Assembly (NCBI RefSeq): GCF_040703035.1
Contig: NZ_CP159996.1
Span: 778,001 to 842,000 of the forward strand
Length of the DNA stretch: 64,000 nucleotides
Reading direction: 5' to 3'
From: Terribacillus aidingensis
GTDB lineage: Bacteria > Bacillota > Bacilli > Bacillales > Amphibacillaceae
The translations under genes were made by a program, and so were the position numbers. Below, in pieces: positions 1 through 64,000 of this stretch. Within the stretch, counting starts at the first letter, position 1. Each line of letters starts with the position of its first letter. The notes beneath the pieces are model-generated. The model saw only the letters and a program-made list of their open reading frames with translations, made no database searches and was not told the origin of the DNA.

Positions 1-84
1 AAATCCTTGCGTGAGGAAAAGCGCCTCACTCCAGGCTTTCTCGCTTATTCCTTCGTTTCTAAACGGTCTTTTTCGCCTTTCTGT

Positions 85-125
85 AAAAAAACAGGCGTAT
101 CAGCTGACTGATACGCCTGTTTTTT
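85..125 (-). terminator. Terminator of mreBH
   Basis: A 13-bp perfect stem (91-103 pairs with 108-120) with a CTGA loop is flanked by A6 on the left and T-rich sequence on the right. It reads as an intrinsic terminator on both strands. The mreBH stop codon lies in its right-hand T-run. Confidence 0.85.
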
Positions 126-1131
126 ATTTTGCTGCTTTTTGCAGTTTTGTGATCATCTGCAGGGCACGGCCTGTACCGATTGCTACGGATTCCAGTGGAT
201 TCGGAGCCAAATGAACAGGGACGCTGATTTCAGATGCAAGCCATTGCTGCATGCCTTTAAGCAATGCGCCTCCGCCAGTCAAGATGACACCATGGTCAAC
301 GATATCTCCGCTTAGTTCAGGCGGGCAGTCTTCCAATGTCATGCGAATTGTTTCAAGGATCTGTTCCAAAGATTCCTTAAGAGCTACTTGTACTTCCTTA
401 GAAGAAATACCCACAGTCTTAGGTAGTCCTGTTACCATATCACGGCCGCGGACATCCATCATCAATTCATCATGGTCAATCAAGGCATAGCCGATTTCCA
501 TTTTGATCTGTTCAGCAGTTCTTTCTCCAATGAGGATATTGTACTGCTTGCGGATATATTGGATGATCTCTTCATCCATTGAATCTCCGCCGATGCGGAC
601 AGAACGGCAAGATACAACGCCGCCGAATGATATAATACCTACTTCACTTGTACCACCGCCGATATCGACAATTACATTCGCAACTGGCTCATCTACTGGC
701 AGGTCAGCACCAATTGCTGCCGCAATTGGTTCTTCAATCAAGTGGACTTGTTTTGCACCATACGATTTGACCGCATTATGTATAGCGCGTCTTTCAACGG
801 ATGTGCTGCCAGACGGTGTGCAGACAACGATAGTTGGTTTGCGAAGGGAAGAGCCCATCACCTTGCTCACTTTTTTCAGGATTTCTTTCAATAATTGAGC
901 TGTTACATCATAGTCGGCGATTACACCATCTTTTAATGGACGAATCGGTACGATATTCTGTGGTGTTTTACCAACCATTTCTTTCGCTTCTGCTCCAACT
1001 GCCACAACGTTTTTTGTTTCCATATCAATTGCAACCACAGATGGTTCATTCAATACGATTCCTTTTTGTTTCGTATACACAAGTATATTTGCAGTGCCAA
1101 GGTCTATTCCAATTTCGGGATTAGCAAACAT
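124..1131 (-). CDS. mreBH: Cell-shape actin homologue MreBH
   Basis: A bacterial actin of 335 residues that organises lateral wall synthesis at the membrane in rod-shaped Bacilli. The actin-fold phosphate-1 motif is at the N-terminus (GIDLGTAN), phosphate-2 is near residue 155 ([10 protein letters not shown]), and the adenosine motif is near 285 (LTGGGALL). Residue choices such as [13 protein letters not shown] and [14 protein letters not shown] match B. subtilis MreBH more closely than MreB or Mbl. The ATG follows GGAGGAAATATA, a strong ribosome-binding site. It stands alone, with its own promoter upstream and terminator downstream. Paralogue assignment among MreB, Mbl and MreBH is by remembered sequence similarity, not a search. 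Confidence 0.9.
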
Positions 1132-1174
1132 TATATTTCCTCCAATAATGACATATTTCTACTATATTCATTCT

Positions 1175-1198
1175 CCCCCGTATAAAGCTTTATGGGGG
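1175..1198. repeat. C5-G5 palindrome in the mreBH promoter
   Basis: CCCCC (1175-1179) and GGGGG (1194-1198) bracket the self-complementary ATAAAGCTTTAT, with two extra bases (GT) on one side. It could be an operator or a hairpin at the 5' end of the mreBH transcript. Confidence 0.5.
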
Positions 1199-1210
1199 TA
1201 GATCTGTCAA
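1181..1210 (-). promoter_or_regulatory. Candidate SigA promoter of mreBH
   Basis: On the minus strand TTGACA (1205-1210) is followed after 18 nt by TTTATA (1181-1186), about 50 nt upstream of the mreBH start. A C5/G5 palindrome (1175-1198) overlies the -10 region. B. subtilis mreBH is SigI-dependent, and the ACCCCC inside this palindrome resembles a SigI -35 element, but I see no matching CGAA -10. Confidence 0.45.
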
Positions 1211-1631
1211 AGAGCCAAAAAGGCGCTTAAATTCGACATAATTCATTCTATCACCTGGTATAGAGGTGTTAAAGAGATACCTTTATCCTAATTTGGCAGA
1301 TTAAACTAAATAGATTAGGAGTAAAGGATTATATGCAAGGATTAAGCGTAAGTCAATTTACAGATAGATTACAAATACTGAGCTATTGTTACAAAAACTA
1401 GGAATGAAAAAGGTGTCAATCCTAATTTACATCCAATAAATAGTAAAGCGTCTGTTTATTACTAGTTTCATAGTCGGCTAAACGGGTACGATTTCGCATA
1501 AGAATCGGACTTTTCGCAGTGCTGTACAGATTTGAGTGCCTATTGGAAATTCTAGGCTGCAATATTACACAAAAACCCATGCTATGATGTTGCTGCAACA
1601 GGAAAACATACATCTCGAAAGGAGCAACATC
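1211..1631. other. Intergenic region between divergent mreBH and CAP gene
   Basis: About 420 bp without a convincing gene. The 10-mer ATCCTAATTT occurs directly at about 1286 and 1417, and the inverted form ATTAGGA at 1313-1319, giving an imperfect inverted repeat around 1287-1319. A 22-codon open frame at about 1333 follows a GGAG but has no recognisable product. A TATGAT hexamer (1581-1586) about 50 nt before the CAP gene could be its -10, but no good -35 is visible. Confidence 0.4.
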
Positions 1632-2474
1632 ATGTTTAAGAAAGTATTAGTAACAACACTATCTACAGCTATTCTAGCGGGAGGCGCATTGGCAGGAACA
1701 GCAAATGCTGCACCAGCTCAACCAACGAAAGAAGAAGCTCAAGTGCACGTAGCACAAGTAGTGAAAAGCGGATCTTTCTCTTCTATCGAAGATTTGAATA
1801 AATGGGTGAATGAATATCTATCAGCTTATAACATTCACATTAATACTGATAGCTTGCTAGCGAAATACAATGTTCAGCAGCCAGCTCAGCAAGAAAAAGC
1901 ACAGACTCCTGCTCAAGCAGCACCTCAGCAAGAGCAAGCAAAAGCGCCAGCTGCTCAGAAAGAAGAGCAAAAAGCTGCTGCTCCGAAAAAGGAAGAAAAA
2001 GCTGAAGAGCAAGCAACTGAACAAAAAGCTCCAGCACAAAAACAAGAAACTGCTTCTGATAACAAGCAAACAGAAGAAAAGCAAGCTGCTGAAGGCCTGA
2101 GTGCATTCGAACAGCAAGTAGTAGACTTAACTAACAAAGAGCGTGAAAAAGCTGGTCTTAAAGCTTTGAAAGCTGATACTGAACTAAGCAAAGTAGCACG
2201 TGCGAAATCCAAAGATATGGCTGACAATGGTTACTTCGATCACAACAGCCCGACTTACGGTTCTCCGTTCGATATGATGAAATCTTTCGGTATTTCTTAT
2301 AAAACTGCAGGTGAAAACATCGCTCAAGGACAAAAGACTCCTGAAGAAGTCGTTGAAGCGTGGATGAACAGCCAAGGTCACCGTGAGAATATCCTTAACC
2401 CTGATTACACTAACATCGGTGTAGGTTATGTAGAAAACGGTAACTACTGGACACAGCAATTCATTGGTAAATAA
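1632..2474 (+). CDS. Secreted CAP/SCP-domain protein (YkwD-like)
   Basis: 280 residues. The start at 1632 is chosen over 1536 because GAAAGGAGC precedes it and the product then begins with a classical Sec signal peptide (MFKKVLVT..., cleavage after ANA-A near residue 27). A short helical region is followed by a low-complexity linker of about 70 residues rich in Ala, Gln, Lys and Glu, and then a C-terminal CAP domain (about 155-280) with the YFDHNSP, GENIAQG and GHRENILNP signatures. The family is extracellular and of unsettled function in bacteria, and the linker suggests wall association. A hairpin terminator follows directly. Confidence 0.88.
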   Translation: MFKKVLVTTLSTAILAGGALAGTANAAPAQPTKEEAQVHVAQVVKSGSFSSIEDLNKWVNEYLSAYNIHINTDSLLAKYNVQQPAQQEKAQTPAQAAPQQEQAKAPAAQKEEQKAAAPKKEEKAEEQATEQKAPAQKQETASDNKQTEEKQAAEGLSAFEQQVVDLTNKEREKAGLKALKADTELSKVARAKSKDMADNGYFDHNSPTYGSPFDMMKSFGISYKTAGENIAQGQKTPEEVVEAWMNSQGHRENILNPDYTNIGVGYVENGNYWTQQFIGK

Positions 2475-2493
2475 TTCAGATTATTGTATAATG

Positions 2494-2525
2494 AAAAGCA
2501 ACCGATCATGATCGGTTGCTTTTCT
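2494..2525 (+). terminator. Terminator after CAP gene
   Basis: A perfect 30-bp palindrome, AAAAGCAACCGATCA and its complement, ends in TTTTCTT. A TTGGTA-N17-TATAAT promoter-like pair (2464-2492) sits just before it and may serve the next gene. Confidence 0.8.
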
Positions 2526-2545
2526 TGTATGCAGGGAGTGATTAT

Positions 2546-2917
2546 ATGGATCTGATTTCGCTGCTTGCGGAGGAGCGTATCAAGCAGGCTGAAGCAAATG
2601 GAGAGTTCCGTAATCTTCCTGGTGCTGGAAAACCTTTGGAGCTGGAGGATCTATCCGGTGTACCGGAGGATATGCGTATGAGCTATAAGATCCTGAAGAA
2701 TGCTGGCTACATTCCACCAGAGATGGAGCTGCAGAAAGAGATTGTAGCACTGCGTGATCTGGTGCGTGTTTGTACAGACGACACAGAGCGGGCAGCTTTC
2801 CGGAAGCGCATTAGTGAGAAAGAGATTCAATACGAAGCGCTGCTTCAAAAGCTTAAGCGAAATTCGCCAGGCACACTCAGTCAATATCGGGAACAAATTG
2901 AAAACAAACTAACATAA
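2546..2917 (+). CDS. DUF1992 (DnaJC28-like) protein
   Basis: 123 residues. The start at 2546 follows GGGAGTG; an upstream in-frame start at 2516 lies in the preceding terminator and is rejected. The N-terminus carries the DUF1992 signature (AEERIKQA...GEFRNLPGAGKPL, then Y-K-I-L-K-N-AGYIPPE). The rest is charged helix, probably coiled coil. The family occurs as a small stand-alone bacterial protein and in eukaryotic DNAJC28, and its function is unknown. It is cytosolic with no membrane segment. Confidence 0.8.
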   Translation: MDLISLLAEERIKQAEANGEFRNLPGAGKPLELEDLSGVPEDMRMSYKILKNAGYIPPEMELQKEIVALRDLVRVCTDDTERAAFRKRISEKEIQYEALLQKLKRNSPGTLSQYREQIENKLT

Positions 2918-2931
2918 TCAAATAGTATTTT

Positions 2932-3030
2932 CTTATCACGAGAGGTGGAGGGACTGGCCCTTTGAAGCCTCGGCAACAGGCAGTAATGCACTGTGCCAAT
3001 TCCAGCAGACGAGAAGTCTGACAGATAAGA
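2932..3030 (+). ncRNA. SAM-I riboswitch (S-box)
   Basis: P1 is formed by CTTATC (2932-2937) and GATAAG (3024-3029). Conserved core elements are all present in order: AGAGGTGGAGGGA, then CGGCAACA, then GTGCCAATTCCAGCAG. It is followed by a strong terminator at 3054, the normal transcription-attenuation arrangement in which SAM binding promotes termination. Confidence 0.95.
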
Positions 3031-3053
3031 GGAGCATTTTACCTTGGATAAGG

Positions 3054-3087
3054 AGCCTCTTCTGTAAAACGGAAGAGGCTTTTTTTA
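3054..3087 (+). terminator. S-box expression-platform terminator
   Basis: AGCCTCTTC (3054-3062) pairs with GAAGAGGCT (3072-3080), followed by seven T. It lies between the S-box aptamer and the monooxygenase start, so transcription of that gene should be conditional on low SAM. Confidence 0.9.
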
Positions 3088-3109
3088 CATAAATAGAGGA
3101 GTGGAAGCA

Positions 3110-4474
3110 ATGACCAAACAAATTATCCTGCAAGCATTTGATATGACAGCCGCCAATCATAACGCCCATGGCTTATGGAAGCACCCGGAGAACAGAAGAC
3201 ATCGGGAGTATAAGTCGCTGGAATACTGGATGGAGCTTGCGCGCCTTTTGGAAAAAGGAAAGTTCGATGCGGTGTTCTTCGCTGATGTGCTTGGCGTCTA
3301 TGATGTTTACGGAGGAGATGAAAAGGCAGCCTTGCGGGATGGCGTGCAAGTACCGCTTAATGATCCAGCCTTCGCTATCCCGGCCATGGCAGCTGTGACG
3401 AAGCATTTGTCCTTCGCTGTCACAGTCAGTACGTCTTACGAACAGCCTTTTCATAATGCACGTAAATTTTCGACGCTCGATCACCTGACCAATGGGCGAG
3501 TGGCTTGGAATATCGTTACTTCCTATTTGCCGAATGCAGCCCAGAATTTTGGACTGGAGAAGATGGTAAAGCATGATGAGCGTTACAGAATAGCTGATGA
3601 ATTCCTGGAGATTTCTTATAAGCTGCTTGAGGACAGCTGGGAAGAAGATGCTGTTATTTCGGACCCGGAAAGAGGGGTTCTAGTGGAAGCAGAAAAGGTG
3701 CACCGCATCAAGCACAAGGGTACATATTTCTCAGTGGAAGGACCACATGTAAGTGAGCCATCCCCACAGCGCACACCGGTGCTCTACCAAGCAGGTACTT
3801 CCGAGAAAGGCAGGGATTTTGCCGCAAAACATGCAGAATGTGTGTTTGTCGGCGGACCGACACCAGAAAAAATCAACTATTATATAGAGGATATCAAAGC
3901 GCGTGCGGAGGCTTATGGCAGAAGCCGCGATGAAATCAAAGCTTTTACCTTCCTGCACGTCGTTGTAGCTGAAACAGAAGAGAAGGCTCATGCTAAATAT
4001 GACGAGATCAAGCAATACTGGAGCGCAGATGCTGCCAAAGCCCAGTATGGCGGGTCCACTGGCTATGATTTAGCTTCCTATGAAAATGAAGAAGAACTGT
4101 TCACGTACAAGCATACGGAACAAGGTCAATCGCGAGCTGCTTATCTGACAAAGGATGCTGCCAAACCATTTACGGTAAAAGAGATACAGGAGAAATTCAG
4201 TCAGCCAGCTGAAACGGATATCATCATCGGCAGTCCTGAGCAAGTTGCGGACAAGATGGAGGATTTCTTTGTGCGAAGCGGAGTGGATGGCTTCAATCTG
4301 ACACATTACATTACACCAAAAGACCTGCAAGACTTTGTAGAATTGGTTGTACCTATCTTGCAGGAGCGAGGATTATATAAAAAGGATTATGCAGAAGGAA
4401 CTTTTAGGGAGAAATTATACGGACATCCGCATCTCGCTGCGGCACATCCGGCAAAACAAGGAAAGAGGAGCTGA
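3110..4474 (+). CDS. Flavin-dependent monooxygenase, NtaA/SnaA/DszA family
   Basis: 454 residues, a bacterial luciferase-like FMNH2-dependent monooxygenase. ATG 3110 is preferred to GTG 3101 because AGAGGAG lies 8-9 nt before it. Family signatures include QAFDM...HGLWKHP at the N-terminus, the FFADVLGVYDVYGG region, and TVSTSYEQPFHNARKFSTLDHLT...WNIVTS near 105-145. Members oxidise nitrilotriacetate, dibenzothiophene sulfone, pristinamycin IIB or thioether sulfur compounds; the substrate cannot be read here. Control by an S-box implies a role in recovering or salvaging sulfur when methionine/SAM is short. No flavin reductase lies next to it. Confidence 0.88.
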   Translation: MTKQIILQAFDMTAANHNAHGLWKHPENRRHREYKSLEYWMELARLLEKGKFDAVFFADVLGVYDVYGGDEKAALRDGVQVPLNDPAFAIPAMAAVTKHLSFAVTVSTSYEQPFHNARKFSTLDHLTNGRVAWNIVTSYLPNAAQNFGLEKMVKHDERYRIADEFLEISYKLLEDSWEEDAVISDPERGVLVEAEKVHRIKHKGTYFSVEGPHVSEPSPQRTPVLYQAGTSEKGRDFAAKHAECVFVGGPTPEKINYYIEDIKARAEAYGRSRDEIKAFTFLHVVVAETEEKAHAKYDEIKQYWSADAAKAQYGGSTGYDLASYENEEELFTYKHTEQGQSRAAYLTKDAAKPFTVKEIQEKFSQPAETDIIIGSPEQVADKMEDFFVRSGVDGFNLTHYITPKDLQDFVELVVPILQERGLYKKDYAEGTFREKLYGHPHLAAAHPAKQGKRS

Positions 4475-4490
4475 GCGTCAGCTCCTCTTT
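4462..4490. terminator. Bidirectional terminator between convergent genes
   Basis: AAAGAGGAGCTGA (4462-4474) pairs with TCAGCTCCTCTTT (4478-4490). The stem contains the monooxygenase stop codon and abuts the stop of the convergent S66 peptidase gene. Confidence 0.7.
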
Positions 4491-4491
4491 C

Positions 4492-5520
4492 CTATTCCAA
4501 ATAAGTTAGAATTCCCTTGCCGTCCTTATATGATACATTTGCCAACGCACCATTGATCATCGTGAACTGCGGAGGCATGTGTCCAATATCGGCGTCGTAG
4601 ATTATCGGCAATCCAATTTCATCTGCGAATTCATGAATCATCTGTTCGTCTGTATAATCCTCTGAAGGAGTGCTTCGAGATGGCCTGCCAAATAGTAATC
4701 CGCTCGCACCGTTGAACCAGCCGTGTTCCTTCAAATGCCAAAGATTCCGGTAAGTTTCAGCAGTACTCCAATCCAACCATTCCAAGTAGACGATCGTGTC
4801 TTCTTTAAAAGATTCCCGCCAAGTTTGAATAGGAGCATATTTCGTTCCGGCGATAGCGGTCAGGGTATTCAAGCAGCCACCGATTAAGCGGCCAGTAAAG
4901 GAAACGGCTTCACCTGTCGTGGTTTTCCATTCTGTTTTGCTGTCCAAGTCGAAGCCCTCAGGATTGTCTTGATCAAATAGCGCATCCCATGATGATTGAT
5001 ACATAGGGGATGAGTGCTGCACCATGTGCTTGCGGGACGGTGCAGATAATATCTTATGCCATTGCTTCGCCGTTTCATCGAGTGCTTCCATATTCAAATC
5101 AAAAAAGTTAGTCGTATGGGCAGATGCAAAATTTGTTTGGAGTGTATAGCTGCATAGAAGTGTGCTTGTGTCAGAATAACCAATCAGCCATGTGGGCTTG
5201 CTCTTGGTTAGCTTGTCCCAATCAAGCATAGGCAATACTTGTACAAGCAGTTCTCCTCCCCATGGCGGCATGATTGCATCGATTTCAGGATCACTCAGAT
5301 AAGCCATCAGCTCGTTAGCTCTAGTTTCAGCAGAGCTGCTTCTAGCGGCTTGCTGTGTCCAGACGGTTTCTCCAATGATCACATGAGCACCGAGTTTCTC
5401 GAGCTGCATTTTAGCTTTATGTATTTTGGAATGCAGAGGAGCAGGAACTCCGCTTGACGGAGCAGTAATTGCGAAGGTGGAGTTGGGAGTTAAAGCGCTT
5501 GGATACATGGTCGTCATCAT
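4492..5520 (-). CDS. S66 family peptidase (LD-carboxypeptidase/MccF-like)
   Basis: 342 residues with the chosen start (ATGATGACG after AAAGGGTGATA); an ATG 21 nt upstream has no ribosome-binding site. The S66 fold is indicated by the N-terminal AITAPSSG, the PPWGGELL segment, the nucleophile elbow IGYSDTS (Ser near 110-115), and C-terminal GRLIGGCLNTL, FLEW-like and DADIGHMPPQ segments that supply the Glu and His of the triad. Members either cleave the L,D bond of tetrapeptides in cell-wall recycling or, as MccF, hydrolyse peptide-nucleotide antibiotics such as microcin C. The sequence resembles the MccF branch, but which activity applies is not decidable here. Confidence 0.85.
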   Translation of the reverse strand: MMTTMYPSALTPNSTFAITAPSSGVPAPLHSKIHKAKMQLEKLGAHVIIGETVWTQQAARSSSAETRANELMAYLSDPEIDAIMPPWGGELLVQVLPMLDWDKLTKSKPTWLIGYSDTSTLLCSYTLQTNFASAHTTNFFDLNMEALDETAKQWHKILSAPSRKHMVQHSSPMYQSSWDALFDQDNPEGFDLDSKTEWKTTTGEAVSFTGRLIGGCLNTLTAIAGTKYAPIQTWRESFKEDTIVYLEWLDWSTAETYRNLWHLKEHGWFNGASGLLFGRPSRSTPSEDYTDEQMIHEFADEIGLPIIYDADIGHMPPQFTMINGALANVSYKDGKGILTYLE

Positions 5521-5643
5521 TATCACCCTTTCCTTTTCCATATTATAGCATTATCACTAGGTCGTTTGATTCGTTGTTTCATGGGGAATGGAATACCAGA
5601 CATTCGCACATTTTCACATTTATAAAACGAGGGAGTTGAGTGA

Positions 5644-6123
5644 ATGATAAATGTGTTGTTTATTTCTTTAGGCAACATCTGCCGCTCGCCGATGGCTGAG
5701 GTGATTTTACGCAAGCGTATAGAGGAACAAGGTCTATCTGCATTTGTAACAGTTGACTCAGCTGGTATCGGCCACTGGCATGAAGGGAAGGAGATGCACC
5801 CTTCGGCTCGTGAGCTTCTCGGCCATAAGGGAATTTTGATTGTAAATCATGTGGCTAAGCAAGTCCAGTCAGAAATTTTAGGAGCATACGATTATATCTT
5901 CGTAATGGATCAGCTTAATTTGCGGGATTTGTCAGCTATAGCTCCTGCTCATACGTCACATTATCGGCTTTTCTCAGATCTTATTCCAGAGCGTGCTGGA
6001 GAGGATATCGATGATCCATTCTTCACTGGTGAATTTGAAGCTGTGTATGAGATGCTCGAGGCTGGGTGTGCGGAATTGTGCGAGATAATAAAACAACAGA
6101 CACAATGGAAGGAGCCGGTTTGA
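5644..6123 (+). CDS. yfkJ: Low-molecular-weight protein tyrosine phosphatase homologue, nucleophile replaced
   Basis: 159 residues, first of a three-gene cluster in the B. subtilis yfkJ-yfkI-yfkH order. The fold is clear: an N-terminal P-loop, DSAGIGHWH, FVMDQLN and the general-acid loop IDDPFF near residue 125. The P-loop should read C-L-G-N-I-C-R-S, but here codon 8 is TCT and gives S-L-G-N-I-C-R-S. The nucleophilic Cys of CX5R is therefore Ser, while the Arg, Ser and Asp are intact. As written the enzyme should be inactive for phosphocysteine catalysis but might still bind phosphoproteins. A TGT to TCT error would restore it. Confidence 0.88.
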   Translation: MINVLFISLGNICRSPMAEVILRKRIEEQGLSAFVTVDSAGIGHWHEGKEMHPSARELLGHKGILIVNHVAKQVQSEILGAYDYIFVMDQLNLRDLSAIAPAHTSHYRLFSDLIPERAGEDIDDPFFTGEFEAVYEMLEAGCAELCEIIKQQTQWKEPV

Positions 6124-6467
6124 TGAAAAGTAAATTCACGTTAGGTTTAACGATTGGTGCTACTGTCGGCGGCTTGATTTCGTTATGTGATGCACAGACA
6201 AGGAATCATGTACGCGGTAACTTGATGCGTGCAGGATCTGAAGCGGTGTTCTACCTCCGCAATCCTGGCGTCTTAATGGATGATGTAAAAACATCCTATG
6301 CTCGAGTAGCGACTAGTTTATCCAATACGGCTGATAAAGGCTTGAGAGGACTAGAGGAAGTACAGACTGCTCTTCAGAAAGTGAGCAAGCTGGACGATCA
6401 GATCGAATTACCGGCTGGACAGCGTCCGAAACAATTGGCAAGCGGTGGTAATACAGCAGCCAGATAG
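6123..6467 (+). CDS. yfkI: YtxH-like small protein (YfkI-like)
   Basis: 114 residues. The start overlaps the phosphatase stop (TGATG), indicating translational coupling. An N-terminal hydrophobic segment (FTLGLTIGATVGGLISL) is followed by an amphipathic helical region and a polar tail, the layout of YtxH-type stress or membrane-associated proteins. The function is unknown; the position between the phosphatase and the YihY protein matches B. subtilis yfkI. Confidence 0.7.
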   Translation: MKSKFTLGLTIGATVGGLISLCDAQTRNHVRGNLMRAGSEAVFYLRNPGVLMDDVKTSYARVATSLSNTADKGLRGLEEVQTALQKVSKLDDQIELPAGQRPKQLASGGNTAAR

Positions 6468-6504
6468 AGAAAAGGCGGCTTTAGAGAGAGAAGGAGGAGA
6501 AACC

Positions 6505-7326
6505 ATGGGGAGCTTTCTGAAACAGCTTGGGCAGCGGGTCAGCAATGACGAAGTGACTGGCTTGTCTGCCCAGCTGGCTTATTTTTTACTGCTATCACTA
6601 TTTCCATTTATCATCTTTCTTGTGTCCTTGATCGCATTCTTGCCGGTCAGCCAACAAGATATCATGAATACTTTATCAACATTCGCACCAGAATCAACCA
6701 TGGATTTGCTTGAGCAAAATATTACGGGTCTTGTTAATGAGCGTAACGGTGGACTATTATCCATTGGTATTCTAGCAACACTATGGTCCGCATCAAATGG
6801 TGTTAATGCCATCATCCGTGCATTGAATAAGGCTTACAATGTCAATGAAGATCGTTCATTCATCGTAGCTAGAGGAGTAGCCGTAGTATTGACAATCGCC
6901 ATGGTGCTCGTTATTGCAGTCGCATTCCTGCTGCCAATATTCGGAAAAACAATTGGGCTTTACATTTTTTCCATTTTCGGATTGGATGAAGGATTCCTGA
7001 CTGTATGGGGAGCATTGCGCTGGGTCATTTCTTTTGTAATATTTTTCATTGTACTACTCGCATTGTATGTCCTGGCACCTAGTAAGAAAATCTCAATCAA
7101 AGAATCAATGGTCGGTGCAGCCTTCGCGGCTATCGGCTGGATGATTGCATCCCTGTTATTCTCCTTTTATGTTGATAACTTTGGTAACTATTCCGCAACA
7201 TATGGATCTCTTGGGGCTGTCATTGTCCTGATGATCTGGTTCTATCTTTCCGGCATCATCATCATCACTGGCGGTGAGATCAATGCCATGCTGGATGAGC
7301 GGAAGAAAAATAAAGCGGCAGCCTGA
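6505..7326 (+). CDS. yfkH: YihY/BrkB family membrane protein
   Basis: 273 residues. ATG 6505 follows AAGGAGGAG and is preferred to the earlier in-frame GTG/ATG-type starts. It has six predicted membrane segments, the conserved LSAQLAYFLLLSLFPFIIFL block near 20-45, LWSASNGVNAIIRALNKAYN near 100, and the C-terminal YGSLGAVIVLMIWFY...GGEINA. The family was once annotated as RNase BN in error; it is an inner-membrane protein of unproven function. It is last in the yfkJ-yfkI-yfkH cluster and ends in a terminator. Confidence 0.85.
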   Translation: MGSFLKQLGQRVSNDEVTGLSAQLAYFLLLSLFPFIIFLVSLIAFLPVSQQDIMNTLSTFAPESTMDLLEQNITGLVNERNGGLLSIGILATLWSASNGVNAIIRALNKAYNVNEDRSFIVARGVAVVLTIAMVLVIAVAFLLPIFGKTIGLYIFSIFGLDEGFLTVWGALRWVISFVIFFIVLLALYVLAPSKKISIKESMVGAAFAAIGWMIASLLFSFYVDNFGNYSATYGSLGAVIVLMIWFYLSGIIIITGGEINAMLDERKKNKAAA

Positions 7327-7347
7327 TAAGGGCGCCGCTTTTTTTTA
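7312..7347. terminator. Terminator between yfkH and pfeT
   Basis: AAAGCGGC (7312-7319) pairs with GCCGCTTT (7334-7341), followed by a T-run. It lies between convergent genes and contains the stop codons of both. Confidence 0.75.
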
Positions 7348-9180
7348 TCTCAAGAGCCGGAGACCGTTCAATATGACCAAAATAGTACTTCCCTCGTGCC
7401 CGACCACACCTAGCGGCAACCCAAGATATTGGCTGATATTTGCCAGTATGAGCAGCAGAATGACAGCGACTGAGAAAATGATATTTTGTTTGATGATTCT
7501 ACGCATACGCTTCGATAGCTTAACGGCATCGGCTAGTTTACGCAGATCATTCTTAATGAGAACCATATCGGCAGTCTCGAGTGCGGCGTCAGTTCCATTT
7601 CCCATGGCAATTCCGACTTGAGCAGTAGCGAGGGCAGGTGCGTCATTAATCCCATCACCAACCATGGCTATCGTTCCGTAGCTGCTTTCCAGCTCTTTGA
7701 TTTCTTCAACCTTCTCATCAGGCAGGCAGTTGGCACGGTACGTTGTGATGCCTGCTTCTTTGGCGATGGCTTTTGCAGTCTGGTCGTTATCACCAGTTAG
7801 CATGATAGTGGAAATACCGAGCTTGGATAAGGAACGAATTGCAGCTTTTGCTTCCGGTCTGATTGTATCCTGCAGAGCGAATACGCCGGCTACTCCTTGT
7901 TCGTTCTCTATATAAACAAGGGATTTCCCGGCAGCGGCCAATGCATCAGCTTGATTAGTTAATTCTTGATCAGCCGGGTTCTGCATATAGGAAGCTTTTC
8001 CGATCCGCCATTTCTGTCCCTTCCACACCCCTTTCATACCTTGCCCAGCGGCATCTGTTACTTGCTCGGCTTGCTTGATGCTATCAGCATGAGCATATGC
8101 TGCAACTGCTTTAGCAAGAGGATGAGAGGATTGGGATTGGATAGCATAAGCTGCCTCTAGCACAATACTGGCTTCAGCATTTTTACTGACAAGGAAATCT
8201 GTGACAGATGGTTTCCCGACTGTCAAACTGCCTGTCTTGTCGAATGCGACAGCTTTTACTTGCCCAAGTGTTTCCAGATGAGAACCACCTTTGACCAAGA
8301 TCCCGTTTCTTGCTCCTTTTGAGATAGCGGATAAGGTGGCTGGCATGACCGAAGCAACCAGCGCGCACGGAGAAGCAACAACAAGCAAGATCATAGCTCG
8401 ATAAAAGGACTCGGTAAACGACCAATTTATTATAAAAGGAGGAATGAGGATAAGGAGCAGAACCAGCATCAGAACCGTTTTGACATAGGGACCTTCGAAG
8501 CGCTCGATAAAATGCTGAGCAGGTGATTTTTGTTCCTGGGCTGTTTGCACCATTGTGATGATTCGCTGGAACAATGTTTCTTGCGCAGGCTTCGTGACAC
8601 AGATTTCCAATACAGCGCTGCTATTGACGGTGCTGGCGAAGACTTCGTTTCCCTCTGCTTTTGTCACCGGTATACTCTCCCCAGTAATGGCACTTTCGTC
8701 AATGCTTGTAACTCCTTTTAGGATGATTCCATCAGCGGGAATACGTTCCCCGGGCAGCACGATTACAAGATCGTCGACTTGAAGCTGATCGACAGGAACA
8801 CTCTCTTTCCCAGCGGCGGTCATTCTGGTCGCTTCATCTGGCTGAAGGGATAGCAATGCTCGTAATTCCTGACTGCTTCTATTCTCTGTATATGTTTCCA
8901 AAGCTCCGGAAAGGGCGAAGATGAAGATGAGCAATGCACCTTCCAGCCAATGACCGATAATAGCAGCTCCTATAGCGGCAAAAATCATCAGCATTTCCAC
9001 ATTCAGCTTTCGTTCCGTAATAGTTTCTGTAATACCTTCTTTCGCTTTAAAGAATCCACCGATGAGATATGCTGCACTATAAAGGAAAGGTGCAGCTTCC
9101 GAGTCATGAAAATCGAAATAGGTGATGAGAATCAAGGCACCGCTCAATAATGCGGCAATCAGTTCAGCGTGTTTTTTCAT
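7345..9180 (-). CDS. pfeT: P1B-type metal efflux ATPase, PfeT (Fe2+) class
   Basis: 611 residues with no N-terminal metal-binding domain. It has the full P-type core: an actuator TGE (ITGESIPV, near 170), phosphorylation DKTGS (near 313, with the usual T replaced by S), SSHPL in the nucleotide domain (near 350), and GDGINDAPA (near 508). The transport motif is SPC in TM4 (ASPCALV, near 272), and TM6 carries HEGST near 595. SPC with HEG[ST]T is the P1B-4 signature of Fe2+/Co2+ exporters, as in B. subtilis PfeT (formerly ZosA). A perfect PerR box lies 36-50 bp upstream, consistent with peroxide/iron regulation. The ATG follows GGGAGGG. Confidence 0.9.
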   Translation of the reverse strand: MKKHAELIAALLSGALILITYFDFHDSEAAPFLYSAAYLIGGFFKAKEGITETITERKLNVEMLMIFAAIGAAIIGHWLEGALLIFIFALSGALETYTENRSSQELRALLSLQPDEATRMTAAGKESVPVDQLQVDDLVIVLPGERIPADGIILKGVTSIDESAITGESIPVTKAEGNEVFASTVNSSAVLEICVTKPAQETLFQRIITMVQTAQEQKSPAQHFIERFEGPYVKTVLMLVLLLILIPPFIINWSFTESFYRAMILLVVASPCALVASVMPATLSAISKGARNGILVKGGSHLETLGQVKAVAFDKTGSLTVGKPSVTDFLVSKNAEASIVLEAAYAIQSQSSHPLAKAVAAYAHADSIKQAEQVTDAAGQGMKGVWKGQKWRIGKASYMQNPADQELTNQADALAAAGKSLVYIENEQGVAGVFALQDTIRPEAKAAIRSLSKLGISTIMLTGDNDQTAKAIAKEAGITTYRANCLPDEKVEEIKELESSYGTIAMVGDGINDAPALATAQVGIAMGNGTDAALETADMVLIKNDLRKLADAVKLSKRMRRIIKQNIIFSVAVILLLILANISQYLGLPLGVVGHEGSTILVILNGLRLLR

Positions 9181-9215
9181 GTGGTAAATAACCCTCCCTA
9201 TAGATTATAGTTTAT

Positions 9216-9230
9216 TTATAATTATTATAA
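9216..9230. promoter_or_regulatory. PerR box upstream of pfeT
   Basis: TTATAATTATTATAA is identical to the B. subtilis Per-box consensus TTATAATNATTATAA. It lies 36-50 bp upstream of the pfeT ATG, in AT-rich DNA containing several TATAAT-like hexamers on the minus strand, where PerR binding would block transcription. Confidence 0.85.
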
Positions 9231-9416
9231 TGTAATAGTAATTCTACTATAATTGACCGCTAGTTTAAAATCAATATAAAAAATAATAAATTTTATATTG
9301 TATATAACAGTTTGATATTTAAAATGAAACAGTTCAGAAAAATATTGAAATAGAAGTGATTACCTGTTATCTTTTAGGATATATGAAAATATAACAAGGG
9401 GAGAGTGTGTGACTTC

Positions 9417-10298
9417 ATGGGTAAAAGATTAGGTATTATATGTAGCTTATTTGTAATTATGCTTCTTCTGGGAGCTTGCGGAAGCAATGATGACGGCAAA
9501 TCTGAAAGCGCTGGCAATGATAAGGTATGGGAAAAGATTCAGGAGTCAGGTAAGCTAGTAGTTGGTACATCCGGTACTTTATTTGCTGCTTCTTACTACC
9601 CGGAGGGTTCTGATGAGCTTTCGGGATATGATGTAGAAGTGATCAAAGAAATTGCGAAGCGTCTGGATTTGGAAGTGGAATTCAAGACATCCGATTTTAA
9701 CAACATGCTTGCTTCTGTACAAAACGGCAGAATAGACGTTGCGGCAAATGATATAGAGATAACGGACGAAAGAAAAGAGCAATTCGCTTTCACAGAGCCG
9801 TATAAGTATTCCTATACATCCATGATCGTACGGAAAGATGATTTGTCTGGTATTCACAGCTTAGCGGATTTAAAAGGAAAACGTGCTGGAGGAGAAGCTT
9901 CAACAAACCACAGCAAGGTTGCAGAGCAGCTTGGAGCAGAGGTTGTAACTTACAGCAATGCAACAAATGATGTGTACTTACGCGATGTCGATAATGGCCG
10001 GACGGACTTAATCATTAATGACTTTTATTTGCAATCTTTGGCATTGCAGGCTTTTCCTGATTTCAACATCATGATTCATCCGGATTTCAAATTTGACCAA
10101 ATTGAACAAGGCGCGATTCTTTCAAAGGATGCTCCGGAACTTAAAAAACAAATGGACAAGGCTCTTGACGAAATGCGGGAAGATGGCACATTGTCTAAGC
10201 TGTCAGAGGAATTTTATGGCGGAGCGGATGTTTCCGAAAAGCCAGATGAAGAACTGCCGACAGTTGATGAATTGTTGAAACAAGAAGCTAATAAGTAA
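9417..10298 (+). CDS. Amino-acid ABC transporter substrate-binding lipoprotein (copy 1)
   Basis: 293 residues from ATG 9417; a GTG at 9405 is an alternative, but it touches the AAGGGGAG ribosome-binding site. A lipoprotein signal ends in the lipobox LLGAC (Cys near 22), followed by a polar linker and an SBP family 3 domain (VVGTSGT...PEGSDELSGYDVEVIKEIAKRL). It binds polar amino acids outside the membrane. The next gene encodes a close paralogue. The arrangement resembles the B. subtilis yckA/yckB locus. No partner ATPase is encoded nearby. Confidence 0.88.
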   Translation: MGKRLGIICSLFVIMLLLGACGSNDDGKSESAGNDKVWEKIQESGKLVVGTSGTLFAASYYPEGSDELSGYDVEVIKEIAKRLDLEVEFKTSDFNNMLASVQNGRIDVAANDIEITDERKEQFAFTEPYKYSYTSMIVRKDDLSGIHSLADLKGKRAGGEASTNHSKVAEQLGAEVVTYSNATNDVYLRDVDNGRTDLIINDFYLQSLALQAFPDFNIMIHPDFKFDQIEQGAILSKDAPELKKQMDKALDEMREDGTLSKLSEEFYGGADVSEKPDEELPTVDELLKQEANK

Positions 10299-10321
10299 AT
10301 CGATAAAGGAGAAACATCATA

Positions 10322-11206
10322 ATGAAGAAACGATTACTTGTATTTTGCAGCTTACTGCTCGTCCTTGTTTTGAGTGCTTGTGGTTCTTCTGCCAATGATA
10401 GTTCTGATCAAGCTTCTGAAGATAAAGTATGGGAAGCTATTCAGGATTCCGGAAAGATAACCGTTGGAACTTCAGGTACTTTGTATCCAGCTAGTTATTA
10501 TCCGGAAGGATCGGATGATATTACTGGATATGATGTAGAGGTAATCAAGGAAATCGCGAAACGTCTGGACTTGGAAGTGGAATTCAAGACATCTGATTTC
10601 AATAACATGCTTGCTTCGGTCCAGAACGGACGAGTGGATCTCGCAGCGAATGATATTGGCGTGACAGATGAGCGGAAAGAAAAGTTCGCGTACAGCGAAC
10701 CGTATAAATACTCCTACACAACAATGATTGTGCGTAAAGATGATCTCTCCGGTATAAATTCATTAGAGGATCTGCAAAAGAAAAAGGCTGGTGGTGAGGC
10801 AACGACTGGCTACAGTGAAATCGCTGAGGAATTAGGTGCCGAGGTAGTAGCGTATGGTAATACAACAAATGATGTTTATTTACGTGATGTCGATAATGGA
10901 CGGACAGATCTGATCATCAATGATTATTATCTGCAGTCATTGGCGCTGCAAGCTTTCCCGGATTTCAATATCACAATCCATCCTGAATTTAAATTCGATG
11001 AAACAGCCAATGCTGCCATCATGCCGAAGGATGCAACAGAATTGAAGAAACAGGTGGACAAGGTCTTGAGTGAGATGAGAGAAGACGGTACATTGACGAA
11101 GCTTTCTGAGGAATTCTTCGGCGGTGCAGACGTTTCGAAGCAGCCGGATGAAGATATTCCGACAATAGATGAAGTATTGGAGAAGCAGCAGGAAGAAGCG
11201 GAATGA
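10322..11206 (+). CDS. Amino-acid ABC transporter substrate-binding lipoprotein (copy 2)
   Basis: 294 residues, a tandem paralogue of the preceding gene with long identical stretches, for example around VEFKTSDFNNMLASVQNG and YLRDVDNGRTDLIIND. The lipobox is LSACG (Cys near 20). The signal peptide and C-terminal tail have diverged most, and binding-site differences (for example TNH versus TGY after GGEA) may tune ligand preference. It overlaps the permease start by 4 nt (ATGA), so the two are translationally coupled. Confidence 0.88.
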   Translation: MKKRLLVFCSLLLVLVLSACGSSANDSSDQASEDKVWEAIQDSGKITVGTSGTLYPASYYPEGSDDITGYDVEVIKEIAKRLDLEVEFKTSDFNNMLASVQNGRVDLAANDIGVTDERKEKFAYSEPYKYSYTTMIVRKDDLSGINSLEDLQKKKAGGEATTGYSEIAEELGAEVVAYGNTTNDVYLRDVDNGRTDLIINDYYLQSLALQAFPDFNITIHPEFKFDETANAAIMPKDATELKKQVDKVLSEMREDGTLTKLSEEFFGGADVSKQPDEDIPTIDEVLEKQQEEAE

Positions 11207-11892
11207 TACCATTCGAGCTAGTGGATATCGGCAAATTCTTTGATGCAGAATTAGCGTGGGAGAACCTTCCCTTTATACTCGAAGGACTGCCAATGACGAT
11301 AGCAGTTGCTTTCGCCGGTATGGGTATGGGTTTGATTCTCGGCTTTTTCCTGGCGATTGGCCGCAGCTCCCGATTCTTTGTCCTTCGATGGCCTGCAAGG
11401 TTTTATATCTCGTTTATGCGCGGGACACCGATACTGGTGTTTTTATTCATCTTGTATCAAGGGTTGCCTGTCGTACAAATCAGGCTTGATGCTTTCACCT
11501 GTGCTGTTCTCGCTTTCGGCTTGAATAGTGCAGCTTATATCGCCGAGGTAAACCGGGGGGCGCTGAACAGCATTGCTTATGGCCAATGGGAATCCTCCTA
11601 TGCACTTGGTCTTAACTATTGGCAGACATTGACGCGGGTCATTGTCCCGCAAGCGGCACGAGTTGCGATGCCGCCGCTTACAAATGTATTTCTTGATTTG
11701 GTGAAAGCGACGAGTCTGGCAGCGGTTATTACGGTGCCGGAAATGTTTCAGAAGGCGCAGATTGTAGCTGGCCGTACATTTGATTCCATGACGATGTACA
11801 TTACGGTGGCACTTGTGTATTGGCCGCTTTGTATCATCATTTCTTATTTCCAGGAACGGCTGGAGAAGCGATTCTCCCGATATATCAATTAA
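11203..11892 (+). CDS. Amino-acid ABC transporter permease (HisM/GlnP type)
   Basis: 229 residues with about five membrane segments and the BPD-transport signature in the ATPase-coupling loop (EVNRGALNSIAYGQWESSYALG, near 120). It completes the exporter-facing half of the uptake system fed by the two binding proteins. Because the following gene is an MFS transporter on the other strand, it must borrow an ATPase encoded elsewhere. Confidence 0.88.
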   Translation: MIPFELVDIGKFFDAELAWENLPFILEGLPMTIAVAFAGMGMGLILGFFLAIGRSSRFFVLRWPARFYISFMRGTPILVFLFILYQGLPVVQIRLDAFTCAVLAFGLNSAAYIAEVNRGALNSIAYGQWESSYALGLNYWQTLTRVIVPQAARVAMPPLTNVFLDLVKATSLAAVITVPEMFQKAQIVAGRTFDSMTMYITVALVYWPLCIIISYFQERLEKRFSRYIN

Positions 11893-11925
11893 AAAGGGAT
11901 GTGCCCAGACGGGCGCATTCCTTTT
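11892..11925. terminator. Terminator after ABC permease
   Basis: AAAAGGGATGTGCCC pairs with GGGCGCATTCCTTTT around an AGAC loop, allowing G-T pairs. It lies between convergent genes and can serve both. Confidence 0.75.
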
Positions 11926-11926
11926 A

Positions 11927-13102
11927 CTATTGTTCTGCTACGACAGCGCGTTTTGTAAAAATCGCATGAACTAGCAATGTTGTAAAGATTCCGGCGAAAA
12001 TGACTGTCATAATAACGAAGAAACTGAGATCGGGCAATTTTTCGATAAACACGCCACTGATATAAGGACCACCAAGACTACCGATACTAAAGGTTATACT
12101 GCAAAGCAGATTACCTGTCGGCAGCAAATGTCTTGGAGTCAGATCGGTCATATAGCTTATGCCGAGGGAGAAGGTCGAACCTAAGACCATGCCGGCTGCA
12201 AATAAACAGATGAACAGGGCAATATAATGTTGTTCTGTAAATACAGCAGCCCCGAAAAAGATTGTTCCAAGCAATATTACGGTCAACAGCGTGTACTTAC
12301 GGCCGAACTTATCGCTAAGCATACCAAGTGGTATCTGAAACACAATCCCGCCAATGGCGAATCCGGTAAGCAATATAGATACTTCTGATACACCGATGTC
12401 CTGACGTAAGCCATAGATAGGAAAACTTCCGTTCAAAGAAGATTCCAAAAATCCATAGCCGAGCGGCGGCAGGAAAGCGACCCATGCATATTTCAAGGTG
12501 GAACCAAAGCGCTGCAGAAGCCCTTGCTGCTGTGATGATTGCGTATTTTCTTCCGTTGGAAACTCATTGCGCAGTTGAAAAAGGGTGAACCAAGCGACCA
12601 AGCAAAGCGCGCCAGATAATATAAATGGCAAAGATTCTGAAACCTTAACTAGTGAAGTCATAAGCGGACCGACAGCGAAGCCAATTCCAAAGAAAAGTCC
12701 ATAAATCGAAATATTCCGCCCGCGTACCTTTTCAGGAGATGAAGATGTAATCCATGTCTGGGTTCCAAAATGAAGGGCATTGTCGCCAATTCCAATCAAC
12801 AGACGAAGTACAAACCAGAACCAAAATGACTTCCATAATGGAAAAGCGAGCAGTGCTGCCACGACAATTAGTCCACCTGCCATAATGACTGGCCGATAAC
12901 CGAATTTGCGCAGCGGCGCTTCCATAAAAGGAGATACGAGCAGGATACCGATGTAGATGGCAACTGCATTTAATCCATTCATGGAGGAAGAAAGACCGTC
13001 TTGTTCAAATATGATGGCGATCAGCGGAAGCAGCAGCCCTTGACTGAAACCGGAGACTGCGACAATACTGACTAAAATCCAAAAACTGTACGCATTTCTC
13101 AT
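11927..13102 (-). CDS. MFS transporter (YfkF-like)
   Basis: 391 residues from ATG 13102 (AGGGG ribosome-binding site); an upstream ATG at 13171 would add a hydrophilic tail and overlaps a TTGACC/TATACA promoter-like pair. It has twelve hydrophobic segments and the MFS loop motif LSDKFGRKY between TM8 and TM9. The family exports drugs or metabolites by proton antiport. Neighbouring yfk-type genes suggest YfkF. The substrate is unknown. Confidence 0.82.
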   Translation of the reverse strand: MRNAYSFWILVSIVAVSGFSQGLLLPLIAIIFEQDGLSSSMNGLNAVAIYIGILLVSPFMEAPLRKFGYRPVIMAGGLIVVAALLAFPLWKSFWFWFVLRLLIGIGDNALHFGTQTWITSSSPEKVRGRNISIYGLFFGIGFAVGPLMTSLVKVSESLPFILSGALCLVAWFTLFQLRNEFPTEENTQSSQQQGLLQRFGSTLKYAWVAFLPPLGYGFLESSLNGSFPIYGLRQDIGVSEVSILLTGFAIGGIVFQIPLGMLSDKFGRKYTLLTVILLGTIFFGAAVFTEQHYIALFICLFAAGMVLGSTFSLGISYMTDLTPRHLLPTGNLLCSITFSIGSLGGPYISGVFIEKLPDLSFFVIMTVIFAGIFTTLLVHAIFTKRAVVAEQ

Positions 13103-13245
13103 ATGTCTATTACCCCTGTATGTAAGATGATTTCCCAATCCTACTGTATAGTTTTTCCTGGATTTGGTCAATCGTACGTATGTAGGTTAGAAAATCATAC
13201 AAGAGGGAATATAACGCATAAAGAATTCGCAAGGAGATGAGGAAA

Positions 13246-13641
13246 TTGAAGCTGACAATGAAACAGCATGGATTCCGTATCGAACTACCACATCAAACTT
13301 TGGATATAGACGGGAATGAGCAATTCGGTATCCGGCCTTATCAGCTAATGGTTTCCTCGATAGCAGGCTGCAGTGCGTCAGTATTCCGGAAGATCATGGA
13401 GAAACAGCGGCTGGAAATTGACGATATGGAAGTGTCAGCAGAGGTGGAACGGGATGAACTGGCAGCAAACCGTATTACTAAGATCACGCTGACTTTCGTT
13501 ATACGTGGTTTTCATTTGGACAAAGGGCAACTGGAGAAAAATCTCCAGCTCGCGCACAACAATTGTTCCATGGTGCAATCAGTCAAGGATAGTATCGAGA
13601 TCGAGGAAAGATTGGAAGTCATTCACTTGAACCATTATTAA
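13246..13641 (+). CDS. OsmC/Ohr family protein
   Basis: 131 residues starting at TTG 13246, nine bases after AAGGAG; the ATG at 13237 touches that ribosome-binding site. OsmC fold with the two conserved cysteines, in SSIAGCSASVFRKI (near 47) and HNNCSMVQSVK (near 108). Members reduce organic hydroperoxides through this Cys pair using lipoyl or thiol donors. It is divergent from the MFS gene. Confidence 0.82.
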   Translation: MKLTMKQHGFRIELPHQTLDIDGNEQFGIRPYQLMVSSIAGCSASVFRKIMEKQRLEIDDMEVSAEVERDELAANRITKITLTFVIRGFHLDKGQLEKNLQLAHNNCSMVQSVKDSIEIEERLEVIHLNHY

Positions 13642-13705
13642 ATGTATAGGATAGCTCTTGTCTTCAGATACTAGGTAAAAATCTGAAAGGCAGGGGCTTT
13701 TCATT

Positions 13706-14500
13706 ATGAAATTCGCTAGAATCATCATAGCAATCATGGCATTGACTTTGCTTACTCTTCCTTTCTCCATAGCAGGGAAAGCTGAGAATGTACAAAAGAA
13801 GGACACTGAAATACCAAATCACGTATTAAATATTTCAAAGGAAAATACTTATCCGAACTCAAATAAGGATCAAATTGTTCTGGAACCAAGTGAGCTTGTC
13901 AGAGAACTGACGGAAGAAAGTGATATTGTCATCCAAAATCCAGAATTGATTCGCATTCTTAATGAATCGACTCTGAAACCATCTCCGTTGGCAATCGGGT
14001 ATCGAGGGATGATCTATATGGGGCATTGGCCGCTTGAATACCAGTCTGCAGAAACAAACATCAACTGGCAATATCAAAAAGTGAATACGAACCAGCTGAG
14101 CAATGCTGGTGGAGAATCGGCGAAGCAAATGAATTACGAGCAGCAGGAAGAACGATATGTGAAGGGTGGACTGACAGCTGAAATAGATAACCCTAGAGAT
14201 ATTAAATTAATGATGCTGCAGCAAGCCCAGAAGAATACAAAGCTTCCGCTTTCCTTCCAAACGGTAATAGGAAGAGGTACCAATAAGGAAAATGCTTACG
14301 GTGTTCCTTTGAATAAGTCTGGAATTCTCACGGCTTATGCACCGGCAGTGAATGAAAAGGGTACGATTACTTTTGGGGAAGTCTACCTGGAGTTAAAGGG
14401 ATCAAGAAAGCAGATTGTTGTTAAAAATGTTACCAAACAGGGGATTGGTGCCTGGATTCCGATTCAAGATCATCTGTCTTTCACCTTCAACGTACAATAA
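13706..14500 (+). CDS. yfkD: YfkD-like exported protein
   Basis: 264 residues with a Sec-type N-terminal signal (ARIIIAIMALTLLTLPF), then a YfkD-like domain: ISKENTYPN, SPLAIGYRGMIYMGHWPL, GGLTAEI, LPLSFQTVIGRGTN, LTAYAPAVNEKG and IGAWIPIQDHLSF. The function is unknown. It is found only in Bacillaceae-type genomes, next to other yfk genes as here. Confidence 0.85.
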   Translation: MKFARIIIAIMALTLLTLPFSIAGKAENVQKKDTEIPNHVLNISKENTYPNSNKDQIVLEPSELVRELTEESDIVIQNPELIRILNESTLKPSPLAIGYRGMIYMGHWPLEYQSAETNINWQYQKVNTNQLSNAGGESAKQMNYEQQEERYVKGGLTAEIDNPRDIKLMMLQQAQKNTKLPLSFQTVIGRGTNKENAYGVPLNKSGILTAYAPAVNEKGTITFGEVYLELKGSRKQIVVKNVTKQGIGAWIPIQDHLSFTFNVQ

Positions 14501-14554
14501 CGAACAGCGCTGTGGTATACTGAAGCCAGATAATGCGGTAAAGGGGTTTTATCT

Positions 14555-14701
14555 TTGGCAACGAGTAAAGTGGATGACTTGAAGCAGCGTCTGTCTGCAT
14601 TCATGGATTATTTGGATAGTATCGAACCGGAGGAGACTTCCTTGGAGGAAATCGATGAAATGCTTCGGATGCTCGATGAAATGGAAAATAAATTAAAGTA
14701 A
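14555..14701 (+). CDS. SE1561-family small protein
   Basis: 48 residues starting at TTG 14555 after AAAGGGG. An acidic, all-helical sequence (LKQRLSAFMDYLDSIEPEET, then EEIDEMLRMLDEMENKL) matches the SE1561 family of small Firmicute proteins, function unknown. A hairpin terminator begins at the stop codon. Confidence 0.75.
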   Translation: MATSKVDDLKQRLSAFMDYLDSIEPEETSLEEIDEMLRMLDEMENKLK

Positions 14702-14726
14702 GACCGTGCTGATGCACGGTCTTTTC
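14701..14726 (+). terminator. Terminator after SE1561-family gene
   Basis: AGACCGTGC (14701-14709) pairs with GCACGGTCT (14714-14722), followed by TTTT. Confidence 0.85.
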
Positions 14727-14790
14727 TAATTTTTGCATCGCATAGGGGACGTGAATATGGCGCAATCTATCCGTAAGGAGAGTGTGCCAT

Positions 14791-15582
14791 ATGCGATGGA
14801 AATCATTTATGCTGCTGTTATGTCTGCTGCTTGTCTCACCATCATTTGTATCGGCAGAAAGCCCGGTCAGCTATGGCTGGGGATTTGTTAAGAGCAAGGA
14901 TGGCAGTGTACCAGAAGTAGGCAAATACCAGCAGCTTTTGGATGAATATCATAGTTATTATTTGGATGGTTCTGGTGAGAAAACGGTATATATCACATTT
15001 GATAACGGCTATGAACAGGGATATACAGGAGATATTCTGGATGTATTAAAGAAGCACGAAGTACCGGCTGCTTTCTTTATTACAGGTCATTATGTATCAT
15101 CAGCCCCTGATTTGGTGAAAAGGATGGTCGACGAAGGTCATATTGTCGGCAATCATTCATATCATCATCCAGATTTGACAAAGGTTTCTAAAGAAAAGAT
15201 GCAGCAAGAGCTTGAAATGCTGGAGGATGCTGTAGCTGATTTGACAGATCAAGACGACATGCACTATTTAAGGGCGCCACGAGGTACCTTTAGTGCCCGT
15301 TCGCTGAAATGGTCTGAAGAACTTGGCTACACGAATGTATTCTGGTCCCTTGCTTATGCTGATTGGAAAACAGGCGAACAAAAAGGCTGGCAGTACGCGT
15401 ATGATCAAGTGATGGCCCAAATGCATCCGGGTGCAGTCGTCTTGCTGCACTCTGTATCTGAAGATAATGCCGTTGCTTTGGAAAAATTGATCATTGAACT
15501 GAAGAAGCAAGGATATACCTTCCGTACATTGGATGACCTGGTCAAACAGGATATCCTGCCGAAAGCCATTACGCAATTTTAA
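14791..15582 (+). CDS. pdaA: Polysaccharide deacetylase PdaA (muramic delta-lactam synthesis)
   Basis: 263 residues; ATG 14791 lies 10 nt after AAGGAG. A signal peptide (LLLCLLLVSPSFVSA) is followed by a NodB-homology domain: motif 1 TFDNGYE (near 70), motif 2 HSYHHPD (His pair near 119-123), motif 3 RAPRGTFS (near 160) and motif 5 LLHSVSE (near 215). TFDNG rather than TFDDG is typical of PdaA, which removes the N-acetyl group of MurNAc during spore-cortex formation so that the lactam can form. Its location near alkA mirrors B. subtilis yfjS-yfjP. Confidence 0.9.
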   Translation: MRWKSFMLLLCLLLVSPSFVSAESPVSYGWGFVKSKDGSVPEVGKYQQLLDEYHSYYLDGSGEKTVYITFDNGYEQGYTGDILDVLKKHEVPAAFFITGHYVSSAPDLVKRMVDEGHIVGNHSYHHPDLTKVSKEKMQQELEMLEDAVADLTDQDDMHYLRAPRGTFSARSLKWSEELGYTNVFWSLAYADWKTGEQKGWQYAYDQVMAQMHPGAVVLLHSVSEDNAVALEKLIIELKKQGYTFRTLDDLVKQDILPKAITQF

Positions 15583-15610
15583 GCTGATCCGAATTGGGTC
15601 AGCTCTTTTA
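15581..15610. terminator. Terminator after pdaA
   Basis: AGCTGATCC pairs with GGGTCAGCT, followed by CTTTTA. It lies between pdaA and the small convergent open frame. Confidence 0.7.
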
Positions 15611-15682
15611 TTTGGTTTGGATGATAGCATGGACGATTTCCATGAAGTAGTCCCGCCAAGTTTTTTTAGAAGTGTCCTTCAT
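15608..15682 (-). CDS. Possible 24-residue small protein
   Basis: An open frame of 24 codons (MKDTSKKTWRDYFMEIV...) starts at an ATG preceded by GAAAGGAGAGAAAAC, one of the better ribosome-binding sites in the window. It ends at the pdaA terminator. The product would be a basic N-terminus plus a short amphipathic helix. No family is recognised. A real microprotein is plausible but unproven. Confidence 0.4.
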   Translation of the reverse strand: MKDTSKKTWRDYFMEIVHAIIQTK

Positions 15683-15851
15683 TGTTTTCTCTCCTTTCAG
15701 CAATTAAGTCAATCTTAAGAGGAGCTACTCCAAGCCAGCTGGCGTAAACATTTTCCAATATTTATATAAAAGTGTATACTGCATTCATGTCTAGGAAAAG
15801 CTGAATAATTTGATTATTATAATCGGAAAAAGCGATTTAGGGAGTGTAAAT

Positions 15852-16739
15852 ATGCACATCAACCATTTGAAGACTTTTACTGTAGCGGCTGAAACACTTA
15901 ATTTCACAAAGACTGCTCAGCTGCTGGATTACGCACAATCTAGCGTTACCGCACAAATAAAAGCGCTGGAAAAGGAATATGGAGTTGATTTGTTCCAGCG
16001 TTTGGGAAAGAGGATTTATCTTACCGAAGCGGGAATTAAAATGCTGAGCTATGCTAAAAGAATCTTGGCATTGCATGATGAAATGCGACTTGTATTTGCG
16101 GATGAGCCAGAGAATAAAGGCACAATTCTGATAGGTGCCTGCGAGAGTCAATGCATCTACCGGTTGCCTGAACTCCTTCGCTTTATACGAAATCAGTATC
16201 CACAGGTGCAGGTTATTCTGAAACCCGTACCGTCTAGTAAAACTGCGGAGAAAATGCTCCAGGAAGGCGAGTTGGATTTAGCATTTATTATGGAGCGAAA
16301 TCGGCACAATGCTTTACTGGAGTCAGTCTCTCTATTTCAAGAGGAGATCGTTTTGATAAGCTCCCCGAACCATCAGCTGGCAGTTTACCCCTCCGCTAGC
16401 TTGGCTGAGGTGATGCAGCATCCTTTGATCTTGACGGAGAAAGACTGTTCTTATCGAACGGAATTAGAGCAAGCATTACAAAAACAGAATTTGCAACCGG
16501 AAAATGTCATTGAATTCGGCAGTATAGAAGCAATCAAGCAATGCGTAATGGCTGGTTTGGGTTTATCTTACTTACCGCTCATGACAGTGGAAAAAGAATT
16601 GCAATCAGGCGAGTTAAGCACTGTAGATCTTGATGAACCAATCAATCAGCCCACAACGAAGCTCCTTTGGCATAAAAATAAGCGTTTAACGAAAGTGATG
16701 CATGATGTAATTGATTTTGCGATAAAACAAATAGGATAG
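15852..16739 (+). CDS. LysR-family transcriptional regulator
   Basis: 295 residues; ATG 15852 follows GGGAG, while earlier in-frame starts lack a site. An N-terminal winged HTH (HLKTFTVAAETLNFTKTAQLL, SSVTAQIKALEKEYGVDLF, then LTEAG) precedes a periplasmic-binding-like effector domain. It acts as a DNA-binding activator or repressor responding to an unknown small molecule. It is transcribed together with the following alkA gene, only 12 nt separating them from the likely alkA start, so it may regulate other targets. Confidence 0.85.
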   Translation: MHINHLKTFTVAAETLNFTKTAQLLDYAQSSVTAQIKALEKEYGVDLFQRLGKRIYLTEAGIKMLSYAKRILALHDEMRLVFADEPENKGTILIGACESQCIYRLPELLRFIRNQYPQVQVILKPVPSSKTAEKMLQEGELDLAFIMERNRHNALLESVSLFQEEIVLISSPNHQLAVYPSASLAEVMQHPLILTEKDCSYRTELEQALQKQNLQPENVIEFGSIEAIKQCVMAGLGLSYLPLMTVEKELQSGELSTVDLDEPINQPTTKLLWHKNKRLTKVMHDVIDFAIKQIG

Positions 16740-16751
16740 GAGATGCTACTG

Positions 16752-16797
16752 ATGTGGGAAAAGCAGCTTACATACATACGATTATCATTATTTAATG
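16752..16797 (+). other. Apparent +1 frameshift at the start of alkA
   Basis: ATG 16752 has an ideal ribosome-binding site (TAGGAG, 9 nt away) and opens M-W-E-K-Q-L-T, but that frame closes within about 25 codons. One base later, the alkA frame reads T-Y-D-Y-H-Y-L-M-K-R-W, the expected start of an AlkA-type N-terminal domain. Removing one base between about 16767 and 16779 would join them. The only in-frame ATG (16795) has no ribosome-binding site. Confidence 0.65.
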
Positions 16798-17616
16798 AAA
16801 AGATGGAGTATGGATCAGCTGAATATTGTTGATGTAAAAGGGCATGAGCTGAAGCTTCCTGTTGTATTGGGAGATGAATCGCGGCATATCGTCGTGCTCC
16901 AGTTCAACGGAACAATTACATCACCGATTGTCAAAGTGTCTTCTGCAGATTCTTCGAGACAGGAGGACATACTTGCTTGGGTGGAGAACTGGCTCCAATG
17001 GGATATTGACCTTGCAGAAGTAGCTGCTCATTTTATCGGTTCGGATTTGGAGCGGCTTTTTTATGCACACGCAGGAACACCTATCGTAAAAGATACAGAC
17101 TTATACTACTGTTTGATGAAAACAATTATCCACCAGCAGCTTAATTTGAAGTTCGCCTACACACTGACAAATCGGTTTGTCGAAGCATTCGGGACAAAAC
17201 AGGAAGATATCTGGTTTTATCCAACACCGCAAAACGTTGCTTCCTTGGAATATGACGACTTGCGGAAGCTGCAGTTTTCGCAAAGGAAAGCTGAATATGT
17301 AATTGATACAAGTCGTCTTATTATAGAAGGGAAGCTGGATCTCGCACAGCTTGCTGCTGCTTCTAATGAAGAAATTGCTTCAGAGCTTACGAAGATCAGG
17401 GGGCTTGGAAGCTGGTCCGCGCAAAACTGGATGCTGTTCGGGTTAGGGCGTTCCGACTTATTACCAGCTGCTGATATCGGGGTACAAAACGCCTTGAAAT
17501 CATATGACAATCTCACTGAAAAACCGACTCCAGCAACAATACATACGCGAGGAGAAAGCTGGGCTCCTTACCGCAGTTATGCGACTATGACGCTTTGGAG
17601 AAGTATTGAGACCTGA
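16795..17616 (+). CDS. alkA: DNA-3-methyladenine glycosylase (AlkA/YfjP-like)
   Basis: 273 residues as an uninterrupted frame from ATG 16795; the genuine gene probably began at 16752 (see the frameshift entry). A helix-hairpin-helix GPD glycosylase: IIHQQLNLKFAYTLTNR (near 105), the hairpin ITKIRGLGSWSAQN-type segment (near 200) and the catalytic Asp in LPAADIGVQNAL (near 225). It excises alkylated purines in base-excision repair. The C-terminal Y-R-S-Y-A-T-M-T-L-W-R is characteristic. Function may be reduced if the first residues are lost. Confidence 0.85.
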   Translation: MKRWSMDQLNIVDVKGHELKLPVVLGDESRHIVVLQFNGTITSPIVKVSSADSSRQEDILAWVENWLQWDIDLAEVAAHFIGSDLERLFYAHAGTPIVKDTDLYYCLMKTIIHQQLNLKFAYTLTNRFVEAFGTKQEDIWFYPTPQNVASLEYDDLRKLQFSQRKAEYVIDTSRLIIEGKLDLAQLAAASNEEIASELTKIRGLGSWSAQNWMLFGLGRSDLLPAADIGVQNALKSYDNLTEKPTPATIHTRGESWAPYRSYATMTLWRSIET

Positions 17617-17727
17617 TACTAATATCAAGTTTTATAATTTGGTAACAATTATTACTGGGAAGTCGTGCTTTGGTCTGCTATAATAAGTGCATTAGTTAAA
17701 ACAGGCAGCCATTTAGGAGGCGTAAGT

Positions 17728-19308
17728 ATGGAAAGAAAAGATTTGATTGCACCAGAGCAATACAACATCGTTGATGAAATGGAGCGATTCGTTACAGATG
17801 AAGATCGTCAGGCGCTCATTTGGATGGACGAGGCGGGTAATAAGATGGAAGTAACGTATAAAACGTTATTCCAGGATGTAAACCGCACAGGTAATGTTCT
17901 GAAAGAATTGGGCTTGAAAAAAGGGGATGCGATACTGGTTATGGTACCGCGTGTCGTTGAGGCGTATCATATTTATGCAGCAGCCTTGAAGCTCGGACTT
18001 GTGATCATCCCTAGCTCCGAAATGCTGAAGACGAAGGATTTGCAATACCGTATCGATCATGGAAAAGTGAAGAGCATCATCAGTTATCATGCCTTTACTG
18101 CGCAATTTGAAGACATCGAGAATCAAGATAGCTTAATCAAACTTGCAGTCGGTGGAGCAGTCGATGGCTGGAAGGATCTTGGGAAGCTCAAAACAACAGC
18201 TTCAGAAGAACTGGAAACGGTAGAGACTTCTAGAGAAGATATTGCATTGATGTCCTACACAAGTGGTACGACAGGTAATCCCAAAGGTGTAGTCCATACA
18301 CATGGCTGGGGATATGCACACTTGCGGACAGCTGCAGAAAACTGGCTGTCGGCTTCCAAAGGAGACATCGTATGGGCAACAGCTGCACCAGGCTGGCAGA
18401 AATGGGTTTGGAGTCCATTCCTTTCTGTTTTAGGTACTGGAGCAACAGGCTTTGTCTACATGGGACGATTCGATGCTAAAACTTACCTTTCCCTACTCGA
18501 GGATTACAAAATCAATGTACTTTGCTGTACACCAACGGAATATCGTCTGATGGCCAAAGTAACTGATCTTGGCAGCTATAATTTGAGTGCCCTGCATAGT
18601 GCGGTATCAGCAGGTGAACCATTGAACCGGGAAGTAATTGATGTCTTCCAGAAACATTTCAACATCATTGTACGTGATGGATATGGCCAAACAGAGAGCA
18701 CATTGCTGCTTGGTATTATGAAAGGTATGGAACCAAGACCAGGTTCCATGGGTAAACCGACACCAGGAAATGAAGTTGTTGTAATCGATGAGGACGGAAA
18801 TCGCGTTAAAACGGGTGAAGTTGGTGACATCGCCTTGAAACTCGACAGTCCTGCATTGTTTAAAACATATTTCCGTGAGCCTGAACGCCGTCAACAAGCG
18901 GAACGCAACGGCTATTTCGTCACAGGTGACCAAGCTTCTGTAGATGAAGATGGCTACTTCTGGTTCGAAGGCCGCAGCGATGATATCATCATCAGCTCTG
19001 GCTATACAATTGGACCATTTGAAGTAGAGGATGCTTTGGTGAAACATCCGGCTGTAGCAGAATGCGCGGTTGTAGCAAGCCCGGATGAAATCCGCGGTAA
19101 TGTAGTTAAAGCATTCGTCATCCTACGTGAAGGTGTAGATGAGAACGACCCAAACCTTGTGAAGGAATTGCAGACACATGTAAAGAATACGACTGCACCT
19201 TACAAGTACCCACGTAAAATTGAGTTCGTTAAAGAACTTCCAAAAACTTCGTCTGGTAAAATTAGACGTGTGGAACTGCGTAATCAAGAAAAACAAAATA
19301 CAAAGTAA
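17728..19308 (+). CDS. Acyl-CoA synthetase (medium/branched-chain, MbcS-like)
   Basis: 526 residues from ATG 17728 (TAGGAGG, 7 nt away). ANL-superfamily adenylate-forming enzyme: P-loop YTSGTTGNPKG (near 172), A5-type DGYGQTE (near 315), hinge and A7-type TGDQASVDEDGYFWFEGR (near 400) and the catalytic Lys in KTSSGKIRR near 510. It converts a short or medium carboxylic acid, ATP and CoA to acyl-CoA, AMP and PPi. The sequence most resembles the MbcS/AcsA-like branch rather than acetyl-CoA synthetase. A weak FapR-like sequence lies upstream at 17606-17622. Confidence 0.85.
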   Translation: MERKDLIAPEQYNIVDEMERFVTDEDRQALIWMDEAGNKMEVTYKTLFQDVNRTGNVLKELGLKKGDAILVMVPRVVEAYHIYAAALKLGLVIIPSSEMLKTKDLQYRIDHGKVKSIISYHAFTAQFEDIENQDSLIKLAVGGAVDGWKDLGKLKTTASEELETVETSREDIALMSYTSGTTGNPKGVVHTHGWGYAHLRTAAENWLSASKGDIVWATAAPGWQKWVWSPFLSVLGTGATGFVYMGRFDAKTYLSLLEDYKINVLCCTPTEYRLMAKVTDLGSYNLSALHSAVSAGEPLNREVIDVFQKHFNIIVRDGYGQTESTLLLGIMKGMEPRPGSMGKPTPGNEVVVIDEDGNRVKTGEVGDIALKLDSPALFKTYFREPERRQQAERNGYFVTGDQASVDEDGYFWFEGRSDDIIISSGYTIGPFEVEDALVKHPAVAECAVVASPDEIRGNVVKAFVILREGVDENDPNLVKELQTHVKNTTAPYKYPRKIEFVKELPKTSSGKIRRVELRNQEKQNTK

Positions 19309-19313
19309 TTGAG

Positions 19314-19343
19314 AGCATCGCCTAATAAAGGCGATGCTTTTTT
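19314..19343 (+). terminator. Terminator after acyl-CoA synthetase
   Basis: AGCATCGCCT pairs with AGGCGATGCT around AATAA, followed by T6. Confidence 0.85.
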
Positions 19344-19408
19344 ATTTCTTCATTAATTATTCACTAAATACCTTTTCTGAAAAAAATAAAAAATATAAAG
19401 CATAACAC

Positions 19409-19470
19409 TTGAAAGTCAAAGAAGGTCAGACTATAATAAAGTCACAAGATCAAAGATAGTCAAAGTCAAA
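19409..19470 (+). promoter_or_regulatory. clpE promoter with CtsR operators
   Basis: TTGAAA (19409-19414), 17 nt, TATAAT (19432-19437) form a SigA promoter. CtsR heptad repeats overlap and follow it: AGTCAAA-GAA-GGTCAGA (19414-19430) and GATCAAA-GAT-AGTCAAA (19448-19464), with a further AGTCAAA at 19464-19470. CtsR represses clp genes until heat or protein stress. Multiple tandem sites are also a feature of the B. subtilis clpE promoter. Confidence 0.85.
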
Positions 19471-19525
19471 GTAAGACACTTGACCAAATAAATTAAACTA
19501 ACCTAATCGGGGAGGTAATTGTATT

Positions 19526-21667
19526 ATGAAATGCCAACATTGTGGTGAACGAGAAGCTAACGTGAACTTGTTAATGCAATTCAACAATCAGAAACAACAA
19601 TTACAGCTCTGTCATACTTGCTATAATGAAATGAAAAATATGTCTAAAAATCCTGCCGGTTTCGCATCCAATGGTGGAACAATGGATGATTTCTTTAAAA
19701 ATATGTTCGGCGGAGCACAATCCGGCTTCCAGGCTGGTGCAAACAGCCAAGCACAAGCTGGCGGCAATGGCCGTGGCCGCGGAGGATTGCTAGACTCACT
19801 TGGTAAGAACCTTACTGACGGAGCGCGCGCTGGTCTGATAGATCCAGTCATCGGCCGTGAGCAAGAGGTCAAACGTGTCATTGAGACGCTAAACCGACGC
19901 AATAAGAACAACCCAGTACTAATCGGGGAACCAGGGGTAGGTAAAACAGCAATAGCAGAGGGGTTGGCTTTACAGATTGTTGAAGGCAATGTGCCTGTGA
20001 AGCTGCAAAATAAAGAAATTTACTTGCTTGATGTTGCTTCACTAGTTGCGAACACAGGTGTGCGCGGTCAATTCGAGGAAAAGATGAAACAGCTTATTTC
20101 CGAATTGCAGCAACGTAAGAATGTCATTCTCTTTGTGGATGAGATTCATCTATTAGTGGGTGCTGGAACTGCTGAAGGTTCCCAAATGGATGCGGGTAAT
20201 ATTCTGAAACCAGCACTTGCTCGCGGTGAGCTGCAGCTGATCGGAGCAACAACATTGAAAGAGTACCGTCAAATCGAAAAAGATGCAGCGCTTGAACGCC
20301 GTTTCCAGCCGGTCATCGTAAAAGAACCGACAGCAGAACAGGCAATCGAGATATTGAAAGGACTACAGGAGAGATACGAAGCGTATCATCAAGTGTCCTA
20401 CACAGAAGAAGCAGTCAAAGCGAGCGTGAGCTTGTCTCAGCGTTACATCCAGGACCGCTTCTTGCCGGATAAAGCGATCGACTTACTTGATGAAGCAGGA
20501 TCCCGTATCAACCTGCTTACAGTGACGACTGACGAAGATGCCATTCAGACTCGTCTTGCACAAATTGCGAAAGAGAAAGAAGAAGCTGCAGGTCGCGAGG
20601 ATTATGAACGTGCTGCGTATCTTCGCCAGGAAGAAATTCAGCTTGAACAGAAGCTTGAGCAACCACAGAATGAAGACAAAGCTGAAGTAACAGTTGAGGT
20701 AATCCAGCAGATTGTGGAAGAGAAAACAGGTATCCCTGTGACGAAAATCCAGTCTGAAGAACAGAACAAAATGAAGAACCTAGCTGCTAACCTGTCCAGC
20801 AAGGTTATCGGTCAACAACAGGCAGTTGATCGAGTTGCTAAAGCGATACGCCGCAGCCGAGCTGGATTGAAATCCAAGCAGCGCCCAATCGGTTCTTTCC
20901 TATTCGTCGGACCGACTGGTGTAGGTAAAACAGAACTTACTCGTGCACTGGCGGAAGAGATGTTCGGTACACGAGAATCCTTCATCCGTCTGGATATGAG
21001 TGAGTACATGGAACGTCACTCCGTTGCGAAACTGATTGGTTCTCCTCCAGGATACGTTGGACATGAAGAAGCAGGTCAGCTTACAGAGCGCGTACGCCGT
21101 AATCCTTATACGATCGTCCTTTTGGATGAAATCGAGAAAGCACATCCGGATGTACAGCATATGTTCCTGCAAATCATGGAAGACGGTCATTTGACTGATA
21201 GCCAAGGCCGTAAAGTGAGCTTTAAGGAGACCGTCATTATTATGACGAGCAACGCCGGAACAGGAGACAAACAGATTTCTGTCGGCTTTACGAAATCTGC
21301 AAATGAAGCTGTTTCTGTGATTGAGAAGCTAGGAGCTTACTTCAAACCAGAATTCTTGAACCGTTTTGATTCCATCATCAGCTTTGAAGAGCTGAAAGAG
21401 GAAGATTTGGTGCAAATCGTTGAGCTTATGCTTTCTGATTTGACGAAGAACATGGAAGAAGAAGGCTACCAGCTTGAGGTGACAGAAGCTGCAAAACACT
21501 TCCTTGCGAAAAAAGGCTATGATCCTCGTTTTGGTGCACGTCCATTGCGCCGTGTGATCCAAGACCAAGTAGAGGATAAAATTACTGACTATATCCTTGA
21601 GGAAGAGAACGTGAGCAGTATGGTAGTGGATTTGGTTGATGAACAAATTACTGTAGTAAGCAAATAA
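19526..21667 (+). CDS. clpE: AAA+ unfoldase ClpE
   Basis: 713 residues. An N-terminal Cys4 zinc finger (C3, C6, C29, C32) replaces the usual Clp N-domain and identifies ClpE. AAA module 1 has Walker A GEPGVGKT (near 135) and Walker B LFVDEIH (near 201). A UVR-like linker ([14 protein letters not shown]) comes next, then AAA module 2 with [10 protein letters not shown] (near 461) and a C-terminal D2-small domain. ClpE partners ClpP to degrade aggregated proteins after heat shock and is strictly CtsR-controlled, agreeing with the boxes upstream. The ribosome-binding site is GGGGAGG. Confidence 0.95.
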
Positions 21668-21671
21668 TAGA

Positions 21672-21708
21672 AAAGAGACTCATGCCCAGGCATGAGTCTC
21701 TTTTTTTA
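21672..21708. terminator. Terminator between clpE and ABC operon
   Basis: AAGAGACTCATGCC pairs with GGCATGAGTCTCTT around CA, followed by T7. It serves clpE and probably the convergent permease gene. Confidence 0.88.
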
Positions 21709-22401
21709 TGAGGTAGGCTGGGAGTTGCTCGTGCGGATAAAGATCCAACTTATTACATAGCATACAAGCGCAACTGCAAAAACCAGTCCGAATGCTGGAA
21801 GTACAGCTAAATCTAGTATCCAAGTAATGACGTCAGTTAATCCCTGGATAGTCAGAGACACGGTTATACCAATTAAGGCAATGCCTCCGAGTACCGCACC
21901 CCCAAGAAAGCCAAATTTATAGGCGATGATACCAAGTAAAAGTCCGGCAGCAAAGAAAGATAACAGGAGAGCATAATCAAGCGGCAAGCTATAAAAAATA
22001 CTTTTCAGCTCGGTGCTCGCTCCAATCGGACGGATAATATGGATGTTCGTTACATTAGCTACCTGAAACACAGCATTCAATATTAATTGTACTCCAGCAA
22101 GAAAAGCGAGCATTACAAGATTGATCAGCAAAATGAAAATACCGACGGCTGTATGGTAACTTTTCCTGGTGATACCCCTTTTAATAGCAAATGGGAGACT
22201 CTCTGGAATTGTTCTGAAACCGAAGATGATCATAAAGATATATGCTGGTGCTGAGATGGCGATGTACATGATGTCCGCAACAGTAACGCCAAGAACAGTT
22301 AATGCTGTAATGCACAACAGCAGAATAGAGCAAAAGATAGTAACTGTACGTTTGCTGTCGACAGCAAAGAAATAGAGTAAAGCTTGTATTTGTTTCTTCA
22401 T
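21706..22401 (-). CDS. ABC transporter membrane subunit
   Basis: 231 residues with six predicted hydrophobic segments; no closer family is recognised. The start overlaps the upstream ATPase stop by 4 nt (ATGA), so it is very probably the permease partner of that ATPase in a GntR-ATPase-permease operon of the YtrABCDEF/YhcF type, usually linked to cell-envelope stress or antibiotic resistance. Direction of transport is unknown. Confidence 0.7.
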   Translation of the reverse strand: MKKQIQALLYFFAVDSKRTVTIFCSILLLCITALTVLGVTVADIMYIAISAPAYIFMIIFGFRTIPESLPFAIKRGITRKSYHTAVGIFILLINLVMLAFLAGVQLILNAVFQVANVTNIHIIRPIGASTELKSIFYSLPLDYALLLSFFAAGLLLGIIAYKFGFLGGAVLGGIALIGITVSLTIQGLTDVITWILDLAVLPAFGLVFAVALVCYVISWIFIRTSNSQPTS

Positions 22402-23258
22402 GATCGAGCACCTCTTTTTTCTGTTAAATGAACCATCATATCCTGCAATGGCACCCCTGTAACCTTCAGATCACCAGTTAATGCAGGAGCTTCCTTGGAT
22501 AGAAGGTATGCCTGTGATGTTCCGGCGAAACTTTTTTCTTGAATGACTTGTTTGCCTTCAGTAAAGGCTTTCACCTGTGCTGCTGGTCCTGAGATGCAAA
22601 AGCTTTGTGCTCTGAGTTCTTCTGCACTTTTATGCAGGAGTATGCTGCCTTTGTCGAATATAATCACTTCTTCAAACAAATTGCTGACCTCATCAATTAA
22701 GTGGGTAGACAGAATGATGATTCGGGGAGTGCTTTGGAATTCTTCAAGCAGTACTTCGTAGAAATAAGCACGCGATGCAGCATCCAATCCGATGTAAGGC
22801 TCATCCAGCATGGTAACGGGTGCTTTACTAGCCAAGCCAACTATAATGCCAAGAGCTGATTCCATGCCTTTGGAAAGATTTTTTACTCGGAGTCTTTTGT
22901 CTAAGTCGAATCCTTCTAAAAGTTCAGCAGCCAGATTCTTATCCCAGTTTGAATAGAGCATCGAAGCAATTTTCAATACTTGATGAACAGTAAGATCTTT
23001 TTTGAAATTACCAGCTTCCTTGATCAAGCAAATATTTTCGGTGACAGCTCGGTTATCGAAAGGCTTCATGCCGTTGATGTGTAATTCCCCGCTTGACGGT
23101 TTATCGTAGCCCGCCAGCAGCTGCATAAAGGTAGTTTTACCAGCGCCGTTTCTACCTAACAGACCGTAGATTTTCGGTTCTGTGATTTGAAGATTGATTC
23201 CTTTTAGGGCTGTCGCAGTTTTGTATTCTTTAATCAATTTATCAGCAACAATCGTCAT
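22398..23258 (-). CDS. ABC transporter ATP-binding protein (YtrB/YhcG type)
   Basis: 286 residues from ATG 23258, ten bases after AGGAGG; a GTG two codons earlier is possible. Walker A is GRNGAGKT (near 37), Walker B VTMLDEP (near 155) and the switch His lies in LSTHLIDE. The signature loop reads NLSKGMES instead of LSGGQ, as seen in the YhcG/YtrB group of GntR-linked transporters. The C-terminal 70 residues lack recognisable motifs. Confidence 0.85.
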   Translation of the reverse strand: MTIVADKLIKEYKTATALKGINLQITEPKIYGLLGRNGAGKTTFMQLLAGYDKPSSGELHINGMKPFDNRAVTENICLIKEAGNFKKDLTVHQVLKIASMLYSNWDKNLAAELLEGFDLDKRLRVKNLSKGMESALGIIVGLASKAPVTMLDEPYIGLDAASRAYFYEVLLEEFQSTPRIIILSTHLIDEVSNLFEEVIIFDKGSILLHKSAEELRAQSFCISGPAAQVKAFTEGKQVIQEKSFAGTSQAYLLSKEAPALTGDLKVTGVPLQDMMVHLTEKRGARS

Positions 23259-23260
23259 GT

Positions 23261-23614
23261 TCACTCTTCCTCCTTGAGCATCCGGATGATTTCTTCATTG
23301 GGGATTTGAAGCTTGCCAGCTTCCCGTTTCATTGGAACGATATAAGCATCAAAAAACTGCTGTTTACGCTTTTCAAGAAGAATATCCTGAGCTGTATCTG
23401 TTACAAACATACCTACGCCTCTTCTCTTGAATAATATACCTTCGTCTACTAGCTGGTTGATCCCTTTTCCTGCAGTGGCTGGATTTATCTTGTGGTATTG
23501 AGCAAATTCATTGGTTGAGGGCACTCTTTCTCCAATTTTTATGGAGCCGTTGAGGATGGCGTCTTCTAGTTGTTCTTTAATCTGGATAAAGATTGGCTTT
23601 GAATCATCAAGCAT
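23261..23614 (-). CDS. GntR-family (YtrA subfamily) repressor
   Basis: 117 residues: an N-terminal winged HTH (PIFIQIKEQLEDAILNGSI, VPSTNEFAQYHKINPATAGKGINQL) and only a short C-terminal helical dimerisation region, the YtrA subfamily layout. Strong ribosome-binding site AAAGGAG. The following ATPase is translationally coupled. It probably autorepresses the operon and is induced by wall-active compounds, as is known for YtrA and inferred here. Confidence 0.85.
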   Translation of the reverse strand: MLDDSKPIFIQIKEQLEDAILNGSIKIGERVPSTNEFAQYHKINPATAGKGINQLVDEGILFKRRGVGMFVTDTAQDILLEKRKQQFFDAYIVPMKREAGKLQIPNEEIIRMLKEEE

Positions 23615-23666
23615 ACTTTTGCTCCTTTAATAGTCTGGGATAATTGGTTCATTACTTATGTAACTA

Positions 23667-23695
23667 ACTATATAACCAAGAGTGAGAGGAGTCAA
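23667..23695 (-). promoter_or_regulatory. Promoter of the GntR-ABC operon
   Basis: On the minus strand TTGACT (23690-23695) and TATAGT (23667-23672) are separated by exactly 17 nt. An inverted repeat TTAC-ATAA-GTAA lies at the expected transcription start and may be the GntR operator. Confidence 0.6.
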
Positions 23696-23713
23696 CCATA
23701 ATTTGGAGAAAAT

Positions 23714-23742
23714 AAAAAAACAGTGCAAATGCCTGCACTGTT
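23714..23742 (-). terminator. Terminator after signal peptidase gene
   Basis: CAGTGCA and TGCACTG form the stem, with an A-run on the left that is a T-run on the minus strand. Confidence 0.75.
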
Positions 23743-23758
23743 CGTCAGCTCAACTTAT

Positions 23759-24310
23759 TTAATTGGTTAATCCCATTTGAGGAAATGGATAGTAGCGGAA
23801 CTTCACTTCTCCGATGACTGAGCTTTGTGAAATCAAGCCGAACATCCTGCTGTCTTTGCTGTTTCTGCGATTATCTCCCATGACGAACAGGTAACCATCA
23901 GGAATTGTGTCTTCTCCGATGACATCACGAAGCTTGAAGTTATTCGTAAATAACGCATCTTCCTGCATCATTTCCTTCATTTCTTTCAGGTAAGGCTCTG
24001 CATGCTTTTTGCCATTCACAAAAAGCACATCATCTTTATATTCAATCTTGTCTCCGGGAATCCCGATCACCCGTTTTACATAGCTTGCATCCTGATCTGG
24101 TGCATGGAAAACAACTTCATCAAAACGATCAATGTTGCCAACGCGGCTAATGAGAATTTTGTTTTGGTCTTCCAAAGTCGGAGCCATTGATTCACCATAT
24201 ACGGTACTAGGGAAATAAAAATAAGAGCGAAAAATGAATAGGGCGATTATGGCGATACCAATCGGCAGCAGCACAGCATAAAGCGTGCGTCTAGCTTTCA
24301 GAAAAAGCAC
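23759..24310 (-). CDS. sip: Type I signal peptidase
   Basis: 183 residues. One N-terminal membrane anchor is followed by the S26 catalytic domain: Ser in YGESMAPTL (near 41), Lys in YVKRVIGIPGD (near 80) and box E MGDNRRNSKDSR near 145-156. It cleaves Sec and Tat signal peptides outside the membrane. The start is uncertain: the assigned GTG immediately follows AAAAGGGG with no spacing, and no other standard start lies near. Which B. subtilis Sip paralogue it corresponds to cannot be judged. Confidence 0.88.
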   Translation of the reverse strand: MLFLKARRTLYAVLLPIGIAIIALFIFRSYFYFPSTVYGESMAPTLEDQNKILISRVGNIDRFDEVVFHAPDQDASYVKRVIGIPGDKIEYKDDVLFVNGKKHAEPYLKEMKEMMQEDALFTNNFKLRDVIGEDTIPDGYLFVMGDNRRNSKDSRMFGLISQSSVIGEVKFRYYPFPQMGLTN

Positions 24311-24352
24311 CCCCTTTTGTACTAGTGTAACATATGCGAAGAACGCATAGAA

Positions 24353-24381
24353 AAAACCGGAGTTATCTTAACTCCGGTTTT
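24353..24381 (-). terminator. Terminator after GT8 gene
   Basis: AAAACCGGAGTT and AACTCCGGTTTT form a 12-bp stem; the minus strand ends in T6. Confidence 0.85.
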
Positions 24382-24390
24382 ACAATCAGT

Positions 24391-25242
24391 TTATACAGAT
24401 AAGGGATTTTCAGATTTAGCGGCAGTTTTAAATGCTGTTTTTGCTAAATATTCATAGTAGCCATCTGTATAAGGATGTATGGATCCTTCCTGCCAAGGTT
24501 TCTCTTCTCCGCAGAAATGGACAATTGATGGTGTTTCTCTTACTGTCCGAAGCACGCGTTCTTCCTTGAGTGACTTCGCTTTATACTCTTTCAAGATAAC
24601 GTGTGTTTGAGCATTCCATTTCGGATGGAGCATGAGCCAGTCATTCCATAGGATGGCGTTAAGGGCATCCTGATCATGCCAAGCCAGCTTATCCGGATTT
24701 TCGTTGATGAATGTCAGCACCTTGTTTGTAATATCATTGTCGCGCCAAGCCTTCATGTCAATTAGGATCAGACCGGAGTTGAAATAACGATCTTCTTTTG
24801 TGATTCCCATTTTCTCCAGACGGCGGTGTTCCCCATAGTCTCCTACGGCTGCAACGATATTGTCTTCCATATCGATTTCGAATAGTTTTTTGACATCATC
24901 TAGTACCAGCATATCGCAATCAACATACAGCGTCCGTTCAATAGCTGGATTCATCATTTCAGGGATGGAAATGCGATAGTAAGCCGCTTTTGAAATGTGG
25001 CGACTGGCGATTGCGCCTCCGTATGCATCCAAATCTACATTCAAGAAATCCAGTGGTGTATTGTAGGCGGCGGCTGTTTCTTTCAAGAGCTGTTTCTTCT
25101 GCTGACTGATTCCTCCATCGATGATTGAAATGACAAAATCCTCAGGGTTTGAAGTGTTTTCAAGTAGAGAACTCAATGTCATACCCAAGTGCTGTGCGTA
25201 GTTGTCATCTGTCGATGATACAATATGCATTTTCTTTTCCAT
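24391..25242 (-). CDS. Glycosyltransferase family 8
   Basis: 283 residues from ATG 25242; the earlier ATG touches the AAGGAG. The fold is GT-A: HIVSSTDDNYAQHLGMTLSSL at the N-terminus, the metal-binding DxD as YVDCDMLVL (near 104), then FNSGLILIDMKAW (near 150), WHDQDALNAI (near 190) and a C-terminal HFCGEEKPW. GT8 enzymes are retaining and use UDP-glucose or UDP-galactose; in Gram-positives they decorate wall polymers or adhesins. The acceptor is not evident. It stands alone. Confidence 0.85.
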   Translation of the reverse strand: MEKKMHIVSSTDDNYAQHLGMTLSSLLENTSNPEDFVISIIDGGISQQKKQLLKETAAAYNTPLDFLNVDLDAYGGAIASRHISKAAYYRISIPEMMNPAIERTLYVDCDMLVLDDVKKLFEIDMEDNIVAAVGDYGEHRRLEKMGITKEDRYFNSGLILIDMKAWRDNDITNKVLTFINENPDKLAWHDQDALNAILWNDWLMLHPKWNAQTHVILKEYKAKSLKEERVLRTVRETPSIVHFCGEEKPWQEGSIHPYTDGYYEYLAKTAFKTAAKSENPLSV

Positions 25243-25333
25243 TGTTCTTCTCATCTCCTTAGTGTTTATATAGCCGGTTGGAGACGAGACTAAACGCATG
25301 TAATGGAATTGTAATTAATTTGGTAAGAAATGC

Positions 25334-25915
25334 TTATCCATTTACCTCATCATCGTTTGTCTTACTGTTTTCTTTTGCTTCCCATTCTTCCAAGAGCATA
25401 CCGTAAACATTGTGATTCACGTAACCATAGACAAGCTTTTCTGCTTGGCGGATTGTTCCTTCATGGGTGAAGTTAAGCTTCTCCGGAATTCTTCTGCTGC
25501 GTACATTTCCGATTGCCGAACGGATTTCGACTCTGTTCAATCGAAGTTCAAGGAAGGCATAATCCAAGGATTTGCTGACAGCTTTCTGCATAAGACCAAG
25601 ACCAGTATACTCTTCTCCCAGCCAATAACCCAAGCTGGTAGAACGATTCTGCCAGTCAATTTTATGGAAGCCGATTACTCCTGCTAAAGCCCCTTGATAC
25701 CAAATGCCAGCTGTAAATCCATCATTGGCTGCAAACTGCGCCAAAGTATGCTGGATGAATTGTCTGCTATGCTCGACAGTCGTATTCTGATCTACCCAAG
25801 GAAGCCATTGGCGCAGGTGCTCGCGGGAACTGTCGATCAGCTGGAACAGTTTATCACTGTCCTGAGGTTCCAAAAGCTTCATATAAGTGGCTGAGTCAAT
25901 GCGATGTGTAAACAT
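25334..25915 (-). CDS. GNAT acetyltransferase (RimJ/RimL type)
   Basis: 193 residues with the N-acetyltransferase fold of the RimL group: LPWVD near 40, AGVIGFHKIDW, the SLGYWLGEEYTGLGLMQKAV acetyl-CoA loop region, then RVEIRSAIGNVRSRRIPEKLNF. It resembles B. subtilis YdaF and other serine/ribosomal-protein acetyltransferases; the substrate is unknown. The start has a good AAAGGAG site. Confidence 0.82.
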   Translation of the reverse strand: MFTHRIDSATYMKLLEPQDSDKLFQLIDSSREHLRQWLPWVDQNTTVEHSRQFIQHTLAQFAANDGFTAGIWYQGALAGVIGFHKIDWQNRSTSLGYWLGEEYTGLGLMQKAVSKSLDYAFLELRLNRVEIRSAIGNVRSRRIPEKLNFTHEGTIRQAEKLVYGYVNHNVYGMLLEEWEAKENSKTNDDEVNG

Positions 25916-26041
25916 GATTCGTCGCTCCTTTCAATTGCTAATAGTATAGCATGTCCAATCGATTGTTAAAATTAGGAGCTGCATCTTGGTGCATATGAAT
26001 AGGAAGCGGACTGCATCCTATGGAAAAGGAGGCGGAACGCA

Positions 26042-26935
26042 ATGAAGAAGTGGGTGTTTTTATTTTGTCTCTGCTTGATGCTTGGTTTCCCGATGAATAC
26101 AGCAGCAGAAAGCGGAAGCGGCATATGGGACTATATTTTTTCACAAACCGACGAATCAGGGAAGCTGCAGGTACATTTTCTTGATGTTGGCCAAGGTGAC
26201 AGCATACTGATACAAACACCATCTCATTATAATATTCTTGTGGATGGAGGAGACGCGGAATCAGGGGATAAGGTAATATCTGAGCTTTCTGCCAGGGGAG
26301 TAAAGAAATTGGATCTGTTAGTTGCTACTCATCCGGATATCGATCATATCGGCGGACTTCTTCCGGTACTCGAGAAATTCAAGGTGAGCCAAGTGCTCGA
26401 TAGCGGTAAGCTGTATACGACAAGGACATATCAGCGTTACACAGAAATTCTGGCGGAAAAACAAATCCCGGTGACTATCGCCAAAGAAGGTTCCTATATA
26501 TCGGTAGACCCGCTTTTATCTATTCAAGTATTAAATGCCAATCATCCTAAAGCCACGAATAATCAGGCATCTATCGTACTGAGGCTAACGTATCGGACGG
26601 TGGATTTTCTGTTTATGAGTGACGCTGAATCCCAGCAGGAATATAAGATGAAACATAATTATGAAGTGGAATCGGAGGTCTATAAAGTTGCGCACCACGG
26701 TTCCCGTACGAGCAATACACTTTCCTTCCTTAAAAAAGTAAAGCCTGATTTTGCAGTCGTTTCCTACGGAAGAGATAATCAGTTAGGACATCCTACCAAG
26801 GAAGTCGTTCGAAATCTTAGGAAAGTGGGAGCTGTGCTTTATGCAACAGCCAAGGGAGGTACAATCAGTATTGAAACGAATGGGCTTTCCTGTCAGATCA
26901 GCAGTGATAGACCGGAGCCGATCTATAGTAAATAA
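26042..26935 (+). CDS. Secreted metallo-beta-lactamase-fold protein (ComEC C-terminal-like)
   Basis: 297 residues. Signal peptide (WVFLFCLCLMLGFPMNTAA), then an MBL-fold domain with FLDVGQGDSILIQ, the metal motif THPDIDHIGG (near 100), MSDAE (near 190) and KVAHHGSRTSN (near 218). These match the soluble domain of the competence channel ComEC, but no channel segment is present, so this would be an exported stand-alone hydrolase acting outside the cell, possibly a nuclease or phosphodiesterase. The ribosome-binding site AAAAGGAGG is strong. Confidence 0.85.
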   Translation: MKKWVFLFCLCLMLGFPMNTAAESGSGIWDYIFSQTDESGKLQVHFLDVGQGDSILIQTPSHYNILVDGGDAESGDKVISELSARGVKKLDLLVATHPDIDHIGGLLPVLEKFKVSQVLDSGKLYTTRTYQRYTEILAEKQIPVTIAKEGSYISVDPLLSIQVLNANHPKATNNQASIVLRLTYRTVDFLFMSDAESQQEYKMKHNYEVESEVYKVAHHGSRTSNTLSFLKKVKPDFAVVSYGRDNQLGHPTKEVVRNLRKVGAVLYATAKGGTISIETNGLSCQISSDRPEPIYSK

Positions 26936-26936
26936 A

Positions 26937-26967
26937 AAAAGCGAATCCAATCCGGATCCGCTTTTTT
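26937..26967. terminator. Bidirectional terminator
   Basis: AAAAGCGAATCC pairs with GGATCCGCTTTT with one mismatch; A and T runs flank it. It lies between convergent genes. Confidence 0.75.
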
Positions 26968-26969
26968 CG

Positions 26970-27278
26970 TTAGTTTGTTTGATTTGCTAGCTTCACAAGT
27001 GTATTCGCAAGGGGCTTCTTGTTTTCCTCATCGGCAGCCAGCCACAGCTGTTTAAGCAAATACTCTTCACGGTTGCGAGGTTCCTCTTTGTCTGCCAAAT
27101 AGTCAGCAACACGCTTAGCAGCTTTAGTCAAAGCTTCTTCGCTCAAGCCAAGGCGCTCACCTTGTTGTACCTTGTTACCTAAATAATCTTGGAAGTTCTG
27201 GAAATTGTTCAGAATCTCGTTCTTATCTTCCTGTGAAAGATTTTCCACAGCATTCTGTGCGCGATCTTCATGTGCCAT
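26970..27278 (-). CDS. DUF3243 protein (YmfJ-like)
   Basis: 102 residues from the ATG eight bases after GAGGAGG. All-helical, with the DUF3243 features NFQNFQDYLGNKV, RLGLSEEAL and ADYLADKEEPRNREEYLLKQLW. The family is Bacillaceae-specific and of unknown function. A SigB-like promoter precedes it, hinting at a general-stress role. Confidence 0.78.
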   Translation of the reverse strand: MAHEDRAQNAVENLSQEDKNEILNNFQNFQDYLGNKVQQGERLGLSEEALTKAAKRVADYLADKEEPRNREEYLLKQLWLAADEENKKPLANTLVKLANQTN

Positions 27279-27311
27279 CTTCATTACCTCCTCTTGTTGA
27301 GTTAGTAATGT

Positions 27312-27336
27312 ATTCCCAATATGAACATTAACAAAC
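27312..27336 (-). promoter_or_regulatory. Candidate SigB promoter of the DUF3243 gene
   Basis: On the minus strand GTTTGT (27331-27336), 13 nt, GGGAAT (27312-27317) fit the SigB pattern GTTTWW-N12-15-GGGWAW, 34 bp upstream of the start codon. Confidence 0.4.
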
Positions 27337-27379
27337 AATATATCGAAAAAACATATCATATGTACTAGAATGAGAGGCT

Positions 27380-27772
27380 TTACTCCGCATATGTTTTTCG
27401 AAAACCATAAAAAGACCGGAACTTTTTCTGTTCGTAATACGATCTTGATGTACTTGTCGCCAGCATCTCCATCCGTGTCGTAGGAAAGAGGTCATGTACT
27501 GCTTGAAGCAGCTTGCCGCCTACTCCTTGTCCGCGCAGTTTTCTGTCGACGAGCAGTTCTGCCACATGAAGGGTAATGACTTGGTCTGTGATACAACGAA
27601 TATAGCCGCATATTTCTCCGTCACACAGTGCAACGAGAGCAGGATCCGAGCCTTTCATAGCTTGATCGAAACCATCAGGATCAGCTGCGAGGGTAGTCCA
27701 GCTTTCTTCTTTCAGCAGTTCCATTATTGCCGAAAGATCTTCTGTCTTGTATGGGCGTATCGTTAGCATCAT
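27380..27772 (-). CDS. GNAT acetyltransferase
   Basis: 130 residues: RPYKTEDLSAIMELL at the N-terminus, a beta-4 segment LHVAELLVDRKLRGQGVGGKLL containing the acetyl-CoA pyrophosphate loop R-G-Q-G-V-G, and a C-terminal YYEQKKF. The substrate is unknown. It starts within the stop of the upstream small membrane protein gene (ATGA overlap), so the pair is coupled. Confidence 0.8.
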   Translation of the reverse strand: MMLTIRPYKTEDLSAIMELLKEESWTTLAADPDGFDQAMKGSDPALVALCDGEICGYIRCITDQVITLHVAELLVDRKLRGQGVGGKLLQAVHDLFPTTRMEMLATSTSRSYYEQKKFRSFYGFRKTYAE

Positions 27773-27960
27773 TTTTTCTCCTTTTTCGTCCCTTTAGGCA
27801 TTGTACCGAAAACGATGCCTAACATACATCCTGCAGCCAGTCCGACAGTAGGGCTTTGAAAGGCGATTCCAAATAGTATAGCTGTTATGATACCCACCGA
27901 GATTGCCAAAGGATAACGGAAGGGCTTTTTCTCATTAGATTGTTTCAATTCATATCCCAC
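27769..27960 (-). CDS. Small two-segment membrane protein
   Basis: 63 residues: a charged N-terminus, two hydrophobic helices (PLAISVGIITAILFGIAF and VGLAAGCMLGIVFG) and a Lys-rich C-terminus. No family recognised. Translationally coupled to the acetyltransferase downstream. Confidence 0.55.
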   Translation of the reverse strand: MGYELKQSNEKKPFRYPLAISVGIITAILFGIAFQSPTVGLAAGCMLGIVFGTMPKGTKKEKK

Positions 27961-28086
27961 CTTGTCTTAGTAAACACCAGTATATCACGGATGATAGGTT
28001 GCTATGGAAGGAATAAACATTGCGTATCATGTTAGATTTTGTTACATTAGTTTACATCGTGTATTTTTTTATGGGGAGAGAAAGAG

Positions 28087-29511
28087 ATGGATATATTATT
28101 AAAAATAATTCAGTCTACCAGTGATTTTATGTGGACTTATATTATGATGGGACTATTACTCCTAGTCGGTCTTTATTTTACACTGAAACTTAAACTAACT
28201 ACATTCACGCAAATACCACACATGTTTAAATTAATTGGTGAAAAGACCACTGATGGAAAAGGCGTCAGCTCATTTCAGGCTTTTTGTATCAGTGCCGCGG
28301 CACGTGTAGGTACTGGTAACTTGGCTGGTGTAGCACTGGCTATTTCTGTCGGGGGCCCAGGAGCGGTATTCTGGATGTGGCTGATGGCTTTTCTTGGTGC
28401 TGCTTCCGGATTTGTTGAAGCAACACTTGCACAGATTTATAAAACACGTGACGGTGAAGCTTCATTCCGAGGTGGTCCAGCTTACTATATGCAGAAAGCA
28501 TTGGGACAGCGTTGGTTAGGCGTCACTTTTGCAGTTATCATTACTTTGACATTCGGTTTAGCGTTTAACTCTGTACAAGCGAATACAATTGTTAGCGCAT
28601 TTCATAGTTCTTTTGGTATCAGCAAAGAACTTATGGCAGTTATTATGACAGTGATCAGTGCGCTTATCATCTTTGGCGGAACAAAGGTAATCGTCAAAGT
28701 ATCTGAAATTATCGTACCAGTGATGGCGGGAGGATATATCCTTTTAGCTATTGGAATTATTATCTTCAACATTTCCGAGATACCCCATGCATTCACTATC
28801 ATTTTCCAGGATGCATTTGGTATTAAAGAGATTGCCGGCGGAGCTGTTGGTGTCGCGATGATGCAAGGTATTAAACGTGGTATGTTCTCGAATGAAGCAG
28901 GTATGGGTAGTGCGCCACAAGCCGCGGCCACTGCTAATGTATCCCACCCGGTTAAACAAGGATTTATCCAATCACTAGGGGTATATGTAGACACATTTGG
29001 CGTATGTACAGCTACAGCATTTATCGTTATTCTTTCAGGTCTTTATACAAGTTCAGAATCCGATGGTATCGTCCTTACGCAAAATGCACTTGAATCCCTT
29101 GTTGGATCCTGGGCAGGTATATTCATTGCCTTAATCGTATTCCTGTTTGCTTTCTCTTCTGTAGTAGGTAACTATTTCTACGGCGAATCAAATATTAACT
29201 TCATCAAGCATAGCAAAACATGGCTGTTTATCTACCGAGTGGCAGTGGTTGCTATGGTAGCCGTTGGGTCTCTGGCAAGCCTTGAATTTGTTTGGGGTAT
29301 AGCAGATTTATTCATGGCACTTATGGCATTCATCAACTTGATTGCTATCGTGCTGCTTGGAAGAATTGCCTTCCGTGCTCTGAAAGACTATATGGATCAA
29401 AAGCGCGCAGGAAAAAATCCACAATTTTATGCAGACAGCGTAGCGGGCATCCCGAATGTCGATGAAGATGTTTGGGCAAAGAAGGCTGTTAATGAAAAGG
29501 TATCCTCTTAA
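28087..29511 (+). CDS. alsT: Sodium:amino-acid symporter, AGCS family (AlsT-like)
   Basis: 474 residues with about eleven membrane segments. Alanine-or-glycine:cation symporter signatures: SSFQAFCISAAARVGTGNLAG (near 60-80), PGAVFWMWLMAF...FVEATLAQIYK and GMFSNEAGMGSAP near 270. It imports alanine, glycine or glutamine with Na+. It is flanked by terminators and so monocistronic. Confidence 0.9.
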   Translation: MDILLKIIQSTSDFMWTYIMMGLLLLVGLYFTLKLKLTTFTQIPHMFKLIGEKTTDGKGVSSFQAFCISAAARVGTGNLAGVALAISVGGPGAVFWMWLMAFLGAASGFVEATLAQIYKTRDGEASFRGGPAYYMQKALGQRWLGVTFAVIITLTFGLAFNSVQANTIVSAFHSSFGISKELMAVIMTVISALIIFGGTKVIVKVSEIIVPVMAGGYILLAIGIIIFNISEIPHAFTIIFQDAFGIKEIAGGAVGVAMMQGIKRGMFSNEAGMGSAPQAAATANVSHPVKQGFIQSLGVYVDTFGVCTATAFIVILSGLYTSSESDGIVLTQNALESLVGSWAGIFIALIVFLFAFSSVVGNYFYGESNINFIKHSKTWLFIYRVAVVAMVAVGSLASLEFVWGIADLFMALMAFINLIAIVLLGRIAFRALKDYMDQKRAGKNPQFYADSVAGIPNVDEDVWAKKAVNEKVSS

Positions 29512-29526
29512 GAGGATGCCTTTTTA
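29495..29526 (+). terminator. Terminator after AGCS symporter
   Basis: AAAAGGTATCCTCTT pairs with AAGAGGATGCCTTTT with one G-T pair; the stem includes the stop codon. Confidence 0.8.
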
Positions 29527-29623
29527 GTTTAGGATAATATAGTTTAGAAAAGTTAAGAAACGGGACAGCAGGAATATGTAGAGATACAATAGAGTCAGAA
29601 CTTGGAAGAAGGAGTTGTGATCC

Positions 29624-29854
29624 ATGCAGAAAACAGCACTCATATCGCTCGTATTCGGGGTCATCAGTTTGTTTCTTTCTTTATACGGAATTTTCTTTGG
29701 CGTTATCGGATTTGTCCTGGCTTTACATACGATAAGAAAAGCCGATAACCGGGAAAGGACAGGAAAAGGTATGGCAATCGGAGGGTTGGCGACAAGTGTC
29801 ATTGGAGCCGGCTATCAGATAGTAGCTATACTCATTCTTGTCCTGACAGCTTGA
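29624..29854 (+). CDS. DUF4190 small membrane protein
   Basis: 76 residues: two hydrophobic segments (LISLVFGVISLFLSLYGIFF and a C-terminal SVIGAGYQIVAILILV) joined by a basic loop with R-K-A and GKGMAIGGL, the DUF4190 pattern. Ribosome-binding site AAGGAG. Function unknown. Confidence 0.7.
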   Translation: MQKTALISLVFGVISLFLSLYGIFFGVIGFVLALHTIRKADNRERTGKGMAIGGLATSVIGAGYQIVAILILVLTA

Positions 29855-29863
29855 ATAGAAGTA

Positions 29864-29899
29864 AAAAGAATGCTGCATAAATCGCTGCATTCTTTTTTT
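29864..29899 (+). terminator. Terminator after DUF4190 gene
   Basis: AAAGAATGCTGC and a complementary GC-TGCATTCTTT arm around ATAAATC, ending in T7. Confidence 0.75.
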
Positions 29900-29956
29900 G
29901 TAACCTTATTAATTTCTTTCCGTATAAGTAGATATCTTACGCACAGGAGGAAATCG

Positions 29957-30541
29957 ATGAACGCATTGTTAGTATATGCCCATCCAAATCATGCATCTCT
30001 CAACTATGCCTTTTTCCGTGCAGTGCAGGAAGGTATCGAACAAAATCCTGCCATCAGCGGAGTGGAAACAATCGATTTGTATGCCGAAGAGTTTGATCCA
30101 GCATTGGTTTTCCATGAAAAAAAGCGTCGTCGTGATATGCATACCGATCCGCATTTTAAAGCGTATCGGGAGAAAATTAAGCGAGCTGATCTGCTTGTGT
30201 TCATTTATCCTATTTTCTGGGGAAGGCCGCCGGCTATGCTGCTCGGATTCATCGATCAGAACTTTTCAGCCAATTTTGCTTATCAGCACGAAGGTTTGCT
30301 GCCGGAAGGATTGCTGAAAGGCAAGCAAGCGGTTTGTGTTTCCACCATGAAAGGCCCAGGGTTTTACAGCCGCTTTTATTTAGGGAATGCACATAAGATT
30401 TTAATGAAGCGAGCGCTGTTCCGATTTGTAGGTATCCGTAAAGTGAAAATCTTCGAGTTCGGCGGCATGGAAAAAAAGAACGGAAAACAGAAAAAGTACC
30501 TGAACCGTGTTGAAGCATACTTTCGCCATCGGGTTAAATAG
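29957..30541 (+). CDS. NAD(P)H-dependent flavodoxin-fold oxidoreductase
   Basis: 194 residues from ATG 29957 (AGGAGG, 6 nt). The frame extends upstream through a terminator, which argues against an earlier start. Flavodoxin-like fold of the NQO/KefF group: LLVYAHPNHASLNYAF for FMN/FAD phosphate binding, VFIYPIFWGRPPAMLLGFID (near 80-100) and MKGPGFY for isoalloxazine contacts. It probably reduces quinones by two electrons. The last 8 nt overlap the convergent gene. Confidence 0.85.
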   Translation: MNALLVYAHPNHASLNYAFFRAVQEGIEQNPAISGVETIDLYAEEFDPALVFHEKKRRRDMHTDPHFKAYREKIKRADLLVFIYPIFWGRPPAMLLGFIDQNFSANFAYQHEGLLPEGLLKGKQAVCVSTMKGPGFYSRFYLGNAHKILMKRALFRFVGIRKVKIFEFGGMEKKNGKQKKYLNRVEAYFRHRVK

Positions 30542-30794
30542 GCAGCTGTTCCAATTCGTAATATTTGTTTCGCACATCCTGTATGTCATTGACAGCTAGA
30601 CTCTGGCTGATTTGTTTCAGTAAGGAAGCAAATGTGTCATCATCAATACGAACAGCTTGCTGCGCTATGCGGGCAGAACCGGCTTCCAAAACCGCTTCGG
30701 AAATGTTACCTATCTCATATATGCGGAAGTATTTCTGGATCTCCCGGATGGCAGTCTCTTTATACGTCACTTGCCATTCATCATAAGTTGGCAT
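30534..30794 (-). CDS. Conserved-looking hypothetical protein
   Basis: 86 residues from the ATG 11 nt after AAAGG. A soluble, mixed alpha/beta-like sequence beginning MPTYDEWQVTYKETAIREIQ. I do not recognise a family. It overlaps the preceding convergent gene tail-to-tail by 8 nt, which fits a real compact gene. Confidence 0.55.
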   Translation of the reverse strand: MPTYDEWQVTYKETAIREIQKYFRIYEIGNISEAVLEAGSARIAQQAVRIDDDTFASLLKQISQSLAVNDIQDVRNKYYELEQLPI

Positions 30795-30880
30795 AATACA
30801 TACAACCTTTCTATTCAACAAGGAGCTATGTCCTGTTATACTGTCTATGGTATCATGCGACTTGGAAGGGAAGAAAGCAA

Positions 30881-31117
30881 ATGTTACGTAAAATAAATGC
30901 TCTGCTCGCTATCATTGTCATTGCAATTGGTGTCTATCGATATATCGACCGGGATTACGAAGTGAATCCTCAGCTGATGCTGCCACTTTTGTCCATAATG
31001 TTTCTGTTATTTTCAGTTGAGTCTATCTTAAATAAGAAAAAGCTCATGACAGGAGTCTATTTGATTGTCTTCGTTATTGCAGCAAGTGCAACCGTCATGA
31101 TCTTTACACAGACTTAA
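30881..31117 (+). CDS. DUF3953 small membrane protein (YczI-like)
   Basis: 78 residues with three hydrophobic helices: an N-terminal one (LLAIIVIAIGVYRYI), a middle one (MLPLLSIMFLLFSVESI) and a C-terminal one (YLIVFVIAASATVMIF). This is the DUF3953 layout; function unknown. A terminator starts at the stop codon. Confidence 0.65.
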   Translation: MLRKINALLAIIVIAIGVYRYIDRDYEVNPQLMLPLLSIMFLLFSVESILNKKKLMTGVYLIVFVIAASATVMIFTQT

Positions 31118-31149
31118 AAGTCTTCTCCTTATAGGAGGAGGCTTTTTTG
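31116..31149 (+). terminator. Terminator after DUF3953 gene
   Basis: A 14-bp stem between AAAAGTCTTCTCCT and AGGAGGAGGCTTTT (with G-T pairs) around TAT, ending in T6. Confidence 0.8.
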
Positions 31150-31156
31150 TTTATTA

Positions 31157-31214
31157 TTGACATAGAGTGGTAATCTCGCATATAATACAATTAACAATTA
31201 ACATAATGTTAATT
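31157..31214 (+). promoter_or_regulatory. Promoter and palindromic operator of the NAD salvage operon
   Basis: TTGACA (31157-31162), 18 nt, TATAAT (31181-31186) form a strong SigA promoter. Ten bases later lies the perfect palindrome AATTAACATAATGTTAATT (31196-31214), immediately before the ribosome-binding site. Its position suits a repressor, most simply the NrtR encoded by the first gene. Confidence 0.7.
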
Positions 31215-31231
31215 AAAAGGAGATTAACATA

Positions 31232-32008
31232 TTGAAGTCGAATAATAAAAAGATACCTTATGATGTGAGTCGCTACCGGACACCTGATGGGTATACATCG
31301 GATATAGCTGTATTTACCATTACCTCCGAAAAGACCAAAGCATATGCTCCGCCAAAAATGAAACTCAAGTTGATGCTCATCAAGCGTGCCGAGAAGGATA
31401 CGGAAGGAAATCCGAATATCGAAGCAGGGAAGTGGGCATTGCCCGGAGGTTTCGTTACACCGGAAGAAACGGCCATCGAGGCAGCCAGCCGGGAATTGGA
31501 AGAGGAGACGGGAATAGCAGGAATACATTTGAAACACTTTGGTGTATACGATGACCCAGGACGTGATCCGCGCGGGTGGATCATCTCGAATGCGCATTAT
31601 GCTATTGTCCCGGAACACAGATTATTTGAGAGAAAAGCGAATGATGATGCCGCAGAAGTGGAACTGTTCCCTGTACAAGATCTAGAGCAGCATCTTTTAG
31701 CATTTGATCACGCCAGTATAATCCGTCATGCTATTACTCATATAACACGAGATTTACTGCAAACTACAGTAGCAAAGCAATTCTTGCCAGAGCTGTTCAC
31801 TTACTCGGAACTGCAGGCAGTCTTGCTGACGATAACGGATGATAAAGCAATTCAAAATGAGCAAGCTTTTGCACGTAAAATTAAAACATTGCCTTTCATC
31901 GTAGCAGTTGAAGGGCAGAAGACACAGCGAACATCCAAGCTGCCAACTCAGCTTTATCGGTTCATTGATGCGGAAGTGAAGCAATCGATTTATACAGCTC
32001 GTCATTAA
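31232..32008 (+). CDS. nrtR: Nudix-domain regulator NrtR
   Basis: 258 residues from TTG 31232, nine bases after AAGGAG. An N-terminal Nudix domain with an intact box (G-F-V-T-P-E-E ... RELEEETGI, near 72-93) is joined to a C-terminal winged-helix segment (LFTYSELQAVLLTI...RKIKTLPFIV). This is the NrtR architecture, a repressor of NAD genes that releases DNA on binding ADP-ribose. Position at the head of a pncA-pncB-nadD operon behind a palindrome supports this. Because the Nudix box is complete, residual ADP-ribose or NADH hydrolase activity is possible. Confidence 0.85.
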   Translation: MKSNNKKIPYDVSRYRTPDGYTSDIAVFTITSEKTKAYAPPKMKLKLMLIKRAEKDTEGNPNIEAGKWALPGGFVTPEETAIEAASRELEEETGIAGIHLKHFGVYDDPGRDPRGWIISNAHYAIVPEHRLFERKANDDAAEVELFPVQDLEQHLLAFDHASIIRHAITHITRDLLQTTVAKQFLPELFTYSELQAVLLTITDDKAIQNEQAFARKIKTLPFIVAVEGQKTQRTSKLPTQLYRFIDAEVKQSIYTARH

Positions 32009-32026
32009 TCCAGAGGAGGATGAAAG

Positions 32027-32587
32027 ATGAAAGCATTGATAAATATCGATTATACGAATGACTTTGTAGCAGAAGATGGGGCACTGACTTGCGGGGTGCC
32101 AGGACGGGAGATCGAGGAACGGCTTACGGCGATTACCTCTGAATTCATTAAGAACGGTGACTATGTTGTTTTTGCAATTGATAAGCATGAGGAGAAGGAT
32201 GCATATCATCCAGAAACCAAGCTGTATCCACCGCACAATATAGATGGGACAGAGGGACGTGCACTTTATGGCAAGCTGTCGGATGCATATGAATCTGCCA
32301 AGCATGAATTGAATGTCTATTATATGGATAAAACAAGATACAGTGCTTTTGCAGGGACCGATTTGCTGCAGCGGCTAAATGAGCGTGGTATCAAGGAGAT
32401 TCATGCTGTTGGTGTAGCAACAGATATTTGTGTTTTCCATACACTGGTCGATGCATATAATTATGGCTTCAAAATCGTTGTTCACGCAGATGCTGTTGCT
32501 AGTTTCAACCAAGAGGGGCATACATACGCCCTGCATCACTTTAAAAGCGCGTTAGGAGCAGAGATTACAGAAGGAGGAGCGGAATGA
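32027..32587 (+). CDS. pncA: Nicotinamidase (isochorismatase-like cysteine hydrolase)
   Basis: 186 residues. Catalytic triad visible: Asp in LINIDYTNDF (residue 8), Lys in YMDKTRYSAF (near 102) and Cys in GVATDICVFHT (near 136). A DKH metal site follows in FAIDKHEEKD. It converts nicotinamide to nicotinate. The operon and its overlap with the nicotinate phosphoribosyltransferase gene support this over a generic isochorismatase. Confidence 0.9.
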   Translation: MKALINIDYTNDFVAEDGALTCGVPGREIEERLTAITSEFIKNGDYVVFAIDKHEEKDAYHPETKLYPPHNIDGTEGRALYGKLSDAYESAKHELNVYYMDKTRYSAFAGTDLLQRLNERGIKEIHAVGVATDICVFHTLVDAYNYGFKIVVHADAVASFNQEGHTYALHHFKSALGAEITEGGAE

Positions 32588-34047
32588 TGACACATTATCA
32601 GGATGATAGCACGGCATTGCACACAGACCTTTATCAAATCAATATGGCACAGACGTATTGGAAGGATGGAAAGCATAATCGCAAAGCAGTATTCGAGCTG
32701 TTTTTCCGTAAACAGCCCTTCGGTAATGGATTTGCTGTTTTCGCTGGCTTGGAGCGAGTCATCGATTATTTGAAAGAATTCCGTTTCTCGAATTCAGATC
32801 TGGAGTATCTTGAGCAGGAACTGGGATATGAGAAGGAGTTCATCGCCTACCTGCGCGACCTGCGCTTTACTGGGGATTTGTACAGCATGAAGGAAGGAGA
32901 GCTTGTCTTCGGTACCGAGCCGATCATCCGGGTAGAAGCTCCGCTTGCTCAAGCACAGCTGATCGAAACAGCACTGCTGAATATCGTGAACTACCAGACA
33001 CTCATCGCTACAAAGGCTGCTCGTATCATGCATGTATTGGATGAGGGAGATACAGCGATGGAATTCGGCTCCAGGCGGGCCCAGGAGATGGATGCGGCTA
33101 TTTGGGGGACAAGAGCTGCTTATATCGGCGGCTTTCATGCAACGTCCAATGTGCGGGCAGGCAAAAAGTTCGGCATACCGGTTGCTGGAACCCACGCGCA
33201 TGCGCTAGTGCAAGCCTATCGTGACGAGTATGAAGCATTTCATAAGTATGCGGAAACTCATGTGGATTGCACGTTTCTCGTCGATACGTACGATACACTG
33301 AAGTCTGGTGTACCAAATGCAATCAGGGTCGCAAAAGAAATGGGTGATAAGATCCGTTTTAACGCTATTCGTCTGGACAGCGGCGATTTAGCCTACTTAT
33401 CCAAGCGGGCACGGGAAATGCTTGATGAAGCAGGCTTTACGGAAACGAAAATTACCGCATCCAACGATTTGGATGAGGAAACGATTGGTGCTCTGAAGGC
33501 TCAGGGAGCCAAAATCGACAACTGGGGTATCGGGACGAAGCTTATTACTGCTTTTGATCAGCCAGCATTAGGGGCGGTGTATAAGATAGTTTCCATTGAA
33601 GATGACAATGGAAATATGGCCGATACAATCAAAATCAGCGCCAATCCTGAAAAGGTTTCTACCCCTGGTCTTAAACGGGTCTATCGGATTATCAATCGAG
33701 CAAACCAAAAATCAGAAGGAGATTATATTGCGCTTGCCCATGAAAATCCGGAGGAAGAACCACGACTCAAAATGTTCCATCCAACCTATCCGTACATTAG
33801 TAAATTTGTAACAGATTTTGAAGCGAAGGAGCTTCAGCAGCCTGTTTTTCAAAAGGGTGAACTCGTGTACAAACTGCCATCTTTAGAGGAGACACGGAAC
33901 TACGTCACACACAGCCTCACATTCTTATGGGATGAATATAAGCGGACTCATAATCCAGAAGCTTATCCTGTCGATTTAAGCACAGCTTGCTGGGATAATA
34001 AAATGGAATTGATCGAGCGCATCAAATCACAGCTGGAGGAGAAGTAG
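32584..34047 (+). CDS. pncB: Nicotinate phosphoribosyltransferase
   Basis: 487 residues, the usual length for the Bacillus-type enzyme. TDLYQINMAQTYW at the N-terminus, FAVFAGLERVIDYL, EFGSRRAQEMDAAIWGTRAAYIGGF (near 160-185), GTHAHALVQAY with the catalytic His, and RLDSGDLAYLS (near 265) are family hallmarks. It makes nicotinate mononucleotide from nicotinate, PRPP and ATP. ATGA overlap with pncA indicates coupling. Confidence 0.93.
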   Translation: MMTHYQDDSTALHTDLYQINMAQTYWKDGKHNRKAVFELFFRKQPFGNGFAVFAGLERVIDYLKEFRFSNSDLEYLEQELGYEKEFIAYLRDLRFTGDLYSMKEGELVFGTEPIIRVEAPLAQAQLIETALLNIVNYQTLIATKAARIMHVLDEGDTAMEFGSRRAQEMDAAIWGTRAAYIGGFHATSNVRAGKKFGIPVAGTHAHALVQAYRDEYEAFHKYAETHVDCTFLVDTYDTLKSGVPNAIRVAKEMGDKIRFNAIRLDSGDLAYLSKRAREMLDEAGFTETKITASNDLDEETIGALKAQGAKIDNWGIGTKLITAFDQPALGAVYKIVSIEDDNGNMADTIKISANPEKVSTPGLKRVYRIINRANQKSEGDYIALAHENPEEEPRLKMFHPTYPYISKFVTDFEAKELQQPVFQKGELVYKLPSLEETRNYVTHSLTFLWDEYKRTHNPEAYPVDLSTACWDNKMELIERIKSQLEEK

Positions 34048-34048
34048 C

Positions 34049-34663
34049 ATGGGAAAAATCGGAATTTATGGCTCATCATTCGATCCTGTTACAAATGTCC
34101 ATTTATGGACTGCCAGTACGGTCGCTCACCGTTGTAAGCTGGATAAGGTCATTTTCCTGCCATGCTCCAGTAAGCGAAAAGACAAACAGCTTCATACGAC
34201 AGACGAACATCGCTGGCAGATGGTGCAGATGGCAATAAAGGATAATGACTGCTATATTGCAGATGATTATGAGATGAAGCAGGAAGCTTGGAATGTTTAT
34301 ACCGAGCAGACACTAACGCATTTTAAAGAAGTCTATCCCGATGATGAGGTCTACTTCATTATGGGAGCTGACCTGCTAGAGGATATCGGCGCTGGAAAAT
34401 GGGGGAACAGTGAAGCACTTGTTCGCGATAACCGATTTATAGTCATGGCTCGTAACGATATTGATATGCTGAAGGTAATCAGCCATTCTCCGCTGCTGCG
34501 AAATCATGATGACGGACAAACATTCCATTTGATTGATAAAGGACTGGCGATGGAGATCAGCTCCACATATATCCGCGACGAGTTTGCTGTTGGAGGAGAG
34601 CCGCGGTATTTGCTTCCAGAAAGCTGTTATCAGTATATTAAGGAGCATCAGATATATAAATAG
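34049..34663 (+). CDS. nadD: Nicotinate mononucleotide adenylyltransferase
   Basis: 204 residues, one base after pncB. Nucleotidyltransferase fold: GIYGSSFDPVTNVHL carries the (T/H)xxH-type site and ISSTYIR near residue 170 is the ISSTxxR motif. It adenylates NaMN to deamido-NAD. The N-terminal loop (GSSFDPVTNVH) departs from the housekeeping GGTFDPPHLGH, so this is probably a second, salvage-dedicated NadD rather than the yqeJ-type enzyme. Confidence 0.85.
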   Translation: MGKIGIYGSSFDPVTNVHLWTASTVAHRCKLDKVIFLPCSSKRKDKQLHTTDEHRWQMVQMAIKDNDCYIADDYEMKQEAWNVYTEQTLTHFKEVYPDDEVYFIMGADLLEDIGAGKWGNSEALVRDNRFIVMARNDIDMLKVISHSPLLRNHDDGQTFHLIDKGLAMEISSTYIRDEFAVGGEPRYLLPESCYQYIKEHQIYK

Positions 34664-34671
34664 AACTAATT

Positions 34672-34716
34672 AAAATATGGATAATCGGTCTTTGAGGACT
34701 AATTGTCCATATTTTT
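34672..34716 (+). terminator. Terminator of the NAD salvage operon
   Basis: AAAATATGGA pairs with TCCATATTTT, with a 24-nt internal loop region, followed by T-rich sequence. It marks the left limit of the AT-rich cassette. Confidence 0.6.
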
Positions 34717-34771
34717 GTGGTTATATTTAACAATAGATTAAATATTTTTAACTATGAAAATAAACTATATG

Positions 34772-34795
34772 TTAACATTAATACTATTAAGTTAA
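34772..34795. promoter_or_regulatory. Imperfect palindrome before the HEPN-STAND gene
   Basis: TTAACATTAATA is followed, one base later, by TATTAAGTTAA, an inverted repeat with a single extra A. It lies 15 bp upstream of the start codon and may be an operator. It shares TTAACAT with the palindrome at 31196-31214 but is not the same. Confidence 0.35.
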
Positions 34796-34810
34796 ACGGG
34801 GGTAAATTCA

Positions 34811-37342
34811 ATGTTAACTAATATAGATGGTTACAAAAAGATTTTTTTCTTAGAAAATCTTTTAAGAGAATACCTGGTAGATTATGTTGATAAAAGTGAT
34901 TTAAATGTTACATTTGTAGAGAAAATGGAAGCAATGGCAAGTGAAAATGGCGAGATGGAAACTAATCAACTAGATAAGTTGGTTTTATATTCTCATATCG
35001 GTGAATTAGCGGATGTCATAAAAAGTAAAGCTTTTATTAGAAAAAAACCGAATCAAATTAGTAAAATAAATGTTCAAATACTAATAAGGCATAGAAATAA
35101 TATAATGCATTCTCGATCTATATCTTTAGAAGAAATGGAAGAAATTGAACGTGTATGTGATAAAGTTATTGTATATTTAAATGATGTAGATTACCAACAA
35201 AAATGGAATGAATTTAAAATAAACGATATTGATAACTTTAAAATACCGGAAGTCTTTATTGAATATCCAATAGGGAAGAATTTTGACCGTCTAATTGGAC
35301 GAGGAAAAGAACTAAAAGATTTGAAATTCGAAATAACCAAACCTATACCTGTTTCAATTGTAGGTCATGGGGGCTTAGGTAAGACAGCATTAGTTCTTCA
35401 GCTTATAGAAGATTATATATATTCACCGAGTCAACCTTTTGAGAACATTTATTTTATGAGTTTTAAAAATTCAGTCTTTGAGAATGGAAAAATCCGTAGA
35501 CTTGATAAGTCAATAACAAATCATAAAGATCTAATATTAAAACTTGCTTCGTATATGAAATTTGATTTAAGTTCCGATTTAAAGTTATTAGAGGAAAAAG
35601 TTTGGACCGAGATATTTAATACAAGGTCTTTACTTATTTTGGATAATTTAGAGACAGAGATAGTAAACTCAAATTTAGGTGAATTTAGAGAAATAGCTAG
35701 GGATTTTACAAATAATTTTACAAAGCCATCCAGGTTAATAATCACCAGCAGATATGGATTGGGAGATAGGGAAGCAAAACTCCCCTTATTTCAATTTGAT
35801 TTAGAAAATACTAAGAAGCTAATGGAAAATTATCTGAATGCAGATCTTTTATTAGAAAAGGATATTCGAGAAGAAGATTGGCGTTGGATCCAAAGTTATA
35901 CACAGGGTAATCCAGGGCTAATTATAGCCTTTAGTAATACGCTTAAGACAACTGGTAAAAAGCTTTTAGATTTAAGAGTAGAATATGACACAAAATATAC
36001 TGCTGAATCAAGAGATTTACACAATCAGCTAGAAGAATTCCTGATTTTTTGCTTTGAGAATACTATAGAAAGTATGAATAAAGAGTCACAAATCTTCCTC
36101 GCTATTTTATGCTATATCTGTTCAGAAGCAGATATACAAGAAATTAATGAGGGTATGATAACATACCTAAAAGACGAAGTGGGGTTAAAGAAACTTGGTG
36201 AAGAAAATCTAAGAGCTCAAATTTTCACTAATATTGGATTTTTACAACCTATTCCTAATTCCAATAAATACTACGTAAACGAATTGTATATTCAGTATTT
36301 AGACGGTAATTACTCTGACAATATTTATAATGTCTTTCGATTGAAAGGTTCTGAATGGTATTCCAAATTGGAAGAATTGAAGAATCAAATCAATGAAATT
36401 CAGTTTAATGAAGAATTATCGTTAAGTACATTGTTATCAGAACTCTATATGTCCAAATATAAGATTAAAAATGACAGAAAGTATCTTATTAATGCATTCT
36501 ATTGCGAGCCTACACTAAATAAACTAATACAGATATATCAAAAATCAAGTAAAACTGAAGTGATTGAGAATTTTGTCTTATTAGATAAGCTACAAGTTGA
36601 ACTTAAAGACAATAGAAAAGTTGATAAACAAAATAGAGTGATTGAGTTAATTTTAAAAGCTTTAACTAATATAAATAGAGAGATATTAAAGAGAAATATA
36701 AATACTATAAAACAACGAGATTTACATGAAATTTACAAGCAATTGATGGATAAAATTCCTATCTTAAGGGATGGAACGGTTAGTTTACCAGTGAAGAAAT
36801 TGGCTTGTCCATTACTGATTACATTTAAAGATTATTCAGAAGTTCAAAAATTAATTAAGAATGAGTCAAAATTGATAACCGAAAGATTTAACCTTTATTT
36901 AAAACAATTGGGTGATCTATCGGGTAGTAATAACGAAGAGTGTATTACTTATATTGAGGAGTGTAAGGAAATTATTAAGTTACATCCAGATAAAATTTCA
37001 TTATTCTTAGTAGCGCAATATAAATTATACTCATCTAGATATTTTAAGAAAAATGATCCTGAAGAAGCTCTAAAAATACTTGAGAATTTTGAAGCGTATT
37101 TTGATCAGAATAATATAAAAATGTTTGTATTTTCTTTAGAATCTTTATTGATTAGAATGGAATGTTTACTAAAAGTAAATGGGGATTTTAACAAAGTTAA
37201 TAGTTTAAAAGGTATTTTTGAGAAATATCAAAGTTTACCGCAGTATAAAAATTTATTTAAAGACAAAAGAGTTAACCTTGAACAAAACTATAGGCGTACA
37301 GTACAAAAATATCAAAATAAAATTAAGTATAAAGTGAAATAA
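34811..37342 (+). CDS. HEPN-STAND (NB-ARC-like) protein, probable defence gene
   Basis: 843 residues in strikingly AT-rich DNA (AAA, ATA, TTA codons), unlike its neighbours. Residues 1-125 are helical and contain RNNIMH at 95-100, the RNxxxH motif of HEPN ribonucleases, in a context like Swt1-type HEPN domains. Residues about 150-400 form a STAND NTPase of NB-ARC type: Walker A GHGGLGKT (185-192), Walker B LLILDNLE (274-281), sensor SRLIITSRYG (307-316) and GNPGLI (366-371) at the GxP position. Residues 420-840 are entirely helical, with repeat-like helix pairs suitable for a TPR-type sensor. The architecture suggests target sensing by the C-terminus, NTP-driven assembly and RNA cleavage by HEPN, i.e. 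abortive infection; this is inferred. Ribosome-binding site GGGGGT. Confidence 0.8.
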   Translation: MLTNIDGYKKIFFLENLLREYLVDYVDKSDLNVTFVEKMEAMASENGEMETNQLDKLVLYSHIGELADVIKSKAFIRKKPNQISKINVQILIRHRNNIMHSRSISLEEMEEIERVCDKVIVYLNDVDYQQKWNEFKINDIDNFKIPEVFIEYPIGKNFDRLIGRGKELKDLKFEITKPIPVSIVGHGGLGKTALVLQLIEDYIYSPSQPFENIYFMSFKNSVFENGKIRRLDKSITNHKDLILKLASYMKFDLSSDLKLLEEKVWTEIFNTRSLLILDNLETEIVNSNLGEFREIARDFTNNFTKPSRLIITSRYGLGDREAKLPLFQFDLENTKKLMENYLNADLLLEKDIREEDWRWIQSYTQGNPGLIIAFSNTLKTTGKKLLDLRVEYDTKYTAESRDLHNQLEEFLIFCFENTIESMNKESQIFLAILCYICSEADIQEINEGMITYLKDEVGLKKLGEENLRAQIFTNIGFLQPIPNSNKYYVNELYIQYLDGNYSDNIYNVFRLKGSEWYSKLEELKNQINEIQFNEELSLSTLLSELYMSKYKIKNDRKYLINAFYCEPTLNKLIQIYQKSSKTEVIENFVLLDKLQVELKDNRKVDKQNRVIELILKALTNINREILKRNINTIKQRDLHEIYKQLMDKIPILRDGTVSLPVKKLACPLLITFKDYSEVQKLIKNESKLITERFNLYLKQLGDLSGSNNEECITYIEECKEIIKLHPDKISLFLVAQYKLYSSRYFKKNDPEEALKILENFEAYFDQNNIKMFVFSLESLLIRMECLLKVNGDFNKVNSLKGIFEKYQSLPQYKNLFKDKRVNLEQNYRRTVQKYQNKIKYKVK

Positions 37343-37373
37343 ACAGCCATCAATGATGGCTGTTTATTTTTTA
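37341..37373 (+). terminator. Terminator after HEPN-STAND gene
   Basis: AAACAGCCATCA and TGATGGCTGTTT form a perfect 12-bp stem around one A, followed by ATTTTTT. The stem starts at the stop codon. Confidence 0.9.
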
Positions 37374-37374
37374 G

Positions 37375-37447
37375 TGGAGCATAGCGGGCTCGAACCGCTG
37401 ACCTCTTCGCTGCCAGCGAAGCGCTCTCCCAGCTGAGCTAATGCCCC
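37375..37447 (-). tRNA. tRNA-Ala (anticodon GGC)
   Basis: 73 nt on the minus strand. The acceptor stem GGGGCAT pairs with ATGCTCC (one G-T pair), with discriminator A. D-loop TAGCTCAGCTGGGAGAGC, anticodon arm CTTCG-CTGGCAG-CGAAG (anticodon GGC), and T-arm with GGTTCGAGCC are all present. The 3' CCA is not encoded (CTA follows the discriminator). Confidence 0.95.
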
Positions 37448-37473
37448 GTATGTAGTTTATACGTCACAAAAAC

Positions 37474-37502
37474 ATTATAGCGCTTCTCTCAATTACTGGC
37501 AA
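37474..37502 (-). promoter_or_regulatory. Promoter of tRNA-Ala
   Basis: Minus strand TTGCCA (37497-37502), 17 nt, TATAAT (37474-37479), about 27 bp upstream of the mature tRNA 5' end. Confidence 0.75.
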
Positions 37503-37587
37503 CTATTTTTTACAAGCACGATGATCGGACTCTATCGGCTGCTGTGATATAATCTACTTAACAAAAGTCGATTTGGAGGACGATGCA

Positions 37588-38475
37588 GTGCGGTTTGTAA
37601 GTATAGATTTCGAGACGGCGAATCGGTATTGGTCAAGTGCTTGTTCGGTAGGTGTTGCTGTAGCGGATGAGTCAGGTGTGATTGATGAGTGGTATACATT
37701 GATCAATCCATTGATGGATTTTGAAGAACAGAATATCCAGGTGCATGGGATTCTTCCGCGGGACGTGGAGGATGCGCCGACGTTCAAGGAAATCTGGCCG
37801 AAGTTAAGCAGTTATTTGGCCGGTAATGTCGTAATCGCGCATAATGCGAGTTTTGATATGGGCGTCATTCGTAAGGCGGTAGCACGATACGGATTGGAAA
37901 TGCCGGATTTTGATTATTTATGTACACGGATCATCGGCAAGAAGGTGTGGCCGGATATGGAGAACCATCGGCTGAATACGTTAGCTGCCAGCAAGGAGAT
38001 CATGTTCGAGCACCATAATGCCATGGAGGATGCACGAGTTGCAGCAAATATTTTCCTGCATGCGATGGCGGATTCTGGAGTACAGAGTATAGAGGAACTA
38101 ACAAAAACATTAAAGGTTAGTCGGAAGAGCATCCATGATACAAGTTCTTCGGGAAGCAGATCTAGATACGGTGATATCAAGCCGCAGACAGATCAATTTG
38201 ATCCTGCACACCCGTTCTACCGGAAACAGGTGATGTTCACGGGGACGATGAAGAGTTTGAAGCGGAAGGATGCAATCCAAAGACTCGTCAATGTAGGCGG
38301 CGTGCACACAGATAAAATGGACACGTCTACCCGCTATCTCGTTGTTGGCGCAAGAGACTATGAGAAATTTGCTGCCGGCAAGAAAACGAGTAAGCTAGTC
38401 CAAGCGGAACGGATGATCGAGAACGGACGGCCTTTGCATATCATCTCAGAAGAAAAATTCCTCTCATTAGTGTAA
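37588..38475 (+). CDS. DEDDh 3'-5' exonuclease with BRCT domain
   Basis: 295 residues from GTG 37588, eight bases after GGAGGA; an upstream TTG at 37573 precedes that site. DEDDh exonuclease: Exo I SIDFETAN (near 4-11), Exo II AHNASFDMGV (near 87-96) and Exo III HHNAMEDARVAA near 147. A Ser-rich linker (SSSGSRSRYG) leads to a C-terminal BRCT domain (KQVMFTGTMKSLKRKDAIQ ... YLVVG). It resembles stand-alone DnaQ-like proteins thought to act in DNA repair; specific partner unknown. Confidence 0.87.
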   Translation: MRFVSIDFETANRYWSSACSVGVAVADESGVIDEWYTLINPLMDFEEQNIQVHGILPRDVEDAPTFKEIWPKLSSYLAGNVVIAHNASFDMGVIRKAVARYGLEMPDFDYLCTRIIGKKVWPDMENHRLNTLAASKEIMFEHHNAMEDARVAANIFLHAMADSGVQSIEELTKTLKVSRKSIHDTSSSGSRSRYGDIKPQTDQFDPAHPFYRKQVMFTGTMKSLKRKDAIQRLVNVGGVHTDKMDTSTRYLVVGARDYEKFAAGKKTSKLVQAERMIENGRPLHIISEEKFLSLV

Positions 38476-38507
38476 GAAGTTCTCGGTAGGAGAACTTCTT
38501 TTTTTAT
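38475..38507 (+). terminator. Terminator after exonuclease gene
   Basis: AAGAAGTTCTC pairs with GAGAACTTCTT around GGTAG, followed by T7. Confidence 0.88.
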
Positions 38508-38519
38508 GGAGGGCACACG

Positions 38520-38969
38520 ATGTATCAATTAAAGGAAACCGATTTATCTAAAGAGGCGTATAGACAGATGCTGGAGAGATTATTTGATGTTTGTGACACA
38601 GTCAGTTTCGCCGTGCTTCCTAAAAAGATGATGGGACAAAAGCAAACGCTGCATAGGTTGCTGCAAGATCTGGAGCCGTATTTGCAGGAAACAGTCCTTG
38701 ATAATGGTACAAAAGCTAACCTTTTTGATGCCCATATATCTGTATCGAATTATTATTAACGTATTTGTCCAAGATTTAAGCAGGTAATCTTAAAGGCAGC
38801 GGATAGTCTTTTCCATTGGCAGCAGCCCGCACTTCCAGAGGATTTATCCTTTTTGAAGAAGGGAGAAGAATATTTAGTGACCAATGCTCATGAAGGTTAT
38901 GCAATGCTCTTTGCAGAAGATAAACAATTAATAGAACTTGGGGGAACAAAATGGAGCAGAATCGAATAG
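38520..38969 (+). pseudogene. Gene split by an in-frame stop codon
   Basis: The first 79 codons (MYQLKETDLSKEAYRQM...) end at TAA 38757-38759. The same frame then continues open for 69 codons to TAG 38967-38969 with clearly protein-like content: K-Q-V-I-L-K-A-A-D-S-L-F-H-W, then LPEDLSFLKKGEEYLVTNAHEGYAML. No frameshift is needed, so a single nonsense change or sequencing error splits a protein of about 149 residues. The second half overlaps the ABC transporter start. No function is recognised; the second half lacks its own start signal. Confidence 0.65.
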
Positions 38970-40708
38970 AAACGAAAAAATTTGATTGGCGATTATTTCT
39001 GGCGCTAGTTAAAGGTACTAAACCACCTAAGTTGATGGTCATTGTTGCATTGGTGATGAGTTTATTGACGACAGGAGTCGGGTTCACTGTACCATTGTTC
39101 ACGAAGAATTTAGTGGATGGCTTCTCTGGGCAATCAATTACTGGCGTCCAAATTGCTATTTTAGTTATCGCTTTTGTCCTGCAAGCATTAGCTAGTGGAT
39201 TATCCATCTACTTGCTGGCGAAAATCGGCCACCATGTTGTCGCTAAACTGCGCGAACGATTGTGGGATAAGCTTTTGCATCTGCCAATCAGATTTCATCA
39301 TGATAATGAAACAGGAGAGACGCTCAGCCGAGTGACGAATGACACAGCGGTTGTAAAAGAGCTGATTACGGATCATCTGACCAGCTTCGTTACAGGTATT
39401 ATCTCCATTGTCGGATCGATTATCATTCTGCTTGTACTTGACTGGAAGATGACGATTGTCATGCTGCTAGCAGTTCCGATTGCAATCGGAATCATCATGA
39501 TACTTGGGCGCAGGATGTACCGGGTATCTAAAATAATGCAGGAGGAGACAGCGAAGTTCACTGCAGTTTTGAACCAGGTATTGCCGGAAATGAAGCTTGT
39601 CAAAGCCTCGAATGCAGAACATGTAGAGCTGGAACGAGGTAACAAAGGTATTCGAACTTTATTTACGTATGGGCTGAAGGAAGCTAAAATTCAAGCGCTG
39701 TTGTCGCCGCTCATGCTCTTTATCATGATGCTTTTGCTTGTGACTATTATCGGGTACGGTGGTGTGCGTGTTGCATCAGGAGCATTATCCGCAGGCGACA
39801 TGGTAGCTTTCATCCTGTATCTGTTCCAGATCATCATGCCGATGACGCAGCTGTCCATGTTCTTTACCCATCTTCAGAAGGCGATGGGAGCAACAGAGCG
39901 TATCTATGATGTACTTGGAGAAGATACAGAGGATAGCGATAAAGGAGAAGCGATACATCGCGTGGACGGGGATTTGCATATAAACAATCTTAGTTTTGCT
40001 TATCAAGCAGAACAAGTACTGCATGATCTCAGTTTTACAGCGCCCGCTGGGAAGGTAACCGCCATTGCCGGCCCGAGTGGCGGCGGAAAATCCACTCTAT
40101 TCGGTTTGCTTGAACGGTATTACGAGCCGACTAGCGGTACAATCCAACTGGGTAAGACACCTATCCAAGACTTTAAATTGCATGACTGGCGCCGCCAAAT
40201 TGGCTACGTGGCACAGGAGACGGCTCTATTATCCGGCACGATTCGTGAAAATATCTGCTATGGCTTGGAAAGGGAAATATCACAGGAAGAACTGGAACGT
40301 GTATCTGAAATGGCGTATGCGAAACAGTTCATAGAAGAATTGCCTGACAGATATGAAACGAAGGTTGGCGAACGAGGAGTGAAGCTATCAGGAGGACAGC
40401 GGCAGCGTATTGCTATCGCAAGAGCGCTTTTACGTGATCCACAAATCCTGATGCTGGATGAAGCAACCTCAAGTCTTGATAGCAGTTCAGAGATTTACGT
40501 TCAGCAAGCACTGCAGAATTTGATGCAGAATCGAACTACCTTCGTGATAGCACACCGGCTATCAACAATTGTGGATGCTGATCAGATTGTATTTATTGAA
40601 AAAGGGCGAATCACTGGTATCGGGACGCACGAGGAGTTGTTCGTACGTCACGATCTATACCGGGAATTCGCATCCCAGCAGCAGCTGCTTGCGGGTAAAA
40701 TGGAATAA
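38951..40708 (+). CDS. Multidrug ABC exporter (BmrA/LmrA-like half-transporter)
   Basis: 585 residues. Six N-terminal membrane helices (type IV exporter) with the coupling-helix region FHHDNETGETLSRVTND, then a nucleotide-binding domain: Walker A AGPSGGGKST (near 375), Q-loop GYVAQE, signature KLSGGQRQR (near 475), Walker B LMLDEATS and switch IAHRLST. It acts as a homodimer exporting drugs or lipids. Start after GGGGGAAC. Confidence 0.92.
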   Translation: MEQNRIETKKFDWRLFLALVKGTKPPKLMVIVALVMSLLTTGVGFTVPLFTKNLVDGFSGQSITGVQIAILVIAFVLQALASGLSIYLLAKIGHHVVAKLRERLWDKLLHLPIRFHHDNETGETLSRVTNDTAVVKELITDHLTSFVTGIISIVGSIIILLVLDWKMTIVMLLAVPIAIGIIMILGRRMYRVSKIMQEETAKFTAVLNQVLPEMKLVKASNAEHVELERGNKGIRTLFTYGLKEAKIQALLSPLMLFIMMLLLVTIIGYGGVRVASGALSAGDMVAFILYLFQIIMPMTQLSMFFTHLQKAMGATERIYDVLGEDTEDSDKGEAIHRVDGDLHINNLSFAYQAEQVLHDLSFTAPAGKVTAIAGPSGGGKSTLFGLLERYYEPTSGTIQLGKTPIQDFKLHDWRRQIGYVAQETALLSGTIRENICYGLEREISQEELERVSEMAYAKQFIEELPDRYETKVGERGVKLSGGQRQRIAIARALLRDPQILMLDEATSSLDSSSEIYVQQALQNLMQNRTTFVIAHRLSTIVDADQIVFIEKGRITGIGTHEELFVRHDLYREFASQQQLLAGKME

Positions 40709-40751
40709 ATAGAGTCCTTCTTCGCATACTAGGCGAAAAGGGGGTTCTATC

Positions 40752-40901
40752 ATGCCAAAGAAAAAGCCCAATAATGATCATCAATTTAAAGAAAACAAAA
40801 ATCATGGCGAAAAAAGGAACGGTCGATTGAGCCAGTTCAAGAATAACGTCAATGGACCAGGACAAGCGGAAAACGAATATATTTCCGTTAAGGAAGACTA
40901 A
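40752..40901 (+). CDS. Small hydrophilic protein, possibly spore-associated
   Basis: 49 residues starting after AAAGGGGG: MPKKKPNNDHQFKENK, then RLSQFKNN and a tail ENEYISVKED. Very polar, Asn/Lys-rich and unstructured in appearance, like minor small acid-soluble spore proteins, but I cannot assign a named family. A strong terminator starts at its stop codon. Confidence 0.6.
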   Translation: MPKKKPNNDHQFKENKNHGEKRNGRLSQFKNNVNGPGQAENEYISVKED

Positions 40902-40942
40902 AAAAGCTTCTGCCTCATTATATGAGGCAGAAGCTTTTTTTT
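40901..40942. terminator. Bidirectional terminator
   Basis: AAAAAGCTTCTGCCTCA pairs with TGAGGCAGAAGCTTTTT around TTATA, with T9. It lies between convergent genes. Confidence 0.9.
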
Positions 40943-41884
40943 TCAATTCATCCAATTGACGAGGACGAACAAGATCGGCAAGACAACAATTAACGAAGAT
41001 GTCGCAACAATCCAATTGGAGTTGGCCAATTCCATGTCGAGATTGTACAGCCGCGGCGGTACGAGAGAAGCAACTGCCGGCGGCATGGCGGACATAATGA
41101 GAAGTACCTGTAATAATATACCGTCATACAAGCTGCCAAGACCAAGCAAATAAGCACTGCCAGTAATGACAAGCGGCACAGCAAGGAACTTGATTGGAAT
41201 CAGCCAGATACTAAGCTTCCAATACTTTTTCACAGAAGCAATACGCATGCTGAATCCGATTGGGATCAGAAGCAGGATGGATGCCAGTGCAACAAGTGTT
41301 GAATTGCTTGCTCCCAGCCATTCGAATCTGTCTATTGGTGATAAGTTCAGTACAGCACCAATGATGATAGAACAGAAGGTGATCATGATGAATGGATCCT
41401 TGATAATACGCATCACACGCGATCCTGAAGCATTCTCTTCGATTGTACCGTATGATTTTGCGATTGGATAAATGATCGTATAGTAAGTGAATTCCTCAAG
41501 CAGGCGGAACATTGCAGCGTACGCGACTGCTTGCTCCCCAATGAAGAGCACACAGAAGAGTAGTCCGAAGCTACCAAGGTTCAGGAATGCGCCAGAAACG
41601 AACATGGACCCAATCTGGTCTTTCGGCAGCTTCTGCCATTTGGAAAACAGCAGAGCGAGAATTGCACCGAGAAAGATAGTTGCGATTCCGAAAATTGGTA
41701 AGTAGATGAGCCTGGCATTGGTCAAGTCAGCTGACCAAAAGGCACTAATAAGAATAATTGGATTCAGTACAAGCAGGACAACACGAATCAATGCATTCAT
41801 AAAATAATTGAGGGAGAACCATTCCGGCAGCCGATATTTCTCAGCGACGATCCGGATAGCCCTTCCGATGATAAGTCCGATCAA
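40943..41884 (-). CDS. AEC-family transporter (auxin efflux carrier type)
   Basis: 313 residues from TTG 41884. About ten membrane segments in two halves with conserved polar kinks (NPIILISAF; GAFLNLGSFGLLF; AMPPAVASLVPPRLYN). Members export organic acids or similar anions. The start is odd: no ribosome-binding site precedes TTG, whereas an excellent GAAGGAGG lies about 45 nt upstream and is followed in frame by ATC at 41917, nine bases away, opening the missing first helix (A-S-F-I-Y-A-I-S-I-I-L). An ATG-to-ATC change is possible. Confidence 0.8.
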   Translation of the reverse strand: MIGLIIGRAIRIVAEKYRLPEWFSLNYFMNALIRVVLLVLNPIILISAFWSADLTNARLIYLPIFGIATIFLGAILALLFSKWQKLPKDQIGSMFVSGAFLNLGSFGLLFCVLFIGEQAVAYAAMFRLLEEFTYYTIIYPIAKSYGTIEENASGSRVMRIIKDPFIMITFCSIIIGAVLNLSPIDRFEWLGASNSTLVALASILLLIPIGFSMRIASVKKYWKLSIWLIPIKFLAVPLVITGSAYLLGLGSLYDGILLQVLLIMSAMPPAVASLVPPRLYNLDMELANSNWIVATSSLIVVLPILFVLVNWMN

Positions 41885-42042
41885 TATAATGGATATAGCA
41901 TAAATAAAGCTTGCGATAAGGCTGTACCTCCTTCTGCTGACAGCTACATGATGTATTCCCTATTTTCTATTATATACAGCATTCTTAATTGTAACGATAT
42001 TGCAGGTCATTGTCTAAAAAAATTAATAAAATGGGCTTGCAC

Positions 42043-42073
42043 AAAAAAACACCTGCGGCATTAGGCAGGTGTT
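42043..42073 (-). terminator. Terminator after ltaS
   Basis: AACACCTGC pairs with GCAGGTGTT; the left A7 is a T-run on the minus strand. Confidence 0.8.
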
Positions 42074-42079
42074 CCGAAA

Positions 42080-44011
42080 TTATTCTTCTTCTGATTCTGA
42101 ACGGTTATTATAGTCATAATCGCTCGCTTTTACCGGTGTCCAGCCTTCCGGATCGTAGAAGCGGAGCAGGTCACCATATAGGATCTTATCGTTGAGGCTT
42201 AGCTTCTTAGCTAATTCCTCTTTTTCTTTCTTGATTTCTTCAATCTGGGCTTCATCTTCGATTACTTCGCCAGTGTCAGTGTCATAATACGTATCTCCTA
42301 GCACTGTGTAATCTTTACTGATGAAATCACCATTTCGTAATCCGACTACACCGTTGTGCTCCTCGGACAATAGATCTGTACCGAATTGGATATACTTAGA
42401 TGAATCGATACCAAGCAAGTGTTCAAGTGTCGGCAGGACGTCCAGCTCACCGCCGTACGTGTGGTTCACGCCGCCTTCAAGACCTGGAGCCTTGATCATA
42501 AGCGGTACTCGCTGCATTTGTGCATTTTGATAGTCTGTCATTTCTTTGCCGGTAATCTCTTCCATAGCACGGTTATGGTTTGTAGAGATACCATAGTGGT
42601 CTCCGTAAAGCAGGATGACAGAGTTATCATACATGCCTGATTCTTTCAGGTCTTTGAAGAACTGTTCCAATGCTTCATCCAGGTAGCGTGCTGTCTGGAA
42701 GTAGTTATCCACTGTAGCATCTCCAGTTGTAGCTTTATCGATCGTTGCGTCTTCTGGATCAAGTGTGAACGGATAATGGTTCGTCAGTGTGATCAGATGC
42801 GCATAGAATGGCTGATCAAGTGATTCAAGCAATGGCATGGATTCTTCGAAGAAAGGTTTATCTTTCAAACCGTAGTTAACCGAGTTTTCCATGTTGTAAT
42901 AAGTGGAATCGAAGAAATGATCGACTCCGAATTGCTTGTAAATTTCATCACGGTTCCAGAATGTTTTCTCGTCACCGTGGAATACAGCACTTGTATAGCC
43001 TTGCTCCTGATTCAGGATGGCAGGTGCTGCTTGATATGTGTTCGTGCCTTTTACAGAGAAGGCAGATCCTTGTGGCAGGCCGTATAGGGAGTTATCCATT
43101 AACAGCTCTGCGTCTGCGGTTTTACCTTGTTCTGTTTGGTGGAAGAAGTTATCAAAGTACGTTATTTGCTTATCATTCACAAGTGAATTCAAGAACGGTG
43201 TAACTTCTTCGCCATCCAATTTGTAATTGATCAGAAAGCTCTGGAAGCTTTCCAAATGGATTTTGATGACGTTCATGCCCTCTGCGTTACCAAAGTACTT
43301 CTCATTCGGTTCAGCATAGTTTTCCTTCGTGAATTCCGTTACTTCAGATAAGTCACTCGGACTAGCCATAACTCGCTGAGTGGAAGTCTTCGCATTTTGA
43401 ACTGCGTCATAGATAGTATAGTTGTACGGTCCAAGATACTTTACCAAGTATGTGCGGTCGAATGTACGCTGCAGAAGCTGCGGGCGATCGACTTCAGCCA
43501 GTCCAAGGTTTACTGCGAATAGAGCCACACCGGAGATGATGACCATAGCCGTCTTCCGGAAAGCAAGACGTTCGATACTCCAGTTCTTTCTTGTGTAGAT
43601 ATACAAAACGATCAGCAAAATGAAATCCAGGAAGTAGATAAAATCATAGCCTTCCATCAATCCAAAGATGCTGCCGCCCATTCCGGAACTTAAATTATCT
43701 GTTTGCTTTAATGTTGGCAAGGTAATAAAGTCATTAAAGAAGCGATAGTACAGGACATTGGCGTAAAGCAGGAAGCTCATTATGAAATCAATGATTAAAA
43801 GCCAGATTCCCATCCTTCTGCCCTTTGCCAGGAAAGCGAGTCCTAGGAATACGATGCTCGCACTCAATGGGTTTATTACCAGCAGGAATTCCTGCATGCT
43901 ATTTGTTATATCCAGGTTGAATTCCTGTTTATAGGAAAAATACGTTTTGGCCCATAAGAAAATAACGGCCAGCGCAAAAAATCCTTTTTTTGAAGCCAGA
44001 AGCTTCTTCAT
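42080..44011 (-). CDS. ltaS: Lipoteichoic acid synthase (LtaS)
   Basis: 643 residues. Five N-terminal membrane helices are followed by an extracellular sulfatase-fold domain. Metal and catalytic residues are visible: Glu in KIHLESFQ (near 255), nucleophilic Thr in EQGKTADAE (near 300), YGDHYGIS (near 475) and the His in the FHGDEKTFW region. It polymerises glycerol phosphate from phosphatidylglycerol. An acidic tail (NNRSESEEE) is present. The domain junction has SPS-type processing sequence, so cleavage by signal peptidase is possible. Confidence 0.93.
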   Translation of the reverse strand: MKKLLASKKGFFALAVIFLWAKTYFSYKQEFNLDITNSMQEFLLVINPLSASIVFLGLAFLAKGRRMGIWLLIIDFIMSFLLYANVLYYRFFNDFITLPTLKQTDNLSSGMGGSIFGLMEGYDFIYFLDFILLIVLYIYTRKNWSIERLAFRKTAMVIISGVALFAVNLGLAEVDRPQLLQRTFDRTYLVKYLGPYNYTIYDAVQNAKTSTQRVMASPSDLSEVTEFTKENYAEPNEKYFGNAEGMNVIKIHLESFQSFLINYKLDGEEVTPFLNSLVNDKQITYFDNFFHQTEQGKTADAELLMDNSLYGLPQGSAFSVKGTNTYQAAPAILNQEQGYTSAVFHGDEKTFWNRDEIYKQFGVDHFFDSTYYNMENSVNYGLKDKPFFEESMPLLESLDQPFYAHLITLTNHYPFTLDPEDATIDKATTGDATVDNYFQTARYLDEALEQFFKDLKESGMYDNSVILLYGDHYGISTNHNRAMEEITGKEMTDYQNAQMQRVPLMIKAPGLEGGVNHTYGGELDVLPTLEHLLGIDSSKYIQFGTDLLSEEHNGVVGLRNGDFISKDYTVLGDTYYDTDTGEVIEDEAQIEEIKKEKEELAKKLSLNDKILYGDLLRFYDPEGWTPVKASDYDYNNRSESEEE

Positions 44012-44069
44012 TATCTTTCACCTCTTCATTTTCTTATCAGGCGTCATATTGAGTTGAACAACGACATTG

Positions 44070-44098
44070 ATTCTATCAATTTATCATCTAAAAAACAA
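44070..44098 (-). promoter_or_regulatory. Candidate promoter of ltaS
   Basis: Minus strand TTGTTT (44093-44098), 17 nt, TAGAAT (44070-44075), about 58 bp upstream of the start. A CCCAAA/TTTGGG inverted repeat lies just upstream. Confidence 0.45.
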
Positions 44099-44181
44099 CT
44101 AAGACCCAAAACGGAATTTGGGCTCATAATCTATAAATATAACAGATTCTGCTGAAAAAGCAAAATGGGAAATTTCTCCGT

Positions 44182-44214
44182 AAAAAAAAGAGTGCAAGTT
44201 GCACTCTTTTTTTT
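44182..44214 (-). terminator. Terminator after DUF1232 gene
   Basis: AAAAAAAAGAGTGCA pairs with TGCACTCTTTTTTTT around AGT; it works in both directions. Confidence 0.88.
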
Positions 44215-44626
44215 ACGAAGCACCAGTTTCAATCGGCTGATGATGTTTCCATTGTTTATATGCGGCTACATCCTGCTGTATCTGCTTAAAGGTGAAAGCG
44301 ATGAGAGCAACGTCATCAAGCAATCCGCCAGGAATGAAATCCGGGACAAAGTCGATTGGGCTTAAGAAATATAGGAAGGTTGCTGCAATCATAAGCAGCG
44401 ACTTTTTCGGCAGCTGGCTGTAAGCACCTTTGCGCCAATCGCGGAGCATGTCCACCATCAGCTGCAAATCTGACCAGATTTCTGCAAGCTTTCCTTTATT
44501 GTCCGTTGCTTTAGTTGATACATTAGCTAGGAGCTCCTTCGATTTTTCCTTATCCTGCAGCAATGCTTTTGCTTTTGGGGTGTAAGCATGCCGTTTCTCC
44601 AGGAGCTGTGATAGGTTCCATTTCAT
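44213..44626 (-). CDS. DUF1232 membrane protein (YkvA-like)
   Basis: 137 residues with AAGGAGG before the ATG. The C-terminal half holds the DUF1232 signature LYFLSPIDFVPDFIPGGLLDDVALI, a short membrane-proximal motif found in YkvA and plant homologues. The N-terminus is charged helix. Function unknown. Confidence 0.82.
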   Translation of the reverse strand: MKWNLSQLLEKRHAYTPKAKALLQDKEKSKELLANVSTKATDNKGKLAEIWSDLQLMVDMLRDWRKGAYSQLPKKSLLMIAATFLYFLSPIDFVPDFIPGGLLDDVALIAFTFKQIQQDVAAYKQWKHHQPIETGAS

Positions 44627-44698
44627 AAGGTGTGCCTCCTTGTATCCTTCTGATTTCTATTATGAGGAACATTTGCCTGTCATGCAAGAAAGGGGACT

Positions 44699-44872
44699 TC
44701 AGTCGATTTTCTTTACAAGAACTCGGTATCGTTCCGGTAGTGTATCTTTTGCCTTCACATGCTGCATGAAGGATTCTGCTTCTTCGTATGTGTCAAAAGT
44801 GTATACTTCTCCGTCCGTTCCGACGAATTCAAGTTTCACTTGGTTTGAGTCGATTGCGATGACTTTGAACAT
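44699..44872 (-). CDS. Small conserved-looking protein, 57 residues
   Basis: An ATG eight bases after GAAAGGAG opens a 57-codon frame: MFKVIAIDSNQVKLEFVG, then GEVYTFDTYEEAESFMQHV and a basic end. It reads as a small beta-alpha soluble protein. No family name is recognised. The good ribosome-binding site and codon use make it more credible than the antisense frame. Confidence 0.65.
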   Translation of the reverse strand: MFKVIAIDSNQVKLEFVGTDGEVYTFDTYEEAESFMQHVKAKDTLPERYRVLVKKID

Positions 44873-45063
44873 AATGCTCTCCTTTCATATGCTGACAGCA
44901 CCATGTGGCAGCTGGCAGAAAGAGCTGAGGTTACGCAGGATTTCCAGCTCAGATGACTCAAGATGATATAAATTTACTAGAGGAAAATGAAATATAAAAA
45001 TAGTTCACTTATCTATTATAGAGAAGTTAAGCGGTGAGAGGAAGCAGTAAGTCAATAAATGGG

Positions 45064-45097
45064 GAAAAGCAGGCAGCGGGGGCTGCCTGCTTTTCTG
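45064..45097 (+). terminator. Orphan terminator-like hairpin
   Basis: AAAAGCAGGCAGC pairs with GCTGCCTGCTTTT around GGGG, followed by CTGTTG. No gene on the plus strand ends here, so it may close a small RNA or be a remnant. Confidence 0.55.
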
Positions 45098-45237
45098 TTG
45101 TTGTTAGAAATAAGTGTGGTGAGACGAAAGAAATATGTGGGAGGTAATGTTGTTAGAAAACATATTTTATCGTCCTCAGTTATAAAGACGTGTGTCGTTA
45201 CCTAATGGTTTCATTTTTTTGAGGAAAGTTTAGAAAG

Positions 45238-45263
45238 GTTTAGGTTCATTTGGCAAAAGGTAT
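45238..45263 (+). promoter_or_regulatory. Candidate SigB promoter of the alcohol dehydrogenase
   Basis: GTTTAG (45238-45243), 14 nt, AGGTAT (45258-45263) match GTTTAA-N14-GGGTAT in 10 of 12 positions, 35 bp before the start codon. Confidence 0.45.
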
Positions 45264-45298
45264 AGTCCTTCAACTACTGTATAAGGGAGATTGGTACC

Positions 45299-46438
45299 AT
45301 GCAAGCAGTCACTTTTCAAGGTAAGGAAAATATTGAAGTTAAGTCTGTAGAGGCACCCTCGATCGAGAAATCTACCGATATGATCGTAAGAATTACAGCT
45401 ACTGGTATCTGTGGTTCTGATTTGCATTTGTATCATGGAGGAATCACGCCAGAGAAGGATTATATAATTGGACACGAGCCGATGGGCATTGTAGAAGAAG
45501 TGGGACCGGATGTAAAAAACCTAAAAAAAGGGGATCGGGTTGTCATCCCATTCAATATTGGCTGCGGCGAATGCTATTATTGTAACCACCAGATGGAAAG
45601 TCAATGTGATAACTCGAACGGCAATCCGCATACCGATGCAGGTGGATTATTCGGTTTTGCAGATCAGTTCGGTGACTATCCCGGGGGACAGGCAGAGTAT
45701 CTGAGAGTACCATTTGCTAATTTCACTTCTTTTAAAGTACCAGAATCAAGTGAATTAAAGGACGAAAGTGTCGTGTTCCTATCCGATGTCATACCGACAG
45801 CTTATTGGAGTGTAGAAAACAGCGGTGTCAAAAAAGGAGATACTGTCATCATCCTGGGAGCTGGTCCAATTGGTCAGATGGCGCAGAAGTTCGCTTGGCT
45901 GAAAGGTGCAGAGCGTGTCATAGCAGTAGATAACGTGCCGCATCGACTGGAGCATGCTAAGCGGATGAATAATGTAGAGACATATGACTTTTCCAATAAT
46001 CCTGAAATTGGTTCCTTGCTTCATAGTGATACGAATGGTGGAGCTGATGTTGTAATTGATTGTGTCGGTATGGATGGAACAGTGCCGGAAGGTGTATCAT
46101 TCGGTTCTGAACATGACAATCAATTTGGTACAATTCAGCCAATCATTACAGCTAGTGAAGCAGTCGCTAAATTCGGAACTGTTCAGCTGACTGGCGTATA
46201 TGGAACAGAAGCAAATGGATTCCCAATTGGTGATTTCTTCACGCGGAACGTGACGCTTACAATGGGACAGGCTCCGGTTATCCATTTGATGCCGAAGCTA
46301 TATCAGATGGTAGAGGAAGGGGTATTTGATCCGACAGATATCATCACGCATACAATGAAAATCAGTGAAGCGAAGGAAGCATACAAGATATTCGATGAAA
46401 AGTCCGATAATAATATCAAAGTACTATTGAAACCATAA
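45299..46438 (+). CDS. Zinc-dependent alcohol dehydrogenase
   Basis: 379 residues of the medium-chain dehydrogenase superfamily. Catalytic zinc: Cys and His in GICGSDLHLYHG (near 39) and GHEPMG (near 61). Structural zinc: the four Cys in IGCGECYYCNHQMESQC (near 90-105). NAD-binding loop ILGAGPIGQMA near 185. It resembles glutathione-independent formaldehyde dehydrogenases and B. subtilis YycR/AdhB-like proteins. The SigB-like promoter upstream suggests stress induction. Confidence 0.9.
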   Translation: MQAVTFQGKENIEVKSVEAPSIEKSTDMIVRITATGICGSDLHLYHGGITPEKDYIIGHEPMGIVEEVGPDVKNLKKGDRVVIPFNIGCGECYYCNHQMESQCDNSNGNPHTDAGGLFGFADQFGDYPGGQAEYLRVPFANFTSFKVPESSELKDESVVFLSDVIPTAYWSVENSGVKKGDTVIILGAGPIGQMAQKFAWLKGAERVIAVDNVPHRLEHAKRMNNVETYDFSNNPEIGSLLHSDTNGGADVVIDCVGMDGTVPEGVSFGSEHDNQFGTIQPIITASEAVAKFGTVQLTGVYGTEANGFPIGDFFTRNVTLTMGQAPVIHLMPKLYQMVEEGVFDPTDIITHTMKISEAKEAYKIFDEKSDNNIKVLLKP

Positions 46439-46439
46439 T

Positions 46440-46473
46440 AAAACAGGAGCTGCGATATGCAGCTCCTGTTTTA
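46440..46473. terminator. Bidirectional terminator
   Basis: AAAACAGGAGCTGC pairs with GCAGCTCCTGTTTT around GATAT; it separates convergent genes. Confidence 0.88.
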
Positions 46474-47622
46474 GTTGGTTTTGGTCGTTTCCTCATATAG
46501 ATGAGATCTCTTTTTGAACCAATGGAAGGTGTGAGTGACGATGACCTTCAAAATCGCATATCCCGGAACAGCAAGTATTACGCCGACAACGCCGAATAGA
46601 TTTCCGGCTGTCAAGATAACGAATATGATTGTGATTGGGTGAACACGAATGTTCCGCCCCATTATCTGTGGTGTGATCAACTTTCCTTCAACTAGCTGCA
46701 CAACAGTCCAAACAATGATCAGCTTTAAGAGCATGAACGGCGATGTAACAATAGCGATGATGATCGCAGGTGTAATGGCTATCGCTGGACCAAGATACGG
46801 AACCACACTCGTGAACGCCGCAATGACGGCGAGTACTGGTGCGTATTCAAGACCAATGATCAAATACCCGATATACAGCAGGACGCCAATGACAAAGCTG
46901 ACGATAATCTGACCGCGTATGTAGGAACTGATTTGATGGTTCATCTCTGACATTACTTCATATGTTTGACTGCGAAAGCGTACTGGAAGTAACTTCAAAA
47001 TATAGACTGGCAGTTTCTTGCCATCCTTCAGTAAATAGAAGAGGATGAAAGGCACTGTTACGATAGCAATGATCACTTCTGTCACTGCACCGACAAAGCT
47101 TGTTAAGTTAGAGAACAAATTGTTGAGCATGGTAGTACCGCGAGTCTGCAGCTCATTCAGGATTTGGTTGAAATCAAAATTGCCTGAGGCTTGAATCTGA
47201 TTGACCACGTTACTGCCTGTTATGGACTGGACAACATCGATCCCTTGCTCGAAATAGTCGGTACTATTCTCAATCAAGCTTAATGTCTGCTCCTTCAATA
47301 CAGGAATGACCAAGCTGATGAGAATAGTCAGTATTCCAATGATAACAAGGTAAAGGACGATAATGGAGTAGACGCGTTTTACTCGCTTTTTCTCTAGGTA
47401 ATTGACGATCGGCACTGTCAGGTAATAGACAACCCCAGTCAAAATGATAGGCAGTATGATTGTTTTCACGATGACCACAATGGGTGTGAAAATAAATGAT
47501 ACGCTGGAATAAACAAGTATGTTCAGCCCGATGATGAAAAGAATCAGCATCGCGATGACAAATTTATTATTCAGGAAAAATTTGCTGAACTTTCCCTGCT
47601 TGTTGCGTTGTAGATCTGGCAT
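46471..47622 (-). CDS. AI-2E/PerM family transporter
   Basis: 383 residues, about eight membrane segments, with the family signature near the C-terminus ([37 protein letters not shown]). Members export autoinducer-2, act as Na+/H+ antiporters, or have other roles; no specific substrate can be inferred. Ribosome-binding site AGAGGAGAGG. Confidence 0.85.
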
Positions 47623-47792
47623 GGCAATCCTCTCCTCTTTGGCCCGCTGTTCCGTAATTCTATCGTTCTATCATTATAGCCTAATATAATGGCGTATAAC
47701 CGTTATGTTTATTTTAATCTTATGTACGGAATTTATCTACTCAAGTACTCGAGATAAAGTGAGAATCAGGATTAATAATTTTATTGGATCAT

Positions 47793-47909
47793 TTATCAAC
47801 AACATTATCAACAGTATCGTTATTGTAAAATAAACGAAAAACAGACTTATGCACATTATCCACAGACCTAAGTCCGTTAATTGTGCACAAGTCAGTTGGG
47901 TTATCCATA
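47793..47909. promoter_or_regulatory. DnaA-box cluster
   Basis: Six 9-mers matching or nearly matching TTATNCACA lie in 117 bp: TTATCAACA (47793-47801), TTATCAACA (47805-47813), TTATGCACA (47847-47855), TTATCCACA (47856-47864), TTGTGCACA (47881-47889, readable on both strands as TTGTGCACAA) and TTATCCATA (47901-47909). The third and fourth are exact and adjacent. The region is intergenic and AT-rich. No dnaA or dnaN gene is present, so this is not the normal origin locus; titration or regulation is more likely. Confidence 0.7.
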
Positions 47910-47914
47910 AAACA

Positions 47915-48811
47915 TTATAAAGCCTGTTCAAGCGCTTCGGATAAAGCAGGGAAGCGGAATTGATACCCGTTGTCGAGCGCTTTCTTTGGATATACGCATT
48001 GTCCTTCAAGCACCAAAGTACTCATTTCACCTAAAGCCTTCTGGATTACCGGGGCAGGTGCTGCAGTCCAATAAGGTCGATGCAGCGTTTTGGCAAGTGT
48101 CTTGCTGAAATCCTTATTCCGTCTCGGGGAGGGAGCAGTGACGTTAAGCGGTCCTTTGATTGATTCTTGTTCGATTGCATAAGCAATCAGCCCCGCTGCA
48201 TCTTGAACATGGATCCAGGAAAGCCATTGCTCGCCGCTCCCTATTTTCCCGCCTGCGAAATAACGGAAAGGCAGCTGCATGAGCGGAAGAGCTCCTTTAT
48301 CACCCAAAACGATGCCAAAGCGTGCAAGTACAGTTCGGACTCCCATTCCTTTTGCTTGCTTGGCTGTTTCTTCCCACTCATACGTCACATCTGCCAGAAA
48401 ATCCTGCCCGCGCTTCGTTGTTTCTTCAGTGAAGGCGTCCTGTTCGCTCGTACCATAATACCCAACAGCAGAACCGCTGACGAAGACTTTCGGCTTCTTC
48501 GGCATTTTTTCAATCATATCAACAAGTGTTTCGGTAGCTTCCAACCTACTGCTCCTGATATTTTCCTTTTTCTCCTTGGTCCACTTGCCGAATAGACTAG
48601 TTCCGGCCAAATTGACGACTGCGTCAATCTCCGGCAGCTGGGAAAGGGGATTGAAACCTTTTTTCAGCCAGCCGATATACGTGACTTGCTTGGTATCTAA
48701 TTTCTTTTCTGGTGATCGAGTTAGAATATAGACATGGTGCCCCTTCTCAATCAATGTTTCTGCCAGCTGCTTTCCGACGAAGCCTGTTCCGCCGCTAATG
48801 ACGATATTCAT
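47915..48811 (-). CDS. yfhF: NAD-dependent epimerase, TIGR01777/YfhF family
   Basis: 298 residues. Extended SDR: GGTGFVGKQL (near 8-17) for NAD(P), VNLAGTSLFGKWT (near 67), GSAVGYYG (near 113) and C-terminal DUF1731 (APAPVIQKALGEMSTLVLEGQCVYPKKAL). The family is linked to cell-division inhibitor SulA annotations but its substrate is unknown. It is divergent from recX as in B. subtilis. Confidence 0.88.
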   Translation of the reverse strand: MNIVISGGTGFVGKQLAETLIEKGHHVYILTRSPEKKLDTKQVTYIGWLKKGFNPLSQLPEIDAVVNLAGTSLFGKWTKEKKENIRSSRLEATETLVDMIEKMPKKPKVFVSGSAVGYYGTSEQDAFTEETTKRGQDFLADVTYEWEETAKQAKGMGVRTVLARFGIVLGDKGALPLMQLPFRYFAGGKIGSGEQWLSWIHVQDAAGLIAYAIEQESIKGPLNVTAPSPRRNKDFSKTLAKTLHRPYWTAAPAPVIQKALGEMSTLVLEGQCVYPKKALDNGYQFRFPALSEALEQAL

Positions 48812-48897
48812 GATTACTTCCTCCTTCTATATTGGGTGAGCTTACAATTTTGTATGGTGTCATTTCGTGTTAGAATAAAGACATAGAGGTGTCGAAA

Positions 48898-49725
48898 ATG
48901 GTGAAAATCACGAAGATCACAACTCAAAAAAATAATATCGGGCGCTATAATATCTTTCTCGACTATGGTAAAGGCGAGAAGTTTGGCTTCGGTCTTGATG
49001 AAGATGTCCTGATTACAAGCGGTATCACCAAAGGACAGGAACTATCCGAGGAAGCTTTGCAGTCCATTATCGAAAAAGATGCTGCACATAAGTGTTTTAC
49101 CCTAGCTTTACAATATCTAAGCTACCGGATGCGTTCCAAAAAAGAAATAAAAACGTATTTGCTGAAGAAGGAGCAAAATCCGACACATATCGAAGAGACC
49201 TTGACAAGGCTTGAAGAACAGGGGTATACCGATGATGCAGCTTTTGCCGGTGCATTTGTTCGGACGAAAGTGAATACGACAAGTAAAGGTCCACTCGTCA
49301 TCCGGAAGGAATTGCAGGAAAAAGGTATTACCGGTGCAGCGGCAGATCAAGCGATGACATACTACTCGTACGAAAAAGAGCTGGAAAAAGCTGTCAAGCT
49401 TGCTGGATCGAAGCTGCAGACTAAAGCAAAGAAATCTCATCAGGAGAAGATCCAGCTTGCACAGCAGCAGCTGCTTTCAAAAGGCTTCTCAAGTGCTGCT
49501 GCAAAGGAAGCTGTTTCATTGGCACTCTCGGATACCGATCAGGATACAAATGCTGAGCTGGACGCTGTCCGATATCAGGGAGATAAGCTTTTGCGCAAAT
49601 ACGCGCAAAAAGCGGAAGGCTATGAGCTTAACCAGAAAATCAAGATGGCTCTTTATCGTAAGGGATTTTCGATGGAACTGATTCAGAAGTATATAGAGGA
49701 AGCGAAAGAAAAAGACCTTTATTAG
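48898..49725 (+). CDS. recX: Regulatory protein RecX
   Basis: 275 residues from ATG 48898 (AGAGGTG). Three-helix RecX repeats are visible: ALQYLSYRMRSKKEIKTYL, LEEQGYTDDAAFAGAFV, RKELQEKGITGAAADQAM, and C-terminal repeats through QKIKMALYRKGFSMELIQKY. It modulates RecA filaments. The length is typical for Bacillus-type RecX. Confidence 0.9.
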   Translation: MVKITKITTQKNNIGRYNIFLDYGKGEKFGFGLDEDVLITSGITKGQELSEEALQSIIEKDAAHKCFTLALQYLSYRMRSKKEIKTYLLKKEQNPTHIEETLTRLEEQGYTDDAAFAGAFVRTKVNTTSKGPLVIRKELQEKGITGAAADQAMTYYSYEKELEKAVKLAGSKLQTKAKKSHQEKIQLAQQQLLSKGFSSAAAKEAVSLALSDTDQDTNAELDAVRYQGDKLLRKYAQKAEGYELNQKIKMALYRKGFSMELIQKYIEEAKEKDLY

Positions 49726-49744
49726 CGGAAAGCAGGGTGCGAAG

Positions 49745-50074
49745 ATGCAATTACGTTATAGTGACTTAACAGTGGAGCAACTGAAGGAAGAAATGAAACA
49801 GCTGAAGATTCAGCAGCAGAAGGCCGAGCAGATGGGTAACTTCAGTGAATATCAGATTATTGAGCGTAAACGGCAGATGGCCAAAGCTTATACGATGAAT
49901 CCGGATGAATTCAAACCAGGTGCAACGTATGAAATCAAGGGTGATCGGTCGCATGTGTTTACGATTGATTATCTAAATGGTGTCTTCGCCTGGGGCTACC
50001 GACGCCAGGGCAGTGAAAAAGGACAAGAGCTGGAAGCTTTACCGATCAGTGTTCTCGGCAGGACGACTATGTAA
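49745..50074 (+). CDS. yfhH: YfhH family protein (DUF1811)
   Basis: 109 residues: an N-terminal helical pair (YSDLTVEQLKEEMKQLKIQQ) followed by a small beta domain (FKPGATYEIKGDRSHVFTIDYLNGVFAWGYR). It matches YfhH in sequence style and position directly after recX. Function unknown; soluble. Confidence 0.87.
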   Translation: MQLRYSDLTVEQLKEEMKQLKIQQQKAEQMGNFSEYQIIERKRQMAKAYTMNPDEFKPGATYEIKGDRSHVFTIDYLNGVFAWGYRRQGSEKGQELEALPISVLGRTTM

Positions 50075-50076
50075 TT

Positions 50077-50103
50077 GCCTCGGCTGTAAAGCCGAGGTAT
50101 ATT
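50077..50103 (+). terminator. Terminator after yfhH
   Basis: CCTCGGCT pairs with AGCCGAGG around GTAA, followed by TATATTTT. Confidence 0.75.
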
Positions 50104-50268
50104 TTATCTGCGGTTTTTCTTTACTGCTTGAGTACGGATGATGATATCAGTCTGTGTTTGCTGTGTTTCTCCATTCACCTGGTTATTCGCATGCTTCGCT
50201 GTAGTGCGGGGGGATTGAATAACGGAATTGATGGTGCCTGTCTTAGAAAAACGATCAAACTTGGACAT
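50104..50268 (-). CDS. YpzG-like small protein
   Basis: 54 residues from the ATG after GAGGAGGCAGATAAA. The segment A-K-H-A-N-N-Q-V-N-G-E-T with Q-T-Q-T-D-I-I-I-R resembles the YpzG family. Polar throughout; likely a small sporulation-associated protein. A longer upstream in-frame extension is not needed because this site is strong. Confidence 0.65.
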   Translation of the reverse strand: MSKFDRFSKTGTINSVIQSPRTTAKHANNQVNGETQQTQTDIIIRTQAVKKNRR

Positions 50269-50372
50269 TTTATCTGCCTCCTCGAGCAAGGATTGGATGC
50301 GCCGCAGTGCTAATAGCTTGTGCGTATTTTTCACGAATATGTTGGGATTTTGATGGAAGGGATGAAAAATGA

Positions 50373-50636
50373 ATGGAAAATAAATTCCGTGAACTTGCTG
50401 CACTTTTGCAGCAGCAAAACGATCGATTGACAATAGATGAGGCTCGGACATGGGTAGAGATTCTATGGGAGGATTTTGAGGCAACACGCGCAAAGGCTGG
50501 CCGTAAATACCAGGGGCAGGAAATGACAGAGGCGATTGTGCGTCAGTGGATTCAGCATTATGGTCCAAGACTGGATGAATTCCTTGAAAGTAATCCGAAG
50601 TACCATTATTTATTCATGGAACGAAGACAACAATAA
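50373..50636 (+). CDS. yfhJ: WVELL-motif protein YfhJ
   Basis: 87 residues, helical, with the WVEILWEDFEATRAKAGR signature of the YfhJ (WVELL) family and a C-terminal PKYHYLF. Location between yfhH and yfhP-type genes fits. Function unknown. Confidence 0.85.
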   Translation: MENKFRELAALLQQQNDRLTIDEARTWVEILWEDFEATRAKAGRKYQGQEMTEAIVRQWIQHYGPRLDEFLESNPKYHYLFMERRQQ

Positions 50637-50668
50637 AAAACCTGGAGAGAGTGATCTCCAGGTTTTAT
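50637..50668. terminator. Bidirectional terminator
   Basis: AAAACCTGGAGA pairs with TCTCCAGGTTTT around GAGTGA; it separates convergent yfhJ and yfhP. Confidence 0.85.
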
Positions 50669-51660
50669 AATGCAGACGGATTGTCATCTGTGACCAGTTT
50701 TCGCTGCAGTTTCTGTTCGGAAAAAATCCACCCGGTATAGGAACTCATCACCTGATGATTATCATCAATCTGAACGACAGCCTTGAATGGATAATGCTGT
50801 GCGCTATTATGATAGCGCAAATCAATCAGACGCAATTCCGTGAAATCATCATACATGTTTACTTCCCATGTGAAGACTGGTGAGAAGCTGAGGAATGCCG
50901 CTATATTCTTATCCTCTCTAGCAACCTCCATGAGCTCGTTATCTGGTAATGGCTTCCGTTCAAATTCGTCGATCATGCGGAGCTGCCAATTTTCCACCTT
51001 CCCGACATAAAAACGATCGGGAGCTGTGACGGCAACGCGCCAAAATGCTTGTTTCATTGTTGGTGAAGTAGCGATGATTTGAGCATCAGGTATTTTTTCT
51101 TTCACTTGTTTGATGATCCGACGTTTATCCAAATAACGTTTCACATAGTACAGGATAAGGATCGTGTAAATAACAAAGAAGGTCAGACCTGGCTCAAGAC
51201 CAATCAGCCAAAGTGCAATACCGATCACATGCATCGTGAAGATGAAAGGATCAAATGTGTTAATGAAGCCGTAAGCAACCCATCGGCGGGTGAACGGCCG
51301 GTACGCCTGTGTGCCGTATGCGTTGAAAACATCGACAAATACATGGAGTACAACTGCTCCAAATGTCCAAAGCCATAGATGCAGGAAGTTGATTTCTGGT
51401 ACTAACACGTACAGCAGCAGGGAAATAGCTAATCCCCATAATATGACAGCGGGGATTGAATGCGTGATTCCCCGGTGGTTTCGTAAATAAGAAGCATTGT
51501 TACGTAATTTCAGTACTGTATCAAAGTCGGGTGCCTGTGAACCAAGGATCGTGCCTGCAAGTACTGCATTGAACAATACAGGATCTTGGTGAACAGCAGG
51601 ATCGAGTGTGGCAAGCCCGCCGAGGGCTATCCCCATGACGATATGGGTACCAGTGTCCAT
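50665..51660 (-). CDS. yfhP: Membrane-bound metal-dependent hydrolase YfhP (YdjM family)
   Basis: 331 residues from ATG 51660 (AGGAGG, 6 nt). DUF457/YdjM features: DTGTHIVMGIALGGLA, GSQAPDFDT, RGITHSIPAV with the HRGxTHS motif and HVFVDVFNAYGTQAYRPF. Four membrane segments precede a soluble C-terminal half. B. subtilis YfhP is reported to repress sspE-linked expression, but here only the position is seen. Confidence 0.87.
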   Translation of the reverse strand: MDTGTHIVMGIALGGLATLDPAVHQDPVLFNAVLAGTILGSQAPDFDTVLKLRNNASYLRNHRGITHSIPAVILWGLAISLLLYVLVPEINFLHLWLWTFGAVVLHVFVDVFNAYGTQAYRPFTRRWVAYGFINTFDPFIFTMHVIGIALWLIGLEPGLTFFVIYTILILYYVKRYLDKRRIIKQVKEKIPDAQIIATSPTMKQAFWRVAVTAPDRFYVGKVENWQLRMIDEFERKPLPDNELMEVAREDKNIAAFLSFSPVFTWEVNMYDDFTELRLIDLRYHNSAQHYPFKAVVQIDDNHQVMSSYTGWIFSEQKLQRKLVTDDNPSAL

Positions 51661-51726
51661 CTTAATGTCCTCCTTCTGATGAAACCAAACCACCTAATAC
51701 TTTTAATATTGTAACACGGAGCGTGA

Positions 51727-52818
51727 GTGATTTTGCAATTAGACGATCTACATGTTAAGTTTCAGCATTTTTCGATTGATTTATTTCAAGATGATTTGAT
51801 TAATTGGTTCCAGCAGGAAAAACGTACACTACCTTGGCGTGAAAACCAGGATCCTTATCGGATCTGGGTTTCGGAAATCATGCTCCAGCAGACGAAGGTG
51901 GATACGGTTATTCCTTACTTTCATCGTTTCATGGAGCGCTTTCCGACAATCCAGGCATTAGCCGAAGCCGATGAGCAGGACGTTTTAAAAGCGTGGGAAG
52001 GGTTAGGTTACTATTCCCGAGCTCGAAATCTTCAAAACGCCGTTCGTGAGGTGGCAGAAGCCTACGACGGCAAGGTGCCCAACACGGTGGAAGAGCTGGG
52101 TAAACTTAAGGGTGTCGGACCGTATACAAAGGGTGCCATTCTTAGTATCGCTTACGGAATACCGCAGCCGGCAGTCGATGGGAATGTCATGCGGGTTCTA
52201 TCCAGAATTCTATTGATAACCGAAGACATCGCCAAGCCGAAAGCGAGAAAGATTTTTGAAGCGGCTGTTGAGGAGATGATCTCACATGAAAATCCTTCTG
52301 CCTTCAACCAAGGATTGATGGAACTCGGTGCGCTCATTTGTACGCCGAAAAAGCCTGCTTGTTTATTATGTCCAGTGCAGTCGCATTGTACAGCTTTCAA
52401 GCAGGGACTGCAGGAAGAACTCCCGATCAAATCAAAGGGCAAGAAGCAAAAGACAATGCCGTATCTCTCTGTTATCGTAGAGAACGAACAAGGAGAGATA
52501 CTCATTGAGAAAAGGCCGGAGACCGGGTTGCTTGCGAATCTGTGGCAGTTCCCGATGGCAGATGCGACGGAGGTTTCCTTAGAGCAGCTGGTATATTGGT
52601 TCAAGCTTGAATATGGGATTGACATCATTTTAGAGGAAACATTGCAGCCTGTTCGGCATATCTTTTCCCATATTATTTGGGAGATGATTGTCTTGCGTGC
52701 GAAAACAAAAGACAAAGCAACCGAAGTGGGCAGATTTGTTGCTATGTCTGATATAGATGATTATCCATTTCCAGTTCCGCATCAGAAAATCCTGCAGCAA
52801 GTTCATGTACCAGAATAA
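51727..52818 (+). CDS. mutY: Adenine DNA glycosylase MutY
   Basis: 363 residues from GTG 51727. HhH-GPD glycosylase: LPWR, EIMLQQTKVDTVIPYF with the catalytic Glu, LKGVGPYTKGAILSIAYG hairpin, PAVDGNVMRVLSR with the catalytic Asp near 145, a 4Fe-4S loop C-x6-C-x2-C-x5-C (CTPKKPACLLCPVQSHC), then a Nudix-like C-terminal domain recognising 8-oxoG. It removes A opposite oxidised G. Confidence 0.93.
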   Translation: MILQLDDLHVKFQHFSIDLFQDDLINWFQQEKRTLPWRENQDPYRIWVSEIMLQQTKVDTVIPYFHRFMERFPTIQALAEADEQDVLKAWEGLGYYSRARNLQNAVREVAEAYDGKVPNTVEELGKLKGVGPYTKGAILSIAYGIPQPAVDGNVMRVLSRILLITEDIAKPKARKIFEAAVEEMISHENPSAFNQGLMELGALICTPKKPACLLCPVQSHCTAFKQGLQEELPIKSKGKKQKTMPYLSVIVENEQGEILIEKRPETGLLANLWQFPMADATEVSLEQLVYWFKLEYGIDIILEETLQPVRHIFSHIIWEMIVLRAKTKDKATEVGRFVAMSDIDDYPFPVPHQKILQQVHVPE

Positions 52819-52892
52819 ACCAATTTCTTTTTGCGCTTTTTTGGATAACAACGTCACATTCAGGAGAAAGTAATGTGGCGGAGGTGATAACA

Positions 52893-53147
52893 ATGAACAG
52901 AAAAACACAATCTGGTACTGATGTAAATCAGGTTAAACAACAAAACCAGCAGTCCCGTCAAGGTGGTTCTAGCCAACAGTTCGGTACTGAATTTGCTTCT
53001 GAAACAGACGTACAGCAGGTTCAACAGCAGAACCAGCAGTCTCGTCAGAAAGCAACTGGCGGTTCCAGCCAGCAATTCGGTACTGAATTTGCTTCTGAAA
53101 CAGACGTACAGCAAGTTCAGCAGCAAAACCAACAGTCCCGCAAGTAA
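52893..53147 (+). CDS. sspE: Gamma-type small acid-soluble spore protein
   Basis: 84 residues from ATG 52893 (GGAGGTGAT). Gln/Asn/Ser/Thr-rich with no Trp, Cys or Pro. Two 28-residue near-repeats each contain the germination-protease site EFASETD. It serves as an amino-acid reserve degraded at germination. Its presence shows that the organism makes endospores. SigG control is expected, but I cannot see a clear SigG promoter. Confidence 0.93.
   Translation: MNRKTQSGTDVNQVKQQNQQSRQGGSSQQFGTEFASETDVQQVQQQNQQSRQKATGGSSQQFGTEFASETDVQQVQQQNQQSRK
52965..53145 (+). repeat. Tandem repeat inside sspE
   Basis: Two 84-bp units (52965-53048 and 53062-53145), identical over the core encoding FGTEFASETDVQ and differing at a few third positions, which shows the duplication is old enough for synonymous drift. 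Confidence 0.8.
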
Positions 53148-53187
53148 AAAGACGGACATCGTCCTAACTGTTACTTTCGTATGAACG

Positions 53188-53220
53188 GAGCCCTTCAGCA
53201 CTCGCTGGAGGGCTCTTTTA
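53188..53220 (+). terminator. Terminator after sspE
   Basis: GAGCCCTTCAGC pairs with GCTGGAGGGCTC around ACTC, followed by TTTTA. Confidence 0.85.
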
Positions 53221-53330
53221 TCTATGCTTGGGCAACAATCAGCGTTTTTCATTTCCATTGTGTCTGAAATATCTTTATAATATAAAGAAACCATCTTACA
53301 TAGGACAATAACAAAGGAAGGAAGATTCGC

Positions 53331-53858
53331 ATGGCTGGCCCAGAGGCAGGAACGAAAATTCAGATACACAGCTATAAGCATAACGGCCAGCTCCATCGGG
53401 TATGGGAAAGCAGCACAGTATTGAAGAGTACGGCAGAAATCCTGATTGGTGCTAATGATCGGACGATGGTCACGGAAAGCGACGGACGGACGTGGATCAC
53501 GCGTGAACCAGCCATTGTTTATTTTCATGCGAAGTACTGGTTCAATATAATCGGTATGCTGCGGACAGATGGCATTTATTATTATTGCAATATCAGTTCC
53601 CCGTATGTTTATGATGGGGAAGCGCTGAAGTATATCGATTATGACTTGGATATCAAAATCTATCCTGATATGACATTTACGCTGCTGGATGAAGATGAAT
53701 TCAATATACACAAGCGTCTAATGAATTATCCTCCCGAAATCGAACGAATCCTGTGGAACCAGGTCGACATTCTGATCAGCTGGATCAGGCAAGGAAAAGG
53801 ACCGTTTTCACCCGATTTCATCGATACATGGTATGAGCTGTTCCTAACCTACAGATAA
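53331..53858 (+). CDS. ygaC: DUF402 protein YgaC
   Basis: 175 residues of the FomD-like/DUF402 barrel family: [20 protein letters not shown], then [40 protein letters not shown] and a C-terminal helical tail. In B. subtilis ygaC lies in the same place between sspE and ygaD. Some DUF402 proteins are nucleoside-diphosphate phosphatases; activity here is presumed only. Confidence 0.87.
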
Positions 53859-53928
53859 ATAACATAAGCTATGAATCCTTGCCGGAAGCGGCAGGGATTT
53901 ATCATTGTGCACAACAGAGAGGTGATAT

Positions 53929-55710
53929 GTGTTGAGCAGTACGAGACGGTATTTACAATTTGTAAAGCCGTACAAATGGAAAATTATATTCACGATTCTT
54001 ATTGGTATTATTAAATTCGCGATACCTTTGCTTATTCCATTGATTTTGGGATATGTGGTCGATCATGTCGTCAATGCGGATTTACCGACATCTGATAAAG
54101 TGAGTCGGCTGTTCTGGCTGCTTGGCGGCTCTTTAATTGTCTTTGTCATCGTACGTCCGCCGATTGAGTACTATCGGCAATACCTGGCGCAATGGACAGG
54201 AAACCGGGTGCTCTATGATATCCGTAACCAGCTTTTTGATCATATTCAGCGCCTTAGTCTTCGCTATTATTCTCAGACAAAAACCGGAGAAATTATCTCC
54301 CGCGTCATCAATGACGTAGAACAGACAAAAAACTTCATTATGACAGGTTTAATGAATGTATGGCTTGATTTGGCTACGATTGTCATTGCAGTCGGCATCA
54401 TGTTCACGATGGATGTGTCACTCACACTGGTGGCAATAGTCCTGTTTCCTGTATACGGTGTAGCGATCAAGTATTTCTACGAACGTCTCCGCAGTCTTAC
54501 AAGGCAACGTTCGCAGGCCTTGGCCGAAGTGCAGGGGCATCTGCATGAACGAGTACAGGGCATCCCTGTTACACGAAGCTTTGCGCTTGAGGATTATGAA
54601 CAAAAGCAGTTTGATACGCAAAACCGTAATTTTCTAGAGAGCGCCATCCAGCATACGACCTGGAACGCCAAAACCTTTGCGGTAACGAATACGATTACGG
54701 ACTTGGCGCCGCTGCTCGTTATTGGATATGCTGCATATGAAGTTATACAAGGTAATCTTACATTAGGTACGATGGTTGCCTTTGCAGGCTTCATGGATCG
54801 TGTTTACAGCCCGCTCCGCCGACTGGTGAACTCTTCTACAACCTTGACGCAAGCAGTCGCATCAATGGATCGGGTCTTTGAATTTATTGATGAGAAATAT
54901 GATATTGAAGATAAGCCGGCAGCAGATAAGCTGACAAAGGTCGATGGTCATGTATCTTTCGAAAATGTTTCCTTCCGTTATAGCGAAGGTGAAGAGCTTG
55001 TGCTCAAGGATATCTCGCTTGATGTGAAAAAAGGAGAGACAATCGCTTTTGTCGGAATGAGCGGAGGCGGTAAATCGACTATCGTCAGTTTGATTCCGCG
55101 TTTTTATGATGTGACGAGCGGACGGATAACTATTGACGGTACAGATATCCGCGATGTGCAGTCCCGTTCCTTACGGGATAAGATCGGGATGGTGCTGCAG
55201 GATAATATTCTATTCAGTGAATCGGTAGAAATGAATATCAAACTCGGAAGACCTGAAGCAACGCATGAAGAGGTGGTTGCTGCTGCAAAAGCAGCCAATG
55301 CCCATGACTTTATCGAGCATCTAACCGATGGATACGAAACGCTCGTAGGAGAACGCGGCGTTAAGCTGTCTGGCGGGCAAAAACAACGAATTGCTATTGC
55401 GCGTATTTTCTTGAAGAATCCGCCGATCCTTATTCTGGACGAAGCAACATCTGCGCTTGATCTGGAAAGTGAACATCTGATACAGGAAGCACTGGAGAAG
55501 CTTGCATCAGATCGAACTACCTTTATCGTTGCGCATCGACTAGCAACAATTACGCATGCAGACCGAATCGTGGTCGTACAGGATGGACAGATTGTGGAAC
55601 AAGGATCTCACGTTGATCTGATGACACTACAAGGCAACTACTTTAATCTTTATCAGATACAGCATCTGGATGAGGATTCAGGTACATTGAGTACAACTGA
55701 AAAAGGATAG
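53929..55710 (+). CDS. ygaD: ABC exporter YgaD
   Basis: 593 residues from GTG 53929 (TTG 53932 is an alternative). A type IV half-exporter with six N-terminal helices, [20 protein letters not shown], and a nucleotide-binding domain with Walker [10 protein letters not shown] (near 376), Q-loop VLQDN, signature KLSGGQKQR (near 480), Walker [13 protein letters not shown] and IVAHRLAT. Probable lipid or drug exporter. A second such exporter lies at 38951. Confidence 0.92.
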
Positions 55711-55742
55711 GTGGCAGGGGAGCCCTGCTCATCTATCTTTTT
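55706..55742 (+). terminator. Terminator after ygaD
   Basis: GATAGGTGGCAGGG pairs imperfectly with CCCTGCTCATCTATC around GAG, then T6. Confidence 0.7.
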
Positions 55743-55834
55743 TGTTGTCTCTGAAAAGATGCTCTGTACGTAATTTAAATGCCCGCGCAATAGTGGCCCT
55801 CTCATTTATACTATAACTTTCTTTGATGGATATA

Positions 55835-55869
55835 AAAAAAGTACATCACTCACTTGAGTGATGTACTTT
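55835..55869 (-). terminator. Terminator after ygaE
   Basis: AAAGTACATCACTCA pairs with TGAGTGATGTACTTT around CT; the left A-run gives T7 on the minus strand. Confidence 0.85.
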
Positions 55870-56935
55870 ATTCCTTCGGCATGACAACCGTGGAATCCTC
55901 GTTATGGTATTTCAAATAGCTGTTTAATAGTCGCTTTAGTCTGTCTAGTTCCCGATGATATTCCATCAGACGGGAAGCGAGCGGCAGGAAGAGCATTTTC
56001 TCTTCGTTTTCCTTGTTCTCGAATACATGGATAAGCAGGTCGACAAGTGCTGGGATATCCGGATCGAGCGTTTCACGGAAATTGCTGTCTTCCTGCTGGT
56101 GCTTGATTCGTCCCATGGCGCTCAGGATGAGTTTTTCATGTGACATGATTGCTTTATCGAGTTCTTCGACGAATGTGTCACTTGAGCGTGTCGGAAGCTC
56201 GGTCATCTTATCTCCAAGGTCATAGACTTCCTTTAAGATACCGTGTGATTGTTTTAAGGTCGTGATGAGCTGACGAAAGACGACTAGCTTTCGGGCCTTC
56301 ACGAGTTTTTGTTTTTGCGTGTATGTTCTTTCTTCTGTGAAACGCGTATAGATATCGTCTATTTTCTGGATTTCTGATTCTATCCTGCTTATTTCGTCCT
56401 TCAGTGCCGGCTGGTCGGACCAGCTGCGGGTAGCAACTCGGAGCCATTGCAGAATCTCGGTACTGAATTGATCTATCTTCTGCAGCAGGACGACTTCATA
56501 CTTCGGCGGAAGAAAGACGAGATTCACAAAGAAAGCGGACAGGATACCTAACGTCAATGTCGAGAACCGCAGCAGTGCGAAAGGAAGGAAATCCATATCG
56601 CTCGTATTCTCCATTACTGAAACGAGTGATACAATCGCAATGACGCTTTCGCGAATTTTCAGGCTTACACATAGTCCGATTGTCAGGATGGCGGAAACAC
56701 CAATAATGATCGGTTCGGTTCCGAATGTATAGAACATTGCAATGGCAACAACCAAACCAACTACATTCCCCTTCACCTGATCCATGAGTCCGATATAGGA
56801 TTGATAAACGGACTGCCGCATCGAAAAGGCAGCTCCGATTGCAGCAAATACCGGCGCTAAGCCAAGTAAGGTCGCTGCATATAAGGCAAGTGTGATTGCC
56901 ACGCCAGTTTTAAGCATTCTGGCACCAAGTTTCAT
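55868..56935 (-). CDS. ygaE: Aromatic-acid exporter-like protein YgaE (FUSC family)
   Basis: 355 residues. N-terminal half with four membrane helices (KTGVAITLALYAATLLG, AAIGAAFSMRQSVYQSY, GNVVGLVVAIAMFYTFG, a C-terminal SAFFVNLVFLPP) typical of ArAE/FUSC exporters; C-terminal half is long charged helix. Location after ygaD, converging on it, matches B. subtilis ygaE. Substrate unknown. Confidence 0.85.
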   Translation of the reverse strand: MKLGARMLKTGVAITLALYAATLLGLAPVFAAIGAAFSMRQSVYQSYIGLMDQVKGNVVGLVVAIAMFYTFGTEPIIIGVSAILTIGLCVSLKIRESVIAIVSLVSVMENTSDMDFLPFALLRFSTLTLGILSAFFVNLVFLPPKYEVVLLQKIDQFSTEILQWLRVATRSWSDQPALKDEISRIESEIQKIDDIYTRFTEERTYTQKQKLVKARKLVVFRQLITTLKQSHGILKEVYDLGDKMTELPTRSSDTFVEELDKAIMSHEKLILSAMGRIKHQQEDSNFRETLDPDIPALVDLLIHVFENKENEEKMLFLPLASRLMEYHRELDRLKRLLNSYLKYHNEDSTVVMPKE

Positions 56936-57035
56936 AGTCTTGGATCCTCCGTTCTTTCCTTAAAAACTATACCTTATGATGTTACACGAATGCCCTGAGA
57001 TAATAAAGTATTTACTGAAGAAATATTTCAGACCA

Positions 57036-57069
57036 AAAAAAGGCATCAGCGAAAGTGCTGATGCCTTTT
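57036..57069 (-). terminator. Terminator after hemL
   Basis: AAAAGGCATCAGC pairs with GCTGATGCCTTTT around GAAAGT; T-rich on the minus strand. Confidence 0.85.
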
Positions 57070-57078
57070 AGCATACCC

Positions 57079-58368
57079 TTATTTCATTTGTTCGAAGCTT
57101 GTTTTAACAGCTTCTAATGTACGATCGATATCTTCTTCTGTATGAGCTGTAGTGATGAACCATGCTTCATATTTAGAAGGAGCCAAGTTGATGCCTTGCT
57201 CCAGCATAAGCTGGAAGAATTGCGCGAACTTTTCGCCGTCAGAGGCGGAAGCTTGGACATAATTGGTTACTTTCTCATCAGTGAAGTACACGGCAAGCGC
57301 ACCCTTCAAACGATTGACAGTGATTGTCACGCCTGTATCTTTAGCGTGCTGCTTGATACCAGCTTCCAGTTTCGCTCCGAGTTCCTCAAAGCGATCATAC
57401 ACACCTGGCTGCTGCAGTACTTCCAGACAAGCGATACCAGCTGCCATAGAGGCAGGATTTCCGGCCATTGTTCCAGCCTGGTAAGCAGGGCCGAGCGGAG
57501 CTACTTGATCCATGATTTCTTTTTTACCGCCATAAGCGCCAATCGGCAGACCGCCGCCGATGATTTTGCCCATTGCAGTCAAATCCGGCTCAACACCAAG
57601 GAGCTGCTGGGCGCTGCCGTATGTGAAGCGGAATGCTGTGATGACTTCATCGTAAATGACAAGTGCGCCCTTCGCATGCGCATATTCATTTACTTTTTCA
57701 AGGAAGCCTGGCTCCGGTGTCACGATACCGAAGTTGCCGACAATCGGTTCGACAAGGATACCGGCAATTTGATCGCCCCATTTTTCCAAAGCGTCGTACA
57801 ATGCTTCAGGATCATTAAATGGAACAGTGATCATGTCTGCTGCGATTGATGCCGGCACACCAGCGGAATCAGGTGTTCCCAATGTAGATGGACCGGAGCC
57901 TGCTTCTACGAGTACTGGATCAGAATGTCCGTGATAGCAGCCGGCAAACTTGATCAGCTTATTGCGGCCGGTATAGGCGCGGGCAACTCGGATCGTCGTC
58001 ATGACAGCCTCTGTACCAGAATTAGTGAAACGGACTTTATGCAAGGAAGGGATAGCTTCTTTCAACATTTGCGCAAACTGGTTTTCCAGGCGGGTCGGTG
58101 TTCCGTACAATACGCCGTTATGGGCAGCCTTTGTGATGGCTTCTGTAATATGCGGATGTGCATGTCCAGTGATGATCGGGCCATATGCAGCTAGAAAGTC
58201 AATGTACTTGTTGCCATCTACATCCCAGAAATAAGCACCCTCTGCTTTTTCCATATAAACAGGAGAACCGCCGCCAACTGCTTTGAAGGAACGGGATGGG
58301 GAATTGACGCCACCGACAATATGCTCCTGTGCTTCTTTATGTAATTGTTCTGATTTGGTCTTATTCAT
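57079..58368 (-). CDS. hemL: Glutamate-1-semialdehyde 2,1-aminomutase
   Basis: 429 residues from the ATG after GGAGGTTTACCTAT; an upstream ATG-like extension is rejected. PLP-dependent class III aminotransferase: [46 protein letters not shown], and the PLP Lys in [16 protein letters not shown] near 267. It makes 5-aminolevulinate in haem synthesis. Location next to ygaE/bcp corresponds to the second copy of B. subtilis, gsaB. Confidence 0.93.
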
Positions 58369-58615
58369 ATAGGTAAACCTCCGTAAATTTCTCTCATCCA
58401 GTATAGCATATGCGTTGCGCACCATCGAAAAAAGCGTCTTGCTGCACATAGTCGGGACATGCCGCTCGTAAACTAATAACTAACTAGGAAAGTGGAGAAA
58501 GCCGTTTAGGAACGTAAGGATAAAAAGGAAGCACGAAGTGGGTGTACTCCTCATGGAGAAATTCTTTGCTTATCCTCTAGTTCCTGGCTTTTGCAGCTGG
58601 ACCGGAGGGATGGAA

Positions 58616-59041
58616 ATGGTGTTTGTATTGGTGATTGTGATATTCTTTGCCCTGATCGGCTGTATGTATTCTTTTTTCAAACATGAGGTAAGAGGCTCCT
58701 CGATATTTTCCGTTGATTTGTTTTTATCTTTGTTATTTCTATATATAAGTGTCATGCTCGCGTTCGGTTTGATTTATTTTATCCTGTCAATCGAAGGTAT
58801 CGTGCTTGCAGAGGGAGGCGACTTGATCGATTCGTCTCTTGCTGGTTCCTTGATGCACTCTATCTATTTCAGCGGCGTTACGCTGCTTACGGTTGGATAT
58901 GGTGATATTCTTCCTGTAGGAATTGGGCGTTTCCTTGCTTTGATTGAAGCATTGATCGGATACCTTCTGCCATCGGGACTGGTATTGAAAGTGTGGCAAC
59001 ACACAGTTGTAAGGCAGAAGATGAATGGGGAAGGAGATTAG
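58616..59041 (+). CDS. Two-helix potassium channel-like protein
   Basis: 141 residues with the start at 58616 (GGAGGG 6 nt away); a GTG at 58538 would add 26 residues without family character. Two helices (VFVLVIVIFFALIGCMY and a long central one) surround a pore loop with the selectivity filter TVGYGD, then a third segment (LALIEALIGYLLPSGLVL). No cytoplasmic RCK domain. Probably a K+ channel. It lies between hemL and bcp. Confidence 0.8.
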   Translation: MVFVLVIVIFFALIGCMYSFFKHEVRGSSIFSVDLFLSLLFLYISVMLAFGLIYFILSIEGIVLAEGGDLIDSSLAGSLMHSIYFSGVTLLTVGYGDILPVGIGRFLALIEALIGYLLPSGLVLKVWQHTVVRQKMNGEGD

Positions 59042-59103
59042 TTGTGCTCCTTGGCTAAATCGGATAGGCTAGGGTTATATCCGTATTTTGAGGAGGCCTA
59101 TTC

Positions 59104-59571
59104 ATGACAATAGAAATTGGTAAAGCAGCACCTAGCTTCACATTGCCGGCGACAAACGGGGAAATCGTATCGCTGCAGGATTTCAAAGGGAAAAATATCG
59201 TACTGTACTTCTATCCAAAAGATAATACACCAGGCTGTACAACAGAAGCATGCAGCTTCCGTGATAACCATGATAAATTTACAGATTTGAATGCAGTCAT
59301 CATCGGAGTCAGCCCTGACCCAGTTGAAAGCCATGAGAAATTCATGAACAAATTCGACTTGCCATTTCTTTTGCTTGCAGATGTAGACCATGCTGTGGCT
59401 GAAGATTACGAATGCTGGAAGCTGAAAAAGAACTTCGGTAAAGAATACTACGGGATTGAACGTTCTACGTTCATAATCGATAAAGAGGGAAATCTTCAGA
59501 AGGAATTCCGTAAAGTAAAGGTTGATGGACATACGGAAGAAGCCCTGGAGTTCATCCGGGAAAACCTGTAA
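59104..59571 (+). CDS. bcp: Thiol peroxidase of the Bcp/PrxQ family
   Basis: 155 residues. Thioredoxin-fold peroxiredoxin with peroxidatic and resolving cysteines in PGCTTEAC (Cys near 44 and 49) and the conserved FYPKDNTPG. It reduces H2O2 and organic peroxides using thioredoxin. Strong GAGGAGG. Sits beside hemL and perR, as ygaF does in B. subtilis. Confidence 0.93.
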   Translation: MTIEIGKAAPSFTLPATNGEIVSLQDFKGKNIVLYFYPKDNTPGCTTEACSFRDNHDKFTDLNAVIIGVSPDPVESHEKFMNKFDLPFLLLADVDHAVAEDYECWKLKKNFGKEYYGIERSTFIIDKEGNLQKEFRKVKVDGHTEEALEFIRENL

Positions 59572-59580
59572 TAAAAATCT

Positions 59581-59616
59581 GCGATCCAATGTGCATACAT
59601 TGGGTCGTTTTTTTGT
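59581..59616 (+). terminator. Terminator after bcp
   Basis: CGATCCAATGT pairs with ACATTGGGTCG around GCAT, followed by T7. Confidence 0.85.
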
Positions 59617-59645
59617 TATTATGGAAAATAAAGGGAGATGATACT

Positions 59646-60743
59646 GTGAAAGATCCGCGTCTGAATAAATTGGCCAAGCTGTTATTATCCCATTCTTTAA
59701 AGCTTGGTGAAAAAGAGAAGGTAATTATTAGCGCCATTCCATCCAGCAAACCTCTTGTGAAGGAAATTTTGAAGGAAGCATATACTCTTGGTGCTATTCC
59801 GTTTCTTGTTTGGCAAGAGGAAGAAACAAATCGGATAATGATAGAGCATGCTCCAGATGAACAGTTCCGCTTAATGGATAAATGGTTTCTAGAGCAGTTT
59901 AAAGATGCCGATGCTTTTCTTGCCATCCAGGGAGAAGAAAATGATGCGGAGTTTGGCGGTATTCCAAGTGATCAATTCGTTAAAAAAGGGAAGTTAATGA
60001 AGGCTTCTGATGATTATCTGCATGCTAATCTCAAATGGGTACTGTTCGACTACCCAACACCTAGTGCGGCGCAGAAGGCGAAAATGAACGTTGACCAATT
60101 TTACGATTACGTACTTGATGTAAGCACGGTCGACTATGTTGCAATGCATCAAGCGCAGCAGCCGCTGAGGGATCTGATGGAACGGACAGATCGAGTTCGT
60201 ATTGTTGGTCCTGGAACGGATATTGCATTTTCCATAAAAGATATTCCTGCAGTTATCTGTGCGGGGACGCATAATGTGCCGGATGGAGAAGTATATACCG
60301 CACCTGTTAAAGACAGTGTGAATGGTACAATTACATATAATACGCCAAGCCCTTACCAGGGTGTTGTCCATCAAAATGTATCTTTGACATTCAAAGACGG
60401 GAAGATTATCGAGGCTGTTTCCGATCATACGGATAAACTGAATGAGGTGCTGGATACGGACGAAGGAGCACGTTTCATCGGTGAATTTGCATTAGGTTTA
60501 AACCCTGTAATCAAGGAGCCGATGGGAAATATCCTCTTCGATGAAAAGATTGCTGGGAGCTTGCATTTCACACCGGGGGATTCCTATGAAGAAACCGAAA
60601 ACGGCAACAGCTCTTCTGTCCATTGGGATATGGTCCTTATTCAGCGCCCGGAATACGGCGGTGGAGAGATTTATTTTGATGATGTACTTATACGTAAGGA
60701 TGGTTTATTCGTGCTGGAAGAATTGAAAGGGCTCAATCCATGA
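59646..60743 (+). CDS. M29-family aminopeptidase (AmpS-like)
   Basis: 365 residues from GTG 59646 (AAGGGAGATG). Metal-binding residues of the family appear in the C-terminal half: GEFALGLNP (Glu near 280), SLHFTPGDSYEE (His, Tyr near 305-312) and SSVHWDMVL (His, Asp near 325). A cobalt/zinc leucyl-type aminopeptidase acting on peptides in the cytosol. It has its own terminator. Confidence 0.88.
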   Translation: MKDPRLNKLAKLLLSHSLKLGEKEKVIISAIPSSKPLVKEILKEAYTLGAIPFLVWQEEETNRIMIEHAPDEQFRLMDKWFLEQFKDADAFLAIQGEENDAEFGGIPSDQFVKKGKLMKASDDYLHANLKWVLFDYPTPSAAQKAKMNVDQFYDYVLDVSTVDYVAMHQAQQPLRDLMERTDRVRIVGPGTDIAFSIKDIPAVICAGTHNVPDGEVYTAPVKDSVNGTITYNTPSPYQGVVHQNVSLTFKDGKIIEAVSDHTDKLNEVLDTDEGARFIGEFALGLNPVIKEPMGNILFDEKIAGSLHFTPGDSYEETENGNSSSVHWDMVLIQRPEYGGGEIYFDDVLIRKDGLFVLEELKGLNP

Positions 60744-60810
60744 CAAATGCTTATACTGGGTGCTGCGTACGTGCATATAGTACAGTATGAAACCTCCCCT
60801 ACATGAAAAT

Positions 60811-60843
60811 TGGCTCAGGCGTTTATCGTCTGAGCTTTTTTTA
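60811..60843 (+). terminator. Terminator after M29 aminopeptidase
   Basis: GCTCAGGCG pairs with CGTCTGAGC around TTTAT, with G-T pairs, then T7. A long in-frame extension of the next gene runs through it, which argues against the upstream start. Confidence 0.85.
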
Positions 60844-60924
60844 ATGAAGGATGTCGCTTTTCGTGCCGAATGGAAAAGAGTTATAGTAGAAGAAGGTAAA
60901 CAAACTTTCTTGGAGGGGATACAT

Positions 60925-61881
60925 ATGCAAGTATTAGTAGCGGTGAAATTAGATCAGAAAATGAAACAGCATTTCGAAAGCTCTTATCCAGATGTGACAT
61001 TCCACTTCAGTTCTTCAAAGGAAGAAACAGAGAAAATGGTGAAGGAAGCGGAAGTTTTGGTTACTGGCGGAAATGGAGCGGATGAAGCATCACTCCGTAC
61101 AGCGGATAAACTGAAGTGGATCATGGTAATTTCAGCAGGAGTCGATTACCTGCCGCTGGATATTATTGCCGAGAAAGGTATCATGCTTACGAATGCAAAT
61201 GGTATCCATCGAATTCAGATGGCGGAATATGCGATTTCGTCCATCCTTGCGGTTGCACGAAATGAACGAGCTTTCCTTAAGAAGCAGGAGCAGCATGTAT
61301 GGGATAAGAATCTTATGATAGATGAGATTACCGCGAAAAAGCTTGTCGTTGTCGGAGCTGGTGCTATTGGCCAAGAAGTGGCGCGTTTGGGGAAAGCGTT
61401 CCGCATGCACACAATCGGAGTGAGCCGCAGCGGATCTCCGAAAGAGCATTTCGATGAGATGTATAAACAAACAGATATTGAGACAGTTCTGCCTCATGCT
61501 GATTATCTGATTTCTATCCTTCCAAGTACGAAAGAAACGAAGTATTTCTATAAAGAGAATCACTTTGATCTTATGCCAAAACATGGAGTATTCCTTAATA
61601 TGGGTCGAGGAGATGCAGTAGCGACAGATGTATTGCTGGATGCCCTGAATAAAGAAAAAATAAAAGCAGCAGTGCTGGATGTCTTTGAGGAAGAGCCGCT
61701 TCCGGAGGATCATCCATTCTGGGACCATGAACGAGTGATACTAACTCCGCATATGGCAGGTAAAACTCCTTATTATACAGAACGAGCAATGGATGTCTTT
61801 GAAAAGAACCTAGCGGTATATACAGATGAGGAAACTGAAAAACAGTATATAAATAAAATTGATTTAGACAGAGGATACTAA
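60925..61881 (+). CDS. D-isomer-specific 2-hydroxyacid dehydrogenase
   Basis: 318 residues from ATG 60925 (GGAGGGG, 6 nt). Nucleotide-binding GAGAIGQEVARLG (near 142), substrate loop LVTGGNGADE, catalytic Arg-Glu-His set in NMGRGDAV (near 230), FEEEPLPEDHPFW (near 258) and LTPHMAG near 283. It reduces a 2-keto acid with NAD(P)H; specific substrate unknown. It overlaps the next gene by one base. Confidence 0.9.
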   Translation: MQVLVAVKLDQKMKQHFESSYPDVTFHFSSSKEETEKMVKEAEVLVTGGNGADEASLRTADKLKWIMVISAGVDYLPLDIIAEKGIMLTNANGIHRIQMAEYAISSILAVARNERAFLKKQEQHVWDKNLMIDEITAKKLVVVGAGAIGQEVARLGKAFRMHTIGVSRSGSPKEHFDEMYKQTDIETVLPHADYLISILPSTKETKYFYKENHFDLMPKHGVFLNMGRGDAVATDVLLDALNKEKIKAAVLDVFEEEPLPEDHPFWDHERVILTPHMAGKTPYYTERAMDVFEKNLAVYTDEETEKQYINKIDLDRGY

Positions 61882-62426
61882 TGAAGATTTATACGAAAAC
61901 AGGAGATAAGGGGGAAACTTCGCTTATCTATGGTTCACGAGTACCGAAAGATCATCCCCGTGTCGAAGCTTATGGCACACTGGATGAAGCAAATGCTGCA
62001 ATAGGGACAGCAATTAGCCTTCTTGCGGCAGAAAACAATGCTTTTAAGAAATCATTGCAACGTGTTCAAACATTGCTGTTTCATGCCGGGGCTGAACTCG
62101 CAACACCACCTGAAAAGAAAGTACAATGGAAGTTGGAGCCGAAACACACAAACGATATGGAGACTGAGATAGATCGATGGACAGCAGAACTTCCGCCGCT
62201 GAAGCAATTTATTCTGCCGGGAGGCTGTCCAAGCGCGGCTGCCCTGCATCAGGCGCGGACTATCGTAAGACGATCCGAAAGATTGATCGTTGCCATGATG
62301 GAGGAGAATCGGAACGGTGAAGTATTGCGGTTCATCAATCGTTTATCGGACTATTTATTTGTTGCAGCCAGATATGCAAATCTTCTCCATAAGACAGAAG
62401 AAGTACTGCTCGTCCCGGATATTTGA
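61881..62426 (+). CDS. PduO-type cob(I)alamin adenosyltransferase
   Basis: 181 residues: TKTGDKGETSL at the N-terminus, AYGTLDEANAAIG, LPGGCPSAAALHQAR, VRRSERL and FINRLSDYLFVAARY, the ATP and cobalamin site signatures of the PduO family. It adenosylates cobalamin. Start within the preceding stop (TAATG) indicates co-expression with the dehydrogenase, although no functional link is obvious. Confidence 0.92.
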   Translation: MKIYTKTGDKGETSLIYGSRVPKDHPRVEAYGTLDEANAAIGTAISLLAAENNAFKKSLQRVQTLLFHAGAELATPPEKKVQWKLEPKHTNDMETEIDRWTAELPPLKQFILPGGCPSAAALHQARTIVRRSERLIVAMMEENRNGEVLRFINRLSDYLFVAARYANLLHKTEEVLLVPDI

Positions 62427-62445
62427 AGGAAACGATGGTTTTTTA

Positions 62446-62475
62446 TTGACAAGGTAAGGGAGACCCCTTTACAAT
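62446..62475 (+). promoter_or_regulatory. Promoter of perR
   Basis: TTGACA (62446-62451), 18 nt, TACAAT (62470-62475). Just downstream, TATAATGTAATAATA (62486-62500) carries only one good Per-box half-site, so autoregulation is possible but not evident. Confidence 0.6.
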
Positions 62476-62552
62476 TTAGAAGAAGTATAATGTAATAATA
62501 GTCATCGTTTAGACAAATGTTTTATTTACAAGTGAAAGCGAGGTGCATGACG

Positions 62553-62990
62553 GTGTCTGAACAGAGATTACAAGCAGCAGTGGAGCGATTAAAAGAATCC
62601 GGAGTCAGAATTACACCACAGCGTCATGCGGTGCTTGAGTTCTTGCTGAATTCCAAGATCCATCCTACCGCTGATGATATATATCGAGCGCTAGAGGATA
62701 AGTTTCCAAATATGAGCGTAGCGACAGTCTATAACAACCTTCGCGTATTCCGTGAGAACGGTTTGGTACGAGAGTTGACATATGGAGATTCTTCCAGCCG
62801 ATTCGATTGTGATACAGATGAACACTACCACTTGATTTGCGATTCATGTGGCAAGATTGTCGATTTCCATTATCCAAGCCTTTATGAAGTAGAGAAGCTC
62901 GCTGCCCAGGTTTCAAACTTCGATGTGACCCATCATCGTTTGGAATTATACGGGACGTGCCCGGATTGTCAGCAAACAACCAAGCATTAA
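62553..62990 (+). CDS. perR: Peroxide-sensing repressor PerR (Fur family)
   Basis: 145 residues from GTG 62553 (GAGGTG, 7 nt); this equals the B. subtilis PerR length. Winged HTH ([27 protein letters not shown]), regulatory metal ligands (His in KIHPTAD near 37, Asp and His in [13 protein letters not shown] near 85-93, Asp near 104) and the zinc site C-x2-C twice (ICDSCG, TCPDC). It senses H2O2 by His oxidation and represses the PerR regulon, here likely including pfeT. Confidence 0.94.
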
Positions 62991-63016
62991 CCTCAGCGGA
63001 ACTCTTCTATAGATAG

Positions 63017-63053
63017 AAAAGCCTTTGTCACATTGTGATGAAGGTTTTTCTTT
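63017..63053 (+). terminator. Terminator after perR
   Basis: AAAAGCCTTTGTCACA pairs with TTGTGATGAAGGTTTTT imperfectly, followed by CTTTT. Confidence 0.7.
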
Positions 63054-63132
63054 TGTCAGATAAAAAAGGATTTTGGGGAAATATGTTGAATTACTACTAA
63101 AATATATAGAATTACATTGCGGAGGGATCGCC

Positions 63133-64000
63133 TTGGAGAACATTCTTCGTCCGATTTATCAGGAACGTGCAAGTATGCCGAATACATTGGGTATCATCTT
63201 AGTAGAAAAGACGAGGCCGGTGAGCCCGACAACAGATAACTTCGATGTGATCCTACTAGTGATTGTCAAACATTCGGAAGAGCCATGGTTTACGAAGCAT
63301 TATAGTTATGAAGGGAAAATTGCTGCGATGCATATCGTCGAAGAGACGCTTCTTCATTACTGGATTGATACTAGTACATATCGGCGAGCAGTTGAATGGA
63401 TCTTCGAGGGGAAGGTCGTCTTTGATCGGAATGAATATATCGAGAATCTGAAAAATGAATTGGCCGGTTTTCCTTACGAAAAGCGTAAGCTGAAAATGAC
63501 GATTGAATTCGCGAAGCTTATTCGTTCCTATGCAGAAACGAAGGATCTTCATGACAGTGGCCAATATCTCGATGCTTATACGCGAATGGTACGATGTCTG
63601 CATTACTTGGCACGGCTGTCTATAATCGAAAAAGGACATCATCCAGAAGTCACCGTTTGGAATCAGGTGCGTAGAATAGATTCGGAAGTATATAAGCTTT
63701 GTGAAGAATTCATTCAAAGTAAGGAAGAAACAGATCAGCGTGTGCAGCTTATGCTTCTTGCCGTCAATGTTGCCATCAACGCTAGATCGCACTCTGCAGC
63801 TGAGCATCTTCTCCGTGTTATGCGTATGAAAGATGGTGCTTGGACATTTGGGGAATTGAAAAACAGACCGGAAGTGGAAGCATATGCAGCAGATTTGAGC
63901 GCACTCCTCAATTATTTGGAGGAGAAGGAAATCATTGAAGCAGTACTGACAGAAACAAAGGGCAGGGCATTGTATCATCGGGAATATCGAATCAAAGAAT
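63133..64000 (+). CDS. ygxA: Nucleotidyltransferase-like protein YgxA (cut by window end)
   Basis: A partial gene: TTG 63133, six bases after GGAGGG, opens 289 codons to the window end without a stop (MENILRPIYQERASMPNTLG...). It matches the YgxA family: nucleotidyltransferase-like N-terminus, then helical KRKLKMTIEFAKLIRSYAE and a C-terminal HRE. The family length is about 290, so only a few residues are missing. Follows perR exactly as in B. subtilis. The TTG start hides it from ATG/GTG searches. Confidence 0.88.
   Translation, partial: MENILRPIYQERASMPNTLGIILVEKTRPVSPTTDNFDVILLVIVKHSEEPWFTKHYSYEGKIAAMHIVEETLLHYWIDTSTYRRAVEWIFEGKVVFDRNEYIENLKNELAGFPYEKRKLKMTIEFAKLIRSYAETKDLHDSGQYLDAYTRMVRCLHYLARLSIIEKGHHPEVTVWNQVRRIDSEVYKLCEEFIQSKEETDQRVQLMLLAVNVAINARSHSAAEHLLRVMRMKDGAWTFGELKNRPEVEAYAADLSALLNYLEEKEIIEAVLTETKGRALYHREYRIKE

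What the first reader, a model, noticed from the sequence alone, without database searches (positions are those of the whole stretch)
34811..37342. Single-gene HEPN-STAND candidate defence system
One 843-residue protein combines an N-terminal HEPN-type RNase motif (RNNIMH, residues 95-100) with an NB-ARC-like STAND NTPase (GHGGLGKT 185-192, LLILDNLE 274-281, SRLIITSRYG 307-316, GNPGLI 366-371) and about 400 residues of all-helical sequence. The order effector-NTPase-sensor is that of Avs-like and other STAND immune proteins. I do not recognise this exact combination. It stands alone with its own terminator, in DNA of very different composition.
Basis: partly seen in the sequence, partly recalled or inferred. 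Interest (0 to 1): 0.82.

Follow-up and report, generated by a model that had tools for sequence, protein, structure and literature searches.

The report
Bacterial NLR-like protein with RNase head
A single horizontally acquired gene encodes a bacterial relative of plant and animal immune receptors whose head looks like an RNA-cutting enzyme, so it is probably an anti-phage alarm that shuts the infected cell down; this kind of protein was predicted in 2013, but I found no test of it.

The parts
34811..37342 (+). HEPN-NB-ARC (STAND) protein, 843 aa
   Evidence: ORF; 58 homologues; AlphaFold2 model pLDDT 87.9
34811..35245 (+). N-terminal Swt1/AbiF-type HEPN domain, residues 1-145; RNNIMH motif at residues 95-100 (35093-35110), invariant E15 upstream
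   Evidence: R95/N96/M99/H100 invariant in 51 of 51; PF18731 HEPN_Swt1 in 24 of 51 members at E<=1, best 8.1e-5, not in the window protein itself; domain model pLDDT 91.6, first-ranked structural matches AbiF and Csm6
35246..36325 (+). NB-ARC module, residues ~146-505: P-loop 185-192, Walker B 274-281, RNBS-B-like 307-316, GxP 366-371, winged helix with VNEL 489-492 at about the place of the MHD motif
36326..37339 (+). C-terminal helical repeat, residues ~506-843, presumed sensor
   Evidence: helical in model; least conserved part, mean majority fraction 0.458 against 0.707 in the NBD; no alignment with the sister family after residue 542
34664..34810 (+). 5' leader of the gene with a 19-nt inverted repeat at 34672-34715 (probably the nadD terminator) and, by eye, a G-rich ribosome-binding site
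   Evidence: sequence, inverted repeat I3; no Rfam match there
37336..37370 (+). Terminator-like hairpin followed by a T-run, 3' to 3' with tRNA-Ala
37374..37447 (-). tRNA-Ala(GGC), right border of the variable slot
34049..34663 (+). nadD-like cytidylyltransferase gene, left border of the variable slot
   Evidence: PF01467 1.4e-19; found in 10 of 10 genus genomes, own included

Best explanation
It is a stand-alone, horizontally acquired immune receptor of abortive-infection type. In the resting cell the NB-ARC module holds nucleotide and keeps the protein inactive. The C-terminal helical repeat binds a phage-made (or infection-altered) molecule. Nucleotide exchange then opens the NB-ARC-winged-helix module and the protein assembles into a multimer, as in plant resistosomes and the CED-4/Apaf-1 apoptosome. 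Assembly brings the N-terminal HEPN domains together in pairs (HEPN RNases are typically dimers; passages), and R95/H100 then cut RNA (tRNA, rRNA or mRNA), stopping translation and phage production at the cost of the cell. Shown here: gene, domain order, invariant motif residues, NB-ARC fold similarity, accessory location, defence neighbourhood of some relatives. Inferred: RNase activity, multimerisation, trigger, substrate and phage protection.
Confidence: 0.78

Rival explanations
1. Defence protein in which the HEPN-like domain is not an RNase but an RNA-binding or adaptor domain; immunity comes from another action, such as sequestering tRNA or recruiting a partner.
For: Some HEPN domains lacking the motif probably only bind RNA (PMC3710099, abstract passage); HEPN structural similarity is modest.
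Against: R, the polar residue after it, and H of the motif are invariant in 51 of 51, as is acidic E15; PMC3710099 gives these features for active HEPN RNases (passages).
Confidence: 0.1
2. A STAND regulator of a host process (like MalT or GutR type regulators), not an immune protein.
For: The STAND class includes transcription regulators (recalled); a sister-family member is labelled 'LuxR family glucitol operon transcriptional activator' by its source (P0067).
Against: The winged helix lies inside the NB-ARC module, and among the Pfam families shown (4 for the window protein; 25 of 67 for the family) none is a separate DNA-binding domain of bacterial regulators; presence is erratic and no neighbour gene recurs in the 5 loci read (by eye).
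Confidence: 0.06
3. A toxic addiction or element-maintenance gene (or exclusion of other mobile DNA) rather than anti-phage defence.
For: HEPN domains serve as toxins in toxin-antitoxin systems (PMC12373285 and PMC3710099 passages); the gene lies in a slot with turnover of mobile DNA.
Against: No ORF of 60 aa or more lies between nadD and the gene, and no Rfam ncRNA; no copy in 50,697 phage records, and only 4 distant hits covering 27-44% of the protein in 72,556 plasmid records.
Confidence: 0.06

Closest known systems
HEPN-STAND proteins of Anantharaman et al. 2013 (PMC3710099): Abi2/Swt1 family, 'STAND-ATPase, TPR, S1 (Npun_F6454, MED222_16016, Desac_1927), mostly active', and B. cereus gi 229028907
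   Same: HEPN of the Swt1 group joined to a STAND NTPase and TPR; N-terminal HEPN in the B. cereus example (passages)
   Different: No S1 or cold-shock domain was matched in the window protein; their sequences were not compared here
Sister family L036/L037 (Macrococcus sp. DPC7161, Brevibacillus panacihumi; 'NB-ARC domain-containing protein'), 465 hits
   Same: RNRVMH HEPN motif, NB-ARC, winged helix; aligned over 491 columns
   Different: C-terminus is TPR plus a cold-shock domain (PF00313) and does not align with the window protein after residue 542
Avs (AVAST) STAND immune proteins
   Same: Order effector-NTPase-sensor in a single protein
   Different: Effector is HEPN, not the nucleases of Avs1-4 or Sir2 of Avs5 (PMC12931631 passages); NTPase is NB-ARC type; no Avs model among the PADLOC hits
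Plant NLR resistosomes, CED-4 and Apaf-1
   Different: N-terminal domain is HEPN-like, not CC, TIR or CARD; C-terminal helical repeat, not LRR or WD40 (those of the known proteins recalled)
AbiF/AbiD and Csm6 HEPN RNases
   Same: First-ranked structural matches of residues 1-145
   Different: AbiF is controlled by a ncRNA and Csm6 by cyclic oligoadenylate (recalled); neither has a NB-ARC switch (recalled), and no Rfam ncRNA was found here

Membership tests
HEPN superfamily (Swt1-like) | Rx4-6H motif | tested here: met
   R95-x4-H100, 51 of 51
HEPN superfamily (Swt1-like) | Match to a HEPN profile | tested here: inconclusive
   PF18731 in 24 of 51 relatives at E<=1, best 8.1e-5; not in the window protein; 1 of 8 members at E<=0.5, 18.1 bits against 27.5
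HEPN superfamily (Swt1-like) | HEPN helical-bundle fold | tested here: inconclusive
HEPN superfamily (Swt1-like) | Metal-independent RNase activity | not testable with these tools
   Needs protein
NB-ARC (AP-ATPase) STAND NTPase | P-loop, Walker B LLxLDNxE, TSR sensor, GxP motif | tested here: met
   Invariant or nearly so in 51 sequences; motif set recalled
NB-ARC (AP-ATPase) STAND NTPase | NB-ARC profile above its cut-off | tested here: inconclusive
   Window protein 21.4 against 23.5 bits; 43 of 51 members at E<=1 (AAA_16 in 50, NACHT in 16); of 8 members, two pass (P0052 27.9, P0016 25.2) and one (P0051) scores higher on NACHT, below its cut-off
NB-ARC (AP-ATPase) STAND NTPase | NBD-HD1-winged-helix fold | tested here: met
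NB-ARC (AP-ATPase) STAND NTPase | MHD motif in the winged helix | tested here: inconclusive
   VNEL 489-492, N490 in 51 of 51 and E491 in 46 of 51, at an MHD-like position by eye only
Avs (AVAST) | Match to an Avs model | tested here: not met
   PADLOC-DB 2023: only weak mad8 and PDC-M34B for the window protein at E<=10 and 5 families, none Avs, for the 51 members at E<=0.01
Known PADLOC system | Any full-length system model | tested here: not met
   DefenseFinder not available
Anti-phage defence gene | Protects against phage | not testable with these tools
   Needs plaque assays

The most novel reading that the evidence does not exclude
A bacterial 'RNase resistosome': an NB-ARC receptor with a plant-NLR-like switch that assembles on sensing a phage protein through a new helical sensor and activates HEPN RNases by pairing them in the ring, forming an uncatalogued defence family spread through Bacilli by gene exchange at variable slots.
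Probability: 0.5. Interest if true: 0.66.

Novelty: new variant of a known kind. Interest (0 to 1): 0.45.

Why it matters
The NB-ARC switch of plant resistance proteins and of the apoptosome has bacterial relatives that, to my knowledge, are little tested. A single gene with that switch and a predicted RNase head, not covered by PADLOC-DB 2023, would let one ask directly how an NLR-like switch turns on an RNase, and which phage molecule it senses. It would also add to the case that plant and animal immune receptors share parts with bacterial anti-phage proteins.

Tried and rejected
The sequence search of solved structures gave, in the 60 of 164 rows shown, Ras-type P-loops over 24-28 residues: not informative. 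PADLOC mad8 hit (18 bits): rejected as a generic P-loop match, since the window's ABC transporter scores 1.5e-8 on the same model. Rfam SAM-SAH hit at 37341-37381 is under its cut-off (23.5 against 40) and lies on the terminator hairpin: rejected. An AbiF-like ncRNA upstream was considered: no Rfam match, and no shared element seen by eye in three upstream regions. Integration of this gene by a tRNA-specific integrase was considered: no copy of 8 or more bases of the tRNA end on its left, so not supported for this insert, although a neighbour genome has such a duplication. Order- and class-wide searches gave 5 of 397 and 9 of 398 genomes with any match; only the window's own genome had a full-length member of this family, two class genomes had the sister family, G022 a fragment, and the other weak matches whose loci I read lie in ORFs that by eye are ClpB-like or other P-loop proteins or a small HEPN protein. 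The Foldseek search with the HEPN model showed no known HEPN RNase in the 50 of 84 rows listed. No Avs entry is among the 50 rows, which does not exclude similarity. The mad1 hit of a regulator-like neighbour in L048 (6.1e-12) was not counted as defence. Three paper searches with narrow combinations returned nothing.

Full report
Observation. The ORF at 34811-37342 encodes 843 aa. Its GC is 0.278 (GC3 0.224) while the rest of the window has 0.436 (profile). Downstream there is a strong hairpin with a T-run, 37336-37370, and from 37374 the 3' end of a tRNA-Ala(GGC) gene on the minus strand.

Homologues. A search of 5.8 billion proteins gave 58 hits with E<=0.001 (the 7,996 candidates sharing most words were scored, so the count is a lower bound). 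Where a source names an organism these are Bacilli (class recalled): Priestia, Metabacillus, Bacillus, Paenibacillus, Brevibacillus, Cohnella, Solibacillus, Ureibacillus. Where named, the protein is called 'hypothetical protein', 'ATP-binding protein', 'GTPase SAR1 family' or 'NB-ARC domain-containing protein'. I aligned 51 full-length ones, own protein included, and left out 7 of 505-745 aa; 3 of these 7 have RNxxMH and 4 begin at or after it. In the 51, R95, N96, M99, H100 and the NB-ARC residues are invariant. N490/E491 lie in a VNEL motif at the end of the winged helix, about where NB-ARC proteins have MHD (my reading). Conservation falls from 0.707 in the nucleotide-binding domain to 0.458 in the C-terminal helical part, as expected of a diversifying sensor.

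Domains. Pfam scans of all 51 members find AAA_16 in 50, NB-ARC in 43, Swt1-like HEPN (PF18731) in 24 and NACHT in 16 at E<=1. The window protein itself shows NB-ARC just below the cut-off and no HEPN hit. In a scan of 8 members and 2 sister proteins at E<=0.5 only P0041 showed HEPN_Swt1, over residues 9-121 and profile positions 2-113 of 115, at 18.1 bits against a gathering score of 27.5. The HEPN assignment by profile is thus suggestive, not conclusive.

A second family. Weak genome hits led to a related family (L036, identical to P0059 of Macrococcus sp. DPC7161; L037, Brevibacillus panacihumi) with 465 hits. It has RNRVMH, a clear NB-ARC (1.3e-13), TPR and a cold-shock domain (L036). Profile-profile alignment with the window family gives E 2.5e-31 over 491 columns, with both HEPN motifs in register, and ends at residue 542. 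So HEPN, NB-ARC and winged helix are shared, and the C-terminal sensor has been exchanged or has diverged beyond recognition.

Location. The nadD-like gene was found in 10 of 10 genus genomes, own included; in one (G007) the contig ends at the slot. In the other 8 the slot does not hold this gene: ArsB in three (Pfam-tested in the same-species genome G061; 95% identical in G001; same ORF start, by eye, in G005), a membrane protein plus bacteriocin-like and ABC-transporter genes in G006, transposase-like and the same bacteriocin/ABC genes in G003, about 300 bp in G002 and G004, about 65 bp in G008. Labels for the G006 and G003 genes are by eye. G006 carries a 48-bp exact copy of the tRNA 3' end at the left of part of its insert. 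The same-species genome has no match to the family anywhere, nor have 8 of 8 other congeners. In the order sample 5 of 397 genomes have any match and 1, the window's own, a full-length member; in the family of G497 (Paenibacillus-like) 3 of 394 have a match at E<=1e-30. No hit was found in 50,697 phage records or in viral contigs (pattern-based scan, 21 stretches examined).

Neighbours of relatives. I read five family loci with flanks. L001 (Sporosarcina luteola) lies among an SLFN-type helicase, GmrSD/HEC-06, PDC-M33A/B and PDC-M24B (7 neighbours scanned). L048 has a divergent TIR gene about 0.7 kb away. L049 has PDC-S39 and PD-Lambda-3_A 4-6 kb away (5 scanned). L050 gave no hit in 2 neighbours scanned. 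In the window 3 of 10 neighbours scanned gave PADLOC hits that I judge generic; two of them, the exonuclease on PDC-S48 (3.5e-37) and the ABC transporter on mad3 (2.3e-29), belong to genes that sit beside the slot in the congeners too. That is a warning against counting single PADLOC hits; those I count in L001 and L049 cover nearly the whole model for HEC-06, PDC-M33A and PDC-S39. Of two sister loci, L037 follows GajA and GajB, and L036 has a partial methyltransferase gene next to it. A Planococcus plasmid copy of the sister family lies some 2-3 kb from a RelE-type gene, and a distant Rhizobium relative has no defence gene near it. Copies in L001, L049 and L050 contain an in-frame stop, and the L050 match lacks the HEPN part: loss seems common, as may be expected of costly immune genes.

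Prior knowledge. Anantharaman et al. 2013 (PMC3710099; passages seen) list for the Abi2/Swt1 HEPN family 'STAND-ATPase, TPR, S1 (Npun_F6454, MED222_16016, Desac_1927), mostly active' and mention bacterial proteins with N-terminal HEPN, STAND NTPase and in some cases cold-shock-like domains. The kind is therefore known as a prediction. In the listings (titles and openings of abstracts, capped) of nine paper searches I saw no experimental study of a HEPN-NB-ARC protein; the held library lacks most subscription papers, so this does not prove absence. DefensePredictor (PMC13092281, 12 of 14 passages seen) reports validated HEPN systems, one with CBS domains, and a NACHT-metallophosphatase system; I saw no HEPN-NB-ARC fusion there. 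That STAND proteins have effector, NTPase and sensor, and that bacteria encode AP-ATPase modules, is in passages of PMC12931631 and PMC12169576.

Verdict. The finding is real and the reading largely right. It is a new variant (different sensor) of a predicted class of bacterial NLR-like proteins. Function is inferred: defence about 0.8; the best explanation as stated, with an RNase effector, 0.78 at most and resting mainly on the invariant motif.

Noticed in passing
window 34663-37373; L014-L021: The nadD to tRNA-Ala(GGC) interval is a hot spot whose content differs between congeneric genomes (ArsB pump, bacteriocin-like and ABC genes, transposase-like genes, or almost nothing).
   Followed up: partly
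L017 (G006), about 2219-2269 in the nadD-to-tRNA orientation: A 48-bp exact copy of the tRNA-Ala 3' end inside the insert, as left by tRNA-targeting integration.
   Followed up: partly
L038:2284-2673 (G022): A 129-aa remnant of the same HEPN-NB-ARC family (59% identical over 80 residues), apparently decayed in place.
   Followed up: no
L041:7061-7456: A free-standing 131-aa protein with RNKIAH (weak match to PDC-M34B) that resembles residues 6-120 of the window protein.
   Followed up: no
L048:10913-11845: A low-GC TIR-domain gene divergent from a HEPN-NB-ARC relative; possible two-gene pairing.
   Followed up: partly
window 31232-34663: NAD salvage cluster next to the slot (nicotinate phosphoribosyltransferase by Pfam, nadD-like by Pfam, Nudix and nicotinamidase-like by eye); other genomes suggest no link to the HEPN gene.
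   Followed up: partly
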